Shown here: one piece after another, positions 1-64,000 of the stretch | Numbering within the stretch: the stretch's first letter is position 1 | Layout of the letters: every line of letters starts with the position of its first letter | NCBI GenBank assembly: GCA_025060615.1 | Contig: JANXBS010000013.1 | Coordinates: forward strand, 1-64,000 | DNA length: 64,000 nt | Origin: Anaerolineae bacterium | GTDB taxonomy: Bacteria > Chloroflexota > Anaerolineae > DUEN01 | Direction: 5' to 3' | Notes under the pieces: generated by a model | The model's input: the letters and a program-made list of their open reading frames with translations, nothing else | Databases searched by the model: none | Told to the model about the DNA's origin: nothing | Translations under genes and position numbers: made by a program

Positions 1-232
1 CATAGTGCCGCTTCTCCGTCTCGTATTCCACATGCGCAATCGCAATCGTGATCCCCCGCGCCTTCTCCTCCGGCGCATTGTCTATGGAGTCAAACGGCCG
101 AAACGTCGCCAACCCCTTCAGCGAGAGCACCTTCGTGATCGCCGCCGTCAGCGTCGTCTTCCCATGATCAATATGCCCAATCGTCCCCACGTTCACATGC
201 GGCTTCGTCCGCTCAAACATCGGCTTGGACAT
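1..232 (-). CDS. tuf: Elongation factor Tu, N-terminal part (runs off the window)
   Basis: EF-Tu carries aminoacyl-tRNA to the ribosome as a GTPase. Only the first 77 codons are present. They start [17 protein letters not shown] and contain the P-loop GHIDHGKT and the switch I motif around [14 protein letters not shown]. The ATG at 232 has a GGAGGT ribosome site just upstream. The gene lies directly behind Thr, Tyr and Thr tRNA genes on the same strand, the arrangement seen around tufB in Enterobacteria, so it is probably co-transcribed with them. The reading frame continues off the left edge. Confidence 0.97.
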
Positions 233-304
233 TCGATGTTACCTCCGAACTGTAAGTCAACTTTCGGCCATCTGGAAGCGGCCTATGCGGGTTTTCTCAA
301 AGTG

Positions 305-377
305 AGCCCACGATGGGACTTGAACCCATGACCACGCCCTTACCAAGGGCGTGCTCTACCGCCTGAGCTACGTGGGC
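305..377 (-). tRNA. tRNA-Thr (anticodon GGT)
   Basis: The minus strand folds as a cloverleaf: acceptor GCCCACG pairs with CGTGGGC, the anticodon arm CGCCC-TTGGTAA-GGGCG gives anticodon GGT, and the T-arm contains TTCAAGT. The 3' CCA is not encoded. It is the last tRNA before tuf. Confidence 0.96.
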
Positions 378-383
378 ATCAGG

Positions 384-466
384 TGGGCAGGGAAGGATTC
401 GAACCTCCGAAGGCGTCAGCCAGCTGATTTACAGTCAGCCCCCTTTGTCCACTTGGGTACCTGCCC
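384..466 (-). tRNA. tRNA-Tyr (anticodon GTA)
   Basis: The acceptor stem is GGGCAGG/CCTGCCC. The anticodon loop CTGTAAA gives GTA, and the T-loop is TTCGAAT. The long variable arm fits the class II structure of bacterial tRNA-Tyr. CCA is not encoded. It sits between the two Thr tRNAs, 6 nt from the GGT one. Confidence 0.96.
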
Positions 467-484
467 TCGCTATCCAATTGCCAG

Positions 485-557
485 AGCCGACGGCCGGAAT
501 CGAACCGGCAACCACCCGCTTACAAGGCGGGCGCTCTGCCGATTGAGCTACGTCGGC
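485..557 (-). tRNA. tRNA-Thr (anticodon TGT)
   Basis: The acceptor stem is GCCGACG/CGTCGGC. The anticodon arm CGCCCGC-loop-GCGGG has loop TTGTAA with anticodon TGT, and the T-arm contains TTCGATT. It is the first gene of the tRNA-tuf transcript. The gene order Thr(TGT)-Tyr-Thr(GGT)-tuf equals the E. coli thrU-tyrU-(glyT)-thrT-tufB order without the Gly tRNA. Confidence 0.96.
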
Positions 558-566
558 GTCGGCCTC

Positions 567-594
567 ATTATACCATATCCTCGAACAGGGTCAA
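567..594 (-). promoter_or_regulatory. Promoter of the tRNA-tuf operon
   Basis: On the minus strand TTGACC (594-589) is followed after 16 nt by a perfect TATAAT (572-567), about 10 nt before the first tRNA. This is a strong sigma-70 type promoter expected to drive the three tRNAs and tuf. Confidence 0.8.
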
Positions 595-678
595 ACCCTC
601 GTCTGAGCTTCACAGCAAGTGGGCAGTATACGCTGATTGCGCGTCTGTGTCAAATTGCGTGGGTCGCCCTCAAAAAGC

Positions 679-1848
679 TCATGGCTGAGGCATCGCATCA
701 GGGCGCTCGCCGCCAGTGACGGGAAGCGAGCGAGTCGGCTGAGGTACCGTGATGGACAGCGGCTGTGATTCCGCTAGAAGGCGCCCTCCCTCATCCACGA
801 GCGCAGCGCGCACCATGTGTTGGCCAGGCGGCAACGGCTCTGTCAGGCGAACCTCCCAGCGGCCCGATGTATCCACTACGGCTTCCGCCACGACCCGGGT
901 GTCAACATACACGCGCACGCGCTTTCCAGGCTCGCCTGTGCCGGAGAACGCGGGATAGGGTTCTTGAAGGAGGTCATTAGCGGGCATCTCTATGGAGAGC
1001 GTTGCCTGAGGCGCTACCGTCACAAACGTCGGAGGTAGAGTCCCAAGCAGGATGCCCTCTTCCGTCAACGCCTCACCCCAGATCAGGTGATCCCCAGGGG
1101 GAAATTGGCCCTCGGTGGCGATCTGCCATGTGCCATCAGGTCCAGCGATCGTCTGTCCGACCAGACGTAGCAGATCATATAAGCGCACTATGGCTCCAGC
1201 CGGGGCCATACCGCTGATGACGGGAAGATCGTCAACCGAGATGAGTTGGCCAGGGCGGAGTTGGTCAACGCTCACCCGCATGCGCAGGCCAGGTTGTCCC
1301 AGCCGGGCCGCTGGCTGAACTGGGACGAATGCCAGAACCGATCGGGTGGGCGTCGGCATGGTTGGGGGCACGGCCTGAGGGGATACAGGCATTACCACGA
1401 GAGGAGGCGAGGAGGCGATCTCTTTGCCACTAGCATCCAAGCTAGCCGCGCGCAGCTCATGGGGTGCCTCCGACCACGTGCGGCCTACCTCTAACCGCCA
1501 ACGCCCTGTCTCGTCAGCCTGGGCCTCGCCTAACACGGCTGCCCCATCGTAGACGCGGACGGTGGATTGAGGCGGAGCTATCCCTTCGATTACCATGGGT
1601 GCACCCACCTGGACCTGGTCGAGCGGAGCGGTAATCGCTGGAGAAACGCCCGGAGCAGGGGGTAGAAGTGGCGAGATCGGGCCGATCGTCTCGACTGCCG
1701 TAGCGGCTGGGGTCGCCACCGGTTGGGAAGGTGGCGTCGGCTTGTAGAGGACCAAGACGATAGCTAGGATCACGGACGACAGCACTAGGCCAACCAAGCG
1801 CCATCCATCAGGCCACCGCTCCCAGAACGAGTTGGGCTCATTGTTCAT
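679..1848 (-). CDS. Membrane-anchored protein with repeated Ig-like domains
   Basis: This 389-residue protein has a single N-terminal membrane segment (about residues 17-35) after a short charged cytoplasmic tail. A Pro/Thr-rich linker follows, then three related Ig-like modules (about 75-150, 185-270, 275-365). Each module carries a pattern like V.VYDG..VLGEA.AD..GRW..., as in bacterial Ig-like adhesion or scaffold domains. There is no catalytic motif. It is probably an extracytoplasmic structural protein. The start lies 7 nt after the stop of the upstream HhH gene, whose end supplies the ribosome site, so the two form an operon. Confidence 0.75.
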   Translation of the reverse strand: MNNEPNSFWERWPDGWRLVGLVLSSVILAIVLVLYKPTPPSQPVATPAATAVETIGPISPLLPPAPGVSPAITAPLDQVQVGAPMVIEGIAPPQSTVRVYDGAAVLGEAQADETGRWRLEVGRTWSEAPHELRAASLDASGKEIASSPPLVVMPVSPQAVPPTMPTPTRSVLAFVPVQPAARLGQPGLRMRVSVDQLRPGQLISVDDLPVISGMAPAGAIVRLYDLLRLVGQTIAGPDGTWQIATEGQFPPGDHLIWGEALTEEGILLGTLPPTFVTVAPQATLSIEMPANDLLQEPYPAFSGTGEPGKRVRVYVDTRVVAEAVVDTSGRWEVRLTEPLPPGQHMVRAALVDEGGRLLAESQPLSITVPQPTRSLPVTGGERPDAMPQP

Positions 1849-1855
1849 GCTCGTC

Positions 1856-2647
1856 TCACTCCCGTGCCATCAGTGCTCGAGCTTGCTCGATCCAACTGCC
1901 CAGATTGACGTTTTGCCACGCGGCCGGCCGGATGATCTGCTTGAGCTCTTCCTCGTTCAGCGCTGCCAGGTCGGCCAACGTATGGATTCCAGCCGCCCGC
2001 AGCCGCTCCGCGTAGGTACGGCCGATCCCTTTCACCCTCGTGAGATCATCCCAGGCGGTTTGCAACCTAGCCTCATTCTTTACCGCCTCTTCATGATTGG
2101 TCTTCTCTTCCGGAAAGCCGGCGCGCCGTCGCGCCTCCTTCAGACAGGCCGTGAGGTCTATACCCTCCCATGAGGGCCGGACACCTAACAACGTCCGCAA
2201 GTCCTGTTCGTCTAGGCGCGCCAGATCCTCATAGGTGAAGACGCCAGCTTCCTTCAAAAGACGAGCGTAAGCCGGCCCTATTCCCGGGAGGCTAGCCAGG
2301 TCATCCCCTTGTTCGATCAGAGGGGATGACCGTATTGGACTCTCTTCGACAGCGATTGTCACCCCGGTAGGCTCGACTACATAATCGCCAGGGATAGCTG
2401 ACTCAAAAGACGTTGGCGCTTCCGCTACTTGGGCTTCTTCCAGCTCTTCTAAGCGGGCCTCAAGCTGGTGTACTCGCTCCTGGGCCTTGACCAACTCGGC
2501 ATCCTTCTCACGGACGAGCTCTTCCAGTCGCGCTACCTTCGCATCTGTCTGACGCTGACGTAGCCATAGGTCAATGGCCCACTCCACCACCCAGCCGGTG
2601 ATAAAGCCGATCAGGAGCAAGGCTAACGGGCTTAAAGTGCCCAGCAT
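1856..2647 (-). CDS. Membrane-anchored coiled-coil protein with two helix-hairpin-helix domains
   Basis: The chosen ATG at 2647 follows GGGAGG at a normal distance; an in-frame ATG 16 codons upstream lacks a site. The 263-residue protein has an N-terminal membrane helix (LSPLALLLIGFITGWVV), a coiled coil (about residues 25-75), and two HhH/DUF4332-like modules containing LPGIGPAYARLLKEAG and VKGIGRTYAERLRAAG. Such GIG hairpins bind DNA backbone or mediate protein contacts. The combination with a membrane anchor could tether DNA or a complex, but this is inference. It forms an operon with the downstream Ig-like gene. Confidence 0.7.
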   Translation of the reverse strand: MLGTLSPLALLLIGFITGWVVEWAIDLWLRQRQTDAKVARLEELVREKDAELVKAQERVHQLEARLEELEEAQVAEAPTSFESAIPGDYVVEPTGVTIAVEESPIRSSPLIEQGDDLASLPGIGPAYARLLKEAGVFTYEDLARLDEQDLRTLLGVRPSWEGIDLTACLKEARRRAGFPEEKTNHEEAVKNEARLQTAWDDLTRVKGIGRTYAERLRAAGIHTLADLAALNEEELKQIIRPAAWQNVNLGSWIEQARALMARE

Positions 2648-2765
2648 GGATGTATGCCTCCCGTTGGTTTCAGAGGGTATTGCAAAACCGTCCAAGCGGA
2701 ACGAGAACCAATCTGCTTAAGGGATATATCGGTGAACAAACAGAGGGAAAGCTTCAGTCCATTAA

Positions 2766-2795
2766 ATTATAAGCCCTCTTTGTAGTGCCTGTCAA
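2766..2795 (-). promoter_or_regulatory. Promoter of the HhH / Ig-like operon
   Basis: On the minus strand TTGACA (2795-2790), an 18-nt spacer and TATAAT (2771-2766) make a near-consensus promoter. It lies about 120 nt upstream of the HhH protein start. Confidence 0.8.
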
Positions 2796-2841
2796 CCATC
2801 TCCTCGCTTTCCTAGCATAGTCATGGACCTCAAAGGGCTGA

Positions 2842-4302
2842 TTAAAGCTTTTCAGATACCACTTGGATTCCCAGTCGCTGCCCTTCCGTGAGTAGACGAT
2901 AAACGACCTCGGGGGAGGGGGCCTCTGCGTAGATGCGCAGGATCGGCTCGGTGCCTGAGGGGCGGATTAGCAACCACGATCCATCTTTTAGGGTATACTT
3001 GACGCCATCTCGACAGTCTACGCCAGATACGGGGATGCCTGCTAGCGTGGCCGGCGAGTTCTGGGTGAGCAAGGAGACAAGAGCTTGCTTACCGAGCGGA
3101 TAGGCGATCTGTCCCTCATCGAGCCGCACATCGTGTCGGGCGTAGTGAAACGGCCCGATCTCGTCCTGCAGCTCCCCAAGCAACTGGCTGAGGGGCTTGC
3201 CCTCCCGTGCCATCATTTCGACCAACAACATCCCGGCCAACAGGCCATCTCCTTCGGGAATATGCCCCTTGATACTGATTCCACCCGATTCCTCTCCGCC
3301 GATCAGGACATCGTGATTCATCATCAGATCGGCGATATGGTTGAAGCCCACGGGCGTCTCGAGAAGAGGCAGCCCGTATTTCTCCGCCAGCCGGTTAAGC
3401 ATCTGCGTGGTGCTCACCGTCTTCACCACGGTCCCTCGCAGGCCACGCCGCTCGACCAGATAGCGTAGGAGCAACGCCAGGATCGTGTGGGGATCCACGA
3501 AACGGCCGTCGGAGGCAACGGCCCCGATGCGATCGGCATCGCCATCGGTAGCTAGCCCCAGATCAAAGTGGCCGACAGACACCTCCTGTATGAGCTGTCC
3601 TAGATAGCGAGCGATTGGCTCAGGGTGAATGCCTCCAAACCCGGGATTCAGTTCTCCGTGGATTTCGGTCACGTCCACACCGGCCTCCCGAAGCATTGCG
3701 GCCAGAAAGACGCGGCCGGCTCCATACATCGGATCTACCATCACACGCAAGGGGAAGCGCCGGATCGCGTCCAGATCCACCAAAGTTGCCAAGTGTTGAC
3801 GATAGGCCGGGAACGGGTCGAAGCGCTCGATCAACCCCTGAGCCTGTGCTTTGTCGAAATCGGCCAAGCGCGGGGCGCGACCGGCTACCTCATTCTCCAT
3901 CAGTCGCGTCTCTACCTGACGGCAGGCTTGTGGAGGGGCCGAGCCCCCATAGGGGGCCTTGAGCTTGAGGCCGTTATACCGAGGGGGGTTGTGGCTGGCC
4001 GTGATCATCACGCCTCCGTCTGCGCGATGGGCCACGACAGCGTAAGAGACCACCGGCGTCGGCGCGTCTGCCTTGCACAATAGGACCCGGATACCGTTGC
4101 CGGCCAGCACGCGCGCCACTTCGATCGCGTAGCGATCTGAGAGAAAGCGGGTGTCGAAGCCTACGACATAAGTGGGCACGGTGGAAAGCGGCCCGGCTAA
4201 CGCCCAGTCGGCGATGGCCTGAGCTACTTTGCGGACATTCTCGAAGGTAAACTCATCACTGATAACAGCACGCCAACCGTCCGTACCGAAGTGGATTGCC
4301 AC
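2842..4302 (-). CDS. Phosphoglucomutase/phosphomannomutase family protein
   Basis: This alpha-D-phosphohexomutase interconverts hexose 6- and 1-phosphates. All four family loops are intact: TASHNP with the phosphoserine, DGDADR for Mg2+, GGEESGG for sugar specificity and RPSGTEP for phosphate. The start is set at GTG 4302, because an ATG 7 codons upstream lies inside the AGGAGG ribosome site that serves this GTG. It is the last gene of an operon with a pyrophosphorylase/mutase fusion and an amidohydrolase. It probably supplies mannose-1-P or glucose-1-P to the pyrophosphorylase. Substrate choice cannot be read from the sequence. Confidence 0.9.
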   Translation of the reverse strand: MAIHFGTDGWRAVISDEFTFENVRKVAQAIADWALAGPLSTVPTYVVGFDTRFLSDRYAIEVARVLAGNGIRVLLCKADAPTPVVSYAVVAHRADGGVMITASHNPPRYNGLKLKAPYGGSAPPQACRQVETRLMENEVAGRAPRLADFDKAQAQGLIERFDPFPAYRQHLATLVDLDAIRRFPLRVMVDPMYGAGRVFLAAMLREAGVDVTEIHGELNPGFGGIHPEPIARYLGQLIQEVSVGHFDLGLATDGDADRIGAVASDGRFVDPHTILALLLRYLVERRGLRGTVVKTVSTTQMLNRLAEKYGLPLLETPVGFNHIADLMMNHDVLIGGEESGGISIKGHIPEGDGLLAGMLLVEMMAREGKPLSQLLGELQDEIGPFHYARHDVRLDEGQIAYPLGKQALVSLLTQNSPATLAGIPVSGVDCRDGVKYTLKDGSWLLIRPSGTEPILRIYAEAPSPEVVYRLLTEGQRLGIQVVSEKL

Positions 4303-4319
4303 AGAAGAGCCTCCTCTTT

Positions 4320-5207
4320 TCAAGCAGTTGGATTGAGCATCCGCTGGAGCGCGTGTAAGACGAGCTGAGGACGCTCATCGCGGAGAAGAGGGAGCCGAGC
4401 GCGCACCCGCCTCAACTCGGCCAGGTCCAGCTCGGCGGTCACGAACGCCTCTTCGAAATAGGGCGCTTGCACCAGCACCTCGCCGCTTGGGCCGACGCAG
4501 AAGGACCCTCCCCAGAAGTTCACCCCATCCTCAAAGCCAACCCGGTTTACGTGGATTACAAAGGTAGTGAGAGCTGCGGCATACACGCGGTTGATATCCT
4601 CTACAAAGCGTGTGCTGCTCAGCCGGCCTGTTTCCGGTTGGCTCAGCCCGCGGCCAGGACTGGCTGAGATGTGGATCATCAAGTCGGCACCATCGAGCCA
4701 TAGGATGTAGGGGAGCGAAAGATGCCAGAAGTCCTCACAGATCAACAGGCCCGCTCGCCCGAACTTGGACTCAAAGGCGCGCACCTCGTGACTAGGAGCC
4801 AGATAGCGCCCCTCGTCGAACAGGCTATACGTAGGCAGGTACACTTTCCGATGCACATGGATGATACGCCCAGCCGAGAAGTAGGCGGCGGCCACGTAGA
4901 AACGATGGCGCCAATCCTCTTCGATGAACCCCACCACCAGGTCCATGTCCCGACTTTCCTCAGCCAGACGTCCCAGGATTGGATCACATGTGTTGGCAGG
5001 CCGCGCCACCACAGGTACCAGGTCCTTTAGGAAATAGCCAGTGAGGGAGAGCTCTGGGAAAACCAATAGATCGGTGCGCTGAGCGCGCGCCTGGGCGATC
5101 ACCTCTAGATGCCGGTCCAGGTTCGCCTCGACATCGCCTAGGCGCGGCCGGATCTGTCCCAAACCAACGATAAACCTCTTGGAGGCAGTTGGCATATTTA
5201 CATTCAT
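4320..5207 (-). CDS. Carbon-nitrogen hydrolase (nitrilase superfamily)
   Basis: This 295-residue single-domain protein has the Glu-Lys-Cys triad of the nitrilase fold: E in [10 protein letters not shown] in [14 protein letters not shown] and C in LICEDFWH. These enzymes hydrolyse amides or carbamoyl groups; the closest motif style is the glutaminase-like domain of NAD synthetases and omega-amidases. No synthetase domain is attached. Its ATG overlaps the stop of the upstream sugar-nucleotide gene (ATGA), so translation is coupled. The substrate is unknown, and why an amidase sits in a sugar-nucleotide operon is unclear. Confidence 0.8.
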
Positions 5208-7705
5208 TCCTGCAAACCTTCCACAATACGGCAGTATTTTTCCACCAACTCCTCTGCCTGCTGAGGTGAACCGGATTCGGCCACGACGTGAAACAGCGGC
5301 TGGTCAGGGTCCGGCCGTACTAGCACCCACTCGCGCTCGCTCAGATAGATTTTGAGGCCATCTAGCCGTTCCGTTTGGGCGCTCTTGAACTGCTCATTCA
5401 GCAGACGCATCACCGTGCCTTTCACCTCCCATGGACAGTTCACCCGTCCTTTGGCAACGTAAAATGGCGGCAAGCTGCGAACCACCTCTGATAGCTTCAT
5501 CTTCTGGATAGCCAACATCTCTAGCAGCTTGATGGTCGCTATCAACCCATCTACTGCTGGCTGGAAACACGGGAACACGAAATAGCCGGTCCCATCCGCT
5601 GCCATGATGATAGGTTCTTTGGCAGAAGTGGCCATCAGGTCCTGCACATCTACCCGGGTGCGTCGCACGGACCCACCGTACGCGGCCACAATCTGGTCAA
5701 AAACTTGGGAGAGGTCCACGGGCACGGCGATGGTGCTGCCGGGATGCGTACGTAGTGTCAACTCTGCCATCGCCGCAGCTAACACTTGGTGATCGAGGAT
5801 GCGCCCAGTGTCATCCACTAGAAAGATCTTCTCCCCTCCGACGTCCAGGCGCACCCCTAAGTCGCTGTGCAACGCCCCTGTGATGGCGGCCAACTGTCGG
5901 AGCCGTTCCTCAAACTCTTCGGGCAGCAACGCAATGCGGTTGGGATCAATGGAAGCGTTAAGGGGGACTACGTCGACGGACAGCTTGTCGAGGATGGCTG
6001 GCAACACTTCTGAGTTGGGGGCATGAGCATAATCCACAATAATGCGAAAGCCTGCCGAGCGGATCACCTCCGCGTTCACTACGCTCATAAAGTCAGCGAT
6101 ATAGCGCTCAACAGGATCCGGAGCGTACTCAATGATGCCGATTTCGTCCATGTAAGCGCGGCGGAAGTCCTCGCGGAAGAAAACCCGCTCAATGTTACGT
6201 TCTGCATCTTTGCTCAGGTTAAGCCCGTTGGCGTCGAAGAACCGGATATCCACCACACGCTGGTCGAATGGCGAAAGCCGGACATGCACGCCGCCAACCG
6301 CCTTTGTCACACGGGTATAGTAACGCGCCACGGGAATTGGCAGGTTGCGCAGGTCCCACACATGGGCGCCGCCTGACGGCAGCCCGGAAATGATGGCGCG
6401 CTTCAACATCCGCGAGGCACGATGTCCATCTCGGTTGATGGTCACATAAGCACCGCGCGGCAAGGTCGCAGCGAACGCAGCCCCCAGCTTGGCGGCGAAT
6501 TCCGGGGTTAGATCCACGTTCACCACCCCGGTCACCCCAAAGCGACCGAACAGCTGGCGGCGTCCCTGCGATCCCCAGATGATGCTAGCCTTGACCGTAG
6601 CCCCGGGCTCCACCTCCTTGCCCGGCCACAGTTTCACGTTGGGGTGGATTACTGCGCTTTCGCCAATCACGCTGCCGTCCCCAATAACTACCCCTTCGAA
6701 CACCACGGTTTTGGCCTTCAACGTGCAACTACGCCCAATGATGGCCCCACGTAGCTCTGCTGCCTCGCCAATGTACGAGTTGCGCCAGATAATGACCCGG
6801 TCTAGATGGGCTCGGTTGTCCACTACTGTGTAATCGCGAATTACCGTGGGGCCGTGGATGATCACTCCGCCTTTAATCTTCACTCCTTTCCCCAGATAGA
6901 TCGGCCCATACAAGCGCGCATCGGGAGCGATCTCTACGCCCTCTCCTACCCAGATTCCATTGCCAATATGCTCCCCCAGCGGTTCCAACTGGACCTTTCC
7001 CGACAGTAAATCAAAGGAAGCACGCACATATTCAGAAGTATTGCCGATATCGCACCAATAGCCGGAGGCGACATAGCCATACAGCGGCGCGCCACTCTTC
7101 AAAAGCTGAGGGAAGATGTCCTTGCTCCAGTCCACCGGCTTACCTGGCTCGATCAAGTCTAGGACCTCCGGCTCGATCACGTAGATACCGGTGTTCACCG
7201 TGTCAGAGATGACCTCACCCCAGCTCGGCTTCTCCAAAAACTGTAAGATACGTCCATCGCCATCGGTGATGACGACGCCATATTCCAGTGGGTTAGGGAC
7301 TCGATACAGGGTCAACGTCGCGACGGCCCCACGCGCCTTGTGAAAGGCAATAACGTCCTCTAGATTGATGTCGGTCAATGCATCGCCGCTGATAATGAGA
7401 AACGGTTCATCGCGAGACAAAAAAGGCTCGGCGTTCTTGACGCTCCCTGCCGTGCCCAGCGGCATTTCTTCTACTGCGTACTTAATGTTCATGCCGAGCC
7501 CGGCCCCTGTCCCGAAGAAGTCCTGGATCATATCCGCCAGATACTGGACAGTAGCCACCACCTCGGTCAAGCCATGACGTTTCAATAGGTCAAGGATGTG
7601 AGCCATCACCGGCTTGTTGACCACTGTCACCATCGGCTTGGGGCGGCCGATGGTCAGCGGCCGCAGACGAGATCCCTCCCCTCCAGCCATCACTACTGCC
7701 TTCAT
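5204..7705 (-). CDS. NDP-sugar pyrophosphorylase fused to a degenerate phosphohexomutase domain
   Basis: This 833-residue fusion has three parts. Residues 1-235 are a nucleotidyltransferase ([23 protein letters not shown]), probably mannose-1-phosphate guanylyltransferase. Residues 250-375 are left-handed beta-helix hexapeptide repeats. From about 385 a phosphomannomutase-like region begins. In that region the serine loop reads HVRLSPFD, the metal loop DVGGEK and the phosphate loop RPDPDQP, so catalytic motifs are lost. The start at ATG 7705 is preceded by GGGAGGTG and gives the canonical N-terminus. It is first in the operon with the amidohydrolase and an intact mutase. Confidence 0.88.
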
Positions 7706-7888
7706 CGCAACACCTCCCAGAATCCAGCTGATGGCCAAACTAAGGGCCTTATTATCGGGCTTCCAAGTTCCCACCATCATCATACCACAAAAGCTATGTC
7801 TGCTACAAAGACGCTTCGCAGAGGAGGACTGCCGAACGGAAGATCAGATGTGAACCTTCAGATTATAGGGAGGCCATGCAAGAACTGC

Positions 7889-7917
7889 TTGACTTTCAGC
7901 AAGAAAGCTGGTATAAG
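7889..7917 (+). promoter_or_regulatory. Promoter of the DksA/TraR-like gene
   Basis: TTGACT (7889-7894), a 17-nt spacer and TATAAG (7912-7917) make a near-consensus promoter about 85 nt before the start codon at 8003. A small inverted repeat AATCAC/GTGATT (7921-7926, 7937-7942) lies at the expected transcript start. Confidence 0.75.
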
Positions 7918-8002
7918 AGAAATCACTTTCAGAACGGTGATTGGGGGCTCTTTTAGAGACGGGAGGGAATCTTGACTGTTAACTTGGTTGGCGAGGTGAA
8001 AA

Positions 8003-8383
8003 ATGCGTGCTACGCCACAAGCGATGCGACAAGAGCGCGAACAACTAGAGGCCGAACGCAGACAGGTGCTGCAAGATATCCAAATCCTGCGGGAATCCCT
8101 CAAGGGAGAGGTGGACATTGACTTAGAGGAGGGAGATCCGGACCTGATCGAACGCGAGAAGAGCGCCGCTTTGCTCGCAACCCTGGAGCGTAAGCTTGAG
8201 TCTATCGAAACGGCGTTGCGCTCCATTGAGAAGGGACTCTATGGCATCTGCGAGCGGTGCGGCCAGCCAATCGATCCAGAGCGCTTGGAAGTGAAGCCGG
8301 ATGCCACTCTATGCCTCCCGTGCCAAATTGAGGTGGAAAAGCTGATCAAACGGGGCTTGTATCGGCCTACGTTGGAATCATGA
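8003..8383 (+). CDS. TraR/DksA family zinc-finger protein
   Basis: This 126-residue protein has an N-terminal helical hairpin (about residues 5-80) and a C-terminal four-Cys zinc finger, CERC...CLPC. That is the DksA/TraR layout of proteins that enter the secondary channel of RNA polymerase. The acidic stretch EVDIDLEEGDPDLIERE lies where DksA has its coiled-coil tip, but the exact DxxDxA motif is absent. It may therefore be a general stress or polymerase regulator without full DksA activity. It has its own promoter and is monocistronic or precedes the deaminase. Confidence 0.85.
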   Translation: MRATPQAMRQEREQLEAERRQVLQDIQILRESLKGEVDIDLEEGDPDLIEREKSAALLATLERKLESIETALRSIEKGLYGICERCGQPIDPERLEVKPDATLCLPCQIEVEKLIKRGLYRPTLES

Positions 8384-8536
8384 AAGGACAAGTGGCTTGA
8401 ACTGGTAGGGGGCAGGAATTATAAATTTTATAGGTGGGACCAGGGACGGGATCCTGGCCACTAGTCGCTACGGGTGGCATCCGCTTGGCCAAATGGCAGC
8501 CCTTATCTTTTGGTGATTCAACATGAGAGATTCTTT

Positions 8537-8986
8537 ATGCCCCGACCATCCTGGGACGAGTATTTCATGGGCATCGCTTTTCAGGTGGCAAAACGCAGCA
8601 CCTGTGACCGCGCTCATGTCGGCGCGATCATCGTCAAAGAGCGCCGAATTCTGACCACTGGCTATAACGGCGCGCCAGCCGGCCTTCCCCACTGCGATGA
8701 CGTGGGGCACCTGATGATAAATGGACACTGCGTGCGCACCCTCCACGCCGAGCAGAACGCGATCATCCAGGCTGCGCTGCACGGCGTCAGCGTGCAAGGG
8801 GGTACCATCTATGTTACTCATCAGCCATGTCTGACATGCGCCAAGATGATCATTAATGCCGGCATTGTACGCGTGGTCTACGCCGGCGATTACCCCGATG
8901 AGAACTCGCGCGCTTTCCTAGCAGAGGCCGGAGTTGAATTGATCCGTTTTCCCTGGCCTCCACAAGCTGGACAAGCTCTCCCATAA
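8537..8986 (+). CDS. Deoxycytidylate (dCMP) deaminase family protein
   Basis: This zinc deaminase of the dCMP/ComEB family probably makes dUMP for thymidylate synthesis. It shows the zinc and proton-shuttle motif HAEQNA and the second zinc motif PCLTCAK, plus the family N-terminus RPSWDEYFMGIAFQVAKRS and the TGYNGAPAG loop. The 149-residue product from ATG 8537 has the usual length. A GTG start 21 codons upstream would add residues absent from the family. Confidence 0.9.
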   Translation: MPRPSWDEYFMGIAFQVAKRSTCDRAHVGAIIVKERRILTTGYNGAPAGLPHCDDVGHLMINGHCVRTLHAEQNAIIQAALHGVSVQGGTIYVTHQPCLTCAKMIINAGIVRVVYAGDYPDENSRAFLAEAGVELIRFPWPPQAGQALP

Positions 8987-9057
8987 GGAGCGGCTCTGGA
9001 CTAGGTTGAAAGCCAGCTGTGATCAGAGCAGCTCTATTGCTGTGGAGCAGCCCCCCG

Positions 9058-10407
9058 ATGATTACCGAAACGATCACTTTCCCTTCTGATTTCCTTTGGG
9101 GCACGGCTACCTCGGCCCATCAGGTGGAGGGCGATAACCGCAACAATCAGTGGTGGGCATGGGAGCAGCAGCCCGGACGCATCTGGCGGGGCGATCGCTC
9201 CGGAGGGGCCTGTGGATGGTGGATGCCTGGCGGCGCGGAGGCCGACCTGGACCTGGCCGCGGAGATGGGCCAGAAGGCTCATCGGCTGTCAGTGGAATGG
9301 AGCCGTATTGAGCCCAGCGAGGGAATGTTTGACCGCCAAGCGATCGCGCGCTATCGGCAAATCCTCCAGGCTATGCGCGAGCGCGGCATCGAGCCAATGG
9401 TCACGCTGCATCATTTCACCGACCCGTTATGGGTGGCCCATAGCGGCGGCTGGGAGAACCCAGGTATTATCGAGCGATTCCGACGGTTCGTCCGATACAC
9501 AGTAGGCGAGCTGGGTGACCTGGTCCGGATGTGGTGCACCATCAATGAGCCCAACATTTATGTCGCCTTCGGATATATCCGGGGCGTGTTCCCGCCCGGC
9601 CGACGCCATCCTATCCGCGCCCTGCAGGTACTCAATCATATGCTGCGCGCTCATGCCGCCGCCTATCGGACCATTCATCAAATGGACGGCCAAGCGCAGG
9701 TGGGGTTGGCACATCACATCGCTGTTTTCGAGCCAGCAGATTCATCCTCGGCGCTTGATCGGCTGATGGCCACCGTGCATGACCACGTGTTCAACGCCAT
9801 CTCCCTGTATGCCCCGCACGATGGGATCATCCGCTTCCCGGCCGGCACAGGTCTTGTATATGGGCCGCTGCTCGATAGCCAGGACTTCATCGGCGTTAAC
9901 TACTATGTGCACTATCGTGTTCGATTCGATCCCAGCCGCCGCACACAGGGGTTCGCTCGCTATTTGTTTCCTCCTGGCGCGCCGCTCACGGACATCAAGG
10001 CCGATGGCGAGCCTTATAGCGCGCTCTCGCCAGAGGGTTTCTACCGAGCGCTTCGTCGCGCAGCACAGCTGCGCAAGCCCATCTTCATCACCGAGAACGG
10101 GTGTCCTGACGCGGCCGATCGGGTGCGGCCACGCCTGTTGGCTACATATCTCCCGCAGGTGCATCGCGCGCTGAGAGAAGGGGCCGATATCCGTGGCTAC
10201 TTCCACTGGACGCTGGTGGACAACTTCGAGTGGGCCGATGGATGGGGGTTGCGCTTCGGGTTGATTGAGCTAGATGTGCCCACTGGGCAACGACGCATAC
10301 GGCCCAGTGGATATTTCTACAGAGAAGTCGCCCGCGCCAATGCGCTGACGCCAGAGATGGTGGCGCGTTATGCGCCAGAGCTCAGCGCTTATCCAACCTC
10401 CGCCTGA
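9058..10407 (+). CDS. Glycoside hydrolase family 1 (beta-glucosidase/beta-galactosidase type)
   Basis: This 449-residue retaining glycosidase begins with the GH1 signature FPSDFLWGTATSAHQVEG. The acid/base Glu is in TINEPN and the nucleophile Glu is in ITENG. The C-terminal WTLVDNFEWADGWGLRFGLIELD is also diagnostic. There is no signal peptide, so it should act on imported disaccharides or glycosides in the cytoplasm. The start at ATG 9058 has GGAG about 10 nt upstream. Its last 26 bases overlap the 3' end of the convergent CHAT gene. Confidence 0.93.
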   Translation: MITETITFPSDFLWGTATSAHQVEGDNRNNQWWAWEQQPGRIWRGDRSGGACGWWMPGGAEADLDLAAEMGQKAHRLSVEWSRIEPSEGMFDRQAIARYRQILQAMRERGIEPMVTLHHFTDPLWVAHSGGWENPGIIERFRRFVRYTVGELGDLVRMWCTINEPNIYVAFGYIRGVFPPGRRHPIRALQVLNHMLRAHAAAYRTIHQMDGQAQVGLAHHIAVFEPADSSSALDRLMATVHDHVFNAISLYAPHDGIIRFPAGTGLVYGPLLDSQDFIGVNYYVHYRVRFDPSRRTQGFARYLFPPGAPLTDIKADGEPYSALSPEGFYRALRRAAQLRKPIFITENGCPDAADRVRPRLLATYLPQVHRALREGADIRGYFHWTLVDNFEWADGWGLRFGLIELDVPTGQRRIRPSGYFYREVARANALTPEMVARYAPELSAYPTSA

Positions 10408-11668
10408 TCTCCTCGATAGCTGCGAGCTCGTCCGCCAGTTGGGCCTTTAGATAAGGCGGTGCGAAGAAGCCCATCCGAAGGATTTGCTCTTCCAACACCC
10501 GGCGATTGCGCTCATGGAGCGCCAATGAGCTCTCCAGGTGTTTACGTTCCTCAGCAGAGAGCCGTGTCGCTGAATGCGCCGGCCCGTGTTCAACTGGAGG
10601 CTTTTCCTGAACATCGAAGATCAGCCCCTCAGGCGAACGCAGGAAGAGGACGGGGGCTCCCAGAACGGGATCGGCTGGGAAGTGGATGGAGAGTAGATTG
10701 CGCGCATGCGCCACAGCCGTATCCACATGTCCGGCCTCCGTTCCCGTGCACAGGCTGTGATAGAACTCTCGGGTAAAACGGAGCGAGGCCTCATTGGCCA
10801 GTGGATATTGGTGGGCGATAACGGCTGGGATCCCCCGCTCTACCAGCTTAGGGGCTAGGCCGGCCATAGGCCGAGACGAGGACATCTTAGCTCCCTCGCA
10901 AGTGTTCAGCATCACCAGCTTCATCGAGGGCTCATTCAGGAAAAAGCGGGCGAAGACCTCGTCGTCAATCGGGTCATCCCGGCCGTCTTCTCTATTAAAG
11001 ATAAGGTATCCATGGTCGTTCTGGAAGACACCGTGTCCAATAAAGTGGAAGATGTGGTATCGTTCCTCGAGCAGCGCATCAGAGAGCGTACTGCGGGTGA
11101 CATTGCCTGTGAGGAAGCGGAACTGAAAAGCGCCTTTTAGCTTACGGGTGGCTTTCAGCAACATCGCCCGCTCCCTATCGGCCTCCAGCCCAGATCCGCC
11201 AGGAATGGCAACTAGGGCTTTAAGCGGCAGCGTGGTGCGAAGCGCCCGGATGGGAGCTATATCTAGACATCGGGTGAGAGGGGTCTTTCTAGACGCGCCC
11301 AGAAAATACCTGTGCCGAGGGACGTAAAGGTATTCCCAGGGGAGTGCAGAGATCTCTGGTGGAGCAATGCGCAAACGGATGCGGAGCCCCAGCTCTTCAT
11401 GTCGGATCACCTCGCCCAAGTTGGCCTCAAACAAAGCGGCGATTTCATCGGGGAACAGCAGATTGTAAAGGAAAGCGCCGAACTGGATCAGGAAAGCCGC
11501 GTCGGTTTTCCCCTCCTCTAGCCTTTGTAGGAAGGATGGCATGGACCCGGTGAGAAGATCCTGGGACATCCACCCTTTAGCCCCGCCCTGGGTTGCAGAA
11601 ATGGCCCGTAGGGGATATCCCTGGGCCGTAACAGACTCAACCCAGAGATCGAAATCGTAATACTCCAC
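10382..11668 (-). CDS. CHAT-domain (caspase-like) protease with C-terminal helical hairpin
   Basis: This 428-residue protein has a CHAT domain (about residues 90-350) with catalytic His212 in FHFIGHG and Cys257 in MLNTCEGA. Residues about 370-428 form a helical hairpin (RNRRVLEEQILRMGFFAPPYL followed by AIEEIRRRL). I recognise this style from effector-associated regions in bacterial TIR, NACHT and CHAT conflict proteins. The start is GTG 11668, preceded by AGGAG. It is the last gene of a four-gene operon with three unknown proteins. It probably cleaves a protein when triggered; substrate and trigger are unknown. Confidence 0.85.
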   Translation of the reverse strand: MEYYDFDLWVESVTAQGYPLRAISATQGGAKGWMSQDLLTGSMPSFLQRLEEGKTDAAFLIQFGAFLYNLLFPDEIAALFEANLGEVIRHEELGLRIRLRIAPPEISALPWEYLYVPRHRYFLGASRKTPLTRCLDIAPIRALRTTLPLKALVAIPGGSGLEADRERAMLLKATRKLKGAFQFRFLTGNVTRSTLSDALLEERYHIFHFIGHGVFQNDHGYLIFNREDGRDDPIDDEVFARFFLNEPSMKLVMLNTCEGAKMSSSRPMAGLAPKLVERGIPAVIAHQYPLANEASLRFTREFYHSLCTGTEAGHVDTAVAHARNLLSIHFPADPVLGAPVLFLRSPEGLIFDVQEKPPVEHGPAHSATRLSAEERKHLESSLALHERNRRVLEEQILRMGFFAPPYLKAQLADELAAIEEIRRRLDKR

Positions 11669-11709
11669 GCTGAGATCTCCTGTACGGCAGTTGAATTGGT
11701 AGGTTATTT

Positions 11710-12444
11710 TCAGCTTTCAGGGGATTCCGTCCCATTAGCACCGCCTTGTCCGAAGACGCCTGGAGCATAGAGCTGGAAGAACTTGAGACAGGTGTTGATA
11801 AAGCTGTCCAGGCGACTTGACTTGACCACTTCCGGCGCGACCTCGGCTGGAACGCGATTCAGGGTGTCCAGGATCGCGTCGGCCAGGATCAACAAGGTGT
11901 TCGGCTCTTCTACGTAGGTGGTCCTCTCCCCGTTGTACTTGATCACTTCTAGCGTGATACGCCATCGGTCCGACATAAGGTCATAGTAAACTTGCCGGTT
12001 GATGGTTCGCCAGCTATGGGGGTTCTCTCCGCCGATCGTATAAGCTTCTCTGAGCGCGCTGCCGTAGAGGGCCAAGAGGCTGCGAAGCCAAGCTTTCACC
12101 TTTACGCTCAGGTGAGCTTCCACTTGAGCTAGTAACGCCCGATCATCTCCGGCCCTCGCCAAAAGGGTCAATAGAAAGTTGGCCAGCTCCTCTCCCACGT
12201 AGAAGGCTAAACTGTCGAAGAGGATACCACCTGTATCGGTATTGATCCCTCCGCGCAAATGCTCACCGATGACTCGCTCGACGACCTGCACCGCCTCCGG
12301 CTCCCGTTGAAGAAGCTCAGAAAGGGCGCGAGCGGCTTTCTGAATCTCTTGGCTTTCATCCTGAGGCTGCTCTACGCCTTCGACGGGGGGAAGTGGCAGC
12401 TGAGGCTGCGGCAGATCAGACTGTTCGGTTTCGCCAGCAGTCAT
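11710..12444 (-). CDS. Unknown protein of the CHAT operon (third gene)
   Basis: I do not recognise this 244-residue protein. A Pro/Gln/Glu-rich N-terminus (about residues 1-30) precedes a predicted all-helical body with the segments ALSELLQREPEAVQVVERVI and VGEELANFLLTLLARAGDD and many Leu/Ala heptads. No signal peptide or membrane helix is seen. The ATG at 12444 follows AAGGAGG at ideal spacing; an ATG 36 codons upstream has no site. The CHAT gene starts 41 nt downstream, so they are surely co-transcribed. It could be an adaptor or sensor for the protease. Confidence 0.75.
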   Translation of the reverse strand: MTAGETEQSDLPQPQLPLPPVEGVEQPQDESQEIQKAARALSELLQREPEAVQVVERVIGEHLRGGINTDTGGILFDSLAFYVGEELANFLLTLLARAGDDRALLAQVEAHLSVKVKAWLRSLLALYGSALREAYTIGGENPHSWRTINRQVYYDLMSDRWRITLEVIKYNGERTTYVEEPNTLLILADAILDTLNRVPAEVAPEVVKSSRLDSFINTCLKFFQLYAPGVFGQGGANGTESPES

Positions 12445-12639
12445 TTTGCCTCCTTGTAGTTGGCTTGTCAGGGAGAGAGGGGAAAAGGATTCCTCCCACC
12501 CTGATGGCCGAATGACGGCGTTGTCAGCGTTATATTTGGGGGTAGCGGACAAAGGTTATAGAGGTTTGCGAGGGATGTCGTACTGGGACGCCTCTAAGCC
12601 TTTGGAGATCGGGTGAGCCGCTGCAACGCTCCGGAAGAG

Positions 12640-13119
12640 CTATTCGGTGCAGTCCTTTGCCTCTTTGGTGGCATCCCGATGGTCCCGGGTGATCCAGGTG
12701 CCCTTCTGCTTTTTCAGCCAGGGGCTTCCGCTTTTGGGGGGCTGAAGCTGCGCTGAAGCGAGGGCTTCCGGCCTAAAGGGGAGGGAAGCCCGTGGGCTTG
12801 CAGGGGGAGTAGACAAAGCCACCCGTTTGCTCTCAGCCGCTCGCGACCAGAAGTCCATAAAGGGGGCAATCAGGTCCTGATCTTGCTCGGGCATTTTGGC
12901 TGCAGCTTTCTCAAAAGCCTTGGCCACATCTTCGTACAGCCCTACTATCGCGGCAAACTCACCGGCCGTCTCGAGAGATTTAGCCGCTGCCTGGGCCAGC
13001 TCGGCGATCTCGTTGGTGATCTCCAGCGCCTGGGCAGTGGTCAGTCGTTCCTCTTGATCTAGAAATCTCAGCTTTTCCCGGATGATCGCAGTCACTTCCT
13101 GGGGAGGTAACGCTTTCAC
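12640..13119 (-). CDS. Unknown helical protein of the CHAT operon (second gene)
   Basis: This 159-residue protein is not recognised. Residues 1-105 look all-helical with Ala-rich amphipathic segments (ITNEIAELAQAAAKSLETAG). The C-terminal 50 residues are basic and Pro/Ser-rich and probably disordered. It starts at GTG 13119, which overlaps the stop of the preceding gene (GTGA), so translation is coupled. The downstream gap to the next gene is about 195 nt. Confidence 0.7.
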   Translation of the reverse strand: MKALPPQEVTAIIREKLRFLDQEERLTTAQALEITNEIAELAQAAAKSLETAGEFAAIVGLYEDVAKAFEKAAAKMPEQDQDLIAPFMDFWSRAAESKRVALSTPPASPRASLPFRPEALASAQLQPPKSGSPWLKKQKGTWITRDHRDATKEAKDCTE

Positions 13120-13769
13120 ATCTCTTCACCGCCTGTCTCACGCCGCCCAAGCAGCTCGTTTAGGCTGTCCACCAGTTGGTCTATGGAGTCGAGCAGGCCT
13201 TTGCAGATCTCCTTCGAGTATCGTTGGAGGCCCGTCACCCCCTTGTCAAGGCTGGAGATGGCCTGCTTGATCGCCTCGTGATCAGTCAAATCCTCGCTAT
13301 AAAGCGCATTTAGAGCCGGCTCAAAGAACTGCCGCCAATATCCTTGATACCTGTCTACCGATGTGGCAACTTTGGGGCTGAGCGGATCAATCCTCTTGTG
13401 CCACAACTCGATGTCGCCGTGATAGGCCTTGTCACCGATCTCTTGATAGATGTTCCAGATCTGCCGGATCATCAATCGTCGGATGTCGTGATCCTCCTGG
13501 CGGGCTTTCAGCATAGCGATCGGCTCATAAAGCAGAAAACACTGCTCGGCGGCCTCGCGCGCCTCTACATACTTCGTCACACAGGTATCAAGCTGATCTA
13601 CGATTTTCTTGATCTTGGCCCAGCGGGTAGCCCAGTTGCTGGGAGGCCTTTTGGGCTGCTCTTTCCGTCGGATTCGGATCTCTTCAGAAGAAACCTGCGA
13701 CTCTATGCGCCCACTGGAAAACGTCTCCTTTGGCAGTGCGCTCTCCAGGGCCCTCTCCAAGTTCGGCAT
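13116..13769 (-). CDS. Unknown helical protein of the CHAT operon (first gene)
   Basis: This 217-residue protein is not recognised. It has a basic, probably disordered N-terminus (about residues 1-45). A long helical region follows with coiled-coil character (IKKIVDQLDTCVTKYVEAREAAEQC and, near the end, LLDSIDQLVDSLNELLGRR). The ATG follows GGGGAG. It is first in the operon and has a promoter about 60 nt upstream. Its coupling to the second gene by a GTGA overlap suggests that the two products form a complex. Confidence 0.7.
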   Translation of the reverse strand: MPNLERALESALPKETFSSGRIESQVSSEEIRIRRKEQPKRPPSNWATRWAKIKKIVDQLDTCVTKYVEAREAAEQCFLLYEPIAMLKARQEDHDIRRLMIRQIWNIYQEIGDKAYHGDIELWHKRIDPLSPKVATSVDRYQGYWRQFFEPALNALYSEDLTDHEAIKQAISSLDKGVTGLQRYSKEICKGLLDSIDQLVDSLNELLGRRETGGEEM

Positions 13770-13829
13770 TTCACCGCTCCCCGCAGCTTGACGCCCTCAC
13801 CAGCTCGCAATCCGCATCTGCTCACCGCC

Positions 13830-13859
13830 ACTATAACACATCCCTTGCCAATGCGCCAA
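13830..13859 (-). promoter_or_regulatory. Promoter of the CHAT operon
   Basis: On the minus strand TTGGCG (13859-13854), an 18-nt spacer and TATAGT (13835-13830) lie about 60 nt before the first gene of the operon. No obvious operator is visible. Confidence 0.6.
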
Positions 13860-13908
13860 TTGCTGTGGATGGCTATCTACCAAGCTCAGCGGTGTAGCCC
13901 TCACTGCT

Positions 13909-14664
13909 TCAACTGAAAGCTGCAGCCTGCGGCTCATGGGCCATCGCCGGTCGTCCTTCCTCCATCCAGCGCGGCCCTTCGATCCACTCCTCGCCATCAA
14001 CCCAGACCTCCTTCTTCCAGATCGGGACGATTGCCTTCAGCCGTTCGATAGCGTAGCGACAGGCGTCAAACACCTCCGGACGGTGGCTGGCCGATATGGC
14101 AATCACCACCGAGGCCTCCCCGATCTCCAATCGCCCTAACCGGTGCTGGATCCCGATCGCTCGAATGGAGGGCCAACGTTCCCGGATTTCAGCCCCGATC
14201 TGAGCCATCATTGCCTCGGCCATTCCCAGATAGGCCTCGTACTCCAAATGGTCTACCTGGCGATCGCCGGTGTGATCGCGCACGACGCCCACGAAGGTAG
14301 CGACGGCTCCACAGGCTGGTAGCCTTATACGCCGGATCAGCGCATCAACTGAAAGAGGTTCCCAGGTCAGCTCGTACACATCTACCGTAGCCGCTTCGGA
14401 TCCGCCGCTCACAGGCGGGAAGATCGCCACCTCATCGCCATCATGAAGCGGAGTCTCTGTTGAGGCATACTGGTGGTTGATAGCCATATGAAGCGAACGC
14501 CGAGTGAGGTGGGCATTCGGATACATCTGATCAAGCGTGTGGACCAGATCGGCCAACGTGGCATCGGGTTTCAGCTTCCACGTCAAGCTACCCTGTCCAA
14601 TCGCCTCTCGCAACGATGCGAAGAACCGGACAGTGACCTGGATCTCATTTGCCTCAGCCGTCAT
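13909..14664 (-). CDS. MoaD-MoaE fusion, molybdopterin synthase
   Basis: Molybdopterin synthase adds two sulfurs to cyclic pyranopterin monophosphate. Residues 5-88 are the ubiquitin-like MoaD part, ending at the internal di-glycine FPPVSGG (Gly87-Gly88). Residues about 96-240 are the MoaE catalytic part ([32 protein letters not shown], and PIWKKE with the catalytic lysine). MoaD must end in Gly-Gly to be thiocarboxylated, so the fusion presumably needs proteolysis after Gly88, as known for mycobacterial MoaX. The start overlaps the 3' end of moaC by 11 bases. Confidence 0.92.
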
Positions 14665-15139
14665 CTTCCGAGCTCCACTCCCCGCTTTTGCCGCCGCGTT
14701 TCTCCACCAGCCGGATCTCGCCGATGATCATGCCTCGATCCACCGCCTTGGCCATGTCGTAGATCGTAAGCGCAGCGACGCTGACAGCCGTAAGCGCTTC
14801 CATCTCGACGCCTGTCTGGCCGTTGCAGCGCACGGTCGCGGTGATCGTCACCCGGCTGGCCTCCTCATCTAGGGTGAAATCCACGCCGACATAGGTGAGC
14901 AGCAATGGATGGCACAGAGGGATAAGCTCCGCAGTGCGCTTGGCGGCCATAATGCCGGCGAGACGGGCTGTTCCCAGGACATCGCCCTTGGGAAGATCTC
15001 CCTCACGGATCAGGCGCAGCGTTTCAGGGCGCATTCGCACCTCGCCGCGCGCGATCGCCTCGCGCGACGTATCGGGTTTGGCTCCCACGTCCACCATGTG
15101 AGCCTGTCCCTGTTCGTCCAGATGCGTGAGCTGAGCCAT
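14654..15139 (-). CDS. moaC: Cyclic pyranopterin monophosphate synthase MoaC
   Basis: MoaC completes the first step of molybdenum cofactor synthesis by forming cyclic pyranopterin monophosphate. The 161-residue protein shows [14 protein letters not shown], the LCHPL active-site loop and [10 protein letters not shown] with the catalytic Asp and Lys. Two ATGs lie 6 nt apart. AGAGGA touches the first (15145) directly but sits 6 nt before the second, so 15139 is preferred. It is translationally coupled to the downstream moaD-moaE fusion. No moaA or moeA is in the window. Confidence 0.94.
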
Positions 15140-15275
15140 CGCCATTCCTCTGTCGTGCGGAGAACCAGCTCGGGCGCGGGGATTATAACATGGAGCCAGG
15201 CCTGTGCCAAAGCAGTGAAAACCTGCTATAATGCCTCGCGTCTTCGCATTCCATTTTGTCCAGGAGGCAAAGACC

Positions 15276-16175
15276 ATGATCGAACGAGTAACGTACGCAG
15301 GTTGGCCCAACTGCTATCGGTTGACCGATGGCCGTATCGAGGCGATTGCCACAACGGACATCGGCCCACGTATTGTGCGATTAGCCTTTGTAAACGGGGA
15401 GAACGCTTTTGGCGCCTTGGAAGAGCAGCTAGGCCTCACTGGTGGAAGCGAGTGGCGGCTTTATGGCGGCCATCGCTTCTGGCATGCCCCAGAGGCCATG
15501 CCGCGCTCCTACTATCCCGATAACGAACCAGTCCATGTGCAGGCTGAAGGAGATACCCTCGTGCTGACGCCACCGCTGGAGAAAACCACGGGCATCCAGA
15601 AGATCCTGACGGTGTCGCTGACCTCCGGGCATTTCGAAATCACCCATACCCTGCGCAACGAGGGGATGTGGACGATCCAGATCGCCCCCTGGGCGCTGAG
15701 CGTGATGGCGATAAACGGCGTTGCCATCGTCCCACACCCTCAAGCACCCGATCCGAAGGCATTGTTGCCCAACCGCACGTTGATGCTCTGGCCGTATACC
15801 CACATGGCTGATCCCCGCTGGCATTGGGGCAACCGGTTCGTGACCCTCCGTCAGGATCCGAAGGCCGGGCCAACCAAGTTTGGCCTCAGCGCGACCGATG
15901 GCTGGTGTGCGTATTGGAATCAAGGCCTCCTGTTCATTAAGCGATTTGACTATCAGCCAGGGGCGACCTATCCGGACAACGGCTGTACGGTGGAGTGTTA
16001 TACCAACGAGCGATTTTTGGAGTTGGAAACGCTGGGGCCGCTGGCGTGGCTGGAGCCAGGCGCCTCCGTTAGCCACGTGGAGCGCTGGTATCTGTTCTCC
16101 GATGTGAGAATGGACATTACCAACGAGGATGATATCGCCTCGGCCCTGGCCCCTGTTTTGAAGCAGACAGCATAA
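15276..16175 (+). CDS. DUF4380 family protein, galactose-mutarotase-like fold
   Basis: This 299-residue cytoplasmic protein of the DUF4380 type begins with [27 protein letters not shown]. It has the [10 protein letters not shown] motif characteristic of this mutarotase-like beta-sandwich family. Function is unknown; binding of a carbohydrate is likely from the fold. The start at ATG 15276 follows AGGAGG at 8 nt, while an upstream in-frame ATG lies in the divergent intergenic region. It is a single gene that ends at a perfect hairpin shared with transketolase. Confidence 0.7.
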
Positions 16176-16212
16176 TCGGCTTTTAGGCTCTCTTGATCAA
16201 AGCGATAAGGAC

Positions 16213-16243
16213 GGGTGGCAGAAGACAACGCCTTCTGCCACCC
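16213..16243. terminator. Bidirectional hairpin between DUF4380 gene and transketolase
   Basis: A perfect 12-bp inverted repeat, GGGTGGCAGAAG / CTTCTGCCACCC with a 7-nt loop, lies between two convergent genes. No long T tract follows on either side, so it acts as a terminator by position and stability only. Confidence 0.65.
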
Positions 16244-16279
16244 AAAGGGTTATGCCTCGATCTAGGGCGAGGAGCTCCT

Positions 16280-18301
16280 TCATGCAAGGGCAGCCTGCTT
16301 GACCAGGGAACGAGCTACCTCGGCTACGCGCTGAGGGGTGAAACCGAACTTCTCAGCCAGGACTTTGTATGGAGCCGAGGCGCCGAACCGGTCCATGCCG
16401 ATGAAAACGCCCTCTGGCCCTAGATAGCGATCCCACCCCAGGCGCACCGCTGCCTCTATCGCCACGCGGCGGGTGATTGCGGGGGGCAACACTGCCTCTC
16501 GATAGCCTGGCGGCTGCTGCTCGAACAACTCCCAGCTTGGCATGTTCACGACCCGGGCCTGAATCCCCTCGGCAGCCAGCAATTTGCGCGCCTCCAACGC
16601 TAGGATGACCTCTGATCCGGTAGCAAGCAAGATCACATCCGGTTGGCCGTTGGCTGCGTCGGCCAGCACATAAGCCCCTTTGCGCAGCTCGGACGCCGGG
16701 GCCAGTTGCGAACGATCGAGGATCGGCAGGTTTTGCCGGCTCAGGGCCAACGCAGTAGGCCCGCGGCGCGTCAGCGCGACCTTCCACGCCTCCACCGTCT
16801 CGTTGGCGTCTGCCGGCCGGATCACTACCAGGCCGGGGATCGCGCGCAGCGCGGCTAGATGCTCTACCGGCTCATGCGTAGGGCCATCCTCTCCCACGAA
16901 GATCGAATCATGGGTGAAGACGAAAACCACGCGGAGCCCCATCATGGCGGCCAGCCGTATAGAGGGGCGCATGTAGTCGGAAAAGACCAGAAATGTGCCC
17001 CCGAACGGGATCAGCCCGCCGTGCAGGGCCAGCCCATTGAGGATGCCGCCCATACCGTGCTCGCGCACGCCGAAGTGGATGTAACGGCCGCGAAAATCGC
17101 CAGGCTTCACGATCTCCACCCCCTTCGCCCGGGTGTTGTTCGAAGGAGTTAAGTCAGCTGAGCCGCCGATCAGCTCCGGGATAGCGGGGACTAGCGCGTC
17201 GAGCGTCCGACCAGAGGCGGCGCGAGTGGCGATGTCCTTGTCACCTGTCTGGAAGACCGGCAGATGGGCATCCCAGCCCTCTGGCAGCTCGCCGGCCATG
17301 ACGCGCTCCAACTCAGCCGCCAGATCAGGATATTCGGCCCGATAGCGGGCGAACAGCGCGTTCCAGGCCTGTTCCCTTTGGGCACCCTCTTCTACCGCAC
17401 GGCGGAAGACGGCCAACACTTCCGGTGGCACCCAGAACTGAGCATCCTCCGGCCATCCCAGATTGCGCTTGGTGAGCCGCACCTCTTCCTCGCCCAAGGG
17501 AGCGCCGTGAGCCTCCGCGGTGTCCTGTTTGTGGGGGCTGCCATAGGCGATGTGGGTGCGGCAGATGATCAACGAAGGCCGTTCTATCTCGATCTGAGCG
17601 GCGCGAATGGCTGCCTCTACCGCGGCGCGATCGTGGCCATCCACCTGCTGTACGTGCCAGTGATACCCCTGGAAGCGCGCAACAACGTCATCGCTATAGG
17701 CCAGGCTGGTTGGGCCATCAATAGAAATGCCATTGTCGTCGTACAGGTAGATCAGTTTGCCCAGGCGCAGATGGCCGGCCAGCGCAGCCGCCTCGTGGGA
17801 GATCCCCTCCATCAGGTCGCCGTCGCTGACGATGGCATAAGTGTAATGGTCTATGATCTCGAAACCGGGGCGGTTAAAACGGGCAGCCAGAAGGCGCTCG
17901 GCCAAAGCCATACCAACGCCGTTAGCGAAGCCCTGCCCTAATGGGCCGGTGGTGGTTTCCACACCTGGGGTGGGGCCATATTCCGGATGCCCGGGGGTCT
18001 TGCTTTCCCACTGACGAAAGCGCATAAGCTCTTCCAACGGCAGATCATAGCCGGTGAGATACAGCAAACTGTATAACAGCATGGAGCCATGTCCAGCCGA
18101 AAGGACAAAGCGATCCCGATTCACCCACTTAGGATTACGAGGGTTGTGACGAAGAAACCGGGTCCATAGCACAAACGCCGCGTCAGCCATACCCATGGGC
18201 ATCCCAGGATGGCCAGAATTTGCCTTTTGGACCGCATCCATGGCCAGCGTGCGGATCGTGTTGACGCACAGATTCTCCAGTTCCGGTGTGAGCACATGCA
18301 T
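16280..18301 (-). CDS. tkt: Transketolase
   Basis: Transketolase moves two-carbon units between sugar phosphates in the pentose phosphate pathway using thiamine pyrophosphate. The 673-residue length is typical. Visible motifs include [38 protein letters not shown], the ThDP motif starting at [14 protein letters not shown] and the [20 protein letters not shown] segment of the pyrimidine domain. It stands alone behind a promoter at 18341-18369. Confidence 0.97.
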
Positions 18302-18340
18302 ATGACAGAACTCCTTGCAAACAAGGTTTGAGCTATTGAC

Positions 18341-18369
18341 ATGATACCATGCAGGGGATATAAAGACAA
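18341..18369 (-). promoter_or_regulatory. Promoter of transketolase
   Basis: On the minus strand TTGTCT (18369-18364), a 17-nt spacer and TATCAT (18346-18341) lie about 40 nt before the tkt start codon. Confidence 0.65.
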
Positions 18370-18409
18370 TTCAGGCTTCCAAGGATTGAGAGACCTCGGA
18401 AGCCTGAAT
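18369..18409 (-). terminator. Long hairpin upstream of transketolase
   Basis: A perfect 12-bp inverted repeat, ATTCAGGCTTCC / GGAAGCCTGAAT with a 17-nt loop that can pair further, is followed on the minus strand by TTGTCTTT. It probably ends the transcript of the small gene at 18579-18857 and directly abuts the tkt promoter. A leader role for tkt cannot be excluded. Confidence 0.5.
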
Positions 18410-18578
18410 CACAAGGGATCGGGAGCTACTTCCTTCAAGTGAGAGGACAGGCTCTCAGAGAATAGAGGCCATCACGAGAGGATGAAGCTCCATCTGGAGA
18501 GATAAAAAATCCCCTCCCTCGCGCTGGAAGCTGGCCTTGTTCCTTCGAAATCGGCCTTGTCATCTCATGTGAAGTTTG

Positions 18579-18857
18579 CTAAGGTACAACTCGGAACCGA
18601 ATGACGTTGCCTCTTGAACGCTTGTATTCCAGCCGGATCCCTAACTCTTCAGCCGCGCGGTTAAGCCGATTGCGAACTGTTAATTTGCGCTCATTCTCTC
18701 CTAGGATCAGTTCGCCTCCCTCGCCAACAGCAAGTTGCGAGAGATAGCCTTTGTACTCTTCTTTGATCCTTGCGCGCTCACTTGCAATGTTGCTTTGCTG
18801 AGGTTTCTCGAAGAGCTTGTCTGTCTCTTGCGGATCAAGCTTTCTAAACTGTACCAT
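18579..18857 (-). CDS. Small conserved-looking unknown protein
   Basis: This 92-residue soluble protein is not recognised. It is highly charged, with a helical middle and a C-terminal stretch, NRLNRAAEELGIRLEYKRS then RGNVIRFRV, that resembles the end of small DNA-binding or recombination-directionality proteins. No family can be named. An AAGGAGGT site lies 13 nt upstream of the ATG, and a good promoter is at 18896-18923. Base composition is more AT-rich here than around it, which hints at acquisition. Confidence 0.6.
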   Translation of the reverse strand: MVQFRKLDPQETDKLFEKPQQSNIASERARIKEEYKGYLSQLAVGEGGELILGENERKLTVRNRLNRAAEELGIRLEYKRSRGNVIRFRVVP

Positions 18858-19202
18858 ATCGCTTTCTTTGACCTCCTTGTGTCGTTTCTAACCAAATTAT
18901 ACATATTCTCGGGAAATTGGCAACTTTCTACCTTCCCCTTATCTGTATAAGCACACATCTCTTTCTCGGGGAACATCACTGCAAGATATTATCCAAGCAA
19001 GCGCGTGTAGAACCTGTGATACAGTTTGACCCGTGAATCGTGCAGCCCTCCCATGCCTTGGCATGCTACAATGCCATGGGTACATCTTGATGCAAGCGTC
19101 TGTCTTATCATGGAAGTATGAATCTTTGGCTAAGTATGTTATAATAGCTTGACAGGATAGGGAGATCCGTTGAATTCAGTTCATCATGAGAGGAAAACGC
19201 AA
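18858..19202. other. AT-rich divergent intergenic region
   Basis: These 345 bases separate two divergent genes. They hold the minus-strand promoter listed separately, a 6-bp inverted repeat TGGCAT/ATGCCA (about 19062-19080), and a TATAAT at 19140-19145 that probably serves the M23 gene but lacks a good -35. No coding frame or known RNA is seen. Confidence 0.5.
18896..18923 (-). promoter_or_regulatory. Promoter of the small unknown gene
   Basis: On the minus strand TTGCCA (18923-18918), a 16-nt spacer and TATAAT (18901-18896) lie about 40 nt before the start at 18857. Confidence 0.65.
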
Positions 19203-20144
19203 ATGGCTAGCACAGCAGATCGGTGGGTACACCCTACAAAATTCACGGGCGAGTATCCTCACGGCTGGAATGGGTATGTCTTCTTGGATTGGTCAAAAGA
19301 GGGTCAAGCGTATCACCCGGCGGATGACTACAATTTCGGCTACGGGAACGAGGATCTCGGCCAAGAGGTCTATGCCGCGGCAAAAGGGGAGGTCGTTCAC
19401 ACTTCGGAAGCCCAAACAGGGTATGGCAACATCGTCGTCATTCGTCACCCGTTAAGCGCTGAGCTTCAGCGATTTGTCAAAGAAACCTACGCGATCGAGA
19501 CAGAGGTCCTCTTCTCCCTCTACGCGCATTTGCAGGATTTCGTAGTAGCTCCGGGCGATGCGGTGGAGGCCGGGACTTTAATCGGCCACGTGGGGAAATC
19601 GGGGACCACGTGGGCTCATCTTCATTTCGAGATCTACGCTCCCATCCCCGGCACAACCTGGCGCTTCTGGCCCACCGGCTGGACGCCGGAGCAGATCAAA
19701 CGGTATTACCTCCCGCCCTATCGCTTCATCGAGTCGGTCAAGAACATGGAGACATATGCCCAGTTCCTGGGCAAGCCGAAAGAATATTGGCTGCAGCTCG
19801 AGCAGGAACGGCAAGAGCTGTCGGGGAAACTGCAGAAGAAGGAAGAAGAGATCACGCAACTCACGCAGGAATGGGCACGGCGCCTGGAAGAACAGCAGAA
19901 GCTTGTCCAGCAAGGACAAGAGGAGATCGCCAGGCTCGAGAATGAGATCGAGCGGCTACGGTTACCGATCAACGAGCAGATCGAGACGTTGTCCAGGCGA
20001 GTGCGTGAGTTGGAGCAGGAGAATCTCAACCTGCGCGGGCAACTGGAGAAGGCATCGCTCTCCAATTATTCGGTGGTTGAGCTAGGCCTGGAGATCGCGC
20101 GAAGGGCCATCGCAGTGTTTGTGAAGAGCCAGACGCGCGCGTGA
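19203..20144 (+). CDS. M23 family metallopeptidase with C-terminal coiled coil, no signal peptide
   Basis: This 313-residue protein has a LytM/M23 domain with the full zinc set: His38 and Asp42 (HPADD), His109 (YAHL) and His139/His141 (HLHFE). M23 enzymes cut peptidoglycan cross-bridges. Residues about 190-290 form a long Gln/Glu-rich coiled coil, followed by a short amphipathic tail. No signal peptide or membrane anchor is visible, which is unusual for a wall hydrolase. The start at ATG 19203 follows GAGAGGA. A strong hairpin ends the gene. Confidence 0.85.
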   Translation: MASTADRWVHPTKFTGEYPHGWNGYVFLDWSKEGQAYHPADDYNFGYGNEDLGQEVYAAAKGEVVHTSEAQTGYGNIVVIRHPLSAELQRFVKETYAIETEVLFSLYAHLQDFVVAPGDAVEAGTLIGHVGKSGTTWAHLHFEIYAPIPGTTWRFWPTGWTPEQIKRYYLPPYRFIESVKNMETYAQFLGKPKEYWLQLEQERQELSGKLQKKEEEITQLTQEWARRLEEQQKLVQQGQEEIARLENEIERLRLPINEQIETLSRRVRELEQENLNLRGQLEKASLSNYSVVELGLEIARRAIAVFVKSQTRA

Positions 20145-20177
20145 GACACGCAGCCTCCACAGATTCGGGGTATGCAG

Positions 20178-20208
20178 GGGTAGACGAGAGCATTGCCCTC
20201 GTCTACCC
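20178..20208 (+). terminator. Terminator hairpin after the M23 gene
   Basis: An 11-bp perfect inverted repeat, GGGTAGACGAG / CTCGTCTACCC with a 9-nt loop, lies 33 nt after the stop codon and before the convergent hemE. No T tract follows, so it may serve both directions. Confidence 0.55.
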
Positions 20209-20261
20209 TGGAAAGATGAATCCAAAGGTGACTATAGGCAGTGTGAGCCTCTGCCTACAAC

Positions 20262-21308
20262 TCACATAGCTCGCTCATCGGCACGGGAGCGCTCATGCAC
20301 ATAATCTACCAGCGCCCGCACGTTGTCCGCGGGCGTCTGAGGGAGGATCCCGTGCCCCAGATTGAAGATGTGACCAGGCCGGCCAGCCGCCTGCCTCAGC
20401 ACCCTCTCAGCACGCCGTTCCATCTCCGGACGGGGTGCCAGCAACGCGGCTGGATCGAGATTCCCTTGGATTGCCACTCCGTCGCCCAGACGTTGCCAGG
20501 CTACATCCAAGTCCACTCGCCAGTCCACGCTGATCACGTCGCCGCCGGCCTCGCGGATCACCTCCAGCATTCCCCCGGTGCCCGTGCTGAAGTGGATCAC
20601 CGGCACGCCCTCCCGCCGGGCCAGCTCGATCGCGTGCTGGGAGTACGGTAACACGTATTCCCGGTAGTCGGCTGGGCTGAGCGCGCCTGCCCAACTGTCG
20701 AAGAGCTGCACTGCCTGCGCTCCGGCGCGTATCTGCGCGGCCAAATACCGCCCTACCAGGTCTGCCAACTTCGCCATCAGCCGATGCCAGGCGGCCGGCT
20801 CAGCGTACATCATGCCTTTCGTCCGCTCGTAGTGACGGGACGATCCTCCTTCGATGGCATAGCTGGCGAGCGTGAAGGGCGCGCCCGAAAAGCCGATCAA
20901 CGGGGCCCGCCCCTCCAGCTCGCGACGAGCCAACCGGATTGCCTCCAGAGTGAAGGCCAGGCTCTCCTCGGGATCCGGGCAACGAAGTGCCTCCACATCC
21001 GCGGCTGTGCGGATTGGGTTGTGGATAACCGGACCATCGCCTTTCTCAAATGTCAGCTTCAGGCCCATCGCTTGTAGCGGTGGAAGGATATCGGCGAAAA
21101 TGATGGCCGCGTCGAGCTCGAAGGCGCGCATGGGCTGCAAAGTTACTTCCACCGCTAGCTCAGGCGTCTGGATGATCTCTAGGATGCTATACCGTTGGCG
21201 CAGCGCACGGTACTCCGCCATGTAGCGTCCCGCCTGTCGCATCAGCCAGATTGGGGTGCAGTCCACTGGCTCGCGTCGGCATGCGGCAAGAAAGCGCGAT
21301 GGTCTCAT
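20262..21308 (-). CDS. hemE: Uroporphyrinogen decarboxylase
   Basis: HemE removes four acetate carboxyls from uroporphyrinogen III to give coproporphyrinogen III. The N-terminal signature [18 protein letters not shown] and the [17 protein letters not shown] segment are diagnostic, and the 348-residue length is normal. GGAG lies 8 nt before the ATG. It is the most downstream gene of the heme cluster, about 110 nt after hemB, so it may share the transcript or have its own promoter. Confidence 0.96.
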
Positions 21309-21417
21309 CGCCGTGCTCCGATCTCATGATGGCGAATAAGCCTCCGGCCAGTATTTTTGATCACCGTAGAGAAGATAGGCATTTCCTCTCCTGATGTGCA
21401 GGATGGGAAGGCTAGAG

Positions 21418-22449
21418 CTAAAGCTCTGCCTGCAACCACCTGGCCGCATCTTTGGCAAAGTAGGTCAAGATCAAGTCTGCACCGGCGCGCTTGATGGCAG
21501 TGAGGGCCTCTAGGGCCACGCGCCGCTCGTCCAGCCAGCCGTTGGCGGCGGCTGCCTTGATCATGCTGTACTCTCCGCTCACTTGGTACGCCGCTATGGG
21601 CAAGTCGAAGCGCTCCCGCACGGCCCGAATGACATCGAGGTAGGGCAGCGCTGGCTTCACCATCAGGATGTCAGCCCCCTCCATGACGTCCAACGCGCAT
21701 TCCTTCAGCGCCTCGCGGGCGTTAGCCGGGTCCATCTGATATTGACTGCGGTCGCCGAAGGCCGGCGGACTCTCCGCCGCCTCGCGAAAAGGTCCATACA
21801 AGGCCGAGGCGTATTTGGCCGCGTAGCTTAGGATCGCCACGTGCTCGAAGCCCGCCTCGTCCAGCGCTTTGCGGATCGCGCTCACCATGCCGTCTATCAT
21901 GCCTGATGGAGCGATGACGTCCGCGCCAGCCTCGGCGTGGACCACCGAGGCACGGCCCAATAACTCCAGCGTCGGATCGTTGAGCAGATAGCCTTGTGGC
22001 AACGTAGCCACATGGCGGGGATCGCCGGGGCTGGGGTTGACGAGGCCACAATGACCGTGGTCGGTGTATTCGCAGAAGCACATATCGGAGATGACGATTA
22101 AGTCGGGCACTGCGGCCTTGATCGCTCGGATCGCCTGCGGGACGATCCCGTTCGAGTCATAGTTCTCGCTGCCCAGCGCGTCCTTGCGAGTTGGGATCCC
22201 GAAGAGGATTACAGCGGGGATGCCCAGACGTGCGATGGATTCCGCCTCGGCCGGCAACCGATCCACAGACCACTGATAGATGCCAGGCATGGAGCCCACC
22301 GGCTGTTGTATCTCGCGCCCGTGGCGCACGAACAGGGGGTAGATGAAATCGGCTGGCGTTAGGATCGTCTCACGTATCATGCGGCGGATGGTCGCATTCA
22401 GACGCAACCGCCGCGGGCGGGCAATGGGAAAGGGAGCCAAATTGTTCAT
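21418..22449 (-). CDS. hemB: Delta-aminolevulinic acid dehydratase (porphobilinogen synthase)
   Basis: HemB condenses two aminolevulinates to porphobilinogen. The protein contains the metal-binding cysteines in [15 protein letters not shown] and the two Schiff-base lysines in [15 protein letters not shown] and [11 protein letters not shown]. The Cys cluster indicates a zinc-type active site. The 343-residue length is typical. It lies 22 nt after hemD; the spacer holds a short copy of the GTCTATCGTCCAT-like repeat. Confidence 0.96.
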
Positions 22450-22471
22450 CTATCCTCCACGTGTCTACTGT

Positions 22472-23287
22472 CTATCGTCCATATGTCTGTCGCCCGTAAT
22501 ACCTGACCAACGCTGTCACCAGCCCATTCACCGTGTATTCCTCTGCCACCACTGTGGGAGATAATCCCTCAGCGCGAGCTGCTTCTGCCGTGATCGGGCC
22601 GATGCAGGCGATGACCACCCGGTGGAGATCTGACAGCGCCTGCCGGCCCACACGAGCGATGAAAGCGCGCACCGTGGACGAGCTGGTGAACGTGATGGCG
22701 TCAATTTGGCCTTGTGCGAGCAAGCTCAATACGTCTGGTTGCCTCGTAATTGCGGGCTCTTCTGTCACCGTGCGATAGGCGATCACCTCGTCCACTTGCG
22801 CCCCGGCCGCACGCAATGCCTGAGGCAACGCCGGCCGAGCGATGTCGGCGCGGGCTAGCAAGATGGATTGGCCCCGGACATCGCCCATCGCCTCTGCTAA
22901 GGCCTCCGCCACATAGGCAGATGGCATCACGTCTGCAGGCCGGCGCAGAAGCTCTGCTGCCGCGCGAGCCGTGGCTGGGCCGATCACGGCGACGCGCGCC
23001 TGGCCGAACCCCATCCCTTCTAACCCCAAGGCGGCCATTCGCTCGGCCACTGCGGCCACCCCATTCGCGCTGGTGAACACGATCCAGTCGTATCCGCCGC
23101 GCGCGGCGCGGGCAAGAGCCTGATCCAACCGGCCGAGATCCTTCGGCGGCGCAATGGCGATCACCGGATACTCGATGGGCTCGGCTCCCAGCTCGCGCAA
23201 CCGGGCGCTCAGCTCTCCAGCTTGGTGGGCTGCCCGCGTCACCAGGACCCGCTTTCCCGAGAGCGGCATGTCCCGCTTAGCGTTCAT
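22472..23287 (-). CDS. hemD: Uroporphyrinogen-III synthase
   Basis: HemD cyclises hydroxymethylbilane with inversion of ring D. This 271-residue protein has the loosely conserved HemD pattern: KRVLVTRAAHQAGELSARLRELGAEPIEYPVIAI at the N-terminus, DWIVFTSANGV in the middle and ITFTSSSTVRAF near the end. Its start overlaps the end of hemC by 11 bases, so the genes are coupled. Confidence 0.92.
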   Translation of the reverse strand: MNAKRDMPLSGKRVLVTRAAHQAGELSARLRELGAEPIEYPVIAIAPPKDLGRLDQALARAARGGYDWIVFTSANGVAAVAERMAALGLEGMGFGQARVAVIGPATARAAAELLRRPADVMPSAYVAEALAEAMGDVRGQSILLARADIARPALPQALRAAGAQVDEVIAYRTVTEEPAITRQPDVLSLLAQGQIDAITFTSSSTVRAFIARVGRQALSDLHRVVIACIGPITAEAARAEGLSPTVVAEEYTVNGLVTALVRYYGRQTYGR

Positions 23288-24242
23288 GGAGAAGCTCCCT
23301 AGCGCCCTGCTGCAGCGCCTGCTCCGCCGCCATCATGCCCACTTGCTCTGCCTCGTGCATCCCTCCTTGCACCTCCACAGTGATGACACGCCGCCCATCC
23401 CGGCTGAGCACGCGCCCGCGCAGCGTCAGCATTTGAGACCCCCGATCTACCTCGGCGTAAGCGGCGATGGGCACAGCACAGCCACCGCCCATCCCGACGA
23501 GAAAAGCGCGCTCGGCGGTCACTGCGGCACGGGTGGGCAGGTCGTCCAGGGGTTTCACGATGGCTTGCGTTGCTGCGTCATCGGCCCGAACCTGCACGGC
23601 CAAAGCCCCCTGACCAGGTGCAGGGAGCATGAGGTCGAGGGGGAGCACCTGAGTGATGTGATGTTTCAGCCTCAGGCGCTCCAGGCCGGCGCGCGCCAAC
23701 ACCACAGCATCATAGGGGCCGGTTAAATCGAGCGCCTTGCGGATCCGGGTGTCCACGTTCCCACGCAGGTCCAGAACGCGCAGATCGGGGCGATACGCCA
23801 ACAACTGGGCAGCCCGGCGCGGGCTGCTCGTGCCCACTGCCGCCCCCCGAGGCAGGCCGTCGAGGGAGCGTCCATTGCGGCTGATCAGCGCATCTCGCGG
23901 GTCCTCACGGGGCAGGATCGCCGCGATAATCAGGCCATCGGCGCGCTCCGTCGGTAAGTCTTTCAGGCTGTGCACGGCCAGATGAATCTCGCCTGCGCGT
24001 AGGGCGGCCTCGAGCTCGGCGGTGAACAACCCCTTGCCACCCACCTGCGGCAATGGCTTGTCCAGCGCCTGGTCACCGCGAGTGGTGAAGATAACGGCCT
24101 CACAGCGCAAACCTGGCCATATCTCCTGAAGCCGACACACAACATGGTCCGTCTGCCAGCGCGCTAACGCTGAGCCCCGGGTTCCTGCCCGGAGCGTAGA
24201 GAGACAGGCTTCCCAATCGGTATCAGAGGGTGGCAAATTCAT
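23277..24242 (-). CDS. hemC: Porphobilinogen deaminase (hydroxymethylbilane synthase)
   Basis: HemC polymerises four porphobilinogens on a dipyrromethane cofactor. Visible motifs are RAGTRGSALARWQT, VGGKGLFTAELE, HSLKDLPTE, GTSSPRRAAQL and the cofactor cysteine in GGGCAVPIAAYA. The 321 residues fit the family. It begins 4 nt after the stop of hemA and overlaps hemD. Confidence 0.96.
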   Translation of the reverse strand: MNLPPSDTDWEACLSTLRAGTRGSALARWQTDHVVCRLQEIWPGLRCEAVIFTTRGDQALDKPLPQVGGKGLFTAELEAALRAGEIHLAVHSLKDLPTERADGLIIAAILPREDPRDALISRNGRSLDGLPRGAAVGTSSPRRAAQLLAYRPDLRVLDLRGNVDTRIRKALDLTGPYDAVVLARAGLERLRLKHHITQVLPLDLMLPAPGQGALAVQVRADDAATQAIVKPLDDLPTRAAVTAERAFLVGMGGGCAVPIAAYAEVDRGSQMLTLRGRVLSRDGRRVITVEVQGGMHEAEQVGMMAAEQALQQGARELLHER

Positions 24243-24246
24243 CTGA

Positions 24247-25551
24247 TCACCGTCGCCCGCTTAATCCGAACAACTCGCGCAGGGCTTCCCCGTACTCGTC
24301 ACGGCCGTTGCTAGCGTACTCTTTGAGGCGCACGGTCGGCTCGTGCAGGATCTTCTGGACGATGCTGTGCGTCATGGCGACGATGATGCGGCGCTCCGAT
24401 TCGCTCAGGTGGGGCAGGCGCGAAAGCGTCTTTTGGAGTTCTTCCCTCGCAATGGCCTCCGCCTTCGAACGCAGCTCTTTCAGCGTAGGGACAACGCGCT
24501 GCATGCGCAGCCAGGCCAGGTATTCCTCGGCCTCCTCGATGACGATGGCTTCCACCTTAGGGACCTCACGGCGGCGCTCGGCTAAGCTCTCATCGGTGAT
24601 AGAGCGCAGGTCGTCTATGTCGTACAGATAGACGTGTGGGATCTGCTCCACGGTCGGATCCACGTTGCGCGGGACGGCAATATCGATGAAGAAGAGCGGT
24701 CGTTCACCTCGCCCTGCCATGATCTGTCGTACGCCCTCTGCGTGGATGAGCGTGTGCGGCGCGGTGGCCGAGGTCAGGACGATGTCGGCCCAGCTCAGCG
24801 CCTCGCCAATCTGCTCCCAGGCTATGGCCGAGCCCCCGAAAGAGCGCGCCAATTCGTCGGCCCGCGCATAGGTTCGGCTGATAACCCGGAACTCGGATGC
24901 GCCTGCAGCGGCCAAGCTATGGGCCGCCGCCTCTGCCATCTCACCGGCGCCCACCAGAAGCACGCGGCGCCCCTTCAGGTCGCCCAAGACCTGCAACGCC
25001 AGCGCAACGGCGGCGTTGCTCACAGAGGTGGGATGCCGTCCGATCGCTGTCTCGGTGCGAGCACGCTTGCCGGCATGAATGGCCTGGCGGAAGAGCGCTG
25101 ACAGGATGGGGCCAATCGTCCCTATCGCCAAGGCGGCCTGATACGCGTCGGCGACCTGGCCGAGGATCTGCGGCTCTCCCAGGACCATGGAGTCGAGCCC
25201 AGCTGCCACCCGCAAGAGGTGGCGGACAGCTCCCTCGGCTTCATGCCGGTACAGATGGGCGCTTAACGCCGTCGGTGGGAAGCCTCCCAGGTCGGCCAAG
25301 AATCGCTCGATCCGCCCGATGATCCCTGTATCGTCGTCACCAACAGCGGCGTATATCTCCAGACGGTTACAGGTGGAGAGAATGGCCCCTTCACCCCGTG
25401 CCAGACAGCTGTGACGAGCCTGCCCTGGCATCTGCAAGAGGGCCTGGAGGCTTTCTAGCGCCGCGTGCAGCGCCTCCCCGCTCAACGCTACCCGCTCACG
25501 GACGTGAATAGGTGCCGTGGTATGATTCATCCCGACCAGAAGGATCCTCAT
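24247..25551 (-). CDS. hemA: Glutamyl-tRNA reductase
   Basis: HemA reduces glutamyl-tRNA to glutamate-1-semialdehyde, the first committed step of the C5 heme pathway. The nucleophilic cysteine is in STCNRLEIYA. The NADPH domain shows RVLLVGAGEMAEAAAHSL and VLTSATAPHTLI, and the dimerisation helix is C-terminal. The start at ATG 25551 follows GGAGG and gives the typical MRILLVGMNHTTAPI. It is first in the hemACDB operon; hemL is not in the window. Confidence 0.96.
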   Translation of the reverse strand: MRILLVGMNHTTAPIHVRERVALSGEALHAALESLQALLQMPGQARHSCLARGEGAILSTCNRLEIYAAVGDDDTGIIGRIERFLADLGGFPPTALSAHLYRHEAEGAVRHLLRVAAGLDSMVLGEPQILGQVADAYQAALAIGTIGPILSALFRQAIHAGKRARTETAIGRHPTSVSNAAVALALQVLGDLKGRRVLLVGAGEMAEAAAHSLAAAGASEFRVISRTYARADELARSFGGSAIAWEQIGEALSWADIVLTSATAPHTLIHAEGVRQIMAGRGERPLFFIDIAVPRNVDPTVEQIPHVYLYDIDDLRSITDESLAERRREVPKVEAIVIEEAEEYLAWLRMQRVVPTLKELRSKAEAIAREELQKTLSRLPHLSESERRIIVAMTHSIVQKILHEPTVRLKEYASNGRDEYGEALRELFGLSGRR

Positions 25552-25657
25552 CCCGCCTCCACTTATGCTCTCAGGCCCAGACTGAAAAACCCCAGAAACT
25601 ACAAAATCTACAAAACACGTCATCAGAATATAGCGCAGGAGCCGCGGTACGTCAAGG

Positions 25658-25685
25658 TTGACAACTCTACGCAAACACATAAACT
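25658..25685 (+). promoter_or_regulatory. Promoter of the chaperonin gene
   Basis: TTGACA (25658-25663), a 16-nt spacer and TAAACT (25680-25685) lie about 70 nt upstream of the chaperonin start. No CIRCE-type inverted repeat is seen, so HrcA control is unlikely. Confidence 0.6.
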
Positions 25686-25758
25686 ACATGGGTGCGGCGA
25701 GGCGAGCAAGACCTCAAAGCCATCGCAGCCGCTCAATCTCCGGGGAGAGGGGAATACC

Positions 25759-27360
25759 ATGCCACAACCGCGCGTGCTGAACGCAGAGCAGGCTCAAAAA
25801 AGTTTGAAGCAAGGCATTGACCTAATGGCTGACCTCGTGAGCGTCACCCTGGGCCCACGAGGTGGGCTGGTCGCTCATACGCAGTTCGGGCGGTCCGAAC
25901 CAGAGCTTTTGACAGATGGCGCCACCATCGCCCGCCGGATCATCCAGATCCCCGATCGTAGTAAAGACGTGGGGGCCATGCTCCTCCGCCACATGGTCTG
26001 GCACATGCGCCAGGAGATGGGCGACGGAAGCGTGATCACAGCAGTGCTCACCCAGGCCATCCTGCGAGAGGCCCATCGCTGCATCACTGCTGGTGCCAAC
26101 GCCATGATAGTCCGACGGGGTCTAGAGCGCGCGCTGAGGGCAGCCGTGCAGGCGCTGCGCGATATGGCGATCCCCATCGCTGGCGAAGAGCAGATCGCCG
26201 CTTTGGCGACAGCTGTCACCGGAGACCCAGCGATGGGACGCATGTTGGGTGAGATCTTCGACATCCTGGGGCCCGAAGGTGCCCTAGTGGTCGAGGAGTA
26301 TGCCAGCACGTATCTCGAGCGCGAGTACGTGGAAGGTGCTCGCTGGAAAGGCAATTACGATTCGCCCTATTTCATCAACGACCCAGCCCGGCGGCGATGT
26401 GTTTTGGAGAATCCACGCATTTTGATCACCGACGCTCGTATCTCTGAGCTATCGGACATTCAGCCGATCATGGAGCAGATGATCCGGGCCAAAGCCGGCC
26501 CCCTGGCGATCATCGCCTGGGGCGTCTCTGGGGTGGCGCTGGGCACGTTGGTGACCAATAGCCAGCGCAACGTGCTCAAGGCGGTTTCCGTTAAGTTCGG
26601 CTTGCTCGGCGAGCATCGGCTGCGCGCTTTGGAGGACATGGCGATCATGACCGGCGCTCGCTTTATCACCGAGCAGGCTGGCATGAGGGTGGCTGATGCC
26701 ACGCTGGACGACCTAGGTCGGGCGCGGCGCATCGAGGTGGGCGAGAAGGAGTTCACCATCATCGGCGCGCAGGGTGACCCTGCCGCGATCCGGCGACGTC
26801 TGTCCCTCATCAAAACCGAGCTGCAACAGACCTCGAACCTGGAGGAGCGCGATAAGCTGCGGGAGCGCATCAATTGGCTTTCCGGCGGCATCGGCATCCT
26901 CAAGATCGGCGCGAGCTCAGCCAGGGAACGCGTGATTAAGAAGGAGCGCGCTCAGGAGGCGGCGAAGCTGATCGCGGCTGCAATGGAAGAGGGGGTGGTT
27001 CCCGGCGGTGGCGTGGCTTATCTGAACCTGATCCCCGCTGTGCGTGCCGTAGAAGCTGAGGGCGATGAGGCTTTCGGGGTGGAGATCCTGGCGCGAGCGC
27101 TGCAGGCCCCGGCTGAGCGGCTCTTACGTAACGCTGGGCTATACCCCCCGGTCATCATCCACGAGCTTCAGCGGCGCGGGCCGAATTACGGCTATAACGT
27201 GCTGACCGGAGAGGTGGTGGACATGATGAAAGCTGGCATTATGGACGCAGCCAAGGTGCTGCGCGTGGCGCTAGAGACGGCCGTCAGCGGCGCAACGATG
27301 GCCTTCACCGCAGGCGCGCTGATCTTGCGTCGCAAGCCTCCCGAAAGCTTTGAACCATAG
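25759..27360 (+). CDS. GroEL/Cpn60 paralogue
   Basis: This 533-residue type I chaperonin-like protein keeps the nucleotide motifs TLGPRGG, TDGATIARR and GDGSVITAVL, and near the end EEGVVPGGGVAYL and MDAAKVLRVALETAVSGA. Aligned by eye, the position of E. coli GroEL Asp398 (EDALHAT) is Glu (QEAAKLI). The Gly-Gly-Met tail is replaced by RRKPPESFEP. No groES is adjacent. It is probably a divergent second chaperonin rather than the housekeeping one. The start at ATG 25759 follows GGGGAGAGGGG. It is divergent from hemA. Confidence 0.88.
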   Translation: MPQPRVLNAEQAQKSLKQGIDLMADLVSVTLGPRGGLVAHTQFGRSEPELLTDGATIARRIIQIPDRSKDVGAMLLRHMVWHMRQEMGDGSVITAVLTQAILREAHRCITAGANAMIVRRGLERALRAAVQALRDMAIPIAGEEQIAALATAVTGDPAMGRMLGEIFDILGPEGALVVEEYASTYLEREYVEGARWKGNYDSPYFINDPARRRCVLENPRILITDARISELSDIQPIMEQMIRAKAGPLAIIAWGVSGVALGTLVTNSQRNVLKAVSVKFGLLGEHRLRALEDMAIMTGARFITEQAGMRVADATLDDLGRARRIEVGEKEFTIIGAQGDPAAIRRRLSLIKTELQQTSNLEERDKLRERINWLSGGIGILKIGASSARERVIKKERAQEAAKLIAAAMEEGVVPGGGVAYLNLIPAVRAVEAEGDEAFGVEILARALQAPAERLLRNAGLYPPVIIHELQRRGPNYGYNVLTGEVVDMMKAGIMDAAKVLRVALETAVSGATMAFTAGALILRRKPPESFEP

Positions 27361-27382
27361 TTTTACGCCAGGAGAGGAGCTC

Positions 27383-29269
27383 ATGGAACGCAAGACAGAT
27401 TCGCGTTGGATCAAATTAGGCCCTATTTACCCTGGCGGGACTGTGATGGCGTTGGCCGCGCACAGTGGCCCGGACGGAGATGTCTTCCTGGCTGCTACTC
27501 AGACAGGCATTTTTCGCTCGGAAGACGGTGGCCGGACCTGGAATGCCGCCAACGAGGGATTGCCGACGTTGCAGATCAGCGCGCTGGCCTTCGCTCCCAA
27601 CGGCACTGCCTTTGCCGGTGGGCTTACTGGTGGCGTCGCTATCTCGGCCAACTGCGGGCGCACTTGGTACACATCGCGCTCGGCTGGATTGGAGCAAGCG
27701 GTGACCACTATTGCGCCTTCGCCGCGCTACGCTGAGGACGCGACGGTGCTGGTCGGCACGGATGGTGGCGGCGTGATGCGTTCGGCTGACCGCGGCCATC
27801 ATTGGACGCCGGCCAACTTTCGGCTGGGGGATCTCCATGTGCTGGCGCTGGCCTGCGCGCCCGCGTGGGGCGATCACGAAGAGCTCTTCGCGGCCACGGT
27901 GGATGGCGTGTATCGCTCGACCAACGGCGGCCGCGCCTGGCGCGGAGCTGGTCAGGGATTAGAGGGAAAGGTCGTCCAGGCGCTGGCGGTGAGCCCTAAC
28001 TTCAGCCAAGACCGCACGCTCTTCGCCGGCACTGAGAGTGATGGTGTCTTTCGTTCCACCGATGCTGGGTTTTCCTGGGCGCCGAGCGGCGCAGGGACTG
28101 AGGGGCTCACCATTAACTGCCTGTGGATCTCGCCCGATTTCGCTCAAGATCGCACCATCCTGGCGGGCACCTCGGTCGGCATCCTATGTTCCACTGATGG
28201 CGGCGATACCTGGCGGATGGCATATCAGAGCGGGGATCCCGTGCTGGCGCTGGCGGGCTCCAGGGCTGCGGTGTGCGCCGGAACCATGGAGCAGGGGATT
28301 CTGCGCTCGAGCGATGGCGGCCGAACCTGGCATGTTTCTAATGAGGGGTTAGCAGCCCGCGCGTTCCTGCGCACGTTGACCGTGGCCGGACACCCTGGGC
28401 TGATCCTAGCCTTCGGCCCGCAGGAGGGCATCGTGCTCAGCGCCGACAGGTCCGGCAACTGGCAGCGAGTTCCTGGCCTGAGCGAATACCTGCCGCTTAG
28501 CGCGGTAGCGGCGGCCAATCAGGGGGTACATCGGCCACCATTATTGGTCGTCAGCACGGCGGAGGGACACATCTTACGCTCAGCAGATGCCGGCGTCACA
28601 TGGACGCCGTGCGCAGTAGGTATCCCTGCCACCACTCTGGTCTTTGACCGCAGCGGGCAGCGGGTTTGGGCGGCCACGGCCGACGGGTATCTGTTCGTGT
28701 CGCGGAATGGCGGCGTCTCTTGGGAGGGGCTGCCGCGGCCCCCGTTCGCCGGTGAATCGGTCCTCTCCGTGGTGCCCTCACCCTTCGTGGACGAGGATCA
28801 CACCCTCCTGGCGGGCTCTCTGGCACAGGGGAACACTAAGGCGCGCCTCTGGCGCTCACTGGACGATGGGCGGTCGTGGGAGCTGGTCTCAGAGGCCCCA
28901 ACCGAGGTGCCCTGGTTAGCGTTGGTGGCGCCACCCGTACGCAGCCGTCGGCCATATGACCGAGCCATCCTAGGTGCCGGACGCTCGTGCATCGTGTCTA
29001 CCGGGCAACAGAGGGACACCTGGAAGATCGTGCCAGTCGGCGACAAGGGAGCATCTGTGTTAAGCCTGGCCGTGGATGGACTCAGCCGCACGGTTTACGC
29101 TGGCACGAACCTGGGCCTCTATCACTCACAGGACACCGGGCGTACCTGGCACCTTGTATCGGGGCCGCTGGAAGGGCAGCCGATCCTCGACCTCCAGGTG
29201 GACGAGGCGGATCGCAGCCTCCTGATGTTGGTACCGGGCGGCACGCTATGGCGTTACCGAATCCGATAA
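27383..29269 (+). CDS. Asp-box (BNR/YCF48-like) beta-propeller protein, cytoplasmic
   Basis: This 628-residue protein consists of repeated beta-propeller blades. Asp-box motifs such as SEDGGRTW, SADRGHHW, STNGGRAW, STDGGDTW and SQDTGRTW recur about every 45-60 residues. The fold resembles sialidase-like, YCF48 or sortilin propellers and usually binds proteins or sugars. No signal peptide or catalytic signature is seen. It lies 22 nt after the chaperonin stop with its own AGGAGAGG site, so both are probably one transcript. Function is unknown. Confidence 0.78.
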   Translation: MERKTDSRWIKLGPIYPGGTVMALAAHSGPDGDVFLAATQTGIFRSEDGGRTWNAANEGLPTLQISALAFAPNGTAFAGGLTGGVAISANCGRTWYTSRSAGLEQAVTTIAPSPRYAEDATVLVGTDGGGVMRSADRGHHWTPANFRLGDLHVLALACAPAWGDHEELFAATVDGVYRSTNGGRAWRGAGQGLEGKVVQALAVSPNFSQDRTLFAGTESDGVFRSTDAGFSWAPSGAGTEGLTINCLWISPDFAQDRTILAGTSVGILCSTDGGDTWRMAYQSGDPVLALAGSRAAVCAGTMEQGILRSSDGGRTWHVSNEGLAARAFLRTLTVAGHPGLILAFGPQEGIVLSADRSGNWQRVPGLSEYLPLSAVAAANQGVHRPPLLVVSTAEGHILRSADAGVTWTPCAVGIPATTLVFDRSGQRVWAATADGYLFVSRNGGVSWEGLPRPPFAGESVLSVVPSPFVDEDHTLLAGSLAQGNTKARLWRSLDDGRSWELVSEAPTEVPWLALVAPPVRSRRPYDRAILGAGRSCIVSTGQQRDTWKIVPVGDKGASVLSLAVDGLSRTVYAGTNLGLYHSQDTGRTWHLVSGPLEGQPILDLQVDEADRSLLMLVPGGTLWRYRIR

Positions 29270-29313
29270 GCGAGTAGCGACGCCCCAGTGAACCTGATTG
29301 GACGAGGGAACCC

Positions 29314-30312
29314 ATGCTGGCAGCGCGCCTTCATCAGCCACACCCCATCGAGGCACATCCTTTGGCCCTGGAAGAAGTGCCAGATCCAGAGCCAGGCGCT
29401 GGTCAGATCCGCCTGCGTGTCCGGGCCTGTGGGCTTTGTCACACCGATCTACACACGATCGAGGGGGAGTTAACGCTGCCGCGCTTGCCGATCATCCCTG
29501 GACATCAGGTCGTGGGCGAGGTAGACCAGCTCGGGCCGGGGGTGACGCGTTTCCGCCTCGGCGATCGCGTAGGCGTGCCCTGGCTCTATCGCACCTGCGG
29601 CCAGTGCGAATACTGCCGTTGCGGCCAGGAAAACTTATGCGATCAAGCTCAGTTCACCGGCTTGCACGTGGATGGCGGCTATGCCCAGCACATGGTTGTA
29701 GATCAGGATTTCGCCTATCGGCTGCCGGGCGGATATGACGACTTTCAGGTGGCACCGTTGCTGTGCGCTGGCATCATTAGCTACCGCGCACTGCGCCTGA
29801 GCGAGATCCGTCCCGGTGGCCGCCTGGGGCTGTATGGCTTCGGTGCGTCTGCCCACATCGCAATTCAAGTGGCCATCCATTGGGGCTGTGAGGTATACGT
29901 TTTCACGCGCAGCGAACATCATCGCCAACTGGCGCGCGTCCTCGGCGCGGCTTGGACCGGCCGTGCTGAGGATATGCCACCTCACCCGCTCGATAGCAGC
30001 GTCATCTTTGCGCCTGCTGGCTCGCTAGTTCCAGAGGCGCTGCGGGTGCTGCGCAAGGGTGGCACTATCGCCCTGGCCGGCATCTATATGACGCCCATCC
30101 CTGAGCTACCTTATGAGCGGCTGTACTGGGAGCGCACGGTGCGCAGCGTGGCCAACAGCACTCGCCAGGACGCTGAGGAGCTGCTGCAGCTGGCGCCACA
30201 GATCCCGATCCGGACACATGTGGAGCTTTATCCGCTGGCACAGGTGAATCAGGCGTTGGAGCGCCTCAAACGAGGCGAGATAAACGGCTCAGCCGTGCTG
30301 GAGATCCCCTGA
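29314..30312 (+). CDS. Zinc-dependent alcohol dehydrogenase
   Basis: This 332-residue medium-chain dehydrogenase has the catalytic zinc motif CGLCHTDLH, GHQVVGEV, the structural zinc cysteines CGQCEYCRCGQENLC and a Rossmann region around GLYGFGASAHIAIQVA. It oxidises a primary alcohol or reduces an aldehyde with NAD(P); the substrate is not evident. It resembles the shorter single-chain ADH family 2 subgroup. It lies 44 nt after the propeller gene. Confidence 0.9.
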   Translation: MLAARLHQPHPIEAHPLALEEVPDPEPGAGQIRLRVRACGLCHTDLHTIEGELTLPRLPIIPGHQVVGEVDQLGPGVTRFRLGDRVGVPWLYRTCGQCEYCRCGQENLCDQAQFTGLHVDGGYAQHMVVDQDFAYRLPGGYDDFQVAPLLCAGIISYRALRLSEIRPGGRLGLYGFGASAHIAIQVAIHWGCEVYVFTRSEHHRQLARVLGAAWTGRAEDMPPHPLDSSVIFAPAGSLVPEALRVLRKGGTIALAGIYMTPIPELPYERLYWERTVRSVANSTRQDAEELLQLAPQIPIRTHVELYPLAQVNQALERLKRGEINGSAVLEIP

Positions 30313-30356
30313 CCCTTAGGTCTTATCCCGGATGCACTGGGAAAGGCACAAGCGAG

Positions 30357-31142
30357 ATGGCTATTGTATGGGTTTTTCTGGCCTTTGTAGCCGGTTGGGC
30401 GCTCTTGATGGGAGCGTACATCTGGCGCGAGGCGCGGCATTGGGGCATACGGCACCCGAGCATCTGGTATCTGGTTCTGCGCGGCGTGGTAGATCCCTTG
30501 CGTTTCTGGTATTTTGAGCGTCCCATCCATTGGCCGGCGGAGGCACGGGAGAAGTGGCTGAGGGCGATAGCGCAACGTCTAGGCCTTAGGGATGTGCGAG
30601 CCGCTCGCTGTCCGTTGTGCAATAGCGAGATCCCCAACGCTTGGAACGTAGACCGTCGTGGCCGGCTGACCGTCGGCCCTGGCCCAGTGCATTGTCCTCG
30701 ATGTGACTTCCGGCTTGATGCTTGCCGTCACTGCCAGTACTTCCAGCCGGCGGGTGCCTCATCGGGGGGGGCATGGAGCGGGATAGGGATGTCGTGGACC
30801 CATGGGCGCTGTACTTTTTACAAGTCTGTCCAGCCAGTGGAAGAGATCACCACGGCAGACATGGCAAGGCGGATGCGCGAGCGGGGATATACGCATCTGC
30901 GCGCGCCGACGCCTATCGCCGATTCGTACATCCCGCTCGACATATGTCAAGCCTTCGCATTGGAGCCCAAGTTCCTGCCTCATAGCGGTATGCGTAAGCC
31001 TGGGCGCCGTCAGCGGTGGGCATTGCGCGTGATCGCCGAGGCGCAGCCATCTGAGCCTATACCGATGCCACAGCAAAGGGCGTCAGTATCAACTCAAGAG
31101 GAAACACCTTCGCTCAGCGACGAAGAGCAGTGGCTGCTCTAG
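30357..31142 (+). CDS. Unknown membrane-anchored zinc-ribbon protein
   Basis: This 261-residue protein has one N-terminal membrane helix (VWVFLAFVAGWALLMGAYI), then a soluble part with zinc-ribbon type pairs: CPLC (about residue 85), CPRC and CRHC (about 117-126). The C-terminal 50 residues are Gln/Pro-rich and probably disordered. I do not recognise the family. It starts 44 nt after the dehydrogenase. Its end is close to the next gene, whose start lies 23 nt downstream. Confidence 0.7.
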   Translation: MAIVWVFLAFVAGWALLMGAYIWREARHWGIRHPSIWYLVLRGVVDPLRFWYFERPIHWPAEAREKWLRAIAQRLGLRDVRAARCPLCNSEIPNAWNVDRRGRLTVGPGPVHCPRCDFRLDACRHCQYFQPAGASSGGAWSGIGMSWTHGRCTFYKSVQPVEEITTADMARRMRERGYTHLRAPTPIADSYIPLDICQAFALEPKFLPHSGMRKPGRRQRWALRVIAEAQPSEPIPMPQQRASVSTQEETPSLSDEEQWLL

Positions 31143-31165
31143 CTTTCTCGCAAGAGGTAGAGGAG

Positions 31166-31585
31166 ATGAAACACGCTTTGTTCGAGGGGCTGGTCGTCAA
31201 CGAAGCCGGCCAGCCGGCTGAGGTGGTTTATCTTGGTGAAGAGCCATTCTATGTGATCCTGGATGGCGACTTTCGCCGCCACGTGCCAGCGCAATCCATA
31301 GATTACCAGGTAATGTGCTGGCTGCGTGATCAGATCATCGCTCACCAGGACATCGTGACCCAGCAAGCGATGGCGATGTTGGGACGCGATGACCTGTTTA
31401 CCAAGGCTATGCTCGACTCCTCGATCCGTAACCTGGATCGCCACATAGAACAACTGATCCAAGTTGGCCTTCCCGAGGCAGCGCGAGCCTGGCTGGGCCT
31501 AATGGGCTTCCTTGTCGTCGTGGACGTGCACGGCGAAGTAGTATCCATCAACCTGCCCGGCGAATCCATCGCAGACGACGAATGA
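31166..31585 (+). CDS. Unknown small protein
   Basis: This 139-residue soluble protein is not recognised. An N-terminal beta-rich part (EVVYLGEEPFYVILDGDFRRHVPA) is followed by a long helical part (MLGRDDLFTKAMLDSSIRNLDRHIEQL). The start at ATG 31166 has AGAGGTAGAGG directly upstream; a GTG 12 codons earlier would overlap the preceding gene. It is probably co-transcribed with the zinc-ribbon gene. Confidence 0.65.
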   Translation: MKHALFEGLVVNEAGQPAEVVYLGEEPFYVILDGDFRRHVPAQSIDYQVMCWLRDQIIAHQDIVTQQAMAMLGRDDLFTKAMLDSSIRNLDRHIEQLIQVGLPEAARAWLGLMGFLVVVDVHGEVVSINLPGESIADDE

Positions 31586-31652
31586 CCCTTGACCGTAACA
31601 CATCTAAGTTTCATGCGTAAAAACTGACCACTGTGCCTTCAACATTATTATT

Positions 31653-32063
31653 TTAAAAGGGGATCTCTTCTTCGTCTAGGCTAGCCGGCAGCTCCTCAAC
31701 CAACTGAGGCGTGCTAGCCGGCGGGATAGTCGCGGCTTCACGTGCCCCAAGGAAGCGGACATTACGAGCGGTTAATTCCAGCGTGGCGCGCGGCTGGCCA
31801 TCTTGCCCTACCCAAGCCGAGGCGTCAATGTCCCCTTCCACTAAAACCAGCCGTCCTTTGGACAGATACTGATTACATTGTTCCGCTAGCTTGCCCCATG
31901 TGGTAACCCGAAACCATGTAGTCTTCTCCTGGTTCTGGCCATCCCGGTCCACCCATCTTCGCGTGGTGGCCACGCTAAAAGAACAGACTGCCTGCCCAGA
32001 AGGGGTATATCGCATCTCCGGATCCCGGCCGAGATGCCCAATCACGATCGTCCGCTGGTACAT
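31653..32063 (-). CDS. ssb: Single-stranded DNA-binding protein
   Basis: The protein is an OB-fold SSB of 136 residues. It starts MYQRTIVIGHLGRDPEMRYTPSGQAVCSFSVATTRRW, with TTWFRVTTWGKLAEQCNQYLSKG in the core. The acidic tip ends DEEEIPF, the protein-interaction tail of bacterial SSB. It is a single gene, convergent with the unknown gene at 31166-31585. Confidence 0.96.
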   Translation of the reverse strand: MYQRTIVIGHLGRDPEMRYTPSGQAVCSFSVATTRRWVDRDGQNQEKTTWFRVTTWGKLAEQCNQYLSKGRLVLVEGDIDASAWVGQDGQPRATLELTARNVRFLGAREAATIPPASTPQLVEELPASLDEEEIPF

Positions 32064-32185
32064 ACGCCATCCTCGCTTTCTAGTCTCCTCGCTATCACCA
32101 TCAGGGACATCCCCCTAAATGGCCCGCTAACAACAAATCATACCCCCAAATGCTGTAAAAGTCAAACGGCGAGAACATTTGTTCT

Positions 32186-33249
<1,064 letters not shown>

Positions 33250-33253
<4 letters not shown>

Positions 33254-35040
33254 AACTCCCCGATGTCCCGATAGCGGAATCGTTCAATAAGGAGCAGGCC
33301 CGCGATGCACACCGCCATCAGCAATACACTCATCGCCAGCGCCTGACCATAATTCAGCGCGCCAGGCTGGCCGAGGAAGCGATAGATCGCGATCGGCATC
33401 GTCGGAAACTCGGGCCGGGCGATCAGGGCTGTGGCGCCGAACTCGCCCAAGCTGACGGTGAAGGCGAACACTGCGCCCACCAATATCGCCCGCCCTATGA
33501 TGGGCAGGTCCACCTGCAGCCATACCCGCATCGGCGAGGCTCCTAGCACGGTTGCGGCCTCGCGCCAGCGCGGGTTGAGCCCGCGCAGCACCGGCAGTAG
33601 CGAGCGCACCACAAACGGGAAAGCCACCAATGTGTGGGCTAGCGGTACCAGGGCAGGCGACGTGCGCAAGTTCAACGGCGGCTGATCCAGCGCCAGGATG
33701 AAGCCGAATCCCAGGGTGACGGCGGAGGTGCCCAGCGGCAACATAAAGATCGGGTCAAGCCATACTCCCGGACCTCGACGTGGCCGCGCCAGCAGATACG
33801 CGCCGGCCACACCGATCATGAGCGATAACCCCACCGTCGCCAACGCAAAGGCCAGCGAATTGCGGATGGCTTCGCTGGGCGGGACGAATAAGATGGAGCC
33901 GCGCCGGTCGAGAAATAGCTCCCCGTAATACCTCAGCGACCAGCCATCAGCCGTGGCCAGGGATCGCTCAACCAGGGAGATCAATGGAACCAGCAAAATC
34001 ACCAGCAAGGCCCCCAGGCTTAGGGCCACCAGCAGACGAGCGCGCCAGTCGCGAGCGGGGCGCTGTGCGGCCTCCTGAGGCCGAAAGTTCAGCGGCACGC
34101 TCGCGCGCGCCTGCCATCGGGTGTATAGCCCCATCACGCTGAAGGTGACGGCCATCTGTACAATGGAAAGGGTGGCGGCGATAGGGAGATGGAACAGGTG
34201 CACCGTCTGACGATAGATTTCAACCTCCAGCGTGGCAAAACGGGGGCCGCCCAATACCAAGATCACGCCGAATGAGGTAAAGCAGAAGAGGAAGACCAAG
34301 GAAGTGGCTGCGCCTAGCGCCGGCGTCAGTAAGGGCAGGGTTACATGGCGAAAGGTACGCCAGCGATCAGCTCCCAGCACCTGGGCGGCCTCTTCCAGCC
34401 GAGGATCCAAGTTAGCCCAGAATCCCCCGACGATGCGCACGACGATAGTAGCGTTGTAGAAGGCGTGAGCCAGCAGGATGATCCAGATCGTCTGTGTCAG
34501 ACGGATCGGCGGTTGTTCCAAGCTGAACAGCTCCATCAACCAGGTGTTCAGCCAGCCGCGAGGGCCCAATAGGCTGGTGAACGCCGCCGCCACCACCAGC
34601 GTGGGCAGGACAAATGGCACGGTCGTAAGGGCGCGCAGGAAGTTTTTTCCTGGAAACGAGTAGCGGGCGAAGGCATAGGCGGCTGGCAGCCCCAAGACGA
34701 GGGTGAGCGCAGTGGACGCGGCCGCCTGCCAGGCTGTGAACCAGAGCACACGTCCGTAGTACCCATCGGCGACGAGCGCGCGCAGCGGCTGCAGGTCGAA
34801 AACCCCTTCCGGCGCCAGGCTGAGCCGGAAGATCTCCATCAACGGATAGAAAAAGAAAACGGCCAGATAGGCTAAGGGAGACCACAGGACCACAGACGAC
34901 AGACGACGGACGATGGACGACGGATCACAGGTGACGGATAATAGGCGCGATGGACGAAAGGTCGGCAGGGACAGCGCCCTATCCCTGCCGCCCATCGTCT
35001 GCCGTCCCATATCCGTCGTCCATCGTTCATCCTTCATCAT
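33250..35040 (-). CDS. thiP: ABC transporter double permease, thiamine uptake (ThiP-like)
   Basis: This two-domain permease has about 12 membrane helices. Each half carries an EAA loop: EEAAQVLGADRWRTFRHVTLPLL and, in the second half, REAATVLGASPMRVWLQVDLPII. Two fused BPD permease domains are the ThiP layout. The first 49 codons of this frame lie in a palindromic repeat (34890-35046) and look non-native. The protein proper begins near GTG 34893 (VVLWSPLAYLAVFFFYPLMEIF), but no ribosome site is visible there, so the longer frame is listed. Confidence 0.85.
34910..35026. repeat. Nested inverted repeat at the 5' end of the permease gene
   Basis: A 16-bp perfect inverted repeat (ACGATGGACGACGGAT at 34910-34925 and its complement at 35011-35026) encloses an inner GGCAGGGA/TCCCTGCC hairpin. 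Flanks are rich in GACGACGGA/GTCGTCCAT words. Similar words occur at 22458-22494, 50288-50335 and 60836-60868. It probably represents a family of dispersed palindromic repeats. Confidence 0.7.
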
Positions 35041-35050
35041 CCGCCGTCCA

Positions 35051-36127
35051 TCATCTCAGCACGGTGGTCGTCCAGGCCTCAATCCACTTCTCGCGGCCGG
35101 CATCAATCGCCGCTGGCGAGATCTGAGCTGGCGCAGCAGGCACCTGGGCGAACTTCGTGAACACCTCCGGCAGCGCCGCGTTCGGATTCGCCGGGTAGAC
35201 CCACATCTGCAGGGGAATATCCTCCTGGAACGCCCGACTGAGCATGAAGTCCACCAGCTTGCGGGCGAGCTCCGGCTGCTTGGCCCCCTTCAAGATGCCC
35301 ACGAACTCGATCTGACGGAAGCTGCCGCCTTCAGGGAGGATGTTGCCGGTGGGCGACTCGTCCAATGGTTGCTCGCTGAAGTATACCTCAGCGGCAGGGC
35401 TGGTGGCGTAGGAGACCACGAGAGGGCGTGTGCCCTCGCCGGAGCCGCCGCTGAACTGCCCGTAGTAAGCGTCCTCCCAGCCGTCGGTGACATAGACGTC
35501 ATTCTCGCGGAGCTTGCGCCAGAAGTCCAGATACCCCTCCTCACCAAAGTAGGCCACGGTAGTGATGAGGAAGGAAAGGCCTGGGGAAGAAGTGGCCGGG
35601 TTTTCCACCACCAATAGCCCTTTATACTCCGGCTTGGTCAGGTCCTCCAGGGTCTGTGGCACAGCCAGCCCCTTCTCAGCGAAGTAGGCTTTGTCGTAGT
35701 TCAGGCAGACATAGCCGAAGTCCACAGGCAACAGGCGATGCTCCGGGTCGAGCTCCAGCTCGTCGGGGATTTCGGCAAGCCCGGGCGCCTCGTACGGCTC
35801 GAAAATATCCGCGGCGATGGCCCGGCCGAAGAAGGTATTGTCCACGCCGAAGAACACATCGGCCAGCGGGTTGTCCTTGCTCAGGATCGCCTGATTGAGA
35901 GCCGAGCCGGCATCGCCGGCCTTCAAGATCTTCCACGTAGCGCCGGTTTCAGCTTCGAACTGCTGTACCAGCGATTCGCTCACAGCGAAGCTGTCATGGG
36001 TCATCAGTGTGACCACTGGGCGCTCGACGGCCGGCCTAGGGGTAGCCGTGGGCAGTGGGCTTCCCGTAGGCACAGCACAGGCTACCAACAAAGCCACAAG
36101 CAGCGCTAAACTGATCCAAGTTCGCAT
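35051..36127 (-). CDS. thiB: Thiamine ABC transporter substrate-binding lipoprotein
   Basis: This 358-residue binding protein starts at ATG 36127 after AAGGAGG. A lipoprotein signal ends in [10 protein letters not shown] (lipobox Cys about residue 17), so the mature protein is membrane-tethered outside. The body matches thiamine/Fe-type binding proteins ([50 protein letters not shown]). This VTLMTHDSF start is typical of ThiB. It follows the pyrophosphokinase gene and precedes the permease and ATPase. Confidence 0.92.
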
Positions 36128-36226
36128 TTCCGCCTCCTTACATTCCATCTAGGAAAGTTGATAGGCCTTCATCCAGCGAAAGGCACTGCCCTCGCCTACC
36201 CGTTACCTGTAAACCGCGATCCCCTC

Positions 36227-36862
36227 TTACGAAGCCCGATGCACCACCAGTAAAGTGCCGCTGCGAACGCGCACGCTGGCCTGGCCTGACAGCATGACGT
36301 TGGAGACCCCCAGCGTCGAGCCCAGCGTCAGCCGGCCGTTGGCCAGCGGATATTCCAGCCCTTCGGTGTCAATACCGCAGACTTCGGGCGTCAACGCGAT
36401 CAGCGACACGAGATCACCAGCCCGCCCCGTGATTTCGATGCGGGTTCGCACTACCCAGGCCGTCTCAGGGCCATCCGACAGTGAGAGCGTGATGTCGGCC
36501 CACTCATCGCGGCTGAGCAGCAGCAAATTAGCGATGGTCTGATCCAGGCGCCCCCCCAACGCCCCTATCACGCGGATCCACGTGGCCCCCGCTTGCTGTG
36601 CAGCCTGCAGAGCCAGCTCCAGGTCTGTCTGATCTTTGCGGGCTGGATAGGCCAGGAAGCGCGTCCCCGTCGTCTCCAAGCGAGCGCGCTGATCCGCAGG
36701 GAAAGAATCCAGGTCTCCCACGATCAAGGAGGGATGCAAGCCCATCGCCAGCGCGTGACGGGCGCCGCCATTGGCGCAGATGATCGTATCCTCCGGCCTG
36801 ATGTGGGAGCGACAGGCGGCGTAATCGCTGATGATGCCGTTGGCCAGGATGATCGCTCGCAT
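36227..36862 (-). CDS. Thiamine pyrophosphokinase
   Basis: The enzyme transfers pyrophosphate from ATP to thiamine to make TPP. Motifs are ICANGGARHALAMGL, VGDLDSFP, ARKDQTDLELAL and GALGGRLDQTIANL. The 211-residue length fits. The start at ATG 36862 follows GGAAGA; an upstream in-frame ATG lies before the riboswitch terminator region and is not used. It is the first gene of a salvage operon: kinase, binding protein, permease, ATPase. Confidence 0.93.
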   Translation of the reverse strand: MRAIILANGIISDYAACRSHIRPEDTIICANGGARHALAMGLHPSLIVGDLDSFPADQRARLETTGTRFLAYPARKDQTDLELALQAAQQAGATWIRVIGALGGRLDQTIANLLLLSRDEWADITLSLSDGPETAWVVRTRIEITGRAGDLVSLIALTPEVCGIDTEGLEYPLANGRLTLGSTLGVSNVMLSGQASVRVRSGTLLVVHRAS

Positions 36863-36926
36863 TCTTCCATCACGCTCAAGTGCAATAGTGTCGGCGCCGG
36901 CAACCCACAGATCATAGGCAACAAAG

Positions 36927-36957
36927 AAGGCCACCCACCTGGTCGGCGAATGGCCTT
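36927..36957 (-). terminator. Expression-platform terminator of the TPP riboswitch
   Basis: On the minus strand AAGGCCA...TGGCCTT forms a stem of about 13 pairs (some G-T) with loop GACCA, followed by CTTTGTT. It lies 16 nt after the riboswitch aptamer and before the thiamine pyrophosphokinase start. The expected mode is TPP-induced transcription termination. Confidence 0.75.
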
Positions 36958-36972
36958 TTGATCTATGGCTTC

Positions 36973-37081
36973 TGCAATCCCTACGCCGGCATTACCCAGG
37001 TCAGGTTCAAGGGGTCAACGGCAGGCCAGGCAATCCTGGAATCCGTCCTCTCAGCCGGGTTACCTCCCAGCTCCCCCTGCA
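36973..37081 (-). promoter_or_regulatory. TPP riboswitch (THI element)
   Basis: The minus strand carries the conserved blocks GGGGGAGC, GGCTGAGAGGA, GACCCCTTGAACCTGACCTGG and GTAATGCCGGCGTAGGGA in order. A short P1 formed by TGCA/TGCA closes the element. Position and order match the thi-box aptamer that binds thiamine pyrophosphate. It controls the downstream thiamine salvage operon through the terminator at 36927-36957. Confidence 0.96.
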
Positions 37082-37166
37082 TCACCCAAGTAATTCGATT
37101 GTAAACAAAGTGTAGCACGTTTCCGTGAGCGCGTCAAACCATCCAGGCTCGCGCTTTGCCTTCTGC

Positions 37167-38015
37167 TTACACCCCGCCGAATGCCGAGAACCCGCCGTCC
37201 ACCGGCACCACGACACCGGTGACGAAGGCTGAAGCTGGCGAGAGCAGCCAGAGCACGGTGCCGATCAAATCCTCTGGCTCCCCAAAGCGGCCCATCGGCG
37301 TGTGCTCGAGGATCGCGCGCCCGCGAGGGGTCAGTTCACCAGTTTTCTCATCTATCAACAGGAATCGGTTCTGGGCGGTCAGGAAAAAGCCCGGGGCGAT
37401 GGCGTTGACGCGGATCCGGGGTGAGTATTCTCGCGCCATGTACACCGCCAGCCATTGGGTGAAGTTGACCACGCCGGCTTTAGCCGCGGAGTAGGCAAGG
37501 ACGCGCGTGAGCGGGCGAAGGGCGCTCATGGAAGAGACGTTCAAAATCGTCCCTTCGCCTCGTTCCGCCATTAGGCGGCCAAACACCTGGCTGGCCAGGA
37601 TAGTGCCGATGAGGTTAAGGTCGAAGACGAAACGCAACGCGTCCTCGGGCAGGTCGAAGAAGGCGAGATCGGCGCCGGTGGTGGCACTAGGATGGTTCCC
37701 TCCCGCGGCGTTAATCAGCGCATCCACGCCGCCGAACTCGGCCCGGATGCTTTCCGCTGCCTGCACTAGCGTATCCCGCTTCAGCACATCGCCGTAGAGG
37801 GCGATCGCGCGGCCAGGGCTGCGGCTCAGCCGGTCCTGCAGCCGATCAGCCCGGGCGGGATTTCGGCTGAGGATAGCCACATTCGCGCCGCATTCCACCA
37901 ACGAACAGGCGATCTCGCCGCCTAGAACCCCCGTGCCGCCCGTGATGACCACCGTGCGCCCAGTGAAGTCATAAAGTTTCGCCAGCCTGTCAGAATGTAC
38001 CACGCCCATAGGCAT
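37167..38015 (-). CDS. Short-chain dehydrogenase, probable D-mannonate oxidoreductase type
   Basis: This SDR enzyme has the cofactor motif VVITGGTGVLGGEIA, the catalytic YSAAKAG, and a Ser in NVSSMSAL. The segment INAAGGNHPSATT and the C-terminal GFFLTAQNRFLL are typical of SDR fructuronate reductases/D-mannonate dehydrogenases of uronate breakdown. No other uronate gene is nearby, so the substrate is tentative. ATG 38015 is listed; a TTG one codon upstream is closer to the AGGAGGT site. Confidence 0.82.
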   Translation of the reverse strand: MPMGVVHSDRLAKLYDFTGRTVVITGGTGVLGGEIACSLVECGANVAILSRNPARADRLQDRLSRSPGRAIALYGDVLKRDTLVQAAESIRAEFGGVDALINAAGGNHPSATTGADLAFFDLPEDALRFVFDLNLIGTILASQVFGRLMAERGEGTILNVSSMSALRPLTRVLAYSAAKAGVVNFTQWLAVYMAREYSPRIRVNAIAPGFFLTAQNRFLLIDEKTGELTPRGRAILEHTPMGRFGEPEDLIGTVLWLLSPASAFVTGVVVPVDGGFSAFGGV

Positions 38016-38049
38016 CAAGTAGCGATTACCTCCTACTCAAAAACCGTCT

Positions 38050-39084
38050 TTACGCCAATCGTGCAGAGGCGACCACATCTAGATCCCAGCCGGCCCGATC
38101 GCCCATTTGAAAACGATAGTAACCGGCACAGGCGATCATAGCGGCGTTGTCCGTGCACAGCCAGATGGGCGGAATGGAATACGGGCGATTCATGCGCCGG
38201 GCCAGCTCGGCGCGCAGCGCCGCGTTGGCCGCTACCCCGCCGCATACACAGACGTGACGGACGTCATAGGCCGCGGCCGCCTCCAGCGTCTTGGTCACCA
38301 GCACATCGGCCACGGCTGCCTGGAAGCTGGCAGCTACATCGGCTACCGGCACCGGCTCCCCTAGCTCTCGCACGAGGCGTAGAACGGCCGTTTTCAGCCC
38401 GCTGAACGAGAAGTCGAACCGGTGCTTCCAGTCGTTGAGCAGAGCCCTGGGCAGCGGGAATCGGCCCGGATCGCCCCGCTCCGCTGCCCTCTGGATAGCC
38501 GGCCCGCCGGGATAGCCCAACCCCAACAGCCGCGCCACCTTGTCAAACGCCTCACCGGCCGCGTCATCCAGCGTGCCGCCTAACCGTTCATATCGGCCAT
38601 GTCCGCGCATCAGCAAAAGCTCGGTATGTCCACCCGATACCACCAACACCAGGATGGGGAAATCATCCTCGCTGAGCCGTTTCCCCTGGTATGGCGGCTC
38701 ACCAGGGCGTACGGGATCCAGCCAGTTGGAGTAAACGTGTCCCTCTAGATGGTTGATGCCCACTAGCGGCAAACCGCGGCCCAATGCGATCCCTTTCGCT
38801 ACGTTGACGCCCACTACGAGCGACCCAGCCAGCCCAGGGCCATAAGTCACCGCCACGGCGGACAAGTCCTCCCACCCCACGCCGGCCTCCCGCAGCGTTT
38901 GCTCAATCACGGGGCGGATCGTGAGCACATGCTGTCGCGAGGCCACCTCGGGAAAAACGCCGCCGTACTGCCGATGCAAGTCCACTTGTGAGGCGACGAC
39001 GTTCGACAGAAGACAGCGGCCATCAGCTAAGATGGCCGCCGCAGTTTCGTCACAGGAGGTCTCAATGCCCAGGATCAGTGTCAT
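38050..39084 (-). CDS. tsaD: tRNA N6-adenosine threonylcarbamoyltransferase
   Basis: TsaD transfers the threonylcarbamoyl group to A37 of ANN-decoding tRNAs. The metal ligands are in [11 protein letters not shown], the N-terminus is [15 protein letters not shown], and [16 protein letters not shown] is near the end. The 344-residue length is typical. Its ATG overlaps the stop of the LysM gene (ATGA), so it is translated with an apparently unrelated secreted protein. Confidence 0.96.
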
Positions 39085-40370
39085 GGGATGAGCAAGCGCT
39101 GTCCGACGTAGATCCGATTTACGTTTCGAATGCCATTGGCCGCGGCAAGCTGTCGGATCGTGACGCCATAGCGCGCAGCGATGCTGTGAAGCGTCTCCTC
39201 GCGTCGAACGGTGTGGTAACGGACGACAGGCCCTTGCCTTATCACCAGCTTGCTAAAACCCGCTGACTTGTTGCGTACGGGCGCCAAACTGGCGCTGGCT
39301 GACGGGCTCAACCGGACGCGAGCGGTGACCGCGTCCAGCTTGGAGCCATCTGCGGGGCTTGGCCAGTACGCTTCCACATAGCCCCACTGGGCAATGGATA
39401 CCGTGTAAGGTACAGTCGCAGTGAACGGCGCGTAGGTGCCCAACGTCCCTCCCATTGCGGTGGCGCGTCCCACGCGGCGAAAGCGCTGGTCTAGCACGTC
39501 TATGACCACCAGCGCTTCGAACGTATCCGATTGTCCTCGCACGGTGACCGGATTGCCCACCGATTGGTCATTGGCTGGCGAGGTCAGGATCACGCTGGGG
39601 CGTCGGCTAGGGATGAGCAAGGGCTGCCCTACGTAGATCAAGCTGGGGCTACGGAGGCGATTGGCCTGCATGATGTCGCGCACGGTCACCCTATGCCCTA
39701 ACGCAATACGGAACAGGGTGTCGCCGGGGTGCACATGGTACAGCACGCCGGTAACAGGGCTGGGCGTGGCTGTCGGCACAGGGGGAGGAGTTGGCGTGGG
39801 GCCAGGCGTGCGGGTGGGCGTAGGGCCCCTCTTCTGTAGAAACACGCGCACCGTCACCTTGTCCATCTCTGTTCCATCTTTGGGGCTTATCCAGAACACG
39901 TCTACATAGCCCCACTGTGAGTCCGACACCACGTACGAGATATCGGCGCTGAACGGCGCGTACTCGCCCATGGCGGCCATGGCGCTTCCCGATCCCACCT
40001 CACGGAACTGACCGTCCAAGATGCGGATGCTCACCAATCCCTCGAAGACGTTGGCGCGTCCGCTCACCCGGACTGGGCTGCTCACCCGCGCGCCGGAGGC
40101 CGGCTTCTCCAAGAGGATGGGTGGCTCTGCCCGGGGGATACGCAGCACTTGCCCCACTCGAATCCGATTCACGTTTTGAATGCCGTTGGCGGCGGCTAGC
40201 TCTCGCACGGTGACGCCGTGGGTCACCGCGATGCGATACAGGGTATCACCGGGGTGCACGATGTACTGATTGGTGCCGGAGCCCGAGGTCGCATAGGCCG
40301 TGGTGGTCCCTACCAGCAAGCAGGCAAGGACCCAGAACATAACAGTCCCGATCCAACGAAGCCGATTCAT
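39081..40370 (-). CDS. Secreted protein with three LysM and two Gmad2 Ig-like domains
   Basis: This 429-residue protein has a signal peptide (cleavage near TAYA-TSG), then LysM ([29 protein letters not shown]), a Gmad2 Ig-like domain, a Pro/Thr linker, a second LysM and Gmad2 pair, and a third LysM at the C-terminus. LysM binds peptidoglycan, and Gmad2 is the Ig-like domain known from spore-germination proteins. No enzyme domain is present. The duplicated LysM-Gmad2 unit suggests internal duplication. It overlaps mce (ATGA) and tsaD (ATGA). Confidence 0.88.
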
Positions 40371-40777
40371 TTTTCCTCCTTGAATCTTTCAAGCAGCTCG
40401 ATCAGCACTCCGTGGGCGCCTTTGGGATGGATGAAGGCGACTCGGCCGTACGCGCCGCGGCGTGGGACGTGGTCAATCAGCTCGACCCCATGCGCCGCCA
40501 GCTCCATCAGCGTTGCCTCCAGATCATCCACCTCCAGGCAGATATGGTGTATGCCTTCACCCCGTTTGGCCAGGAACTTCGCTACGCCAGAATCCGAGTT
40601 GATGGGCTCCAGCAGCTCGATTTCGGAGTCGCTCGTGGGCAGGAAAGCGACCTTCACATCTTGCTCAGGGATGGTTTCCACGCGGCTGAGGGAGAGGCCC
40701 AGCGCATCGCGATATACGCGCAGAGCTGTCTCGATATCGTTGACGACAACAGCTATGTGGTGGATACGATAAATCAT
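40367..40777 (-). CDS. mce: Methylmalonyl-CoA epimerase
   Basis: This 136-residue VOC-fold enzyme interconverts the (R) and (S) forms of methylmalonyl-CoA. Metal ligands fit [20 protein letters not shown] and ELLE near the C-terminus, and the family segment [24 protein letters not shown] is clear. It lies 42 nt downstream of the mutase large subunit and overlaps the LysM gene start. Confidence 0.95.
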
Positions 40778-40819
40778 GGGAGGCTCCTATCGTAGTTCGT
40801 GGTAATAAGAGAGGACCAT

Positions 40820-42481
40820 TCATATCCAGGCTTCCGGCTGGTACTCGCCGAAGACCTGGCGTAGCACGCCGCAGATTTCGCCCAGCGTCACGTAGTGCTC
40901 CACACAAGTCACGAAGAGCGGCATCAACTCAGCGTCGGGCCGGCGTGCCGCCGATTCCAGTTGCGCCAGCAGCTCGGCCACCCGGGTCGGATCTCGTCTG
41001 GCGCGCACTTGTTGTAGCCGTCGGATTTGCTCTGCCTGCGCTTGTTCATCCACGCGCAAGATCTCAATGGGCGGTTCCGCCTCGGTGACGAAGCGGTTGA
41101 CCCCTACCACGATCTGCTCGCCCCGTTCGATAGCTTGTTGAACGCAATAGGCCGCCTCCTGGATCTCGCGTTGGATGTATCCCTGCTCAATGGCGCGCAG
41201 CGCGCCGCCGAGCGCATCAATCTTGGCGATATACGCTTGAGCGCGTCGCTCGATCTCATTGGTCAGGTATTCGACGAAGTAGGAGCCGGCCAGCGGATCC
41301 ACGGTATCAGCCACGCCGGATTCATAAGCGATGATTTGCTGCGTGCGCAGCGCCAACTGCGCCGAAGCCTCGGTAGGTAGGGCCAACGCTTCGTCCTTGG
41401 CGTTGGTGTGCAGCGATTGGGCGCCACCCAATACCGCGGCTAGGGCTTGAAGTGTAACGCGAATCACATTGTTGTCCACCTGCTGCGCGGTGAGCGTAGA
41501 GCCGCCCGTCTGCGCGTGGAAGCGCAACTGCCACGAGCGTGGATCCTGGGCGCCGAACCGCTCGCGCATGATGCGCGCCCACAGGCGGCGCGCCGCCCGG
41601 AATTTGGCGATCTCTTCGAAGAAGTAGTTGTGGGCATTGAAGAAGAACGACAACTGGCCGGCGAAGTCGTCCACGTTCAGCCCGGCGCGTATCGCCGCTT
41701 GTACGTACTCGATCGCGTTTGCCAGCGTGAAGGCCACCTCTTGAACAGCCGTGCACCCCGCCTCGCGCATGTGATAGCCGCTGATGGAGATCGCGTTCCA
41801 GCGGGGAAGATGACGGGCGCAGTAACGGAACAGGTCCACAGTCAATCGCAGCGAAGGCTCCGGCGGAAAGATGTAGGTGCCACGCGCGGCGTACTCTTTG
41901 AGGATATCGTTCTGCACGGTGCCGCGCAATTGGTGGATGGGCACTCCTTGCTTTTTCGCTACGGCGATAACCATCGCCAATAGGATGGCAGCCGGCGCGT
42001 TGATGGTCATGGAGATGCTCACCTGATCCAGCGGGATGCCATCGAGCAGCGTCTCCATGTCGGCCAGCGATGAAATGGCGACCCCTACCTTGCCCACTTC
42101 GCCCAGGGCTAGCGGATGATCCGAGTCGTAGCCGATCTGGGTGGGCAGATCGAACGCCACAGAAAGGCCGGTCTGCCCCTGCTCCAGCAGATATCGGTAT
42201 CGGCGATTCGACTCCTCGGCAGTGGCGTAGCCGGCATATTGGCGCATCGTCCACAGACGGCCGCGGTACATGGTGGGTTGGATGCCGCGCGTGAACGGGT
42301 ATTCTCCAGGGAATCCCAGATCGCGCACGTAGTCGAGCTCGACGTCTTCCGGGGTGTACAGCCGGGCGACAGGGATGCCAGACGGCGTCTCAAAGACGAG
42401 CTTGCGTTCTGGGGAGCGTTCCAGCGCCCGTTGTACCACCGTTTGCTCCCATCGCTTTTGCTCAGCAGAGAGTTCGCCCAT
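40820..42481 (-). CDS. Methylmalonyl-CoA mutase, catalytic (alpha) subunit
   Basis: This 553-residue mutase contains only the substrate-binding TIM barrel ([70 protein letters not shown]). It lacks the C-terminal B12-binding DxHxxG domain, so a separate small cobalamin subunit must be encoded elsewhere. Together with the epimerase it links propionyl-CoA or succinyl-CoA metabolism. It is divergent from mevalonate kinase. Confidence 0.94.
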
Positions 42482-42549
42482 GGTTGATCCTCAACCCGCT
42501 CAGAAGCTTAGATGGAGGTTCACGGCGCGAGGGCCACCCGCACTTCTTT

Positions 42550-42568
42550 CTGCGGCTGTCAGCCGCAG
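42550..42568. repeat. 19-bp perfect palindrome between mutase and mevalonate kinase
   Basis: CTGCGGCTG-T-CAGCCGCAG lies in the 203-bp divergent spacer, 69 bases upstream of the mutase start and about 115 upstream of mevalonate kinase. The position fits an operator, but a short REP-like element is equally possible. Confidence 0.45.
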
Positions 42569-42684
42569 ATAACTGTTAGGTAGAGAATGACATGAAAGGG
42601 GCTTTTGGTCAAGTCTCTGGTGGCCTTGGATTGCCGATGATCCATGGGCATGCTATACTGAACGCAGCTCGGATAGGTGGTCAT

Positions 42685-43656
42685 ATGAGTGCTCGGGTTC
42701 TGGGGCGCGGGAGCGCGCCCGGCAAGGTGATCCTATTGGGAGAACATGCGGTGGTATATGGTCGGCCGGCCATCGCCGTGCCGGTGACGCGCGTACAAGC
42801 TGAGGCGGTGGTGACTTCTGGCCTGCCGGGTGAGGGCTTGTCCATCCACGCGCTCGACCTCGGACAGGTGATCTCGCTGACAACGGCGCCGCGCGATCAC
42901 CCGCTGGCGGCCATCGCGCGAGCGGCCCTGCATGAGCTAGGCATCTCACCGATGCCCGATTGGATAGTGAGCGTGCGTTCAACGATCCCCATTGCGGCCG
43001 GCATGGGCAGCGGCGCGGCTGTCTCGGCGGCCATCGCACGGGCGTTGGCGGCGGCCGCGGGCTACGAGCTCCCCACCCATGCTGTATCCGAGCTGGTCTA
43101 CCGGGTGGAGCATCTGCACCATGGTACTCCCTCTGGGATTGACAACACTGTGGTCAGTTATGCCTGCCCAATTTATTTCGTTAAAGGGCGATCCCCACAG
43201 CCGTTGCGTATCGCCCGACCCTTCTGGCTGGTGATCGGCGATACGGGGGTGCCCAGCCCGACCAAGACAGCGGTGCTGGAGGTGCGCCAAGCGTGGGAGG
43301 CCGATCCGACCCGCTTCGAAGAGCTATTCGATCGGATCGCGGCCCTCGTTGAGGTTGCCCGCACGGCTATTGAAGCGGGAGCTGTCGAGGCGCTGGGGCC
43401 ACTGATGACTGAGAATCAGGCGCTGCTGCGTGAGATCGGCGTCAGCTCCCCAGAACTGGAGCGGCTGATCGAGGCCGCTCGTGCTGCGGGCGCGAGCGGG
43501 GCCAAGCTGGTGGGCGCCGGCCGCGGCGGCAACATGATCGCCCTGGCTGAGCCTGACCGGGCAGAGGCGATCGCGGCGGCCCTGCGTGCCGCCGGCGCCG
43601 TGCGCACGATCGTCACTCAGGTGGATGGAAGCTCAGACCCCCGTGATCTGTTGTAG
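42685..43656 (+). CDS. mvk: Mevalonate kinase
   Basis: This GHMP kinase phosphorylates mevalonate to mevalonate 5-phosphate. It has SAPGKVILLGEHAVVYGRPAIAVPV, the ATP motif IPIAAGMGSGAAVSAAIA, HHGTPSGIDNTVVSYACP and the C-terminal KLVGAGRGGNMIAL. The 323-residue length fits bacterial and archaeal enzymes. The start at ATG 42685 follows AGGTGG; an upstream ATG would add residues absent from the family. A UbiD-family gene follows after 14 nt, which points to isoprenoid synthesis through mevalonate. Confidence 0.93.
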   Translation: MSARVLGRGSAPGKVILLGEHAVVYGRPAIAVPVTRVQAEAVVTSGLPGEGLSIHALDLGQVISLTTAPRDHPLAAIARAALHELGISPMPDWIVSVRSTIPIAAGMGSGAAVSAAIARALAAAAGYELPTHAVSELVYRVEHLHHGTPSGIDNTVVSYACPIYFVKGRSPQPLRIARPFWLVIGDTGVPSPTKTAVLEVRQAWEADPTRFEELFDRIAALVEVARTAIEAGAVEALGPLMTENQALLREIGVSSPELERLIEAARAAGASGAKLVGAGRGGNMIALAEPDRAEAIAAALRAAGAVRTIVTQVDGSSDPRDLL

Positions 43657-43670
43657 GTCGTCTGGTGATC

Positions 43671-45026
43671 ATGAGCGATCCGTTTCCTTCCCTTCGTACG
43701 TTCTTGGCCCAGGCTGAAGCGGCCGGTTACCTGTTGACCATCCGCCGGCCGGTGAGCCCGCGTCTGGAGATGGCGCAGGTCATCTACGCGCTGGATGGCC
43801 GTCCGGTGCTGTTCACCAACGTGCCGGATAGCGACTATCGCGTGGCCTCCGGCGTCTGCTCCGACCGGCGGTATTTCGCCATGGCGCTGGGATGTCGTCC
43901 TGAACAGCTCCTGTTCCGCCTGGCCGATGCCCTGGCCGCTCCCCAAACGCCGCCAATCGTCACCGACGCGCCCTGTCAGGAGGTCGTGGAGGGCGAGGTG
44001 GATCTCACTCGCCTCCCTTTCCTCACGCACTGGGAGGGGGATGCGGGGCCGTATGCCACGGCCGCCGTTGCCATCGTCAGTGATCCGGACACGGGCCCGA
44101 ATGCCTCATATCACCGGCTGCTTCGGCTGGATCAGCGCCGGTGCGTGGCGCGCATCGTCGAGGGACGGGGCACCGATACGGCCTGGCGTAAAACTTCAGG
44201 CGATCTGCCGGTGGCGATTTGTATCGGGCTACCCCTACATGTGTTGCTGGCCGCGTCTATGGCGCCGCCGCCGGGGGTAGACGAGATGCGCATCGCCCAC
44301 GCGCTGGCTCCCACGCCGCTGGTGCAATGCCGAACGGTGCCATTGCAAGTGCCGGCGGCAGCAGAGATCGTCCTAGAGGGGCGCATCATCCGACGTCTGG
44401 CCACCGAGGGGCCGTTTGTGGACCTAACGGGCACCTGGGACCTCATTCGGCAGCAGCCGGTGATCGAGGTTGACTGTATCACTCACCGCCGCGACGCCAT
44501 CTACCATGCATTGCTCCCTGGCCAGCGAGAGCATCGCCTGCTGATGGGAATGCCGCGGGAGCCGACCATTTTCGCTGCGGTCAACCAGGTGTGCGAGTGC
44601 CTGAACGTGCATATCACGCCAGGGGGCACGTCTTGGTTGCACGCGGTGGTGCAGATCCGCAAACGTCGCCCGGACGATGGCCGGCGCGCTGCCGAGGCTG
44701 CGTTTCGGGGACACGGATCGCTCAAGCACGTATGGGTGGTGGACGAGGACATCAACCCGTTCGACCCTGCTGAGGTAGAGTGGGCGATGGCGACCCGCTT
44801 TCAGGCCGACCGTGACCTGCTCGTGTGGCGGGATCAGCCGTCAAGCTCGCTGGACCCTTCAGCCACGCACGTCCCGGGTCAGAAGTCTCGTTCGGCCAAG
44901 ATGGGGCTGGACTGTACGATCCCATGGGACACGCCCGATGGCCCTAGCAACCCGATGGCCTTCCGACGCGTGCCCATCCCGCGGATAGACCCAGCCCCGT
45001 ATCTGGACGATGGCGGCGCGCTTTGA
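43671..45026 (+). CDS. UbiD-family decarboxylase, candidate anhydromevalonate phosphate decarboxylase
   Basis: This 451-residue UbiD-type decarboxylase would need prenylated FMN. Family features include PVLFTNVPDSDYRVASGVCSDR, EVDLTRLPFLTHWEGDAGPY, LTGTWDL and GGTSWLHAVVQI. UbiD proteins act on aromatic or alpha,beta-unsaturated acids. Its position 14 nt behind mevalonate kinase suggests the archaeal role of decarboxylating trans-anhydromevalonate 5-phosphate to isopentenyl phosphate. That is inferred from context alone; ubiquinone/menaquinone-type or phenolic-acid roles remain possible. No UbiX or aconitase X gene is in the window. Confidence 0.85.
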   Translation: MSDPFPSLRTFLAQAEAAGYLLTIRRPVSPRLEMAQVIYALDGRPVLFTNVPDSDYRVASGVCSDRRYFAMALGCRPEQLLFRLADALAAPQTPPIVTDAPCQEVVEGEVDLTRLPFLTHWEGDAGPYATAAVAIVSDPDTGPNASYHRLLRLDQRRCVARIVEGRGTDTAWRKTSGDLPVAICIGLPLHVLLAASMAPPPGVDEMRIAHALAPTPLVQCRTVPLQVPAAAEIVLEGRIIRRLATEGPFVDLTGTWDLIRQQPVIEVDCITHRRDAIYHALLPGQREHRLLMGMPREPTIFAAVNQVCECLNVHITPGGTSWLHAVVQIRKRRPDDGRRAAEAAFRGHGSLKHVWVVDEDINPFDPAEVEWAMATRFQADRDLLVWRDQPSSSLDPSATHVPGQKSRSAKMGLDCTIPWDTPDGPSNPMAFRRVPIPRIDPAPYLDDGGAL

Positions 45027-45279
45027 ACCGCTCTCGGGGATTGCGGCCGGCGGCAAGGAGCAGCTCGGCAGCCGTAGTGCCCGGCTGGATGGCTGCGTTG
45101 CGGGCTTCGGCCTCCTCCGGCTTGATTGGGGAGGATGCGCAGACGATCTTGACCTCCCCGGGCTATCAGGCTCAAGTAGTAACTGTGCCTGTGTGCAGTC
45201 GGGTGGCAGTGATGGGCTCATGGTTATCGTTCAACGGCGGATACACGGTATAGAGCGCCAAGTTGGTCAGGGTTGCCAT
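44944..45279 (-). pseudogene. Decayed small gene, possible ubiquitin-like remnant
   Basis: Reading the minus strand from ATG 45279 (preceded by GAAGGGA) gives 35 codons (MATLTNLALYTVYPPL...), then TGA, TGA and TAG within four codons. The same frame then continues as PGEVKIVCASSPIKPEEAEA and RNAAIQPGTTAAELLLAAG, down to 44944. The second part resembles bacterial ubiquitin-like/MoaD-like proteins (R.A.I.PGTTAAELL). It lies 18 nt after a broken membrane-protein gene and downstream of a ThiF/E1-like gene. The last 80 bases run antisense to the UbiD gene. Identity is tentative. Confidence 0.3.
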
Positions 45280-45297
45280 CGGGACATCCCTTCACTG

Positions 45298-45473
45298 TTA
45301 CTGCAGCACCAAGATGAGCACCGCCAGGCCGGCCCCGGCCGCCAGGAGCGCCATCCCCTTTTAGGGTCGCCAGAATGCTTGGCTTGAGCGCCGGCCAGCG
45401 CCATCAGCCCGGCGATGCCCCACAAGAACCCAGCGCTCAAGACACCCATCATCTGCGGCCAAGTGAGGTTCAT
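45298..45473 (-). pseudogene. Frameshifted small membrane protein
   Basis: From ATG 45473 (GAGGTGA upstream) the frame reads MNLTWPQMMGVLSAGFLWGI and ALAGAQAKHSGDP, a membrane helix and a polar turn. At the CCTAAAAGGGG run (about 45357-45367) a second helix, KGMALLAAGAGLAVLILVLQ, continues in another frame to the stop at 45298. Joined, they make a plausible 58-residue two-helix membrane protein. One or two bases are therefore lost or gained in the run, or programmed slippage occurs. It lies between the ThiF gene and the ubiquitin-like remnant. Confidence 0.5.
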
Positions 45474-45617
45474 CGAGATCACCTCGTGACTTTTCTCCTG
45501 GAAGCTCAGGGGACTTCCGCGTTAGCCACTCTTTTGTCTCCTCCACTATGGGTTTAGAACCTTGACAAGCGATGGGTTACATGGGCCTCTCAGCTTCAAC
45601 GCGTTTACATTGATCCC

Positions 45618-46922
45618 CTATGACCAAGCCAGCCCATCATCGCCCAGCCCTGCTCGAGCACAGAGGGGACAAGATGCAACCTCACCGGACGGCTGTGGAT
45701 ATGTCACTTGTAGTCGTCCAGCTAGGTCGAACTCGAGGTGGGCCCAGATGGAGGCCTGTAACCGTTCCGCTACCAGGTCTTGCAGCATCTGCATCCCCAA
45801 GCCGACGGCCAGTTGGTTTAAGCTGCGTAGCGATCCGGCGCGCTGCATGTGCCACTCCCCCTCTCGTAGGACCGTCAGTGAGCGATGATGGCACAGCTCA
45901 TCCACCGCCTGAGCGTAATCGGTCAGGCTTCCCCTGCACAGCAGGCAGCCATCACCGGGCAGGATCAGGCGCACGTCGGCTCCCATCACCCGAGTTCGAA
46001 GTTGGTTATGCGGACCTTGAGCTAGGCTATCGTTCGCGGTAAAGTGGATGCCGGTGCCGATATCCAGCAACACGCGGTGGTATAGGGTCGCCACGATGGC
46101 CGCGGCTAGGCGGGCGGCGCCGTTGTCTACGCAGCAGACCAACACATGGCATCCCTTCGCCGCCGCAAGGGCAACCTGGTCGGCGATAGACGCGACCAGG
46201 GGGATCACCGGGTCCTGTCCGGCGAGGAGCAAGGGCCGCAGGTGGTCGGCCAGGGCTTTAGCCTTGGGGCGTTCTACATCGGCCTCCGTAACGGCATCCA
46301 TCTCTCTCAGGTTGTGGCGCTCGACAAGATCTGGGTCAATCAGGATGAGCCGGCTCACCCCCAACCGCGCCAGGGTGACCGCAGCCAACGAACCGGTGCG
46401 GCCGCAGCCGATCACCGCAACGCGCAAGCTCACGAGCCGTTGCCAAGTTGCTTCGCTGCCTAAAGCCCCAATCGTGCGGCTACAGCGTTCTCGTTCCGCA
46501 TCCGAGATCTCTAGCTTCTCATCCGAAATTCGCCATCCACAATCCGCCATCCTTATCCGATGCGTCCCTGGGCCGACCAGGTTGAAGCGCTGGAGGAGTT
46601 CGATACTGCGTTCGCTACGAGCGAAGCCCCACAGGTGGCCGCGAGAGGGGCCGTAGCCTACATAGACCTGGCCGACCAGGCCCGGAGGCCACCGTTCAGG
46701 AACCTCCAGTCCGGCCGGAGGGGTGGAGGCCAGCGCGAAGCGGACGAATGGCCCGGCCGTGGTCGAGGGAGAAGGGACGCGATCGCGCACCAGCCATTCC
46801 CGGTCAGGTCCTGCGGTGGAGAGGCCTACGCGGGCAAAGGCGGGCTGCTCCGGCACTGCGGCCAGGGCCTGGAGGATGTGCTGGAAGATGGGCCTGGGGC
46901 AAGTCAGGGCGTGCATGGCCAT
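45618..46922 (-). CDS. ThiF/E1-like adenylyltransferase with an extra N-terminal domain
   Basis: Residues about 150-434 are an E1-like fold: nucleotide loop VIGCGRTGS (172-177), LILIDPDLVERHNLREM, VCCVDNGAARL and a four-Cys zinc site (C326, C329, C418, C421). Such enzymes adenylate the C-terminal glycine of ubiquitin-like proteins. Residues 1-120 may be a JAB-like domain, but the HxHP metal motif is missing. Residues 124-147 (MADCGWRISDEKLEISDAER) look like an in-frame palindromic repeat insertion. ATG 46922 has no clear ribosome site. Small genes flank it on the same strand. Confidence 0.75.
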   Translation of the reverse strand: MAMHALTCPRPIFQHILQALAAVPEQPAFARVGLSTAGPDREWLVRDRVPSPSTTAGPFVRFALASTPPAGLEVPERWPPGLVGQVYVGYGPSRGHLWGFARSERSIELLQRFNLVGPGTHRIRMADCGWRISDEKLEISDAERERCSRTIGALGSEATWQRLVSLRVAVIGCGRTGSLAAVTLARLGVSRLILIDPDLVERHNLREMDAVTEADVERPKAKALADHLRPLLLAGQDPVIPLVASIADQVALAAAKGCHVLVCCVDNGAARLAAAIVATLYHRVLLDIGTGIHFTANDSLAQGPHNQLRTRVMGADVRLILPGDGCLLCRGSLTDYAQAVDELCHHRSLTVLREGEWHMQRAGSLRSLNQLAVGLGMQMLQDLVAERLQASIWAHLEFDLAGRLQVTYPQPSGEVASCPLCARAGLGDDGLAWS

Positions 46923-46965
46923 CAAGTAAGACGACTACTCGCAGTGATCCTACTGCTCACACTGG

Positions 46966-47157
46966 TCAGTCGTAGGTGTAGAGAACACGGGCTCTTTCCC
47001 GCCGGATGGCCGGGCTCGGGGCCGTCTCAATGCGCGCCGACGCTGCCATCGCTTGCTCGGCCTCAGTCCACAGCCTTAACAGCACCTCAGATGGTTGCCC
47101 GTTGCGCGGGATCCTGTCTAGTCCGATGACAAGTGCTTCCACGATTGGCTGTTCCAT
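46966..47157 (-). CDS. Small unknown protein upstream of the ThiF-like gene
   Basis: This 63-residue soluble protein (MEQPIVEALVIGLDRIPRNG...) has no recognised family. An AAGGAGGG site lies at ideal spacing before the ATG at 47157, which strongly supports translation. It ends 43 nt before the ThiF-like start, so it is probably the first gene of that operon and may be a partner of the E1-like enzyme. Confidence 0.6.
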   Translation of the reverse strand: MEQPIVEALVIGLDRIPRNGQPSEVLLRLWTEAEQAMAASARIETAPSPAIRRERARVLYTYD

Positions 47158-47200
47158 GGCGAAACCCTCCTTATCGAGATAGGGAATTGGGCCCTCGATC

Positions 47201-47341
47201 GTAACTGTTCAGCCTCTCCCGCTCTATACCGCCCATGGACCGATGTCATTGCGAGGGCCAAAGGCCCGAAGCAATCTCCGGGTTGTGGCTTGAGGATTGC
47301 TTCGTAGCTACGCTCCTCGTAATGACCGGCTGAATAGTTAC
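47201..47341. repeat. MITE-like nested inverted repeat
   Basis: The outer arms GTAACTGTTCAGCC (47201-47214) and GGCTGAATAGTTAC (47328-47341) match at 13 of 14 positions. Inside, GTCATTGCGAG (47245) pairs with CTCGTAATGAC (to 47326), and CGAAGCAATC with GATTGCTTCG. The inner GTCATTGCGAGG...GAAGCAATC words are a widespread bacterial palindromic repeat. No transposase is inside and no clear target duplication is seen. The rest of the 47158-47592 spacer holds nothing else recognised. Confidence 0.7.
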
Positions 47342-47592
47342 CTGCAAAAGAGTAGCCGTATGGGTTGTAGGAAGTTACACCGCGCCATCAGGCAAGCCTG
47401 TTCGGGATTCTGGACGCGAAGAAAGCCTCTTGTGTGGCACATCGCCCGGGGCCTGGACACTCCCTTGCACCATGCTCGCGGGTTGTTTTTCTCGCCTGTA
47501 CGATGTATTATTGAGCTGGTGAACTAGCGTGACGATTCAGCGTACCAGGCTTGGAGGTGCTACGATTAGGTAAGCGGGCGCAGAGGCGCGGT

Positions 47593-47958
47593 GTGGACGA
47601 GGAAATCCTTAAAGGGATCATTCGGCGCATTGTGGAGGTGGCGCAGCCGGAGAAGATCATCCTGTTTGGCTCCGCAGCGAGGGGGGGACTAGGGCCGAAC
47701 AGCGATGTAGACCTGCTGGTAGTCAAAGGGGGCGACTTCAACTACTACACCCTTCTTGGCGACATCTACCTGAGCTTTCACGGGCTAGGCCATGCCGCGG
47801 ATGTCGTTCTGGTAACTCCAGCCCAGGTGGAGCAGTACCGCGATACGCACTGCCTGGTCATTGCACCTGCTCTAGGTGAAGGGAAGGAGGTCTATCGTGC
47901 CCCAACGCCGTTCAGTGGTGAGCCGTTATCCCGGGTTGGCTCCGCTTGTCCGACGTGA
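47593..47958 (+). CDS. MNT-type nucleotidyltransferase (HEPN/MNT module)
   Basis: This minimal nucleotidyltransferase has the motif GSAARGGLGPNSDVDLLV (GS plus DxD) after PEKIILF. In HEPN/MNT toxin-antitoxin pairs such proteins AMPylate and silence the HEPN RNase. The start is set at GTG 47593 (VDEEILKGIIRRIVEVA), the usual beginning; other starts upstream are possible. The last about 20 codons run into the displaced HEPN frame, so the C-terminus (PTPFSGEPLSRVGSACPT) looks non-native. This fits a deletion between the two genes. Confidence 0.75.
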   Translation: MDEEILKGIIRRIVEVAQPEKIILFGSAARGGLGPNSDVDLLVVKGGDFNYYTLLGDIYLSFHGLGHAADVVLVTPAQVEQYRDTHCLVIAPALGEGKEVYRAPTPFSGEPLSRVGSACPT

Positions 47959-48049
47959 GGAATATCAGCAGGCCGTAGCGCTGGCAGAAGCGGTGGTGCA
48001 TTGGGTGGAGGGTCTGTTGGCAGGAGAGGGGTGCCAGAGTGCCAAATGA
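47897..48049 (+). pseudogene. HEPN toxin fragment (C-terminal part only)
   Basis: A 50-codon frame starts at GTG 47897, right behind a strong AGGAGG. It reads VPQRRSVVSRYPGLAPLVRR and EEYQQAVALAEAVVHWVEGL. The RYPG...EA..LAE.V..WVE pattern is the end of HEPN proteins that pair with MNT antitoxins. The first 80 or so residues, including the RNase RxxxxH motif, are missing, so it cannot be a working nuclease. It overlaps the end of the nucleotidyltransferase frame. Confidence 0.6.
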
Positions 48050-48263
48050 CGCGTCCCGCTTGGGGGACGGAGAACTGGCCTGTGTCACATTCCCACAAGA
48101 ATCCTGATCCTTCGCGGGAAAGGCGTGGATCTGGGTGTCACCTTCTTGCTAGTGGTCCTCTATATATTAGGTCTCTGCGTCGAGCTTGACCTAGCGCACG
48201 GGCCGAGCACGCGGGAAACGGCCTTCGGTTTCGGCCTTTCACCCAGGCCAGAGGAGGACACTG

Positions 48264-48932
48264 ATGGACAGGCGCAAACCTCCCCCATAAGTTCAGCAGA
48301 TCTTGGAAAAGCCTGGACGGGACCGGACACCTGAGGAACGCTCTTGCGTCTATGCATGGCTAAATGAACCTCCCCAGCTTCAGTAATTTTTGCTTGTGGC
48401 GCTGCGAAAACTGGGCGATGAGGCCACGTCTCAGGACGCAGAGGATGTCTGGGAGGATTTCTGCCTGGGTCAATTCTAGAAGGACCGAAGCGGGGTCATC
48501 CCGAACTATGACCCTGCTAAGGGAAACTTCTGGAACTACTGGTTGCGTTCATTTGCACGTTATTGCCAGGGTAAAAGGGAGCAGCTCAGGGAGGAACGGT
48601 CGCGGGTGATCTCTCTAGACGAGCCCAGGGAGGGAGAGTAGAGGGAACTCCCCCAACTCGAGCTGGTGGATTCCAGGCCAGACTCCCTGGAGGAGATAAT
48701 CAAGAACAAGAAGGGGTTTTGGGAAGACCTGAATGCATGCTTGCAGGCACTGAAGAACCCCCGGCACCGGGAGGTGTTCATCCTGCGGGACGTTGAGAAG
48801 CTCTCGGAGAAGGATACTGGGGCGGCCCTGGGCGTCCCCGAGGGCTCGGTCAAAGGCTGGCTGCGTCGCGCCCGGTTGGAATTGCGCGATTGCCTGCGAG
48901 CGAAAGGATGGGGAAGCCATGAAAGTGCGTAA
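48264..48932 (+). pseudogene. ECF sigma factor with four in-frame stops
   Basis: One continuous frame of 223 codons starts at ATG 48264 behind GAGGAGG. It contains sigma region 2-like text (SQDAEDVWEDF, YDPAKGNFWNYWLRSFARYC) and a good region 4 (RHREVFILRDVEKLSEKDTG, then VPEGSVKGWLRRARLELRDC). Stops TAA (48288), TAA (48384), TAG (48477) and TAG (48639) interrupt it. Each is one C-to-T change from CAA or CAG, and no frameshift is needed. The 3' end overlaps the anti-sigma start by 14 bases. From GTG 48666 an 88-residue piece with region 4 alone could still be made. Confidence 0.8.
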
Positions 48933-49581
48933 GATCCCAGTGACACCGGAGAAAGTGGATGAGCTGATGGCCCTCTTCCGCGGCCTGCCAGCTCAGCCCG
49001 TGGGCGAGCACCTGACCGACGGCGAGTTCATCGCCTACGTCATGGGCACCCTGTCCGCCGACGAGGTCGCCCGGCTGGACATCCACCTCGACTCCTGCCT
49101 CGCGTGCGCGGCTGAGGTGGAGCGGCTGCAGGAGGTCGCAGCCTTCTGAGAGAGCCCAGAGGGCCAGCAGCGCCTGAGAAACCTTCGAGAGCGTGTACTG
49201 GCGGAGTTGGCCCCGGCTGAGCCGACGCCCTCTCTGTGAGAGCGCCTGTCCGCCGCCCTGCGCAATCTCGTCCTCTTGCCTAACGTCGGCCGAGCTGGCG
49301 CTCCGGCCTGGGCAGCCACCCAAGGCCGGCCGTTGGACGGCCAGACCGAGGATGGGGCTTTGCGCTGGCGCATCGTAGAGGACCAGTAGGGGAACCTGGT
49401 CATTCGTTTCGGCTCCCACTACCTGGAGCTGGAGGGCGCGCGCCTGCAATTGCAGGCTGGCGAATGGACCGCCGAGGCTGTCCTGGCCCGGGTGGTGCCG
49501 GACCAGGTGGGCGCGGGAGGAGCGGGAGCAGTGGCTAGCCGGGACAGAGCTGCGGATAGTACAGATTCGGGGGAGGGGTAA
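48919..49581 (+). pseudogene. Zinc-finger anti-sigma factor with three in-frame stops
   Basis: The intact first part (76 residues, 48919-49149) has the anti-sigma zinc motif HLDSCLAC (HxxxCxxC) after GEFIAYVMGTLSADEVARLD. The same frame goes on past TGA (49147), TGA (49237) and TAG (49387) to TAA (49579). It reads plausible protein such as ERLSAALRNLVLLPN and GNLVIRFGSHYLELEGARL. TGA/TAG fit single C-to-T changes of CGA or CAG. The full form would be about 220 residues. The first segment might still fold as a zinc anti-sigma domain. It partners the broken sigma gene. Confidence 0.75.
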
Positions 49582-49608
49582 TGGAGCGTTGCAAGCCATG
49601 GGAGCACT

Positions 49609-50259
49609 ATGAAGCCACAGCGCGTCGCTAGGCAGACCTCTCAACTATCGCGGACACCGGAGGTCCTGCGCACCTTCATCGCCATCGAGCTGGACGAGGC
49701 GGCCCGCGCCGCCCTCGGCATGGTTCAGGACGAGCTGAAGCCCAGGGTGCCCAGGGGAAGCGTGCGCTGGGTGGATCCCGCCGGCATCCACCTGACCCTC
49801 AAGTTCCTAGGGGAGACGCCCGTGACACGGCTTCCTGAGATCGAGGCGGCTCTGCGGATGGCCTGCGCCCCCTTCTCGACCCTGGACCTGATCGTCGAGG
49901 GGCGCGGCTGTTTCCCCAACTTTCGGCGCCCCAACGTGATCTGGGTGGCCGTTCGTGACCGTGGCAACGCCTTGACGAGGTTGCAGCGAGCGATCGAGGA
50001 GCACCTGGCCCCACTGGGCTGGCCCCCGGAAGGCCGCCCCTTCCGTCCACATCTGACGCTAGGCCGCGTGAACCGGGGGCTGCGCCCGGATGAACGGGCG
50101 GCCGTAGGTGCGGCGGTAGAAGCGTTCGAGGTGGAGCAGATCGCCATGATCCATGTGACAGGTGTCAGCCTAATGCGCAGCGATCTGCGTCCGACGGGCG
50201 CGGTGTACACGAGGCTGTTCGAAGTGGCGTTAGAGGGCATCGCGAAATCGGGAGAGTAG
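49609..50259 (+). CDS. thpR: RNA 2',3'-cyclic phosphodiesterase (LigT/2H family)
   Basis: This 216-residue 2H phosphoesterase has the two catalytic HxTx motifs, HLTLKFLGE and HLTLGRVN, about 125 residues apart. It starts with LRTFIAIELDEAARAALG after a short tail. It hydrolyses 2',3'-cyclic phosphates in RNA and can join tRNA halves in vitro. It stands alone just downstream of the decayed anti-sigma gene and convergent with amt. Confidence 0.92.
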   Translation: MKPQRVARQTSQLSRTPEVLRTFIAIELDEAARAALGMVQDELKPRVPRGSVRWVDPAGIHLTLKFLGETPVTRLPEIEAALRMACAPFSTLDLIVEGRGCFPNFRRPNVIWVAVRDRGNALTRLQRAIEEHLAPLGWPPEGRPFRPHLTLGRVNRGLRPDERAAVGAAVEAFEVEQIAMIHVTGVSLMRSDLRPTGAVYTRLFEVALEGIAKSGE

Positions 50260-50302
50260 GGGCACGGCCCTGCGGTGTCCCCATGGATCTCTCGTCTGCT
50301 GC

Positions 50303-51823
50303 CTATCGTCCTTGGTCCGTCGCCTCCACGGCCGTCTCTTCCCAGCCATCAGAGAACGGATCGCCGGCAGGCGCTATCTGTGATGCCGGCTCCATTACTG
50401 AGGGATACGGGGCATGCCAGGCCTGGATCAGCGTGGCGACCGCGCCCAGGGACAGGCTCGCCGCCAGGAAGGGGATGAACACGACAGCCATTAAGCCGAT
50501 GAACTGAGCCTGTATCTGGCCAGGCCAGTCCGGCCGCATCTGGGCTGCGGCGAACAGCCCGGTCACCCCCTGGCCGGCCACCCCCAGGTATTGATCGGCG
50601 CCGATGCCGTTCCAGCCGCGCCCGGCCAGCCCATCGGCGAAGAGGGCGACGGCCAATAGGCCCCAGATGGCGCCCAGGCCATGCGTGGCGATCACGGCCG
50701 TGGGATCGTCCAGGCGGAGGATGTGGTCCACCGCGTAGGTCGCCAGCGGGATCGCCAGCCCGGCGACCGTACCGATCAGCAGCGCTGCCCAAGGAGGCAC
50801 CAACGGCCCGGCCGCCAGCATGGCGATCGCGCCGGCCGCGACCCCTCGCGCCACCATGAGCGCGTCGTGTCGGCCGGCGACGAACCAGGTATAGGCCAGC
50901 GGGGCCAGCGCGCCACCGGCGGCGGCCAGTAGCGCGTTGATGGCGCCGCGAACCGGGGGCATGACGGCAGGATCGAGCAAGGGGTTGGCATAGCTCCACC
51001 CCAGGCCGCCGACCACGATCAGCGTGGCGCCCAGGGTGCCTAGCAGGGGGAGGTGAACAGGGGGCAGATCCACCGGCGCTTCGTCGGCGCGAGGTGGCCG
51101 ACGCGGGCAGAAGATCAAGATGCCGGCCAGCGCCACGCTAGCCCCCAGGAGGTGAACGCCGGCGGCGCCGCCGAAGTCCACAAGGCCGTGTCCCAGGCCC
51201 AGGTTGCTGCCCAGGTTGGCCAGCCAGCCGCCGCCGCTGATCCAGTTGCCGACCAGCGGGTAGAGCAGGGCGCTGACCAAAAGCCCGGTCACGGCGGCGA
51301 CCAGCGTTGGCGCGCGCCCGCGCAGGCTGAGCAGCGGGATCAACGTGGCAGTAGTCACCCATGGGAGTTGGGCGAAGAAGAGCAGATACGCCGCGGGGGT
51401 GGCAGCCTCATGGAGGAGCCCCCAGCCGCGCAGGCCCACCATGCCCCAGCCGGGCCCCCACTCGGGGCCCAGCGCCGACCATTCCCAGACCAGCCCCTCC
51501 AGCCCGGGGCGGTCGCTGATCAGGCCGATGCCGCCGAAGTGGATCCCGAAGCCGACGGCCCAATATCCCAGAGCTGAAAGGCCCATAGCGGCCAGGCCGG
51601 TAAGGGCGGCCTGGCGGGCCAGTGGCGTCTCCAGGCCGGCAGCCGCGATCAGGACGAAGCCAATGGGGACCAGCCAGGCCAGGCTACCAGCAACCAGCGG
51701 CCATAACGCATCTCCGTTGGAGGGCTGAGCTTGGGCCGGCTCGGCGGCCCACGCAGGGCTCGCGGCCGCCAGGTTGAACGCGGCCAGGGCAGCGAGGATC
51801 CACAGCGCTCGACGCCCGATCAT
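50303..51823 (-). CDS. Ammonium transporter family protein
   Basis: This 506-residue protein has a cleavable signal peptide (AAASPAWA-AEP) and about 11 membrane helices of the Amt family. The pore histidines fit VDFGGAAGVHLLG and ATHGLGAIWGLL. The periplasmic Trp/Phe region (YWAVGFGIHFGG) is present. The sequence is divergent from typical AmtB, and no glnK lies nearby, so it may be a sensor-like or low-flux paralogue. The 3' end contains a GTC-rich repeat-like stretch (50288-50335) that may have replaced the native C-terminus. Confidence 0.85.
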   Translation of the reverse strand: MIGRRALWILAALAAFNLAAASPAWAAEPAQAQPSNGDALWPLVAGSLAWLVPIGFVLIAAAGLETPLARQAALTGLAAMGLSALGYWAVGFGIHFGGIGLISDRPGLEGLVWEWSALGPEWGPGWGMVGLRGWGLLHEAATPAAYLLFFAQLPWVTTATLIPLLSLRGRAPTLVAAVTGLLVSALLYPLVGNWISGGGWLANLGSNLGLGHGLVDFGGAAGVHLLGASVALAGILIFCPRRPPRADEAPVDLPPVHLPLLGTLGATLIVVGGLGWSYANPLLDPAVMPPVRGAINALLAAAGGALAPLAYTWFVAGRHDALMVARGVAAGAIAMLAAGPLVPPWAALLIGTVAGLAIPLATYAVDHILRLDDPTAVIATHGLGAIWGLLAVALFADGLAGRGWNGIGADQYLGVAGQGVTGLFAAAQMRPDWPGQIQAQFIGLMAVVFIPFLAASLSLGAVATLIQAWHAPYPSVMEPASQIAPAGDPFSDGWEETAVEATDQGR

Positions 51824-51850
51824 GGTGCGGCTTACCTGCTCCTGTGTAAG

Positions 51851-52354
51851 ATGGACGAATTGTACCAGAACCCGCCTGAAGAGACAAGGGAACCTGAGCC
51901 GCGGCTCCTGCTGGATGCGATGTTGGGGAGCCTGGCGCGCTGGCTGCGCCTGCTGGGCTGCGATGTCGCGCTCGCATCCGATGATGAAAGCGATGCCGCG
52001 CTGATCCGCCGGGCGCGGGCGGAAGGACGCGTGATCGTAACGAGGGACACCGGCTTAATCCGACGGCGTGGGGTACAGGTCTTCCTCATCACCAGCACCG
52101 ATCTGGCCGAACAGATCCAACAGGTGGTCTCCTACTGGAAGATCGGCACCGAGCGCATCGGCACGCGCTGCCTGGTGTGCAATCACGAGCTGGAGCCGCT
52201 GTCCCGCGAGGAGGCCTTCGGCCAGGTGCCGCCATATGTGTGGGTCACGCAAACGCGGTTTTCGTACTGCCCGGGATGCGAGCGCATCTACTGGCCAGGG
52301 ACTCATTGGGAAAAGATGAGCATCCGCTTGGCGAACCTTCTGAGAACCCACTGA
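51851..52354 (+). CDS. Mut7-C RNase-domain protein (PIN-like with zinc ribbon)
   Basis: This 167-residue Mut7-C family protein has RLLLDAMLGSLARWLRLLGCDV at the start, then GRVIVTRDTGLIRR. The C-terminal zinc ribbon uses CLVC and CPGC (RFSYCPGCERIYWPGTHWEKM). The family is a predicted PIN-like RNase of unknown cellular target. The start at ATG 51851 gives the normal N-terminus; the ribosome site is weak. It is divergent from the ammonium transporter. Confidence 0.88.
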   Translation: MDELYQNPPEETREPEPRLLLDAMLGSLARWLRLLGCDVALASDDESDAALIRRARAEGRVIVTRDTGLIRRRGVQVFLITSTDLAEQIQQVVSYWKIGTERIGTRCLVCNHELEPLSREEAFGQVPPYVWVTQTRFSYCPGCERIYWPGTHWEKMSIRLANLLRTH

Positions 52355-52371
52355 CCAATGGTACGGGCGTC

Positions 52372-54024
52372 TCACACAGGCCTTTTCTTGCTGGGATCAG
52401 CCGGCCGGCTCGGCGCCGCCCGGCCTCGCAGCGAGGCCTTGATCCGCTTCCAGACCTGCTGCGCGTGCCTCGCGTCTTCCACGCCGAGCTCGCGTCGGCT
52501 ATAGCGGGCGTAGATAAAGGAATCGGTCAGCGAGACCAACTCCTGCTCTAGTTCCGGCCAGTTCGCCTCCAGGTCCCCTTCGTACTCACGAGGGGTCTCC
52601 GAGGGCCGCCGTGGCACGCCGCGAGCCGTCGCGCGTCGCACTGTGGACAGATAGAAATACTGGATCTGCTCGCGTGGGCTGAGCCGCTTGAGGCTGAAGA
52701 AGTGCCAGGGGGAAGCCTCCTGGCCGGACTCCGCCGCGTGACGGGACGGGATCAGGGCGCGCATACGCCGCGTGGCCGTTGTCAGCCTGCCTCGCCAGAG
52801 GCCCAGCCATGAAAGCAGCCACGCCCACAGCCGGCGCAGCCGGCCGCGGTCCAGGCGCAGGCCGCGCCCGCTTAGATAAGCCGTGAGCGAGTAGGCGATG
52901 ATGGCCGCCATGATCAGCCAGACCAGCAACCCGCCGAGCCACTCAGGGAGCTGCACTCCCCCGCGCAGAAGCTCCGGCGTCGGAGGAGGCTCCGGCTTGA
53001 CGGTGCCGACAAGTTCGCCCATGCGCATGCCCAGCAGCCCAAGCAGGCTACTGAACAGGGATAGGAAGAGCAGCATCATCAGGTACGCCAGTTGCATCAG
53101 AAAGGCGATAATGGCCATCAGCACCTGGGCCAGGGCGAATGAGGAGCCGAATGGCAGCATCGCCGCGAGTAGCCCGATCGCTATCAGCATGCCCAGCCCC
53201 AGCCGGCCCCAGCGCCGCACCACAGCCGGCTCAACTGGTGTGCCCTCGTACTGCCAGCGCGCGCGCAGCACGGCCAATCGCCCCTGGCTGACCATCAGCA
53301 GCCCTCCCAGGAAGTAGGCCACCAGGGCAACTTGCAACAGCGGTGACAGGCCCAAGTGGCGGATCCCGATCAACTGGCCGCTGGCCGGCAGCAGCTCCAC
53401 GCGCGAGAGCCCAGCGCAGATCGCCAGGATCAGCCCGCCCCACAGCCAGTGCGCAGTGAACTCCTGCAGCAGGTCTGCGCGGGAGGGGTGGCGGGCGCGT
53501 ACCTCGTTCCAGTCCATCGCGCGAGCAAGCCACGGCTTCGCCACTAGCTCGTCAGGTTTCAGCGACATGCGCTCCAGGATCCCCATCATCAGGGCGCATT
53601 CGCTCCAGCAGACGAGGGTCAGGAAGCTCAAGAAGAGGAAGGTGCCATCCAGGAAGCTCAGCGGATCTTGCAGCCATTGATGGAACAATGAGCCGTCAGG
53701 CCACCGGCCGATGATTCCCAAAGCAGCGATCCGGGCTAGGAGGAGCAGGGTTAAGGCCTCCCCCAGGCGGAAGCGAGCCGTGCGATATCCACGCCGTTCG
53801 GGCGACGCCAGCCACAACGTTGTGTACACGGATTCCACCGAGACGAGCAAGAGGAACGGCAGCGCGAGCCCTCGTCCCCATCCCGGCGTGATCACCTGCG
53901 CCACAGCTACGAAGCCGATGGCTAGGCACATCACTAGTACAACCACCAGCAGCGGGCGGAACACGCTCCTCAGCCACACGCTGTCCTGCAAGACAGCTCC
54001 TTGTCTAACTTCCATCTCGGCCAT
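52372..54024 (-). CDS. DUF4129 membrane protein
   Basis: This 550-residue protein has about nine membrane helices (residues 15-430). The cytoplasmic C-terminal DUF4129 domain (about 470-550) carries IQYFYLSTVRRATARGVPRRPSETPREYE and SFIYARYSRRELGVEDA. The family usually accompanies DUF58 proteins, MoxR ATPases and transglutaminases. Two ATGs at 54024 and 54015 are possible; the GAGGAG site is close to the first and 11 nt from the second. It follows the DUF58 gene by about 90 nt. Confidence 0.85.
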   Translation of the reverse strand: MAEMEVRQGAVLQDSVWLRSVFRPLLVVVLVMCLAIGFVAVAQVITPGWGRGLALPFLLLVSVESVYTTLWLASPERRGYRTARFRLGEALTLLLLARIAALGIIGRWPDGSLFHQWLQDPLSFLDGTFLFLSFLTLVCWSECALMMGILERMSLKPDELVAKPWLARAMDWNEVRARHPSRADLLQEFTAHWLWGGLILAICAGLSRVELLPASGQLIGIRHLGLSPLLQVALVAYFLGGLLMVSQGRLAVLRARWQYEGTPVEPAVVRRWGRLGLGMLIAIGLLAAMLPFGSSFALAQVLMAIIAFLMQLAYLMMLLFLSLFSSLLGLLGMRMGELVGTVKPEPPPTPELLRGGVQLPEWLGGLLVWLIMAAIIAYSLTAYLSGRGLRLDRGRLRRLWAWLLSWLGLWRGRLTTATRRMRALIPSRHAAESGQEASPWHFFSLKRLSPREQIQYFYLSTVRRATARGVPRRPSETPREYEGDLEANWPELEQELVSLTDSFIYARYSRRELGVEDARHAQQVWKRIKASLRGRAAPSRPADPSKKRPV

Positions 54025-54112
54025 CTCTCCTCGCCCCCGCCAAAAGCCTCTCCGAAAACTCGCAGACGAGGGAGTCATGGGAGCAAGCCCGCAACGAGAA
54101 GGCTGGTACGCC

Positions 54113-55318
54113 TTAAACGACGAGCTCTCGTGTAGGTGCGCGCCAGAGCTCCAGGTCCTCCTCCCGCGCAACATGATAGGCAGGAAAGCCAAAATATCGG
54201 GCTCGCTGACGGACCCGGCTGAACTGCAGGCTTGGCTCCGTCACGATCAACACGGCATTCAGCCCTGCGCGCTGAAGCTGGTGCAGGGCCTGACAGGTCG
54301 CCTCATCCCCCTTAGGCGTGATCGCGATCGCCGTTGTCCCCCATCCCAGATGCAGGGCCGCTTCTCGGCTCCACACGGGGAACGGCTCTCCTCCGTCAGA
54401 GGCCAGCTCGACGCGCGCCAGCACTTCCAGGATCTTGATCAGATGGCCGCGGCCCGAGCGGGGCGGGATCGCGGGGGCTTGCCCTTGGCTGAGGGGATCG
54501 CGCCCGTTGGTGAGCAGCCCCACCGGCTGCCGCTGCTCCGTCAGGTGGTGAGCGATGGAAGCGGCTACGACGATGGCCCACTCGCTGGAGACGACGGCCC
54601 ATTGGGGATCGTAATCGGCCGCGTGCAAGTTCAGCAGGATAGCCGTCTCCAGGGAGATGGCTTTGTCTAGCTTGGTCACCAGGAGATCGCCACTATGGGC
54701 GCTGACCTTCCAATGGATGCGATGCAATGGGTCGCCGGCCTGATACTCGCGCAGGCCGATCAGGCGCGTCGGATCCTCGAACAGCCGTTGGCGGGTGCGC
54801 ACCGTCCCAAACGGCAGGTTGGAGGAGAGGCCGAGCTTGGTCAGGGGGATGATGCGTGGGTAGACGGTGATGGCGTCCACCTTCGCCTCCTGCCCCTGGA
54901 CCTCAGAAAAGCCGAAGAGATCACCTGTGTGGAGGCTGAGCGGCCCTAGGGTGTAGTAGCCGCGCCGTCGGCAATCCAGCGTGTACGTCACGGCAATGCA
55001 TCCCCGGGAGGGTAGAAAGGCCACTCGGCGCACGAAACTGGGTGAGTGCAGAGCGAGCGGCACCGATTCGCTGATACGCAGCCAGGGGATCGGGAGGCGG
55101 CTGCGGTTGGTGAGCCGCAGCTCGACGGGCACCTGTTCGCCCAGGAAGGCGTGGTCGGTGTAGATGCGCTGTGCGTGCAGATGGCTCAGCGCGCGGCCGG
55201 CCCACCATCGGGAGAGCGCCCACGTCCCGAAGAGCACATAGACGATGTAGAAGATGAACTCCACCCTAAGCAGGATGAAGAGCGCAAACAGCAGGATGAT
55301 CAGAAACGAGATATCCAT
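54113..55318 (-). CDS. DUF58 domain protein
   Basis: This 401-residue protein has two N-terminal membrane helices (residues 3-38) and a DUF58/vWA-like domain with the hallmark LREYQAGDPLHRIHWKVSAHSGDLLV. DUF58 proteins act with MoxR AAA ATPases in assembly or stress functions of the cell envelope, with mechanism poorly known. It is the middle gene of the MoxR-DUF58-DUF4129 operon. Confidence 0.9.
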   Translation of the reverse strand: MDISFLIILLFALFILLRVEFIFYIVYVLFGTWALSRWWAGRALSHLHAQRIYTDHAFLGEQVPVELRLTNRSRLPIPWLRISESVPLALHSPSFVRRVAFLPSRGCIAVTYTLDCRRRGYYTLGPLSLHTGDLFGFSEVQGQEAKVDAITVYPRIIPLTKLGLSSNLPFGTVRTRQRLFEDPTRLIGLREYQAGDPLHRIHWKVSAHSGDLLVTKLDKAISLETAILLNLHAADYDPQWAVVSSEWAIVVAASIAHHLTEQRQPVGLLTNGRDPLSQGQAPAIPPRSGRGHLIKILEVLARVELASDGGEPFPVWSREAALHLGWGTTAIAITPKGDEATCQALHQLQRAGLNAVLIVTEPSLQFSRVRQRARYFGFPAYHVAREEDLELWRAPTRELVV

Positions 55319-55416
55319 CTGTTAGGCCCTCAACCATCGAGAGGGGCTACAGGTCTGATCCGCTGTTCACGAGCTTCTATAGACAGGCTAGCAGGCCTAA
55401 GGGCGTCCAGGTGTCC

Positions 55417-56373
55417 TCATCGCGGCGTCGAGACCTCGCCGATGTTCAGCTCGACCTGTTCTAGGAGATCTGCAATCACGCGCGCGCTCGAGCGGCCGCG
55501 CAGGGCGCTCTCCGGGTGAACGATGCAGCGGTGGCTCAAGACGAGCGGGGCCAGCTCTTTCACGTCGTCTGGCAAGACGTAGTCGCGCCCTCGTACGGCG
55601 GCCAGCGCTTGACTGCTGCGGAACAGGCCCAGGCTGCCGCGCGGGCTGGCCCCTAGCGCCAGGTCAGGGTGCCGCCGGGTAGCCTGTACGAGGCGCACGA
55701 TGTAATCCCGCACGGTGTCATCCACGTGCACCTCCCATACTTGCTGGGCCAGCTCGGGCACGCGCGAACCGTTGACCACCGGCTCCAGTCGCTCGATGGG
55801 ATGCTGGCGTTGCAGGTTCAGCAGCATGTGCGATTCCTCGGCGAGGTCCAGGTAGCCCAGGCTCAACTTGAACAGGAAGCGATCCAATTGCGCCTCTGGA
55901 AGCGGGAACGTGCCCTCGTATTCGATGGGGTTCTGGGTGGCTAGGACGAGGAAGGGGCGAGCCAGGGTATATGTCGTGCCGTCAACGGTGATCTGGCGTT
56001 CGCCCATGCACTCCAACAGCGCGGCCTGAGTGCGCGGGGTGGCCCGATTGATCTCGTCGGCCAATAGGATGTTAGCGAAAGCAGGCCCTGGCCGAAACTC
56101 GAACTCGCGGGTCTTCTCGTTGAAAACGGAGACGCCGATGACATCGCTGGGAAGGAGGTCGGGTGTGCACTGTAGCCGTTTGAAGGTGACGCCCAAGGAG
56201 GCGGCGATCGCCCGGGCCAACATGGTCTTGCCGACGCCTGGTACATCCTCCAGCAGCACATGTCCTTCACACAACAGCGCTACGACGATGTACTCGATCA
56301 CCCTCCGTTTGCCCACGATCACCTGCTCGACGTTGGCGATGACGCGCTCAGCAAAGGCTTGAACCTCCCGCAC
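55417..56373 (-). CDS. MoxR-family AAA ATPase
   Basis: This 318-residue AAA+ ATPase has Walker A GVPGVGKTMLARAIA, Walker B NILLADEINRATPRTQAALLE and the sensor region ATQNPIEYEGTFPLPEAQLDRF. The C-terminal lid contains GASPRGSLGLFRSSQALAA. MoxR ATPases act as chaperone-like remodellers with vWA-type partners, here probably the DUF58 protein. The start is GTG 56373, with GGAGG 6-8 nt upstream. ATG 56406 is an alternative without a site. Confidence 0.92.
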   Translation of the reverse strand: MREVQAFAERVIANVEQVIVGKRRVIEYIVVALLCEGHVLLEDVPGVGKTMLARAIAASLGVTFKRLQCTPDLLPSDVIGVSVFNEKTREFEFRPGPAFANILLADEINRATPRTQAALLECMGERQITVDGTTYTLARPFLVLATQNPIEYEGTFPLPEAQLDRFLFKLSLGYLDLAEESHMLLNLQRQHPIERLEPVVNGSRVPELAQQVWEVHVDDTVRDYIVRLVQATRRHPDLALGASPRGSLGLFRSSQALAAVRGRDYVLPDDVKELAPLVLSHRCIVHPESALRGRSSARVIADLLEQVELNIGEVSTPR

Positions 56374-56464
56374 GCTTCCCTCCTCCCATCTCGTCTCATA
56401 CCGCATTGTACCGCTAAACGAGCAGGTTGACAAAGTATCGTCGGCTTCCCATTGCCAAAAAACA

Positions 56465-56493
56465 TTGCAATCATCTTGAAACTGTGTTATAAT
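56465..56493 (+). promoter_or_regulatory. Promoter upstream of the methyltransferase and parS
   Basis: TTGCAA (56465-56470), a 17-nt spacer and a perfect TATAAT (56488-56493) make a strong promoter about 120 nt before the methyltransferase start. The leader contains the hairpin at 56534-56554 and the parS site. Confidence 0.75.
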
Positions 56494-56533
56494 GGAAATG
56501 TGAGCATCAGCCGAGGATTATGCGCGTTTGAGG

Positions 56534-56554
56534 AGGCGGCGATCAGCGCCGCCT
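56534..56554 (+). promoter_or_regulatory. Leader hairpin before parS
   Basis: A perfect 8-bp inverted repeat AGGCGGCG-ATCAG-CGCCGCCT lies in the leader, followed by TCTT. The T tract is too short for a sure terminator; an attenuator is possible. Confidence 0.4.
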
Positions 56555-56580
56555 TCTTGCATGGGCTGGTCGCGTGCCAA

Positions 56581-56596
56581 TGTTTCACGTGAAACA
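56581..56596. other. parS centromere-like site (ParB binding)
   Basis: TGTTTCACGTGAAACA is a perfect 16-bp palindrome identical to the consensus chromosomal parS bound by ParB/Spo0J. It lies between a strong promoter and the methyltransferase ATG at 56613. parS sites cluster in the origin domain of most bacteria. No parA or parB is in the window, and no second copy was noticed. Confidence 0.9.
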
Positions 56597-56612
56597 TCAG
56601 GAGCGAGCCCCG

Positions 56613-57518
56613 ATGCCGGATGTCTCTTCCATAGCCATCTGCGACTACGAAGGCAGCCCCTATCGCACAGCGTTTTGGGAGGGACAAGGACGTGAGTTTG
56701 AGGATCGGGCGGAACGGATCGCATTGCGTCACCTATTGCCTCCAGGCGGCCGCCGATTGGTGGAGGTCGGTGCCGGCTTTGGGCGTCTCGCGGACCTGTA
56801 CGCGCGATTTGAGCAGGTGATCTTGCTCGATTACTCCCGCTCCTTGCTCCGGGAAGCGCGCGAACGCCTCGGTTCTGACCCCCGCATCGTGTACGTCGCC
56901 GCTAATGTCTATCAGATGCCGCTGGGCACTGGCGCCGTAGATACAGCCGTGATGGTCCGCGTCGCACACCACCTAGCCGATGTCCCCTGCGCCTTGCGTG
57001 AGCTGGCTCGCATTGTCTGTACCGGAGGGGCCCTCGTCATGGAATATGCCAACAAGCGCCATCTGAAATCCATCGCACGCTACGCCCTCGGCCGCCAGCG
57101 ATGGAGCCCATTCGACCCTGAGCCATACGAGTTTGCCCCATTGAACTTCGACTTCCATCCGGCCTGGATGAGCCGGCGTCTGCGCGAGGCGGGGTTTCAG
57201 ATCGAGCGAGAGCGCGCCGTCTCACACCTGCGATCGGGCTTGCTCAAACGTTGGTTCTCAGGGGAAACGTTGGCTCGAGTGGATGGGTGGCTGCAGGGGC
57301 CAGGCGCTGTCGTCAAGTTGGCCCCTAGCGTCTTCGTGCGCGCGCGACGAGCAGGCTCGTCTCCTGCAAGACTGCCGGATATGTGCTTTCGCTGCCCTGT
57401 TTGCGGCGTTGAACCCTTGACTCCGGAGCCAGCGGGCCTCCTCTGCCCTGCCTGTTACCGTCTCTGGCCGCTGCGAGATGGCATCTATGACTTTAAGAGC
57501 CCGGATGGGGATACATAA
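56613..57518 (+). CDS. Class I SAM-dependent methyltransferase with C-terminal zinc ribbon
   Basis: This 301-residue protein has a Rossmann methyltransferase domain (motif I LVEVGAGFGRLADLY, VDTAVMVRVAHHLADVPCALRELARI). A C-terminal Trm112-like ribbon has cysteine pairs (CPVC...CPAC) followed by YRLWPLRDGIYDF. The substrate is unknown. The start at ATG 56613 follows AGGAG; an ATG 39 bases upstream sits just before parS and would put parS in the coding frame. It has its own strong promoter. Confidence 0.85.
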   Translation: MPDVSSIAICDYEGSPYRTAFWEGQGREFEDRAERIALRHLLPPGGRRLVEVGAGFGRLADLYARFEQVILLDYSRSLLREARERLGSDPRIVYVAANVYQMPLGTGAVDTAVMVRVAHHLADVPCALRELARIVCTGGALVMEYANKRHLKSIARYALGRQRWSPFDPEPYEFAPLNFDFHPAWMSRRLREAGFQIERERAVSHLRSGLLKRWFSGETLARVDGWLQGPGAVVKLAPSVFVRARRAGSSPARLPDMCFRCPVCGVEPLTPEPAGLLCPACYRLWPLRDGIYDFKSPDGDT

Positions 57519-57609
57519 AACCCTTTGCTCAGTTAATCTATGCTTAATCTGCCCGTGCTAAGGTATGCCCCGTTGTTAAGCTTCCCAGCACTGCGGAGGT
57601 GGAACAGGC

Positions 57610-58521
57610 ATGATCCAGGTGCAGGACTTGACCAAAACATACGGCGACTTCACCGCCATCCGGAACGTCTCGTTTCGAGTGGAGCGCGGCGAGGTGCTGG
57701 GGTTCCTGGGGCCTAACGGTGCTGGCAAAACCACCACCATGCGCATCCTCACCGGTTTCATGCCGCCCACCAGCGGACGGGTCACAGTCGCCGGCTACGA
57801 CGTCTTTGAGAACTCCTTGGAGGCCAGACGGCACATCGGCTATCTGCCCGAGAACGTGCCCCTATACCCCGAGATGACCGTGGCCGGCTACCTGGACTTC
57901 GTCGCTGCCCTGCGCGATGTCCCCAACCGGAGGGATGCCGTAGAGCGAGTCATGGACTCGCTGAGCCTGGAGGATCACGCAGATGTCCCTATCGCCAAGC
58001 TGTCCAAAGGGTACCGGCAGCGCGTGGGCCTGGCGCAGGCCCTGGTCCATGATCCAGATGTGGTCATCTTGGATGAGCCGACCATCGGCCTTGATCCCAA
58101 GCAGATCATCGAGGTACGGGAGCTCATCCGCAACCTGGGTGGCGATCACACCGTTATCCTCAGCACGCACATCCTGCCCGAGGTCAGCCAGGTCTGCAGC
58201 CGCGTCCTGATCATCAACGAGGGCCAGATCGTGGCTGAGGATACTCCCGAACGGCTGACGGCCCGCCTCAAAGGGGGCGAACGCGTCTTCATCCACGTGG
58301 CTAACGGGCCCTCCGATCCCTGTCCGGTGCTAGCTGCCATTGACGGCGTGCAAGAGGTGACTGAGATAGGCAATGGCCACTATGAGGTCACCTGCGCGCT
58401 AGGCCAGGATCTACGACCGGTCCTGGCTCGTACCCTGATTGAGCACGGATGGGATCTGCTCGAGTTGCGTCCCGTTGGCATGAGCTTGGAGGAGATCTTC
58501 TTAAAGCTGACCACCGAATAG
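57610..58521 (+). CDS. ABC transporter ATP-binding protein (Gld/ABC-2 type)
   Basis: This 303-residue ATPase has Walker A GPNGAGKTTT, signature LSKGYRQRVGLAQAL and Walker B VVILDEPTIGLDP. It belongs to the ABC-2 exporter class and resembles GldA-like components. GGAGG precedes the ATG. It is first in a four-gene cluster with an ABC-2 permease, a GldG-like protein and a DUF4340 protein, a set commonly found together in many phyla and thought to form one membrane complex of unknown cargo. Confidence 0.92.
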   Translation: MIQVQDLTKTYGDFTAIRNVSFRVERGEVLGFLGPNGAGKTTTMRILTGFMPPTSGRVTVAGYDVFENSLEARRHIGYLPENVPLYPEMTVAGYLDFVAALRDVPNRRDAVERVMDSLSLEDHADVPIAKLSKGYRQRVGLAQALVHDPDVVILDEPTIGLDPKQIIEVRELIRNLGGDHTVILSTHILPEVSQVCSRVLIINEGQIVAEDTPERLTARLKGGERVFIHVANGPSDPCPVLAAIDGVQEVTEIGNGHYEVTCALGQDLRPVLARTLIEHGWDLLELRPVGMSLEEIFLKLTTE

Positions 58522-58575
58522 CGGTTTCAATGATCCAGCAAGGGAGCTAACACTAGGGAGGTGAGCACAAGCTTC

Positions 58576-59298
58576 ATGAGAAACATCTTCATCATCGCAC
58601 GACGTGAGGTGGAAGCCTACTTTGTCTCTCCGATCGCTTATGTGGTCATCGCCGCCTATCTGGTGGTAATGGGCCTGATCTTCGCTTTGATCGTCGCTGG
58701 ACAGCCCGGCGCTGAAGCTTCTCTCCGCTTCGTGTTCGGGAACGCGTTTAGCGCCCTCATTTTGATCATCATCGGCCCGCTGTTGACGATGCGCCTCCTG
58801 GCCGAGGAGCAGCGGACCGGCACCATTGAGCTCCTCCTCACTGCGCCCGTGCGCGATTGGGAGGTGGTCATCGGCAAATATCTGGCCAGTTGTACGGTGT
58901 TCCTGGCCATGTTGGCTCCGACGGCGGTATACCCATTGTTGATCGAGCGCTACGGCAATCCCGATCGCGCGCTGTTCTTCAGCACGTACCTGGGCCTCAT
59001 CTTGCTGGGAGCCGCCATCCTGTCGCTAGGCCTGTTGACGTCCGCAGTGACCCAGAACCAGATCATCGCCGCGTTCCTGGGGCTGGGGCTGACGCTGCTG
59101 ATGACGTTCACGGAGTTCCTAGCTTCGGTGGTGGGAGCTCCTTTGTCTGATGTCCTGTCCTATCTGGGGCTGTTCAATCACTTCTTCGATTTCCTACGCG
59201 GCGTCGTGGACACACGGGATATCGTGTACTATCTGAGCGTGATCATCGGTGCCTTGTTCCTCACCACACAGGTGTTGGCCGCGCGGAGGTGGCGCTGA
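58576..59298 (+). CDS. ABC-2 type permease (GldF-like)
   Basis: This 240-residue permease has six membrane helices and the typical start ARREVEAYFVSPIAYVVIAAYLVVMGLIF, then LLTMRLLAEEQRTGTIELLLTAPVRDWEVVIGKYLA. The start is ATG 58576; a GTG five codons upstream lies in the GGGAGGTG ribosome site itself. Its stop overlaps the GldG start (TGATG), so translation is coupled. Confidence 0.92.
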   Translation: MRNIFIIARREVEAYFVSPIAYVVIAAYLVVMGLIFALIVAGQPGAEASLRFVFGNAFSALILIIIGPLLTMRLLAEEQRTGTIELLLTAPVRDWEVVIGKYLASCTVFLAMLAPTAVYPLLIERYGNPDRALFFSTYLGLILLGAAILSLGLLTSAVTQNQIIAAFLGLGLTLLMTFTEFLASVVGAPLSDVLSYLGLFNHFFDFLRGVVDTRDIVYYLSVIIGALFLTTQVLAARRWR

Positions 59299-60845
59299 TG
59301 GTCATCCGGTTACGACAAGTCGCCCCTCACCTGGCTGGCACCGGCCTGGTCCTTCTGCTGCTGGCCTTGGCAGCTCACATCCTGGGCAGCGACCCTCGGT
59401 GGCTGCCGGAGGCGCTGCTCGGCGTTGGAGCTGTGTTGATCATCAGCTATGGCCTGCTGCGGCCCCGCGAGGTCGCTGCAGCGCTCACGGGCCGGCGGGC
59501 GATCTACGGCGGCAACGCGTTGCTGATGAGCATAGCCTTCCTGGGCATCTTGGTCATCGTCAACTTCCTGGCCGCGCGTTACCACAAACGCTTCGACCTC
59601 ACAGAGAACAAGCGGTATACCCTCTCGCAACAGACCATCCAGGTCTTGAACTCATTGCAAGAGCCGGTTAAAGTGACAGGCTTTTTTACGCCGGACGACC
59701 TGCGGCGATCCGATGTGGAAGACCTGCTCAAGGAGTACGCGTACCGCAGCGATAAATTCACCTACGAGTTCGTGGATCCAGAGCAGCGCCCTGGGGAGGC
59801 GCGCCGGTTGGGCGTAACTAGCTATGGGGTTCTGGTGTTCCAACGCGGCGAGAAGCGACAGGAGACCTTCGGCATGGACGAGGAGGACCTGACCAGCGCG
59901 CTGCTGAAGGTATCGCGAGATGAGCAGAGGGTGATCTATTTCACCACCGGGCACAAGGAGCGCGATCCCCAGAGCTTTCAACCCCTGGATTATGGCAACA
60001 TCGGACAGGTGTTGGGACGGGATAATTACGATGTGAAATCGCTGAACCTGGCCACGATCACCACCACGATCCCCAGCGATGCAGCCGTGATCGTTGTCGC
60101 CTCGCCACAAATCCCCTTTGCCCCGGAAGAGGTGGATCGGCTCGACCAATGGCTGAGCCAAGGCGGGCGACTGTTGCTGCTGGCAGACCCTCCTGTCCCT
60201 GGAGCGGAAGACCCTATGGCCGCGTTCTCTGGGATGCTGGCCAAGTGGGGCGTGCGATTGCGCAGCGATGTAGCCATTGACCCGGTGAGCTCCTTCTTCG
60301 GCGACGCGGCCTCGCCTTTGATCACGCGCTTTCCATTCTCCAGCATCACTAAGGATCTGGGCGGGTTGACCACGTTCTTTCCAGTGGCCCGCACCATGGA
60401 GTTGACCGATCCGCCTCCCGAGGGAGTGACCCTCACACGGCTGCTGGAGACCACCCAGGATAGTTGGGGTGAGACCAACCTGACTAGCCAGCAGGCCCGT
60501 TATGATCCAGATGCTGACGTGCGTGGCCCGTTAGTGCTGGCCGCGATGATCGAATCTCAGGAGAAGAAGAGCCGGCTGGTGGTCTTCGGGGACGCTGACT
60601 TCGTCTCCAACAACATCTTAAGCAGCGTCCGCGGTGCGTTCGGCAATGCCGATCTCTTCCGCAACAGCATCAACTGGTTGGCCGAAGAGGAGGCGCTGAT
60701 CGCCATCAGCCCCAAGCCGCCTGAGGTGCGGACGATGCAACCGCTGACGCCAGCGCAACGGAACCTGATCTTCTATGGCTCGGTGATCTTCCTGCCACTG
60801 CTCGTCCTCGCTCTTGGCGGGGCTGTTTGGTGGCAACGACGATGA
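59298..60845 (+). CDS. GldG-like auxiliary membrane protein
   Basis: This 515-residue protein of the GldG/IFT52-like auxiliary transport family has N-terminal membrane helices (about 12-95). A large extracytoplasmic part follows (KRFDLTENKRYTLSQQTIQVLNSL, VIYFTTGHKERDP, DQWLSQGGRLLLLADPP), with a C-terminal membrane helix (LIFYGSVIFLPLLVLALGGAVWW). It is the partner of the preceding ATPase and permease. The start at ATG 59298 follows GGAGGT at 7 nt. Confidence 0.9.
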   Translation: MVIRLRQVAPHLAGTGLVLLLLALAAHILGSDPRWLPEALLGVGAVLIISYGLLRPREVAAALTGRRAIYGGNALLMSIAFLGILVIVNFLAARYHKRFDLTENKRYTLSQQTIQVLNSLQEPVKVTGFFTPDDLRRSDVEDLLKEYAYRSDKFTYEFVDPEQRPGEARRLGVTSYGVLVFQRGEKRQETFGMDEEDLTSALLKVSRDEQRVIYFTTGHKERDPQSFQPLDYGNIGQVLGRDNYDVKSLNLATITTTIPSDAAVIVVASPQIPFAPEEVDRLDQWLSQGGRLLLLADPPVPGAEDPMAAFSGMLAKWGVRLRSDVAIDPVSSFFGDAASPLITRFPFSSITKDLGGLTTFFPVARTMELTDPPPEGVTLTRLLETTQDSWGETNLTSQQARYDPDADVRGPLVLAAMIESQEKKSRLVVFGDADFVSNNILSSVRGAFGNADLFRNSINWLAEEEALIAISPKPPEVRTMQPLTPAQRNLIFYGSVIFLPLLVLALGGAVWWQRR

Positions 60846-60907
60846 TGACGGACGACCATGGATGACGGCGAAGGAACTCTCGTCTTCATCTCAATCAGGT
60901 GATCGCC

Positions 60908-61567
60908 ATGCGATTTCGCAATACGCTCTTGACGCTGCTCATCTTTGCGCTGCTTGGAGGGTATGTCTATTTCTTTGAGATCAGAAACAAAAGTGGCTCT
61001 GAAGAGTCCACCCAGTCAGCCAACGTGCCCGTATGGGAGCTCCAGGCATCTGAGGTGGTCCAATTGGATGTCTCAGGGCCAGAGGGGCGGACCCGTCTGG
61101 CACGTACCAACCAGGATGCCCCATGGGAGCTGGTAGACCCGGAGACCGGGGCAAGGCAAGCGGCAGATGACGTCCGCGTGGACCGGATCGTGAGCTCGCT
61201 CGCCAGCCTGCAGGCCACGCGCGTCTTTACCAACACGCCCAACCTAGCCGAGTATGGACTAGACGCGCCAGCCTGGCGCGCCGAACTCCGCCAGAGCAGC
61301 GGTGAGGTAAAGACACTTCAATGGGGAGATCAAACCCCGCAGGGATCCGCATATTATGTCAAAAAAGGAGAGGAGGGAACCGTCTACGTGATCTCGGCGT
61401 TCACCATAGGGGATTTGGAACGTCTGGTGCGTGAACCGGCTTATCCGCCCACCCCGACGCCGACGGTCACCCCCACTGCGTCGGTGACCGTCACCGTCAC
61501 GATCACATCCACGATCACGCCCACTGAAGTAGCGGTAACCGCCACACCGTTGGCAAATCAGGAGTAA
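60908..61567 (+). CDS. DUF4340 domain protein
   Basis: This 219-residue protein has an N-terminal membrane helix (LLTLLIFALLGGYVYFFEI), a DUF4340 domain (about residues 40-165: VWELQASEVVQLDVSGPEG, ATRVFTNTPNLAEYGLDAP) and a Thr/Pro/Val-rich tail that is probably disordered. DUF4340 proteins are the regular fourth member of GldA/F/G-type clusters. ATG 60908 is preferred over a GTG 3 codons upstream. Between GldG and this gene lies a copy of the GACGATGG-type repeat. Confidence 0.85.
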   Translation: MRFRNTLLTLLIFALLGGYVYFFEIRNKSGSEESTQSANVPVWELQASEVVQLDVSGPEGRTRLARTNQDAPWELVDPETGARQAADDVRVDRIVSSLASLQATRVFTNTPNLAEYGLDAPAWRAELRQSSGEVKTLQWGDQTPQGSAYYVKKGEEGTVYVISAFTIGDLERLVREPAYPPTPTPTVTPTASVTVTVTITSTITPTEVAVTATPLANQE

Positions 61568-61645
61568 GAACTCGTGACCAGCTTGCAGGCTTCGGGCCTG
61601 CAAGGGTTTGGGATAGATCAGGGAAAGAGAAGGAGAGGAGAAAAG

Positions 61646-62821
61646 TTGCAGAAGACCACTGCTCGGGCTACAGCGTCATCAGTTACCGTGGAAACCATCC
61701 GGCGCCTTCTACGCCTTGGCCGGCAACAGGGCTACGTTACTTACGATGAGGTGATGGAAGCGCTTCCAGAGGCCGAGACAGACCCCGAGGAAGTCGAAGA
61801 AGTGTTCACAGCCTTATACGAGTCCGGCATCGAGATCGTCCGCTCAGATGGCAACGAGACGTCAGCCTTCTCCGCTGAATTGTTGGAAGATGATCTGGAG
61901 CCTGACCTGGAAGAGCTCGACACGAGCGACACGATCAGTCTGTACTTAAAGGAGATCGGGCGTGTGCCATTGCTCACCGCCGAGGAGGAGGTCCAGCTGG
62001 CCAAGCGTATGGAACGTGGGCGGGCAGCTTGCCGCCAGCTTGCCCAGAACGTCTGCGATCCAGCCGAGCGCGAGGCGCTGCTGGAACAGGTCCGCGACGG
62101 TGAAAGGGCGCAACAGCACCTCATCGAGGCCAACTCGCGATTGGTGGTCAGCGTTGCCAAAAAATATATGGGGCGCGGCGTCCCGTTTCTGGATTTAATC
62201 CAGGAGGGGAACATCGGCCTTATCCGGGCGGTGAAAAAGTTCGACTATCGGCGCGGGTACAAGTTCAGCACCTATGCCACCTGGTGGATTCGGCAAGCGG
62301 TGACGCGCGCTATCGCCGATCAGGCCCGCACCATCCGCGTCCCAGTGCACATGTATGAACAGATCAACCGGGTACACCGAACCAGCCGGCAATTGGCTCA
62401 GCAACTGGGGCGCGATCCCACTGTGGAGGAGATCGCAGCGGAGATGAGCGTGCCTCAAGAGAAAATCGAACAGGTAATCCAGGCCTCACAACATCCTCTG
62501 AGCCTGGAAACGCCCGTGGGCGAGGAAGAAGATTCCTTCCTGGGCGATTTCGTGGAGGACGAGAAGGCCCTATCGCCAGGCGACGAGGCAAGCCGGCGTA
62601 TGCTACGGGAGGCCATTGATGAGATCCTGGAATCGTTAAGCCCGCGTGAGGTGCGCATCTTACAGATGCGCTTTGGCCTTTTGGACGGCTGTACACATAC
62701 CCTGGAAGAAGTGGGACACAAGTTCGGCGTCACTCGCGAGCGTATACGCCAGATCGAGGCTCAAGCCCTCAATCGGCTACGCCATCCCAGCCGCAGCCGG
62801 CGCTTACGCGAATATTTGTAG
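61646..62821 (+). CDS. rpoD: Primary RNA polymerase sigma factor (RpoD/SigA)
   Basis: This group 1 type sigma-70 has a region 1.1-like acidic N-terminus (residues 10-100) and region 1.2 ([29 protein letters not shown]). Region 2 includes NLG-type [38 protein letters not shown], and regions 3 and 4 end with [30 protein letters not shown]. It probably reads the TTGACA/TATAAT promoters seen here. The start is set at TTG 61646, where AGGAGAGGAG is well placed; a GTG 24 codons upstream lacks a site. Confidence 0.93.
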
Positions 62822-62875
62822 CGCATTGCACTGCCGGACGGCCTGACCTGATTCGCCAAATCCGGCGAGGGATGC

Positions 62876-62881
62876 TATAAT
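62876..62881 (+). promoter_or_regulatory. -10 element of the panB leader promoter
   Basis: A perfect TATAAT lies at 62876-62881; the -35 region (about 62852-62858, TTCGCC) is weak. A transcript from here would begin near 62888 and reach the terminator at 63011-63040 after about 150 nt. Confidence 0.55.
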
Positions 62882-62887
62882 CCATTT

Positions 62888-63040
62888 GCCACTGACCCAC
62901 AAGTGGGCAGTGAGCGATGTCTCTAGGCACAATTGCGTCGCTTGGATCGCCGCGGCGACCGAGACGACGGCATACGACACTGAGCATCTGTAGCGCGCTC
63001 ATGTCCATATGCCCCTCGGTTCGCCGAGGGGCTTTTGTTT
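62888..63040 (+). ncRNA. Structured leader RNA ahead of panB
   Basis: The 150-nt leader opens with a long hairpin, CACTG-(A)-CCCAC-AA-GTGGG-CAGTG (62890-62912), with one bulged A. A second possible stem follows (GTCGC/GCGAC, about 62927-62960), and the leader ends in an intrinsic terminator 12 nt before the panB start. This is the layout of a transcription attenuator. A 'pan' RNA motif with bulged A residues is known upstream of panB/C/D in several phyla; I cannot confirm a match by eye. A free small RNA is an alternative. Confidence 0.45.
63011..63040 (+). terminator. Intrinsic terminator in the panB leader
   Basis: GCCCCTCGG-TTCG-CCGAGGGGC is a perfect 9-bp stem with a stable UUCG tetraloop followed by TTTTGTTT. 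It is a classic intrinsic terminator placed 12 nt before the panB ATG. Confidence 0.9.
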
Positions 63041-63051
63041 GGGAGGCAGGC

Positions 63052-63924
63052 ATGACGCGCAAGAAAACGACCATCCTTACCTTGCATGAGAAGAAGCAGC
63101 ACGGTGAGCCGATCACCATGGTCACCGCCTACGACTATCCGAGCGCCCTCGTCGTGGACCGCGTGGGCATTGACTGTATCCTCGTTGGCGACTCGCTGGC
63201 GATGGTCGTGTTGGGCCATGAGTCCACCCTGCCGGTGACCATGGATGAGATGCTCCACCACTGCCGCGCCGTCCGTCGCGGCGCTCAATATGCATTCCTG
63301 ATCGGCGACATGCCCTTTCTCTCCTACCAAGCCGATCGAGTTGAGGCCGTGCGCAACGCCGGCCGCTTCCTGAAAGAGGCGGGGATGGACGCGGTCAAGC
63401 TGGAAGGGGGGCGCGAGATGGCCGATACCGTGCGCGCCATCAGTGCCGCTGGTATCCCGGTCGTCGGGCACATCGGCCTCACTCCTCAGTCGGTGAGCAA
63501 GCTGGGTGGCTATCGGCTGCAGGGGCGCACTGCTGAGGATGCCCGTCGGCTATGGGAAGATGCCGAAGCGTTGCAGGAGGCCGGCGCAGTGATGCTAGTC
63601 CTGGAGATGGTGCCCGATCGCGTCGCTGAGCAGATCTCCCGCCGGCTGCGCATCCCCACGATCGGCATCGGCGCCGGCCCAGGCTGCGACGGCCAGGTGC
63701 TGGTGTTGCATGATCTGTTGGGGATGTTCGACCGTTTCATACCGCGCTTCGTCAAGCGCTATGCCAACCTCTTCGCCGAGATGGAGCGCGCCCTGGCCGA
63801 GTACCGTGATGACGTCGTCCAACGGCGCTTCCCGGCGGCCGAACATGCTTTCGCCATGGACGATGCCGAGTGGGCGAAATGGTCACAGGAAATGGCGCAG
63901 TTAGGGGTGCTGGCTCGCCATTGA
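63052..63924 (+). CDS. panB: 3-methyl-2-oxobutanoate hydroxymethyltransferase
   Basis: PanB transfers a hydroxymethyl group from methylene-tetrahydrofolate to ketoisovalerate, giving ketopantoate for coenzyme A synthesis. Motifs include ITMVTAYDYPSALVVDRVGID, LVGDSLAMVVLGHESTLPVTMDEM, GHIGLTPQSVSKLGGYRLQGR and IGIGAGPGCDGQVLVLHDLLGM. The start at ATG 63052 follows GGGAGG; a longer frame starting upstream would run through the terminator. panE follows after 11 nt. Confidence 0.96.
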   Translation: MTRKKTTILTLHEKKQHGEPITMVTAYDYPSALVVDRVGIDCILVGDSLAMVVLGHESTLPVTMDEMLHHCRAVRRGAQYAFLIGDMPFLSYQADRVEAVRNAGRFLKEAGMDAVKLEGGREMADTVRAISAAGIPVVGHIGLTPQSVSKLGGYRLQGRTAEDARRLWEDAEALQEAGAVMLVLEMVPDRVAEQISRRLRIPTIGIGAGPGCDGQVLVLHDLLGMFDRFIPRFVKRYANLFAEMERALAEYRDDVVQRRFPAAEHAFAMDDAEWAKWSQEMAQLGVLARH

Positions 63925-63935
63925 GGGTTGCAGAC

Positions 63936-64000
63936 ATGCGCGTGGTCATCCTGGGGACAGGAGCGCTAGGTTGCCTGTTTGCGGCGCGGCTATCCTTCCA
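63936..64000 (+). CDS. panE: 2-dehydropantoate 2-reductase, N-terminal fragment (runs off the window)
   Basis: Only 21 codons are present, MRVVILGTGALGCLFAARLS, an NAD(P) Rossmann start with GTGALG typical of PanE/ApbA. PanE reduces ketopantoate, the PanB product, and the gene lies 11 nt behind panB, so the assignment is supported by context. The rest lies beyond the right edge. Confidence 0.85.
   Translation, partial: MRVVILGTGALGCLFAARLSF

What the first reader, a model, noticed from the sequence alone, without database searches (positions are those of the whole stretch)
42685..45026. Mevalonate kinase followed by a UbiD decarboxylase: possible archaeal-type mevalonate pathway in a bacterium
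The two genes are 14 nt apart on one strand. In the modified archaeal mevalonate pathway, mevalonate 5-phosphate is dehydrated by an aconitase X-type enzyme, then decarboxylated by a UbiD homologue to isopentenyl phosphate. A UbiD gene directly behind mevalonate kinase is what this route would predict, and bacterial use of it would be notable. The inference rests on gene order only.
Basis: partly seen in the sequence, partly recalled or inferred. Interest (0 to 1): 0.65.

Follow-up and report, generated by a model that had tools for sequence, protein, structure and literature searches.

The report
Archaeal-type isoprenoid pathway in a bacterium
This bacterium (probably a Chloroflexota) carries the full gene set for the archaeal version of the mevalonate pathway, apparently its only way to make isoprenoid building blocks; one such bacterium was already published in 2024, and the survey here suggests that about half of its class does the same.

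Summary
Window 42685-43656 encodes mevalonate kinase and 43665/43671-45026 a UbiD decarboxylase, 8-14 nt apart. The same genome holds both aconitase-X subunits, isopentenyl phosphate kinase (its start overlaps the aconitase-X small-subunit gene by 4 nt), UbiX, HMG-CoA synthase and reductase, and type-2 IPP isomerase. It has no diphosphomevalonate decarboxylase and no IspH, so no known MEP route. The UbiD nests inside the archaeal clade of UbiDs encoded beside aconitase X (SH-aLRT 99), apart from quinone and aromatic UbiDs. Every published mevalonate-5-phosphate and Fe-S ligand residue of Thermococcus phosphomevalonate dehydratase is conserved. In 120 genomes of the class, the dehydratase and the decarboxylase MVD/PMD nearly exclude each other (49 only, 54 only, 8 both, 9 neither), and none has IspH. 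The contig is bacterial.

It is not new in kind. A 2026 review cites Kanno et al. 2024, who reported the archaeal mevalonate pathway in Candidatus Promineifilum breve (Chloroflexota); I could not read that paper. Added here: its breadth, alternation with the PMD route, probably two separate acquisitions from archaea, and a fused dehydratase in one family. Nothing here is biochemical.

The parts
42631..42659 (+). promoter-like site (TTGCCG-17-TATACT, extended -10) just upstream of mevalonate kinase; consensus match only
   Evidence: 1 found, 0.8 expected in shuffles; sequence
42685..43656 (+). mevalonate kinase (MVK), 323 aa: mevalonate to mevalonate 5-phosphate
   Evidence: TIGR00549 247 bits > cut-off 163; PDB mevalonate kinases are the best matches
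43665..45026 (+). UbiD-family decarboxylase, inferred anhydromevalonate phosphate decarboxylase (AMPD); start GTG 43665 or ATG 43671
   Evidence: TIGR00148 351 bits; inside the archaeal AcnX-linked UbiD clade, SH-aLRT 99; carries the clade-invariant residues R163, D259, R262, G320, W324, S352

Best explanation
The two genes are consecutive parts of an archaeal-type (modified) mevalonate pathway that is this bacterium's only recognisable route to IPP and DMAPP. Mevalonate kinase (window) makes mevalonate 5-phosphate. A heterodimeric [4Fe-4S] aconitase X (large subunit on the same contig at C13:76633-78024, small subunit at C12:122843-123292) dehydrates it to trans-anhydromevalonate 5-phosphate. 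The window UbiD, with prenylated FMN made by UbiX (C7:69772-70317), decarboxylates that to isopentenyl phosphate. Isopentenyl phosphate kinase (C12:122028-122846) makes IPP, and type-2 IPP isomerase (C12:128297-129391) makes DMAPP. Upstream, a thiolase, an archaeal-type HMG-CoA synthase and a DUF35-like protein sit next to HMG-CoA reductase on C23. Shown here: gene presence, absences, synteny, phylogeny, conserved ligands. Inferred: the actual reactions and flux, and that the AMPD and dehydratase genes were acquired from archaea.
For: Complete gene set. MVD absent; IspH absent in own genome and in all 120 class genomes, while 10 of 14 control genomes ring. AcnX-L is closer to TkPMDh (320 bits) than to C3LHyp dehydratase (242 bits); the small subunit likewise (132 vs 72 bits). 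All ligands reported for TkPMDh (PMC8184944) match: L-subunit G48 V49 S50 N53 N79 C110 E129 S130 S131 C283 C342 K361 Y365 and S-subunit L27 S62 T63 V64. The UbiD lies in a clade with archaeal UbiDs encoded beside AcnX (SH-aLRT 99), apart from HmfF, AroY and quinone UbiDs. AcnX-L groups with archaeal PMDh, not with the C3LHyp type found in the same class. Contiguous UbiD-AcnXL-AcnXS-IPK in about 14 class genomes; MVK, UbiD, AcnXL, AcnXS and IPK on one strand within 8 kb in G006 (L062); MVK-UbiD-AcnXL-AcnXS-IPK-IDI2-GGPPS in Bathyarchaeota (L122, L125, L128 and others). PMDh and MVD nearly mutually exclusive, Fisher p 7e-16. Contig C13 carries bacterial AlaRS, TsaD, MutL, PanC, FabF and a GroEL-like gene.
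Against: No biochemistry, expression or metabolite data. The genome is a draft (97.8% complete, 73 contigs), so an absence could be a gap, although the same absences recur in its family and in some 40 other genomes at least 90% complete. The gene groups are unlinked (C13 twice, C12, C23, C7). The Fisher p ignores relatedness; at family level (genomes at least 90% complete) 15 families are PMDh-only and 17 MVD-only, 1 is uniformly both, and 8 are mixed in one or both traits. Eight genomes carry both. NCBIfam's best match for AcnX-L is C3LHyp dehydratase, far below its cut-off (338 vs 700 bits). No characterised AMPD sequence was in hand: the clade is anchored by linkage to AcnX in archaea.
Confidence: 0.93

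Rival explanations
1. The UbiD is an ordinary quinone or aromatic-acid decarboxylase that happens to follow MVK.
For: Best solved relative is the UbiD 6h6x (284 bits), which I know as the furan-dicarboxylate decarboxylase HmfF, and UbiD family names are generic.
Against: It branches with archaeal AcnX-linked UbiDs, not with HmfF, AroY or quinone UbiDs. The genome has a separate E. coli UbiD-like gene on C14 (380 bits to 2idb). This UbiD type sits next to AcnX or MVK across the class.
Confidence: 0.03
2. [quoted passage not shown]
For: MVD-family genes occur in about half of the class, sometimes as MVK-MVD-IPK (L108/L241). C3LHyp-type AcnX also occurs in the class.
Against: No TIGR01240 match in this genome or in its three sampled family members. 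C3LHyp-type residues (D47 in L; W27 in S) are absent here, whereas the other AcnX type of the class has them. The AcnX-S and IPK genes overlap by 4 nt.
Confidence: 0.03
3. The genes come from an archaeal contaminant binned with a bacterial genome.
For: Draft genome in 73 contigs with 2.9% estimated contamination.
Against: The genes lie deep inside contigs with bacterial markers, recur in about 57 of 120 related genomes, and form a class-specific group (82% identity to the family member G023).
Confidence: 0.01

Closest known systems
Archaeal mevalonate pathway of Candidatus Promineifilum breve (Chloroflexota), Kanno et al. 2024, Appl Environ Microbiol 90:e01106-24, known here only as reference 64 of PMC13001223
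   Same: By its title, the same pathway in the bacterial phylum inferred for this genome
   Different: Different organism; gene arrangement and enzyme data could not be compared because the paper is not held
Modified mevalonate pathway of Aeropyrum pernix (Hayakawa et al. 2018) and Thermococcus PMDh (7cnr/7cns; PMC8184944, PMC10040528)
   Same: Same enzyme set; all PMDh ligand and Fe-S residues conserved; UbiD in the archaeal clade
   Different: Host is a bacterium; PMDh large and small subunit genes are on different contigs, the small one overlapping IPK; HMG-CoA reductase matches the 'degradative' model TIGR00532
Roseiflexus castenholzii phosphomevalonate decarboxylase + IPK route (Dellas et al. 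2013, PMC3857490)
   Same: Chloroflexota, mevalonate-based, uses IPK
   Different: One ATP-dependent GHMP-family decarboxylase does the step done here by AcnX plus UbiD; that gene is absent here

Membership tests
Archaeal-type (modified) mevalonate pathway | Mevalonate kinase | tested here: met
   TIGR00549 over cut-off
Archaeal-type (modified) mevalonate pathway | Both aconitase X subunits of the PMDh type, with the MVA5P and [4Fe-4S] ligands | tested here: met
Archaeal-type (modified) mevalonate pathway | UbiD homologue in the AMPD clade | tested here: met
   SH-aLRT 99; clade-invariant residues
Archaeal-type (modified) mevalonate pathway | UbiX for the prenylated FMN cofactor | tested here: met
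   TIGR00421 232 bits > 108.9 at C7:69772-70317
Archaeal-type (modified) mevalonate pathway | Isopentenyl phosphate kinase | tested here: met
   NF040647 164.7 bits > 120; PDB IPKs are the best matches
Archaeal-type (modified) mevalonate pathway | No diphosphomevalonate/phosphomevalonate decarboxylase | tested here: met
   No TIGR01240 match; draft genome 97.8% complete
Archaeal-type (modified) mevalonate pathway | Enzymes carry out the named reactions | not testable with these tools
   needs purified enzymes or complementation
Classical (eukaryote-type) mevalonate pathway | Diphosphomevalonate decarboxylase | tested here: not met
Classical (eukaryote-type) mevalonate pathway | Phosphomevalonate kinase | not tested
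[quoted passage not shown]
   A47 and L27 here; D and W in the other AcnX type of the class
MEP pathway | IspH (LytB) | tested here: not met
   0 of 120 class genomes including this one

The most novel reading that the evidence does not exclude
The archaeal mevalonate pathway is not an oddity of one Chloroflexota species. It is the sole IPP route in about half of a large bacterial class, acquired from archaea at least twice, and exchanged repeatedly with the PMD/MVD route. One family (f35) encodes a phosphomevalonate dehydratase with large and small domains fused in the order large-small, a form not described in the papers read here.
Probability: 0.6. Interest if true: 0.58.

Novelty: new member of a known kind. 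Interest (0 to 1): 0.42.

Why it matters
A 2023 paper still calls this pathway unique to archaea (PMC10040528), and a 2024 phylogenomic study mentions Chloroflexota only for the haloarchaea-type route and its decarboxylase (PMC11052028). If the class-wide picture holds, many bacteria make isoprenoids by an ATP-saving, oxygen-sensitive route taken from archaea. Their alternation with the PMD route would offer a natural series for asking when and why a cell swaps one essential pathway for another. Bacterial dehydratases, fused ones included, may also be useful for engineered terpenoid production, where the reconstructed archaeal pathway works only under nearly anaerobic conditions (PMC10040528).

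Tried and rejected
The named-organism scan used TkPMDh as first row to obtain archaeal references and returned archaea only, so neither the window's species nor its class could be named. Rfam on 141 kb of own sequence gave only tRNAs and a TPP riboswitch, no marker for taxonomy. Quinone/aromatic UbiD, C3LHyp dehydratase and contamination were considered and rejected. The first literature searches found no bacterial case; a search on the single word 'anhydromevalonate' then led to PMC13001223, which cites the 2024 report, so an initial reading of 'first in Bacteria' was dropped. Hayakawa 2018 and Kanno 2024 are not held. The UbiD tree is a quick one without bootstrap, with long branches among the outgroups. 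No structure was predicted: sequence homology to solved AcnX was already strong and no solved AMPD was recognised.

Full report
OBSERVATION. The window encodes mevalonate kinase at 42685-43656 (+) and a UbiD-family decarboxylase at 43665/43671-45026 (+). The gap is 8 nt from the GTG start or 14 nt from the ATG start. A promoter-like site at 42631-42659 lies just before the MVK start, which favours 42685 over the upstream in-frame ATG at 42592.

REST OF THE PATHWAY IN THE SAME GENOME. The window is contig C13:1-64000 of a 3.86-Mb draft genome (97.8% complete, 2.9% contamination). Aconitase X large subunit: C13:76633-78024, 12.6 kb beyond the window. Aconitase X small subunit: C12:122843-123292; isopentenyl phosphate kinase: C12:122028-122846, overlapping the small-subunit gene by 4 nt. 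Type-2 IPP isomerase and a polyprenyl diphosphate synthase lie about 4 kb away on the same strand. HMG-CoA reductase is on C23 beside an archaeal-type HMG-CoA synthase (TIGR00748 539 bits; 411 bits to 6esq), a thiolase and a DUF35-like protein. UbiX is on C7. Diphosphomevalonate decarboxylase is absent. IspH is absent here and in all 119 sampled class relatives, while 10 of 14 control genomes ring.

AcnX IS OF THE PHOSPHOMEVALONATE DEHYDRATASE TYPE. [quoted passage not shown] the small subunit 132 against 72. The crystal-structure paper (PMC8184944) names the mevalonate 5-phosphate and Fe-S ligands. All are conserved here. A second AcnX type in the class carries the C3LHyp residues instead. 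In the tree, 35 class sequences plus one archaeal (Micrarchaeota) sequence form a group (SH-aLRT 99) among archaeal PMDhs.

THE UbiD IS IN THE AMPD CLADE. Many archaeal AcnX loci carry a UbiD next to AcnX. In Bathyarchaeota the order is MVK-UbiD-AcnXL-AcnXS-IPK-IDI2-GGPPS. The window UbiD scores up to about 497 bits to these, and about 125-140 to the genome's other UbiD, which is E. coli UbiD-like (380 bits to 2idb). In a 128-row tree, archaeal AcnX-linked UbiDs and the class UbiDs form one group (SH-aLRT 99) that excludes HmfF, AroY, the quinone UbiDs and other UbiDs of the class. Six residues are invariant in all 81 members of the group and rare outside it: R163, D259, R262, G320, W324, S352 in window numbering. 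That the two arginines bind the substrate phosphate is a guess.

CLASS SURVEY. Of 120 class genomes, 57 have the PMDh-type small subunit or the fused form and 62 an MVD-family gene (7 of them below the curated cut-off): 49 PMDh only, 54 MVD only, 8 both, 9 neither (Fisher p 7e-16, not corrected for relatedness). By family, among genomes at least 90% complete, 15 families are PMDh-only and 17 MVD-only, 1 is uniformly both, and 8 are mixed in one or both traits. IPK passes its cut-off in 105 of 120. MVK sits upstream of the AMPD-type UbiD on the same strand in about 18 class loci, window included. About 14 genomes have UbiD-AcnXL-AcnXS-IPK contiguous. Outside the class only one sampled genome of the phylum (G129) has a PMDh-like small subunit by score.

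ORIGIN. The class AMPDs and AcnX-L lie within archaeal diversity. In family f22 both genes (G021; AMPD also in G057) group with a different archaeal set (L157, L178, L187) than the rest of the class, which suggests a second transfer. The contig is bacterial by AlaRS, TsaD, MutL, PanC, FabF and a GroEL-like gene.

PRIOR KNOWLEDGE. PMC10040528 (2023) calls the pathway unique to archaea, and PMC11052028 (2024) places Chloroflexota under the haloarchaea-type route. But PMC13001223 (2026) states that some Chloroflexota encode an archaeal-type pathway and cites Kanno et al. 2024 on Candidatus Promineifilum breve, which could not be read. So this locus is a further member of a published case.

LIMITS. 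No reaction was tested. Trees are quick ones without bootstrap. The draft genome leaves absences slightly uncertain, though they recur in relatives. Phosphomevalonate kinase was not searched for separately.

Noticed in passing
L072:8520-10310, L220:10360-12204, L221:5474-7324, L222:6315-8129 (family f35): A divergent aconitase X with large and swivel domains fused in the order large-small, following the AMPD-type UbiD (directly in three of four loci), in genomes without an MVD match. It has the PMDh-like residue pattern (GVS, three Cys, small-domain L-S-S/T-V) except N131. Possible fused phosphomevalonate dehydratase.
   Followed up: partly
L021/L064 (G021) and L235 (G057), family f22: AMPD, and in G021 also AcnX-L, group with archaeal sequences different from those nearest the rest of the class; G021 also has an MVD. 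Looks like a second, independent acquisition.
   Followed up: partly
genomes G001, G013, G021, G040, G063, G072, G085, G091: Eight class genomes carry both a PMDh-type aconitase X small subunit and an MVD-family decarboxylase over the cut-off, so both routes may coexist or be in transition.
   Followed up: no
L254:5995-10204 (C23): HMG-CoA reductase of the 'degradative' model (TIGR00532) lies beside an archaeal-type HMG-CoA synthase, a thiolase and a DUF35-like protein, resembling the archaeal thiolase/HMGCS complex 6esq.
   Followed up: partly
L057:15191-16222 (C12): The polyprenyl diphosphate synthase near IDI2 matches best the family 2 encapsulin cargo polyprenyl transferase model (336 bits, below its cut-off of 450).
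   Followed up: no
window 25465-29269: Two adjacent long same-strand ORFs (631 and 639 aa); the first is GroEL-like with an N-terminal extension of about 100 aa, below the GroEL equivalog cut-off (437 vs 582 bits). The second was not checked.
   Followed up: no
window 36960-37087 (-): TPP riboswitch (RF00059, 64 bits) on the strand of the genes at 33250-36148, which include an ABC permease that matches ThiP models.
   Followed up: no
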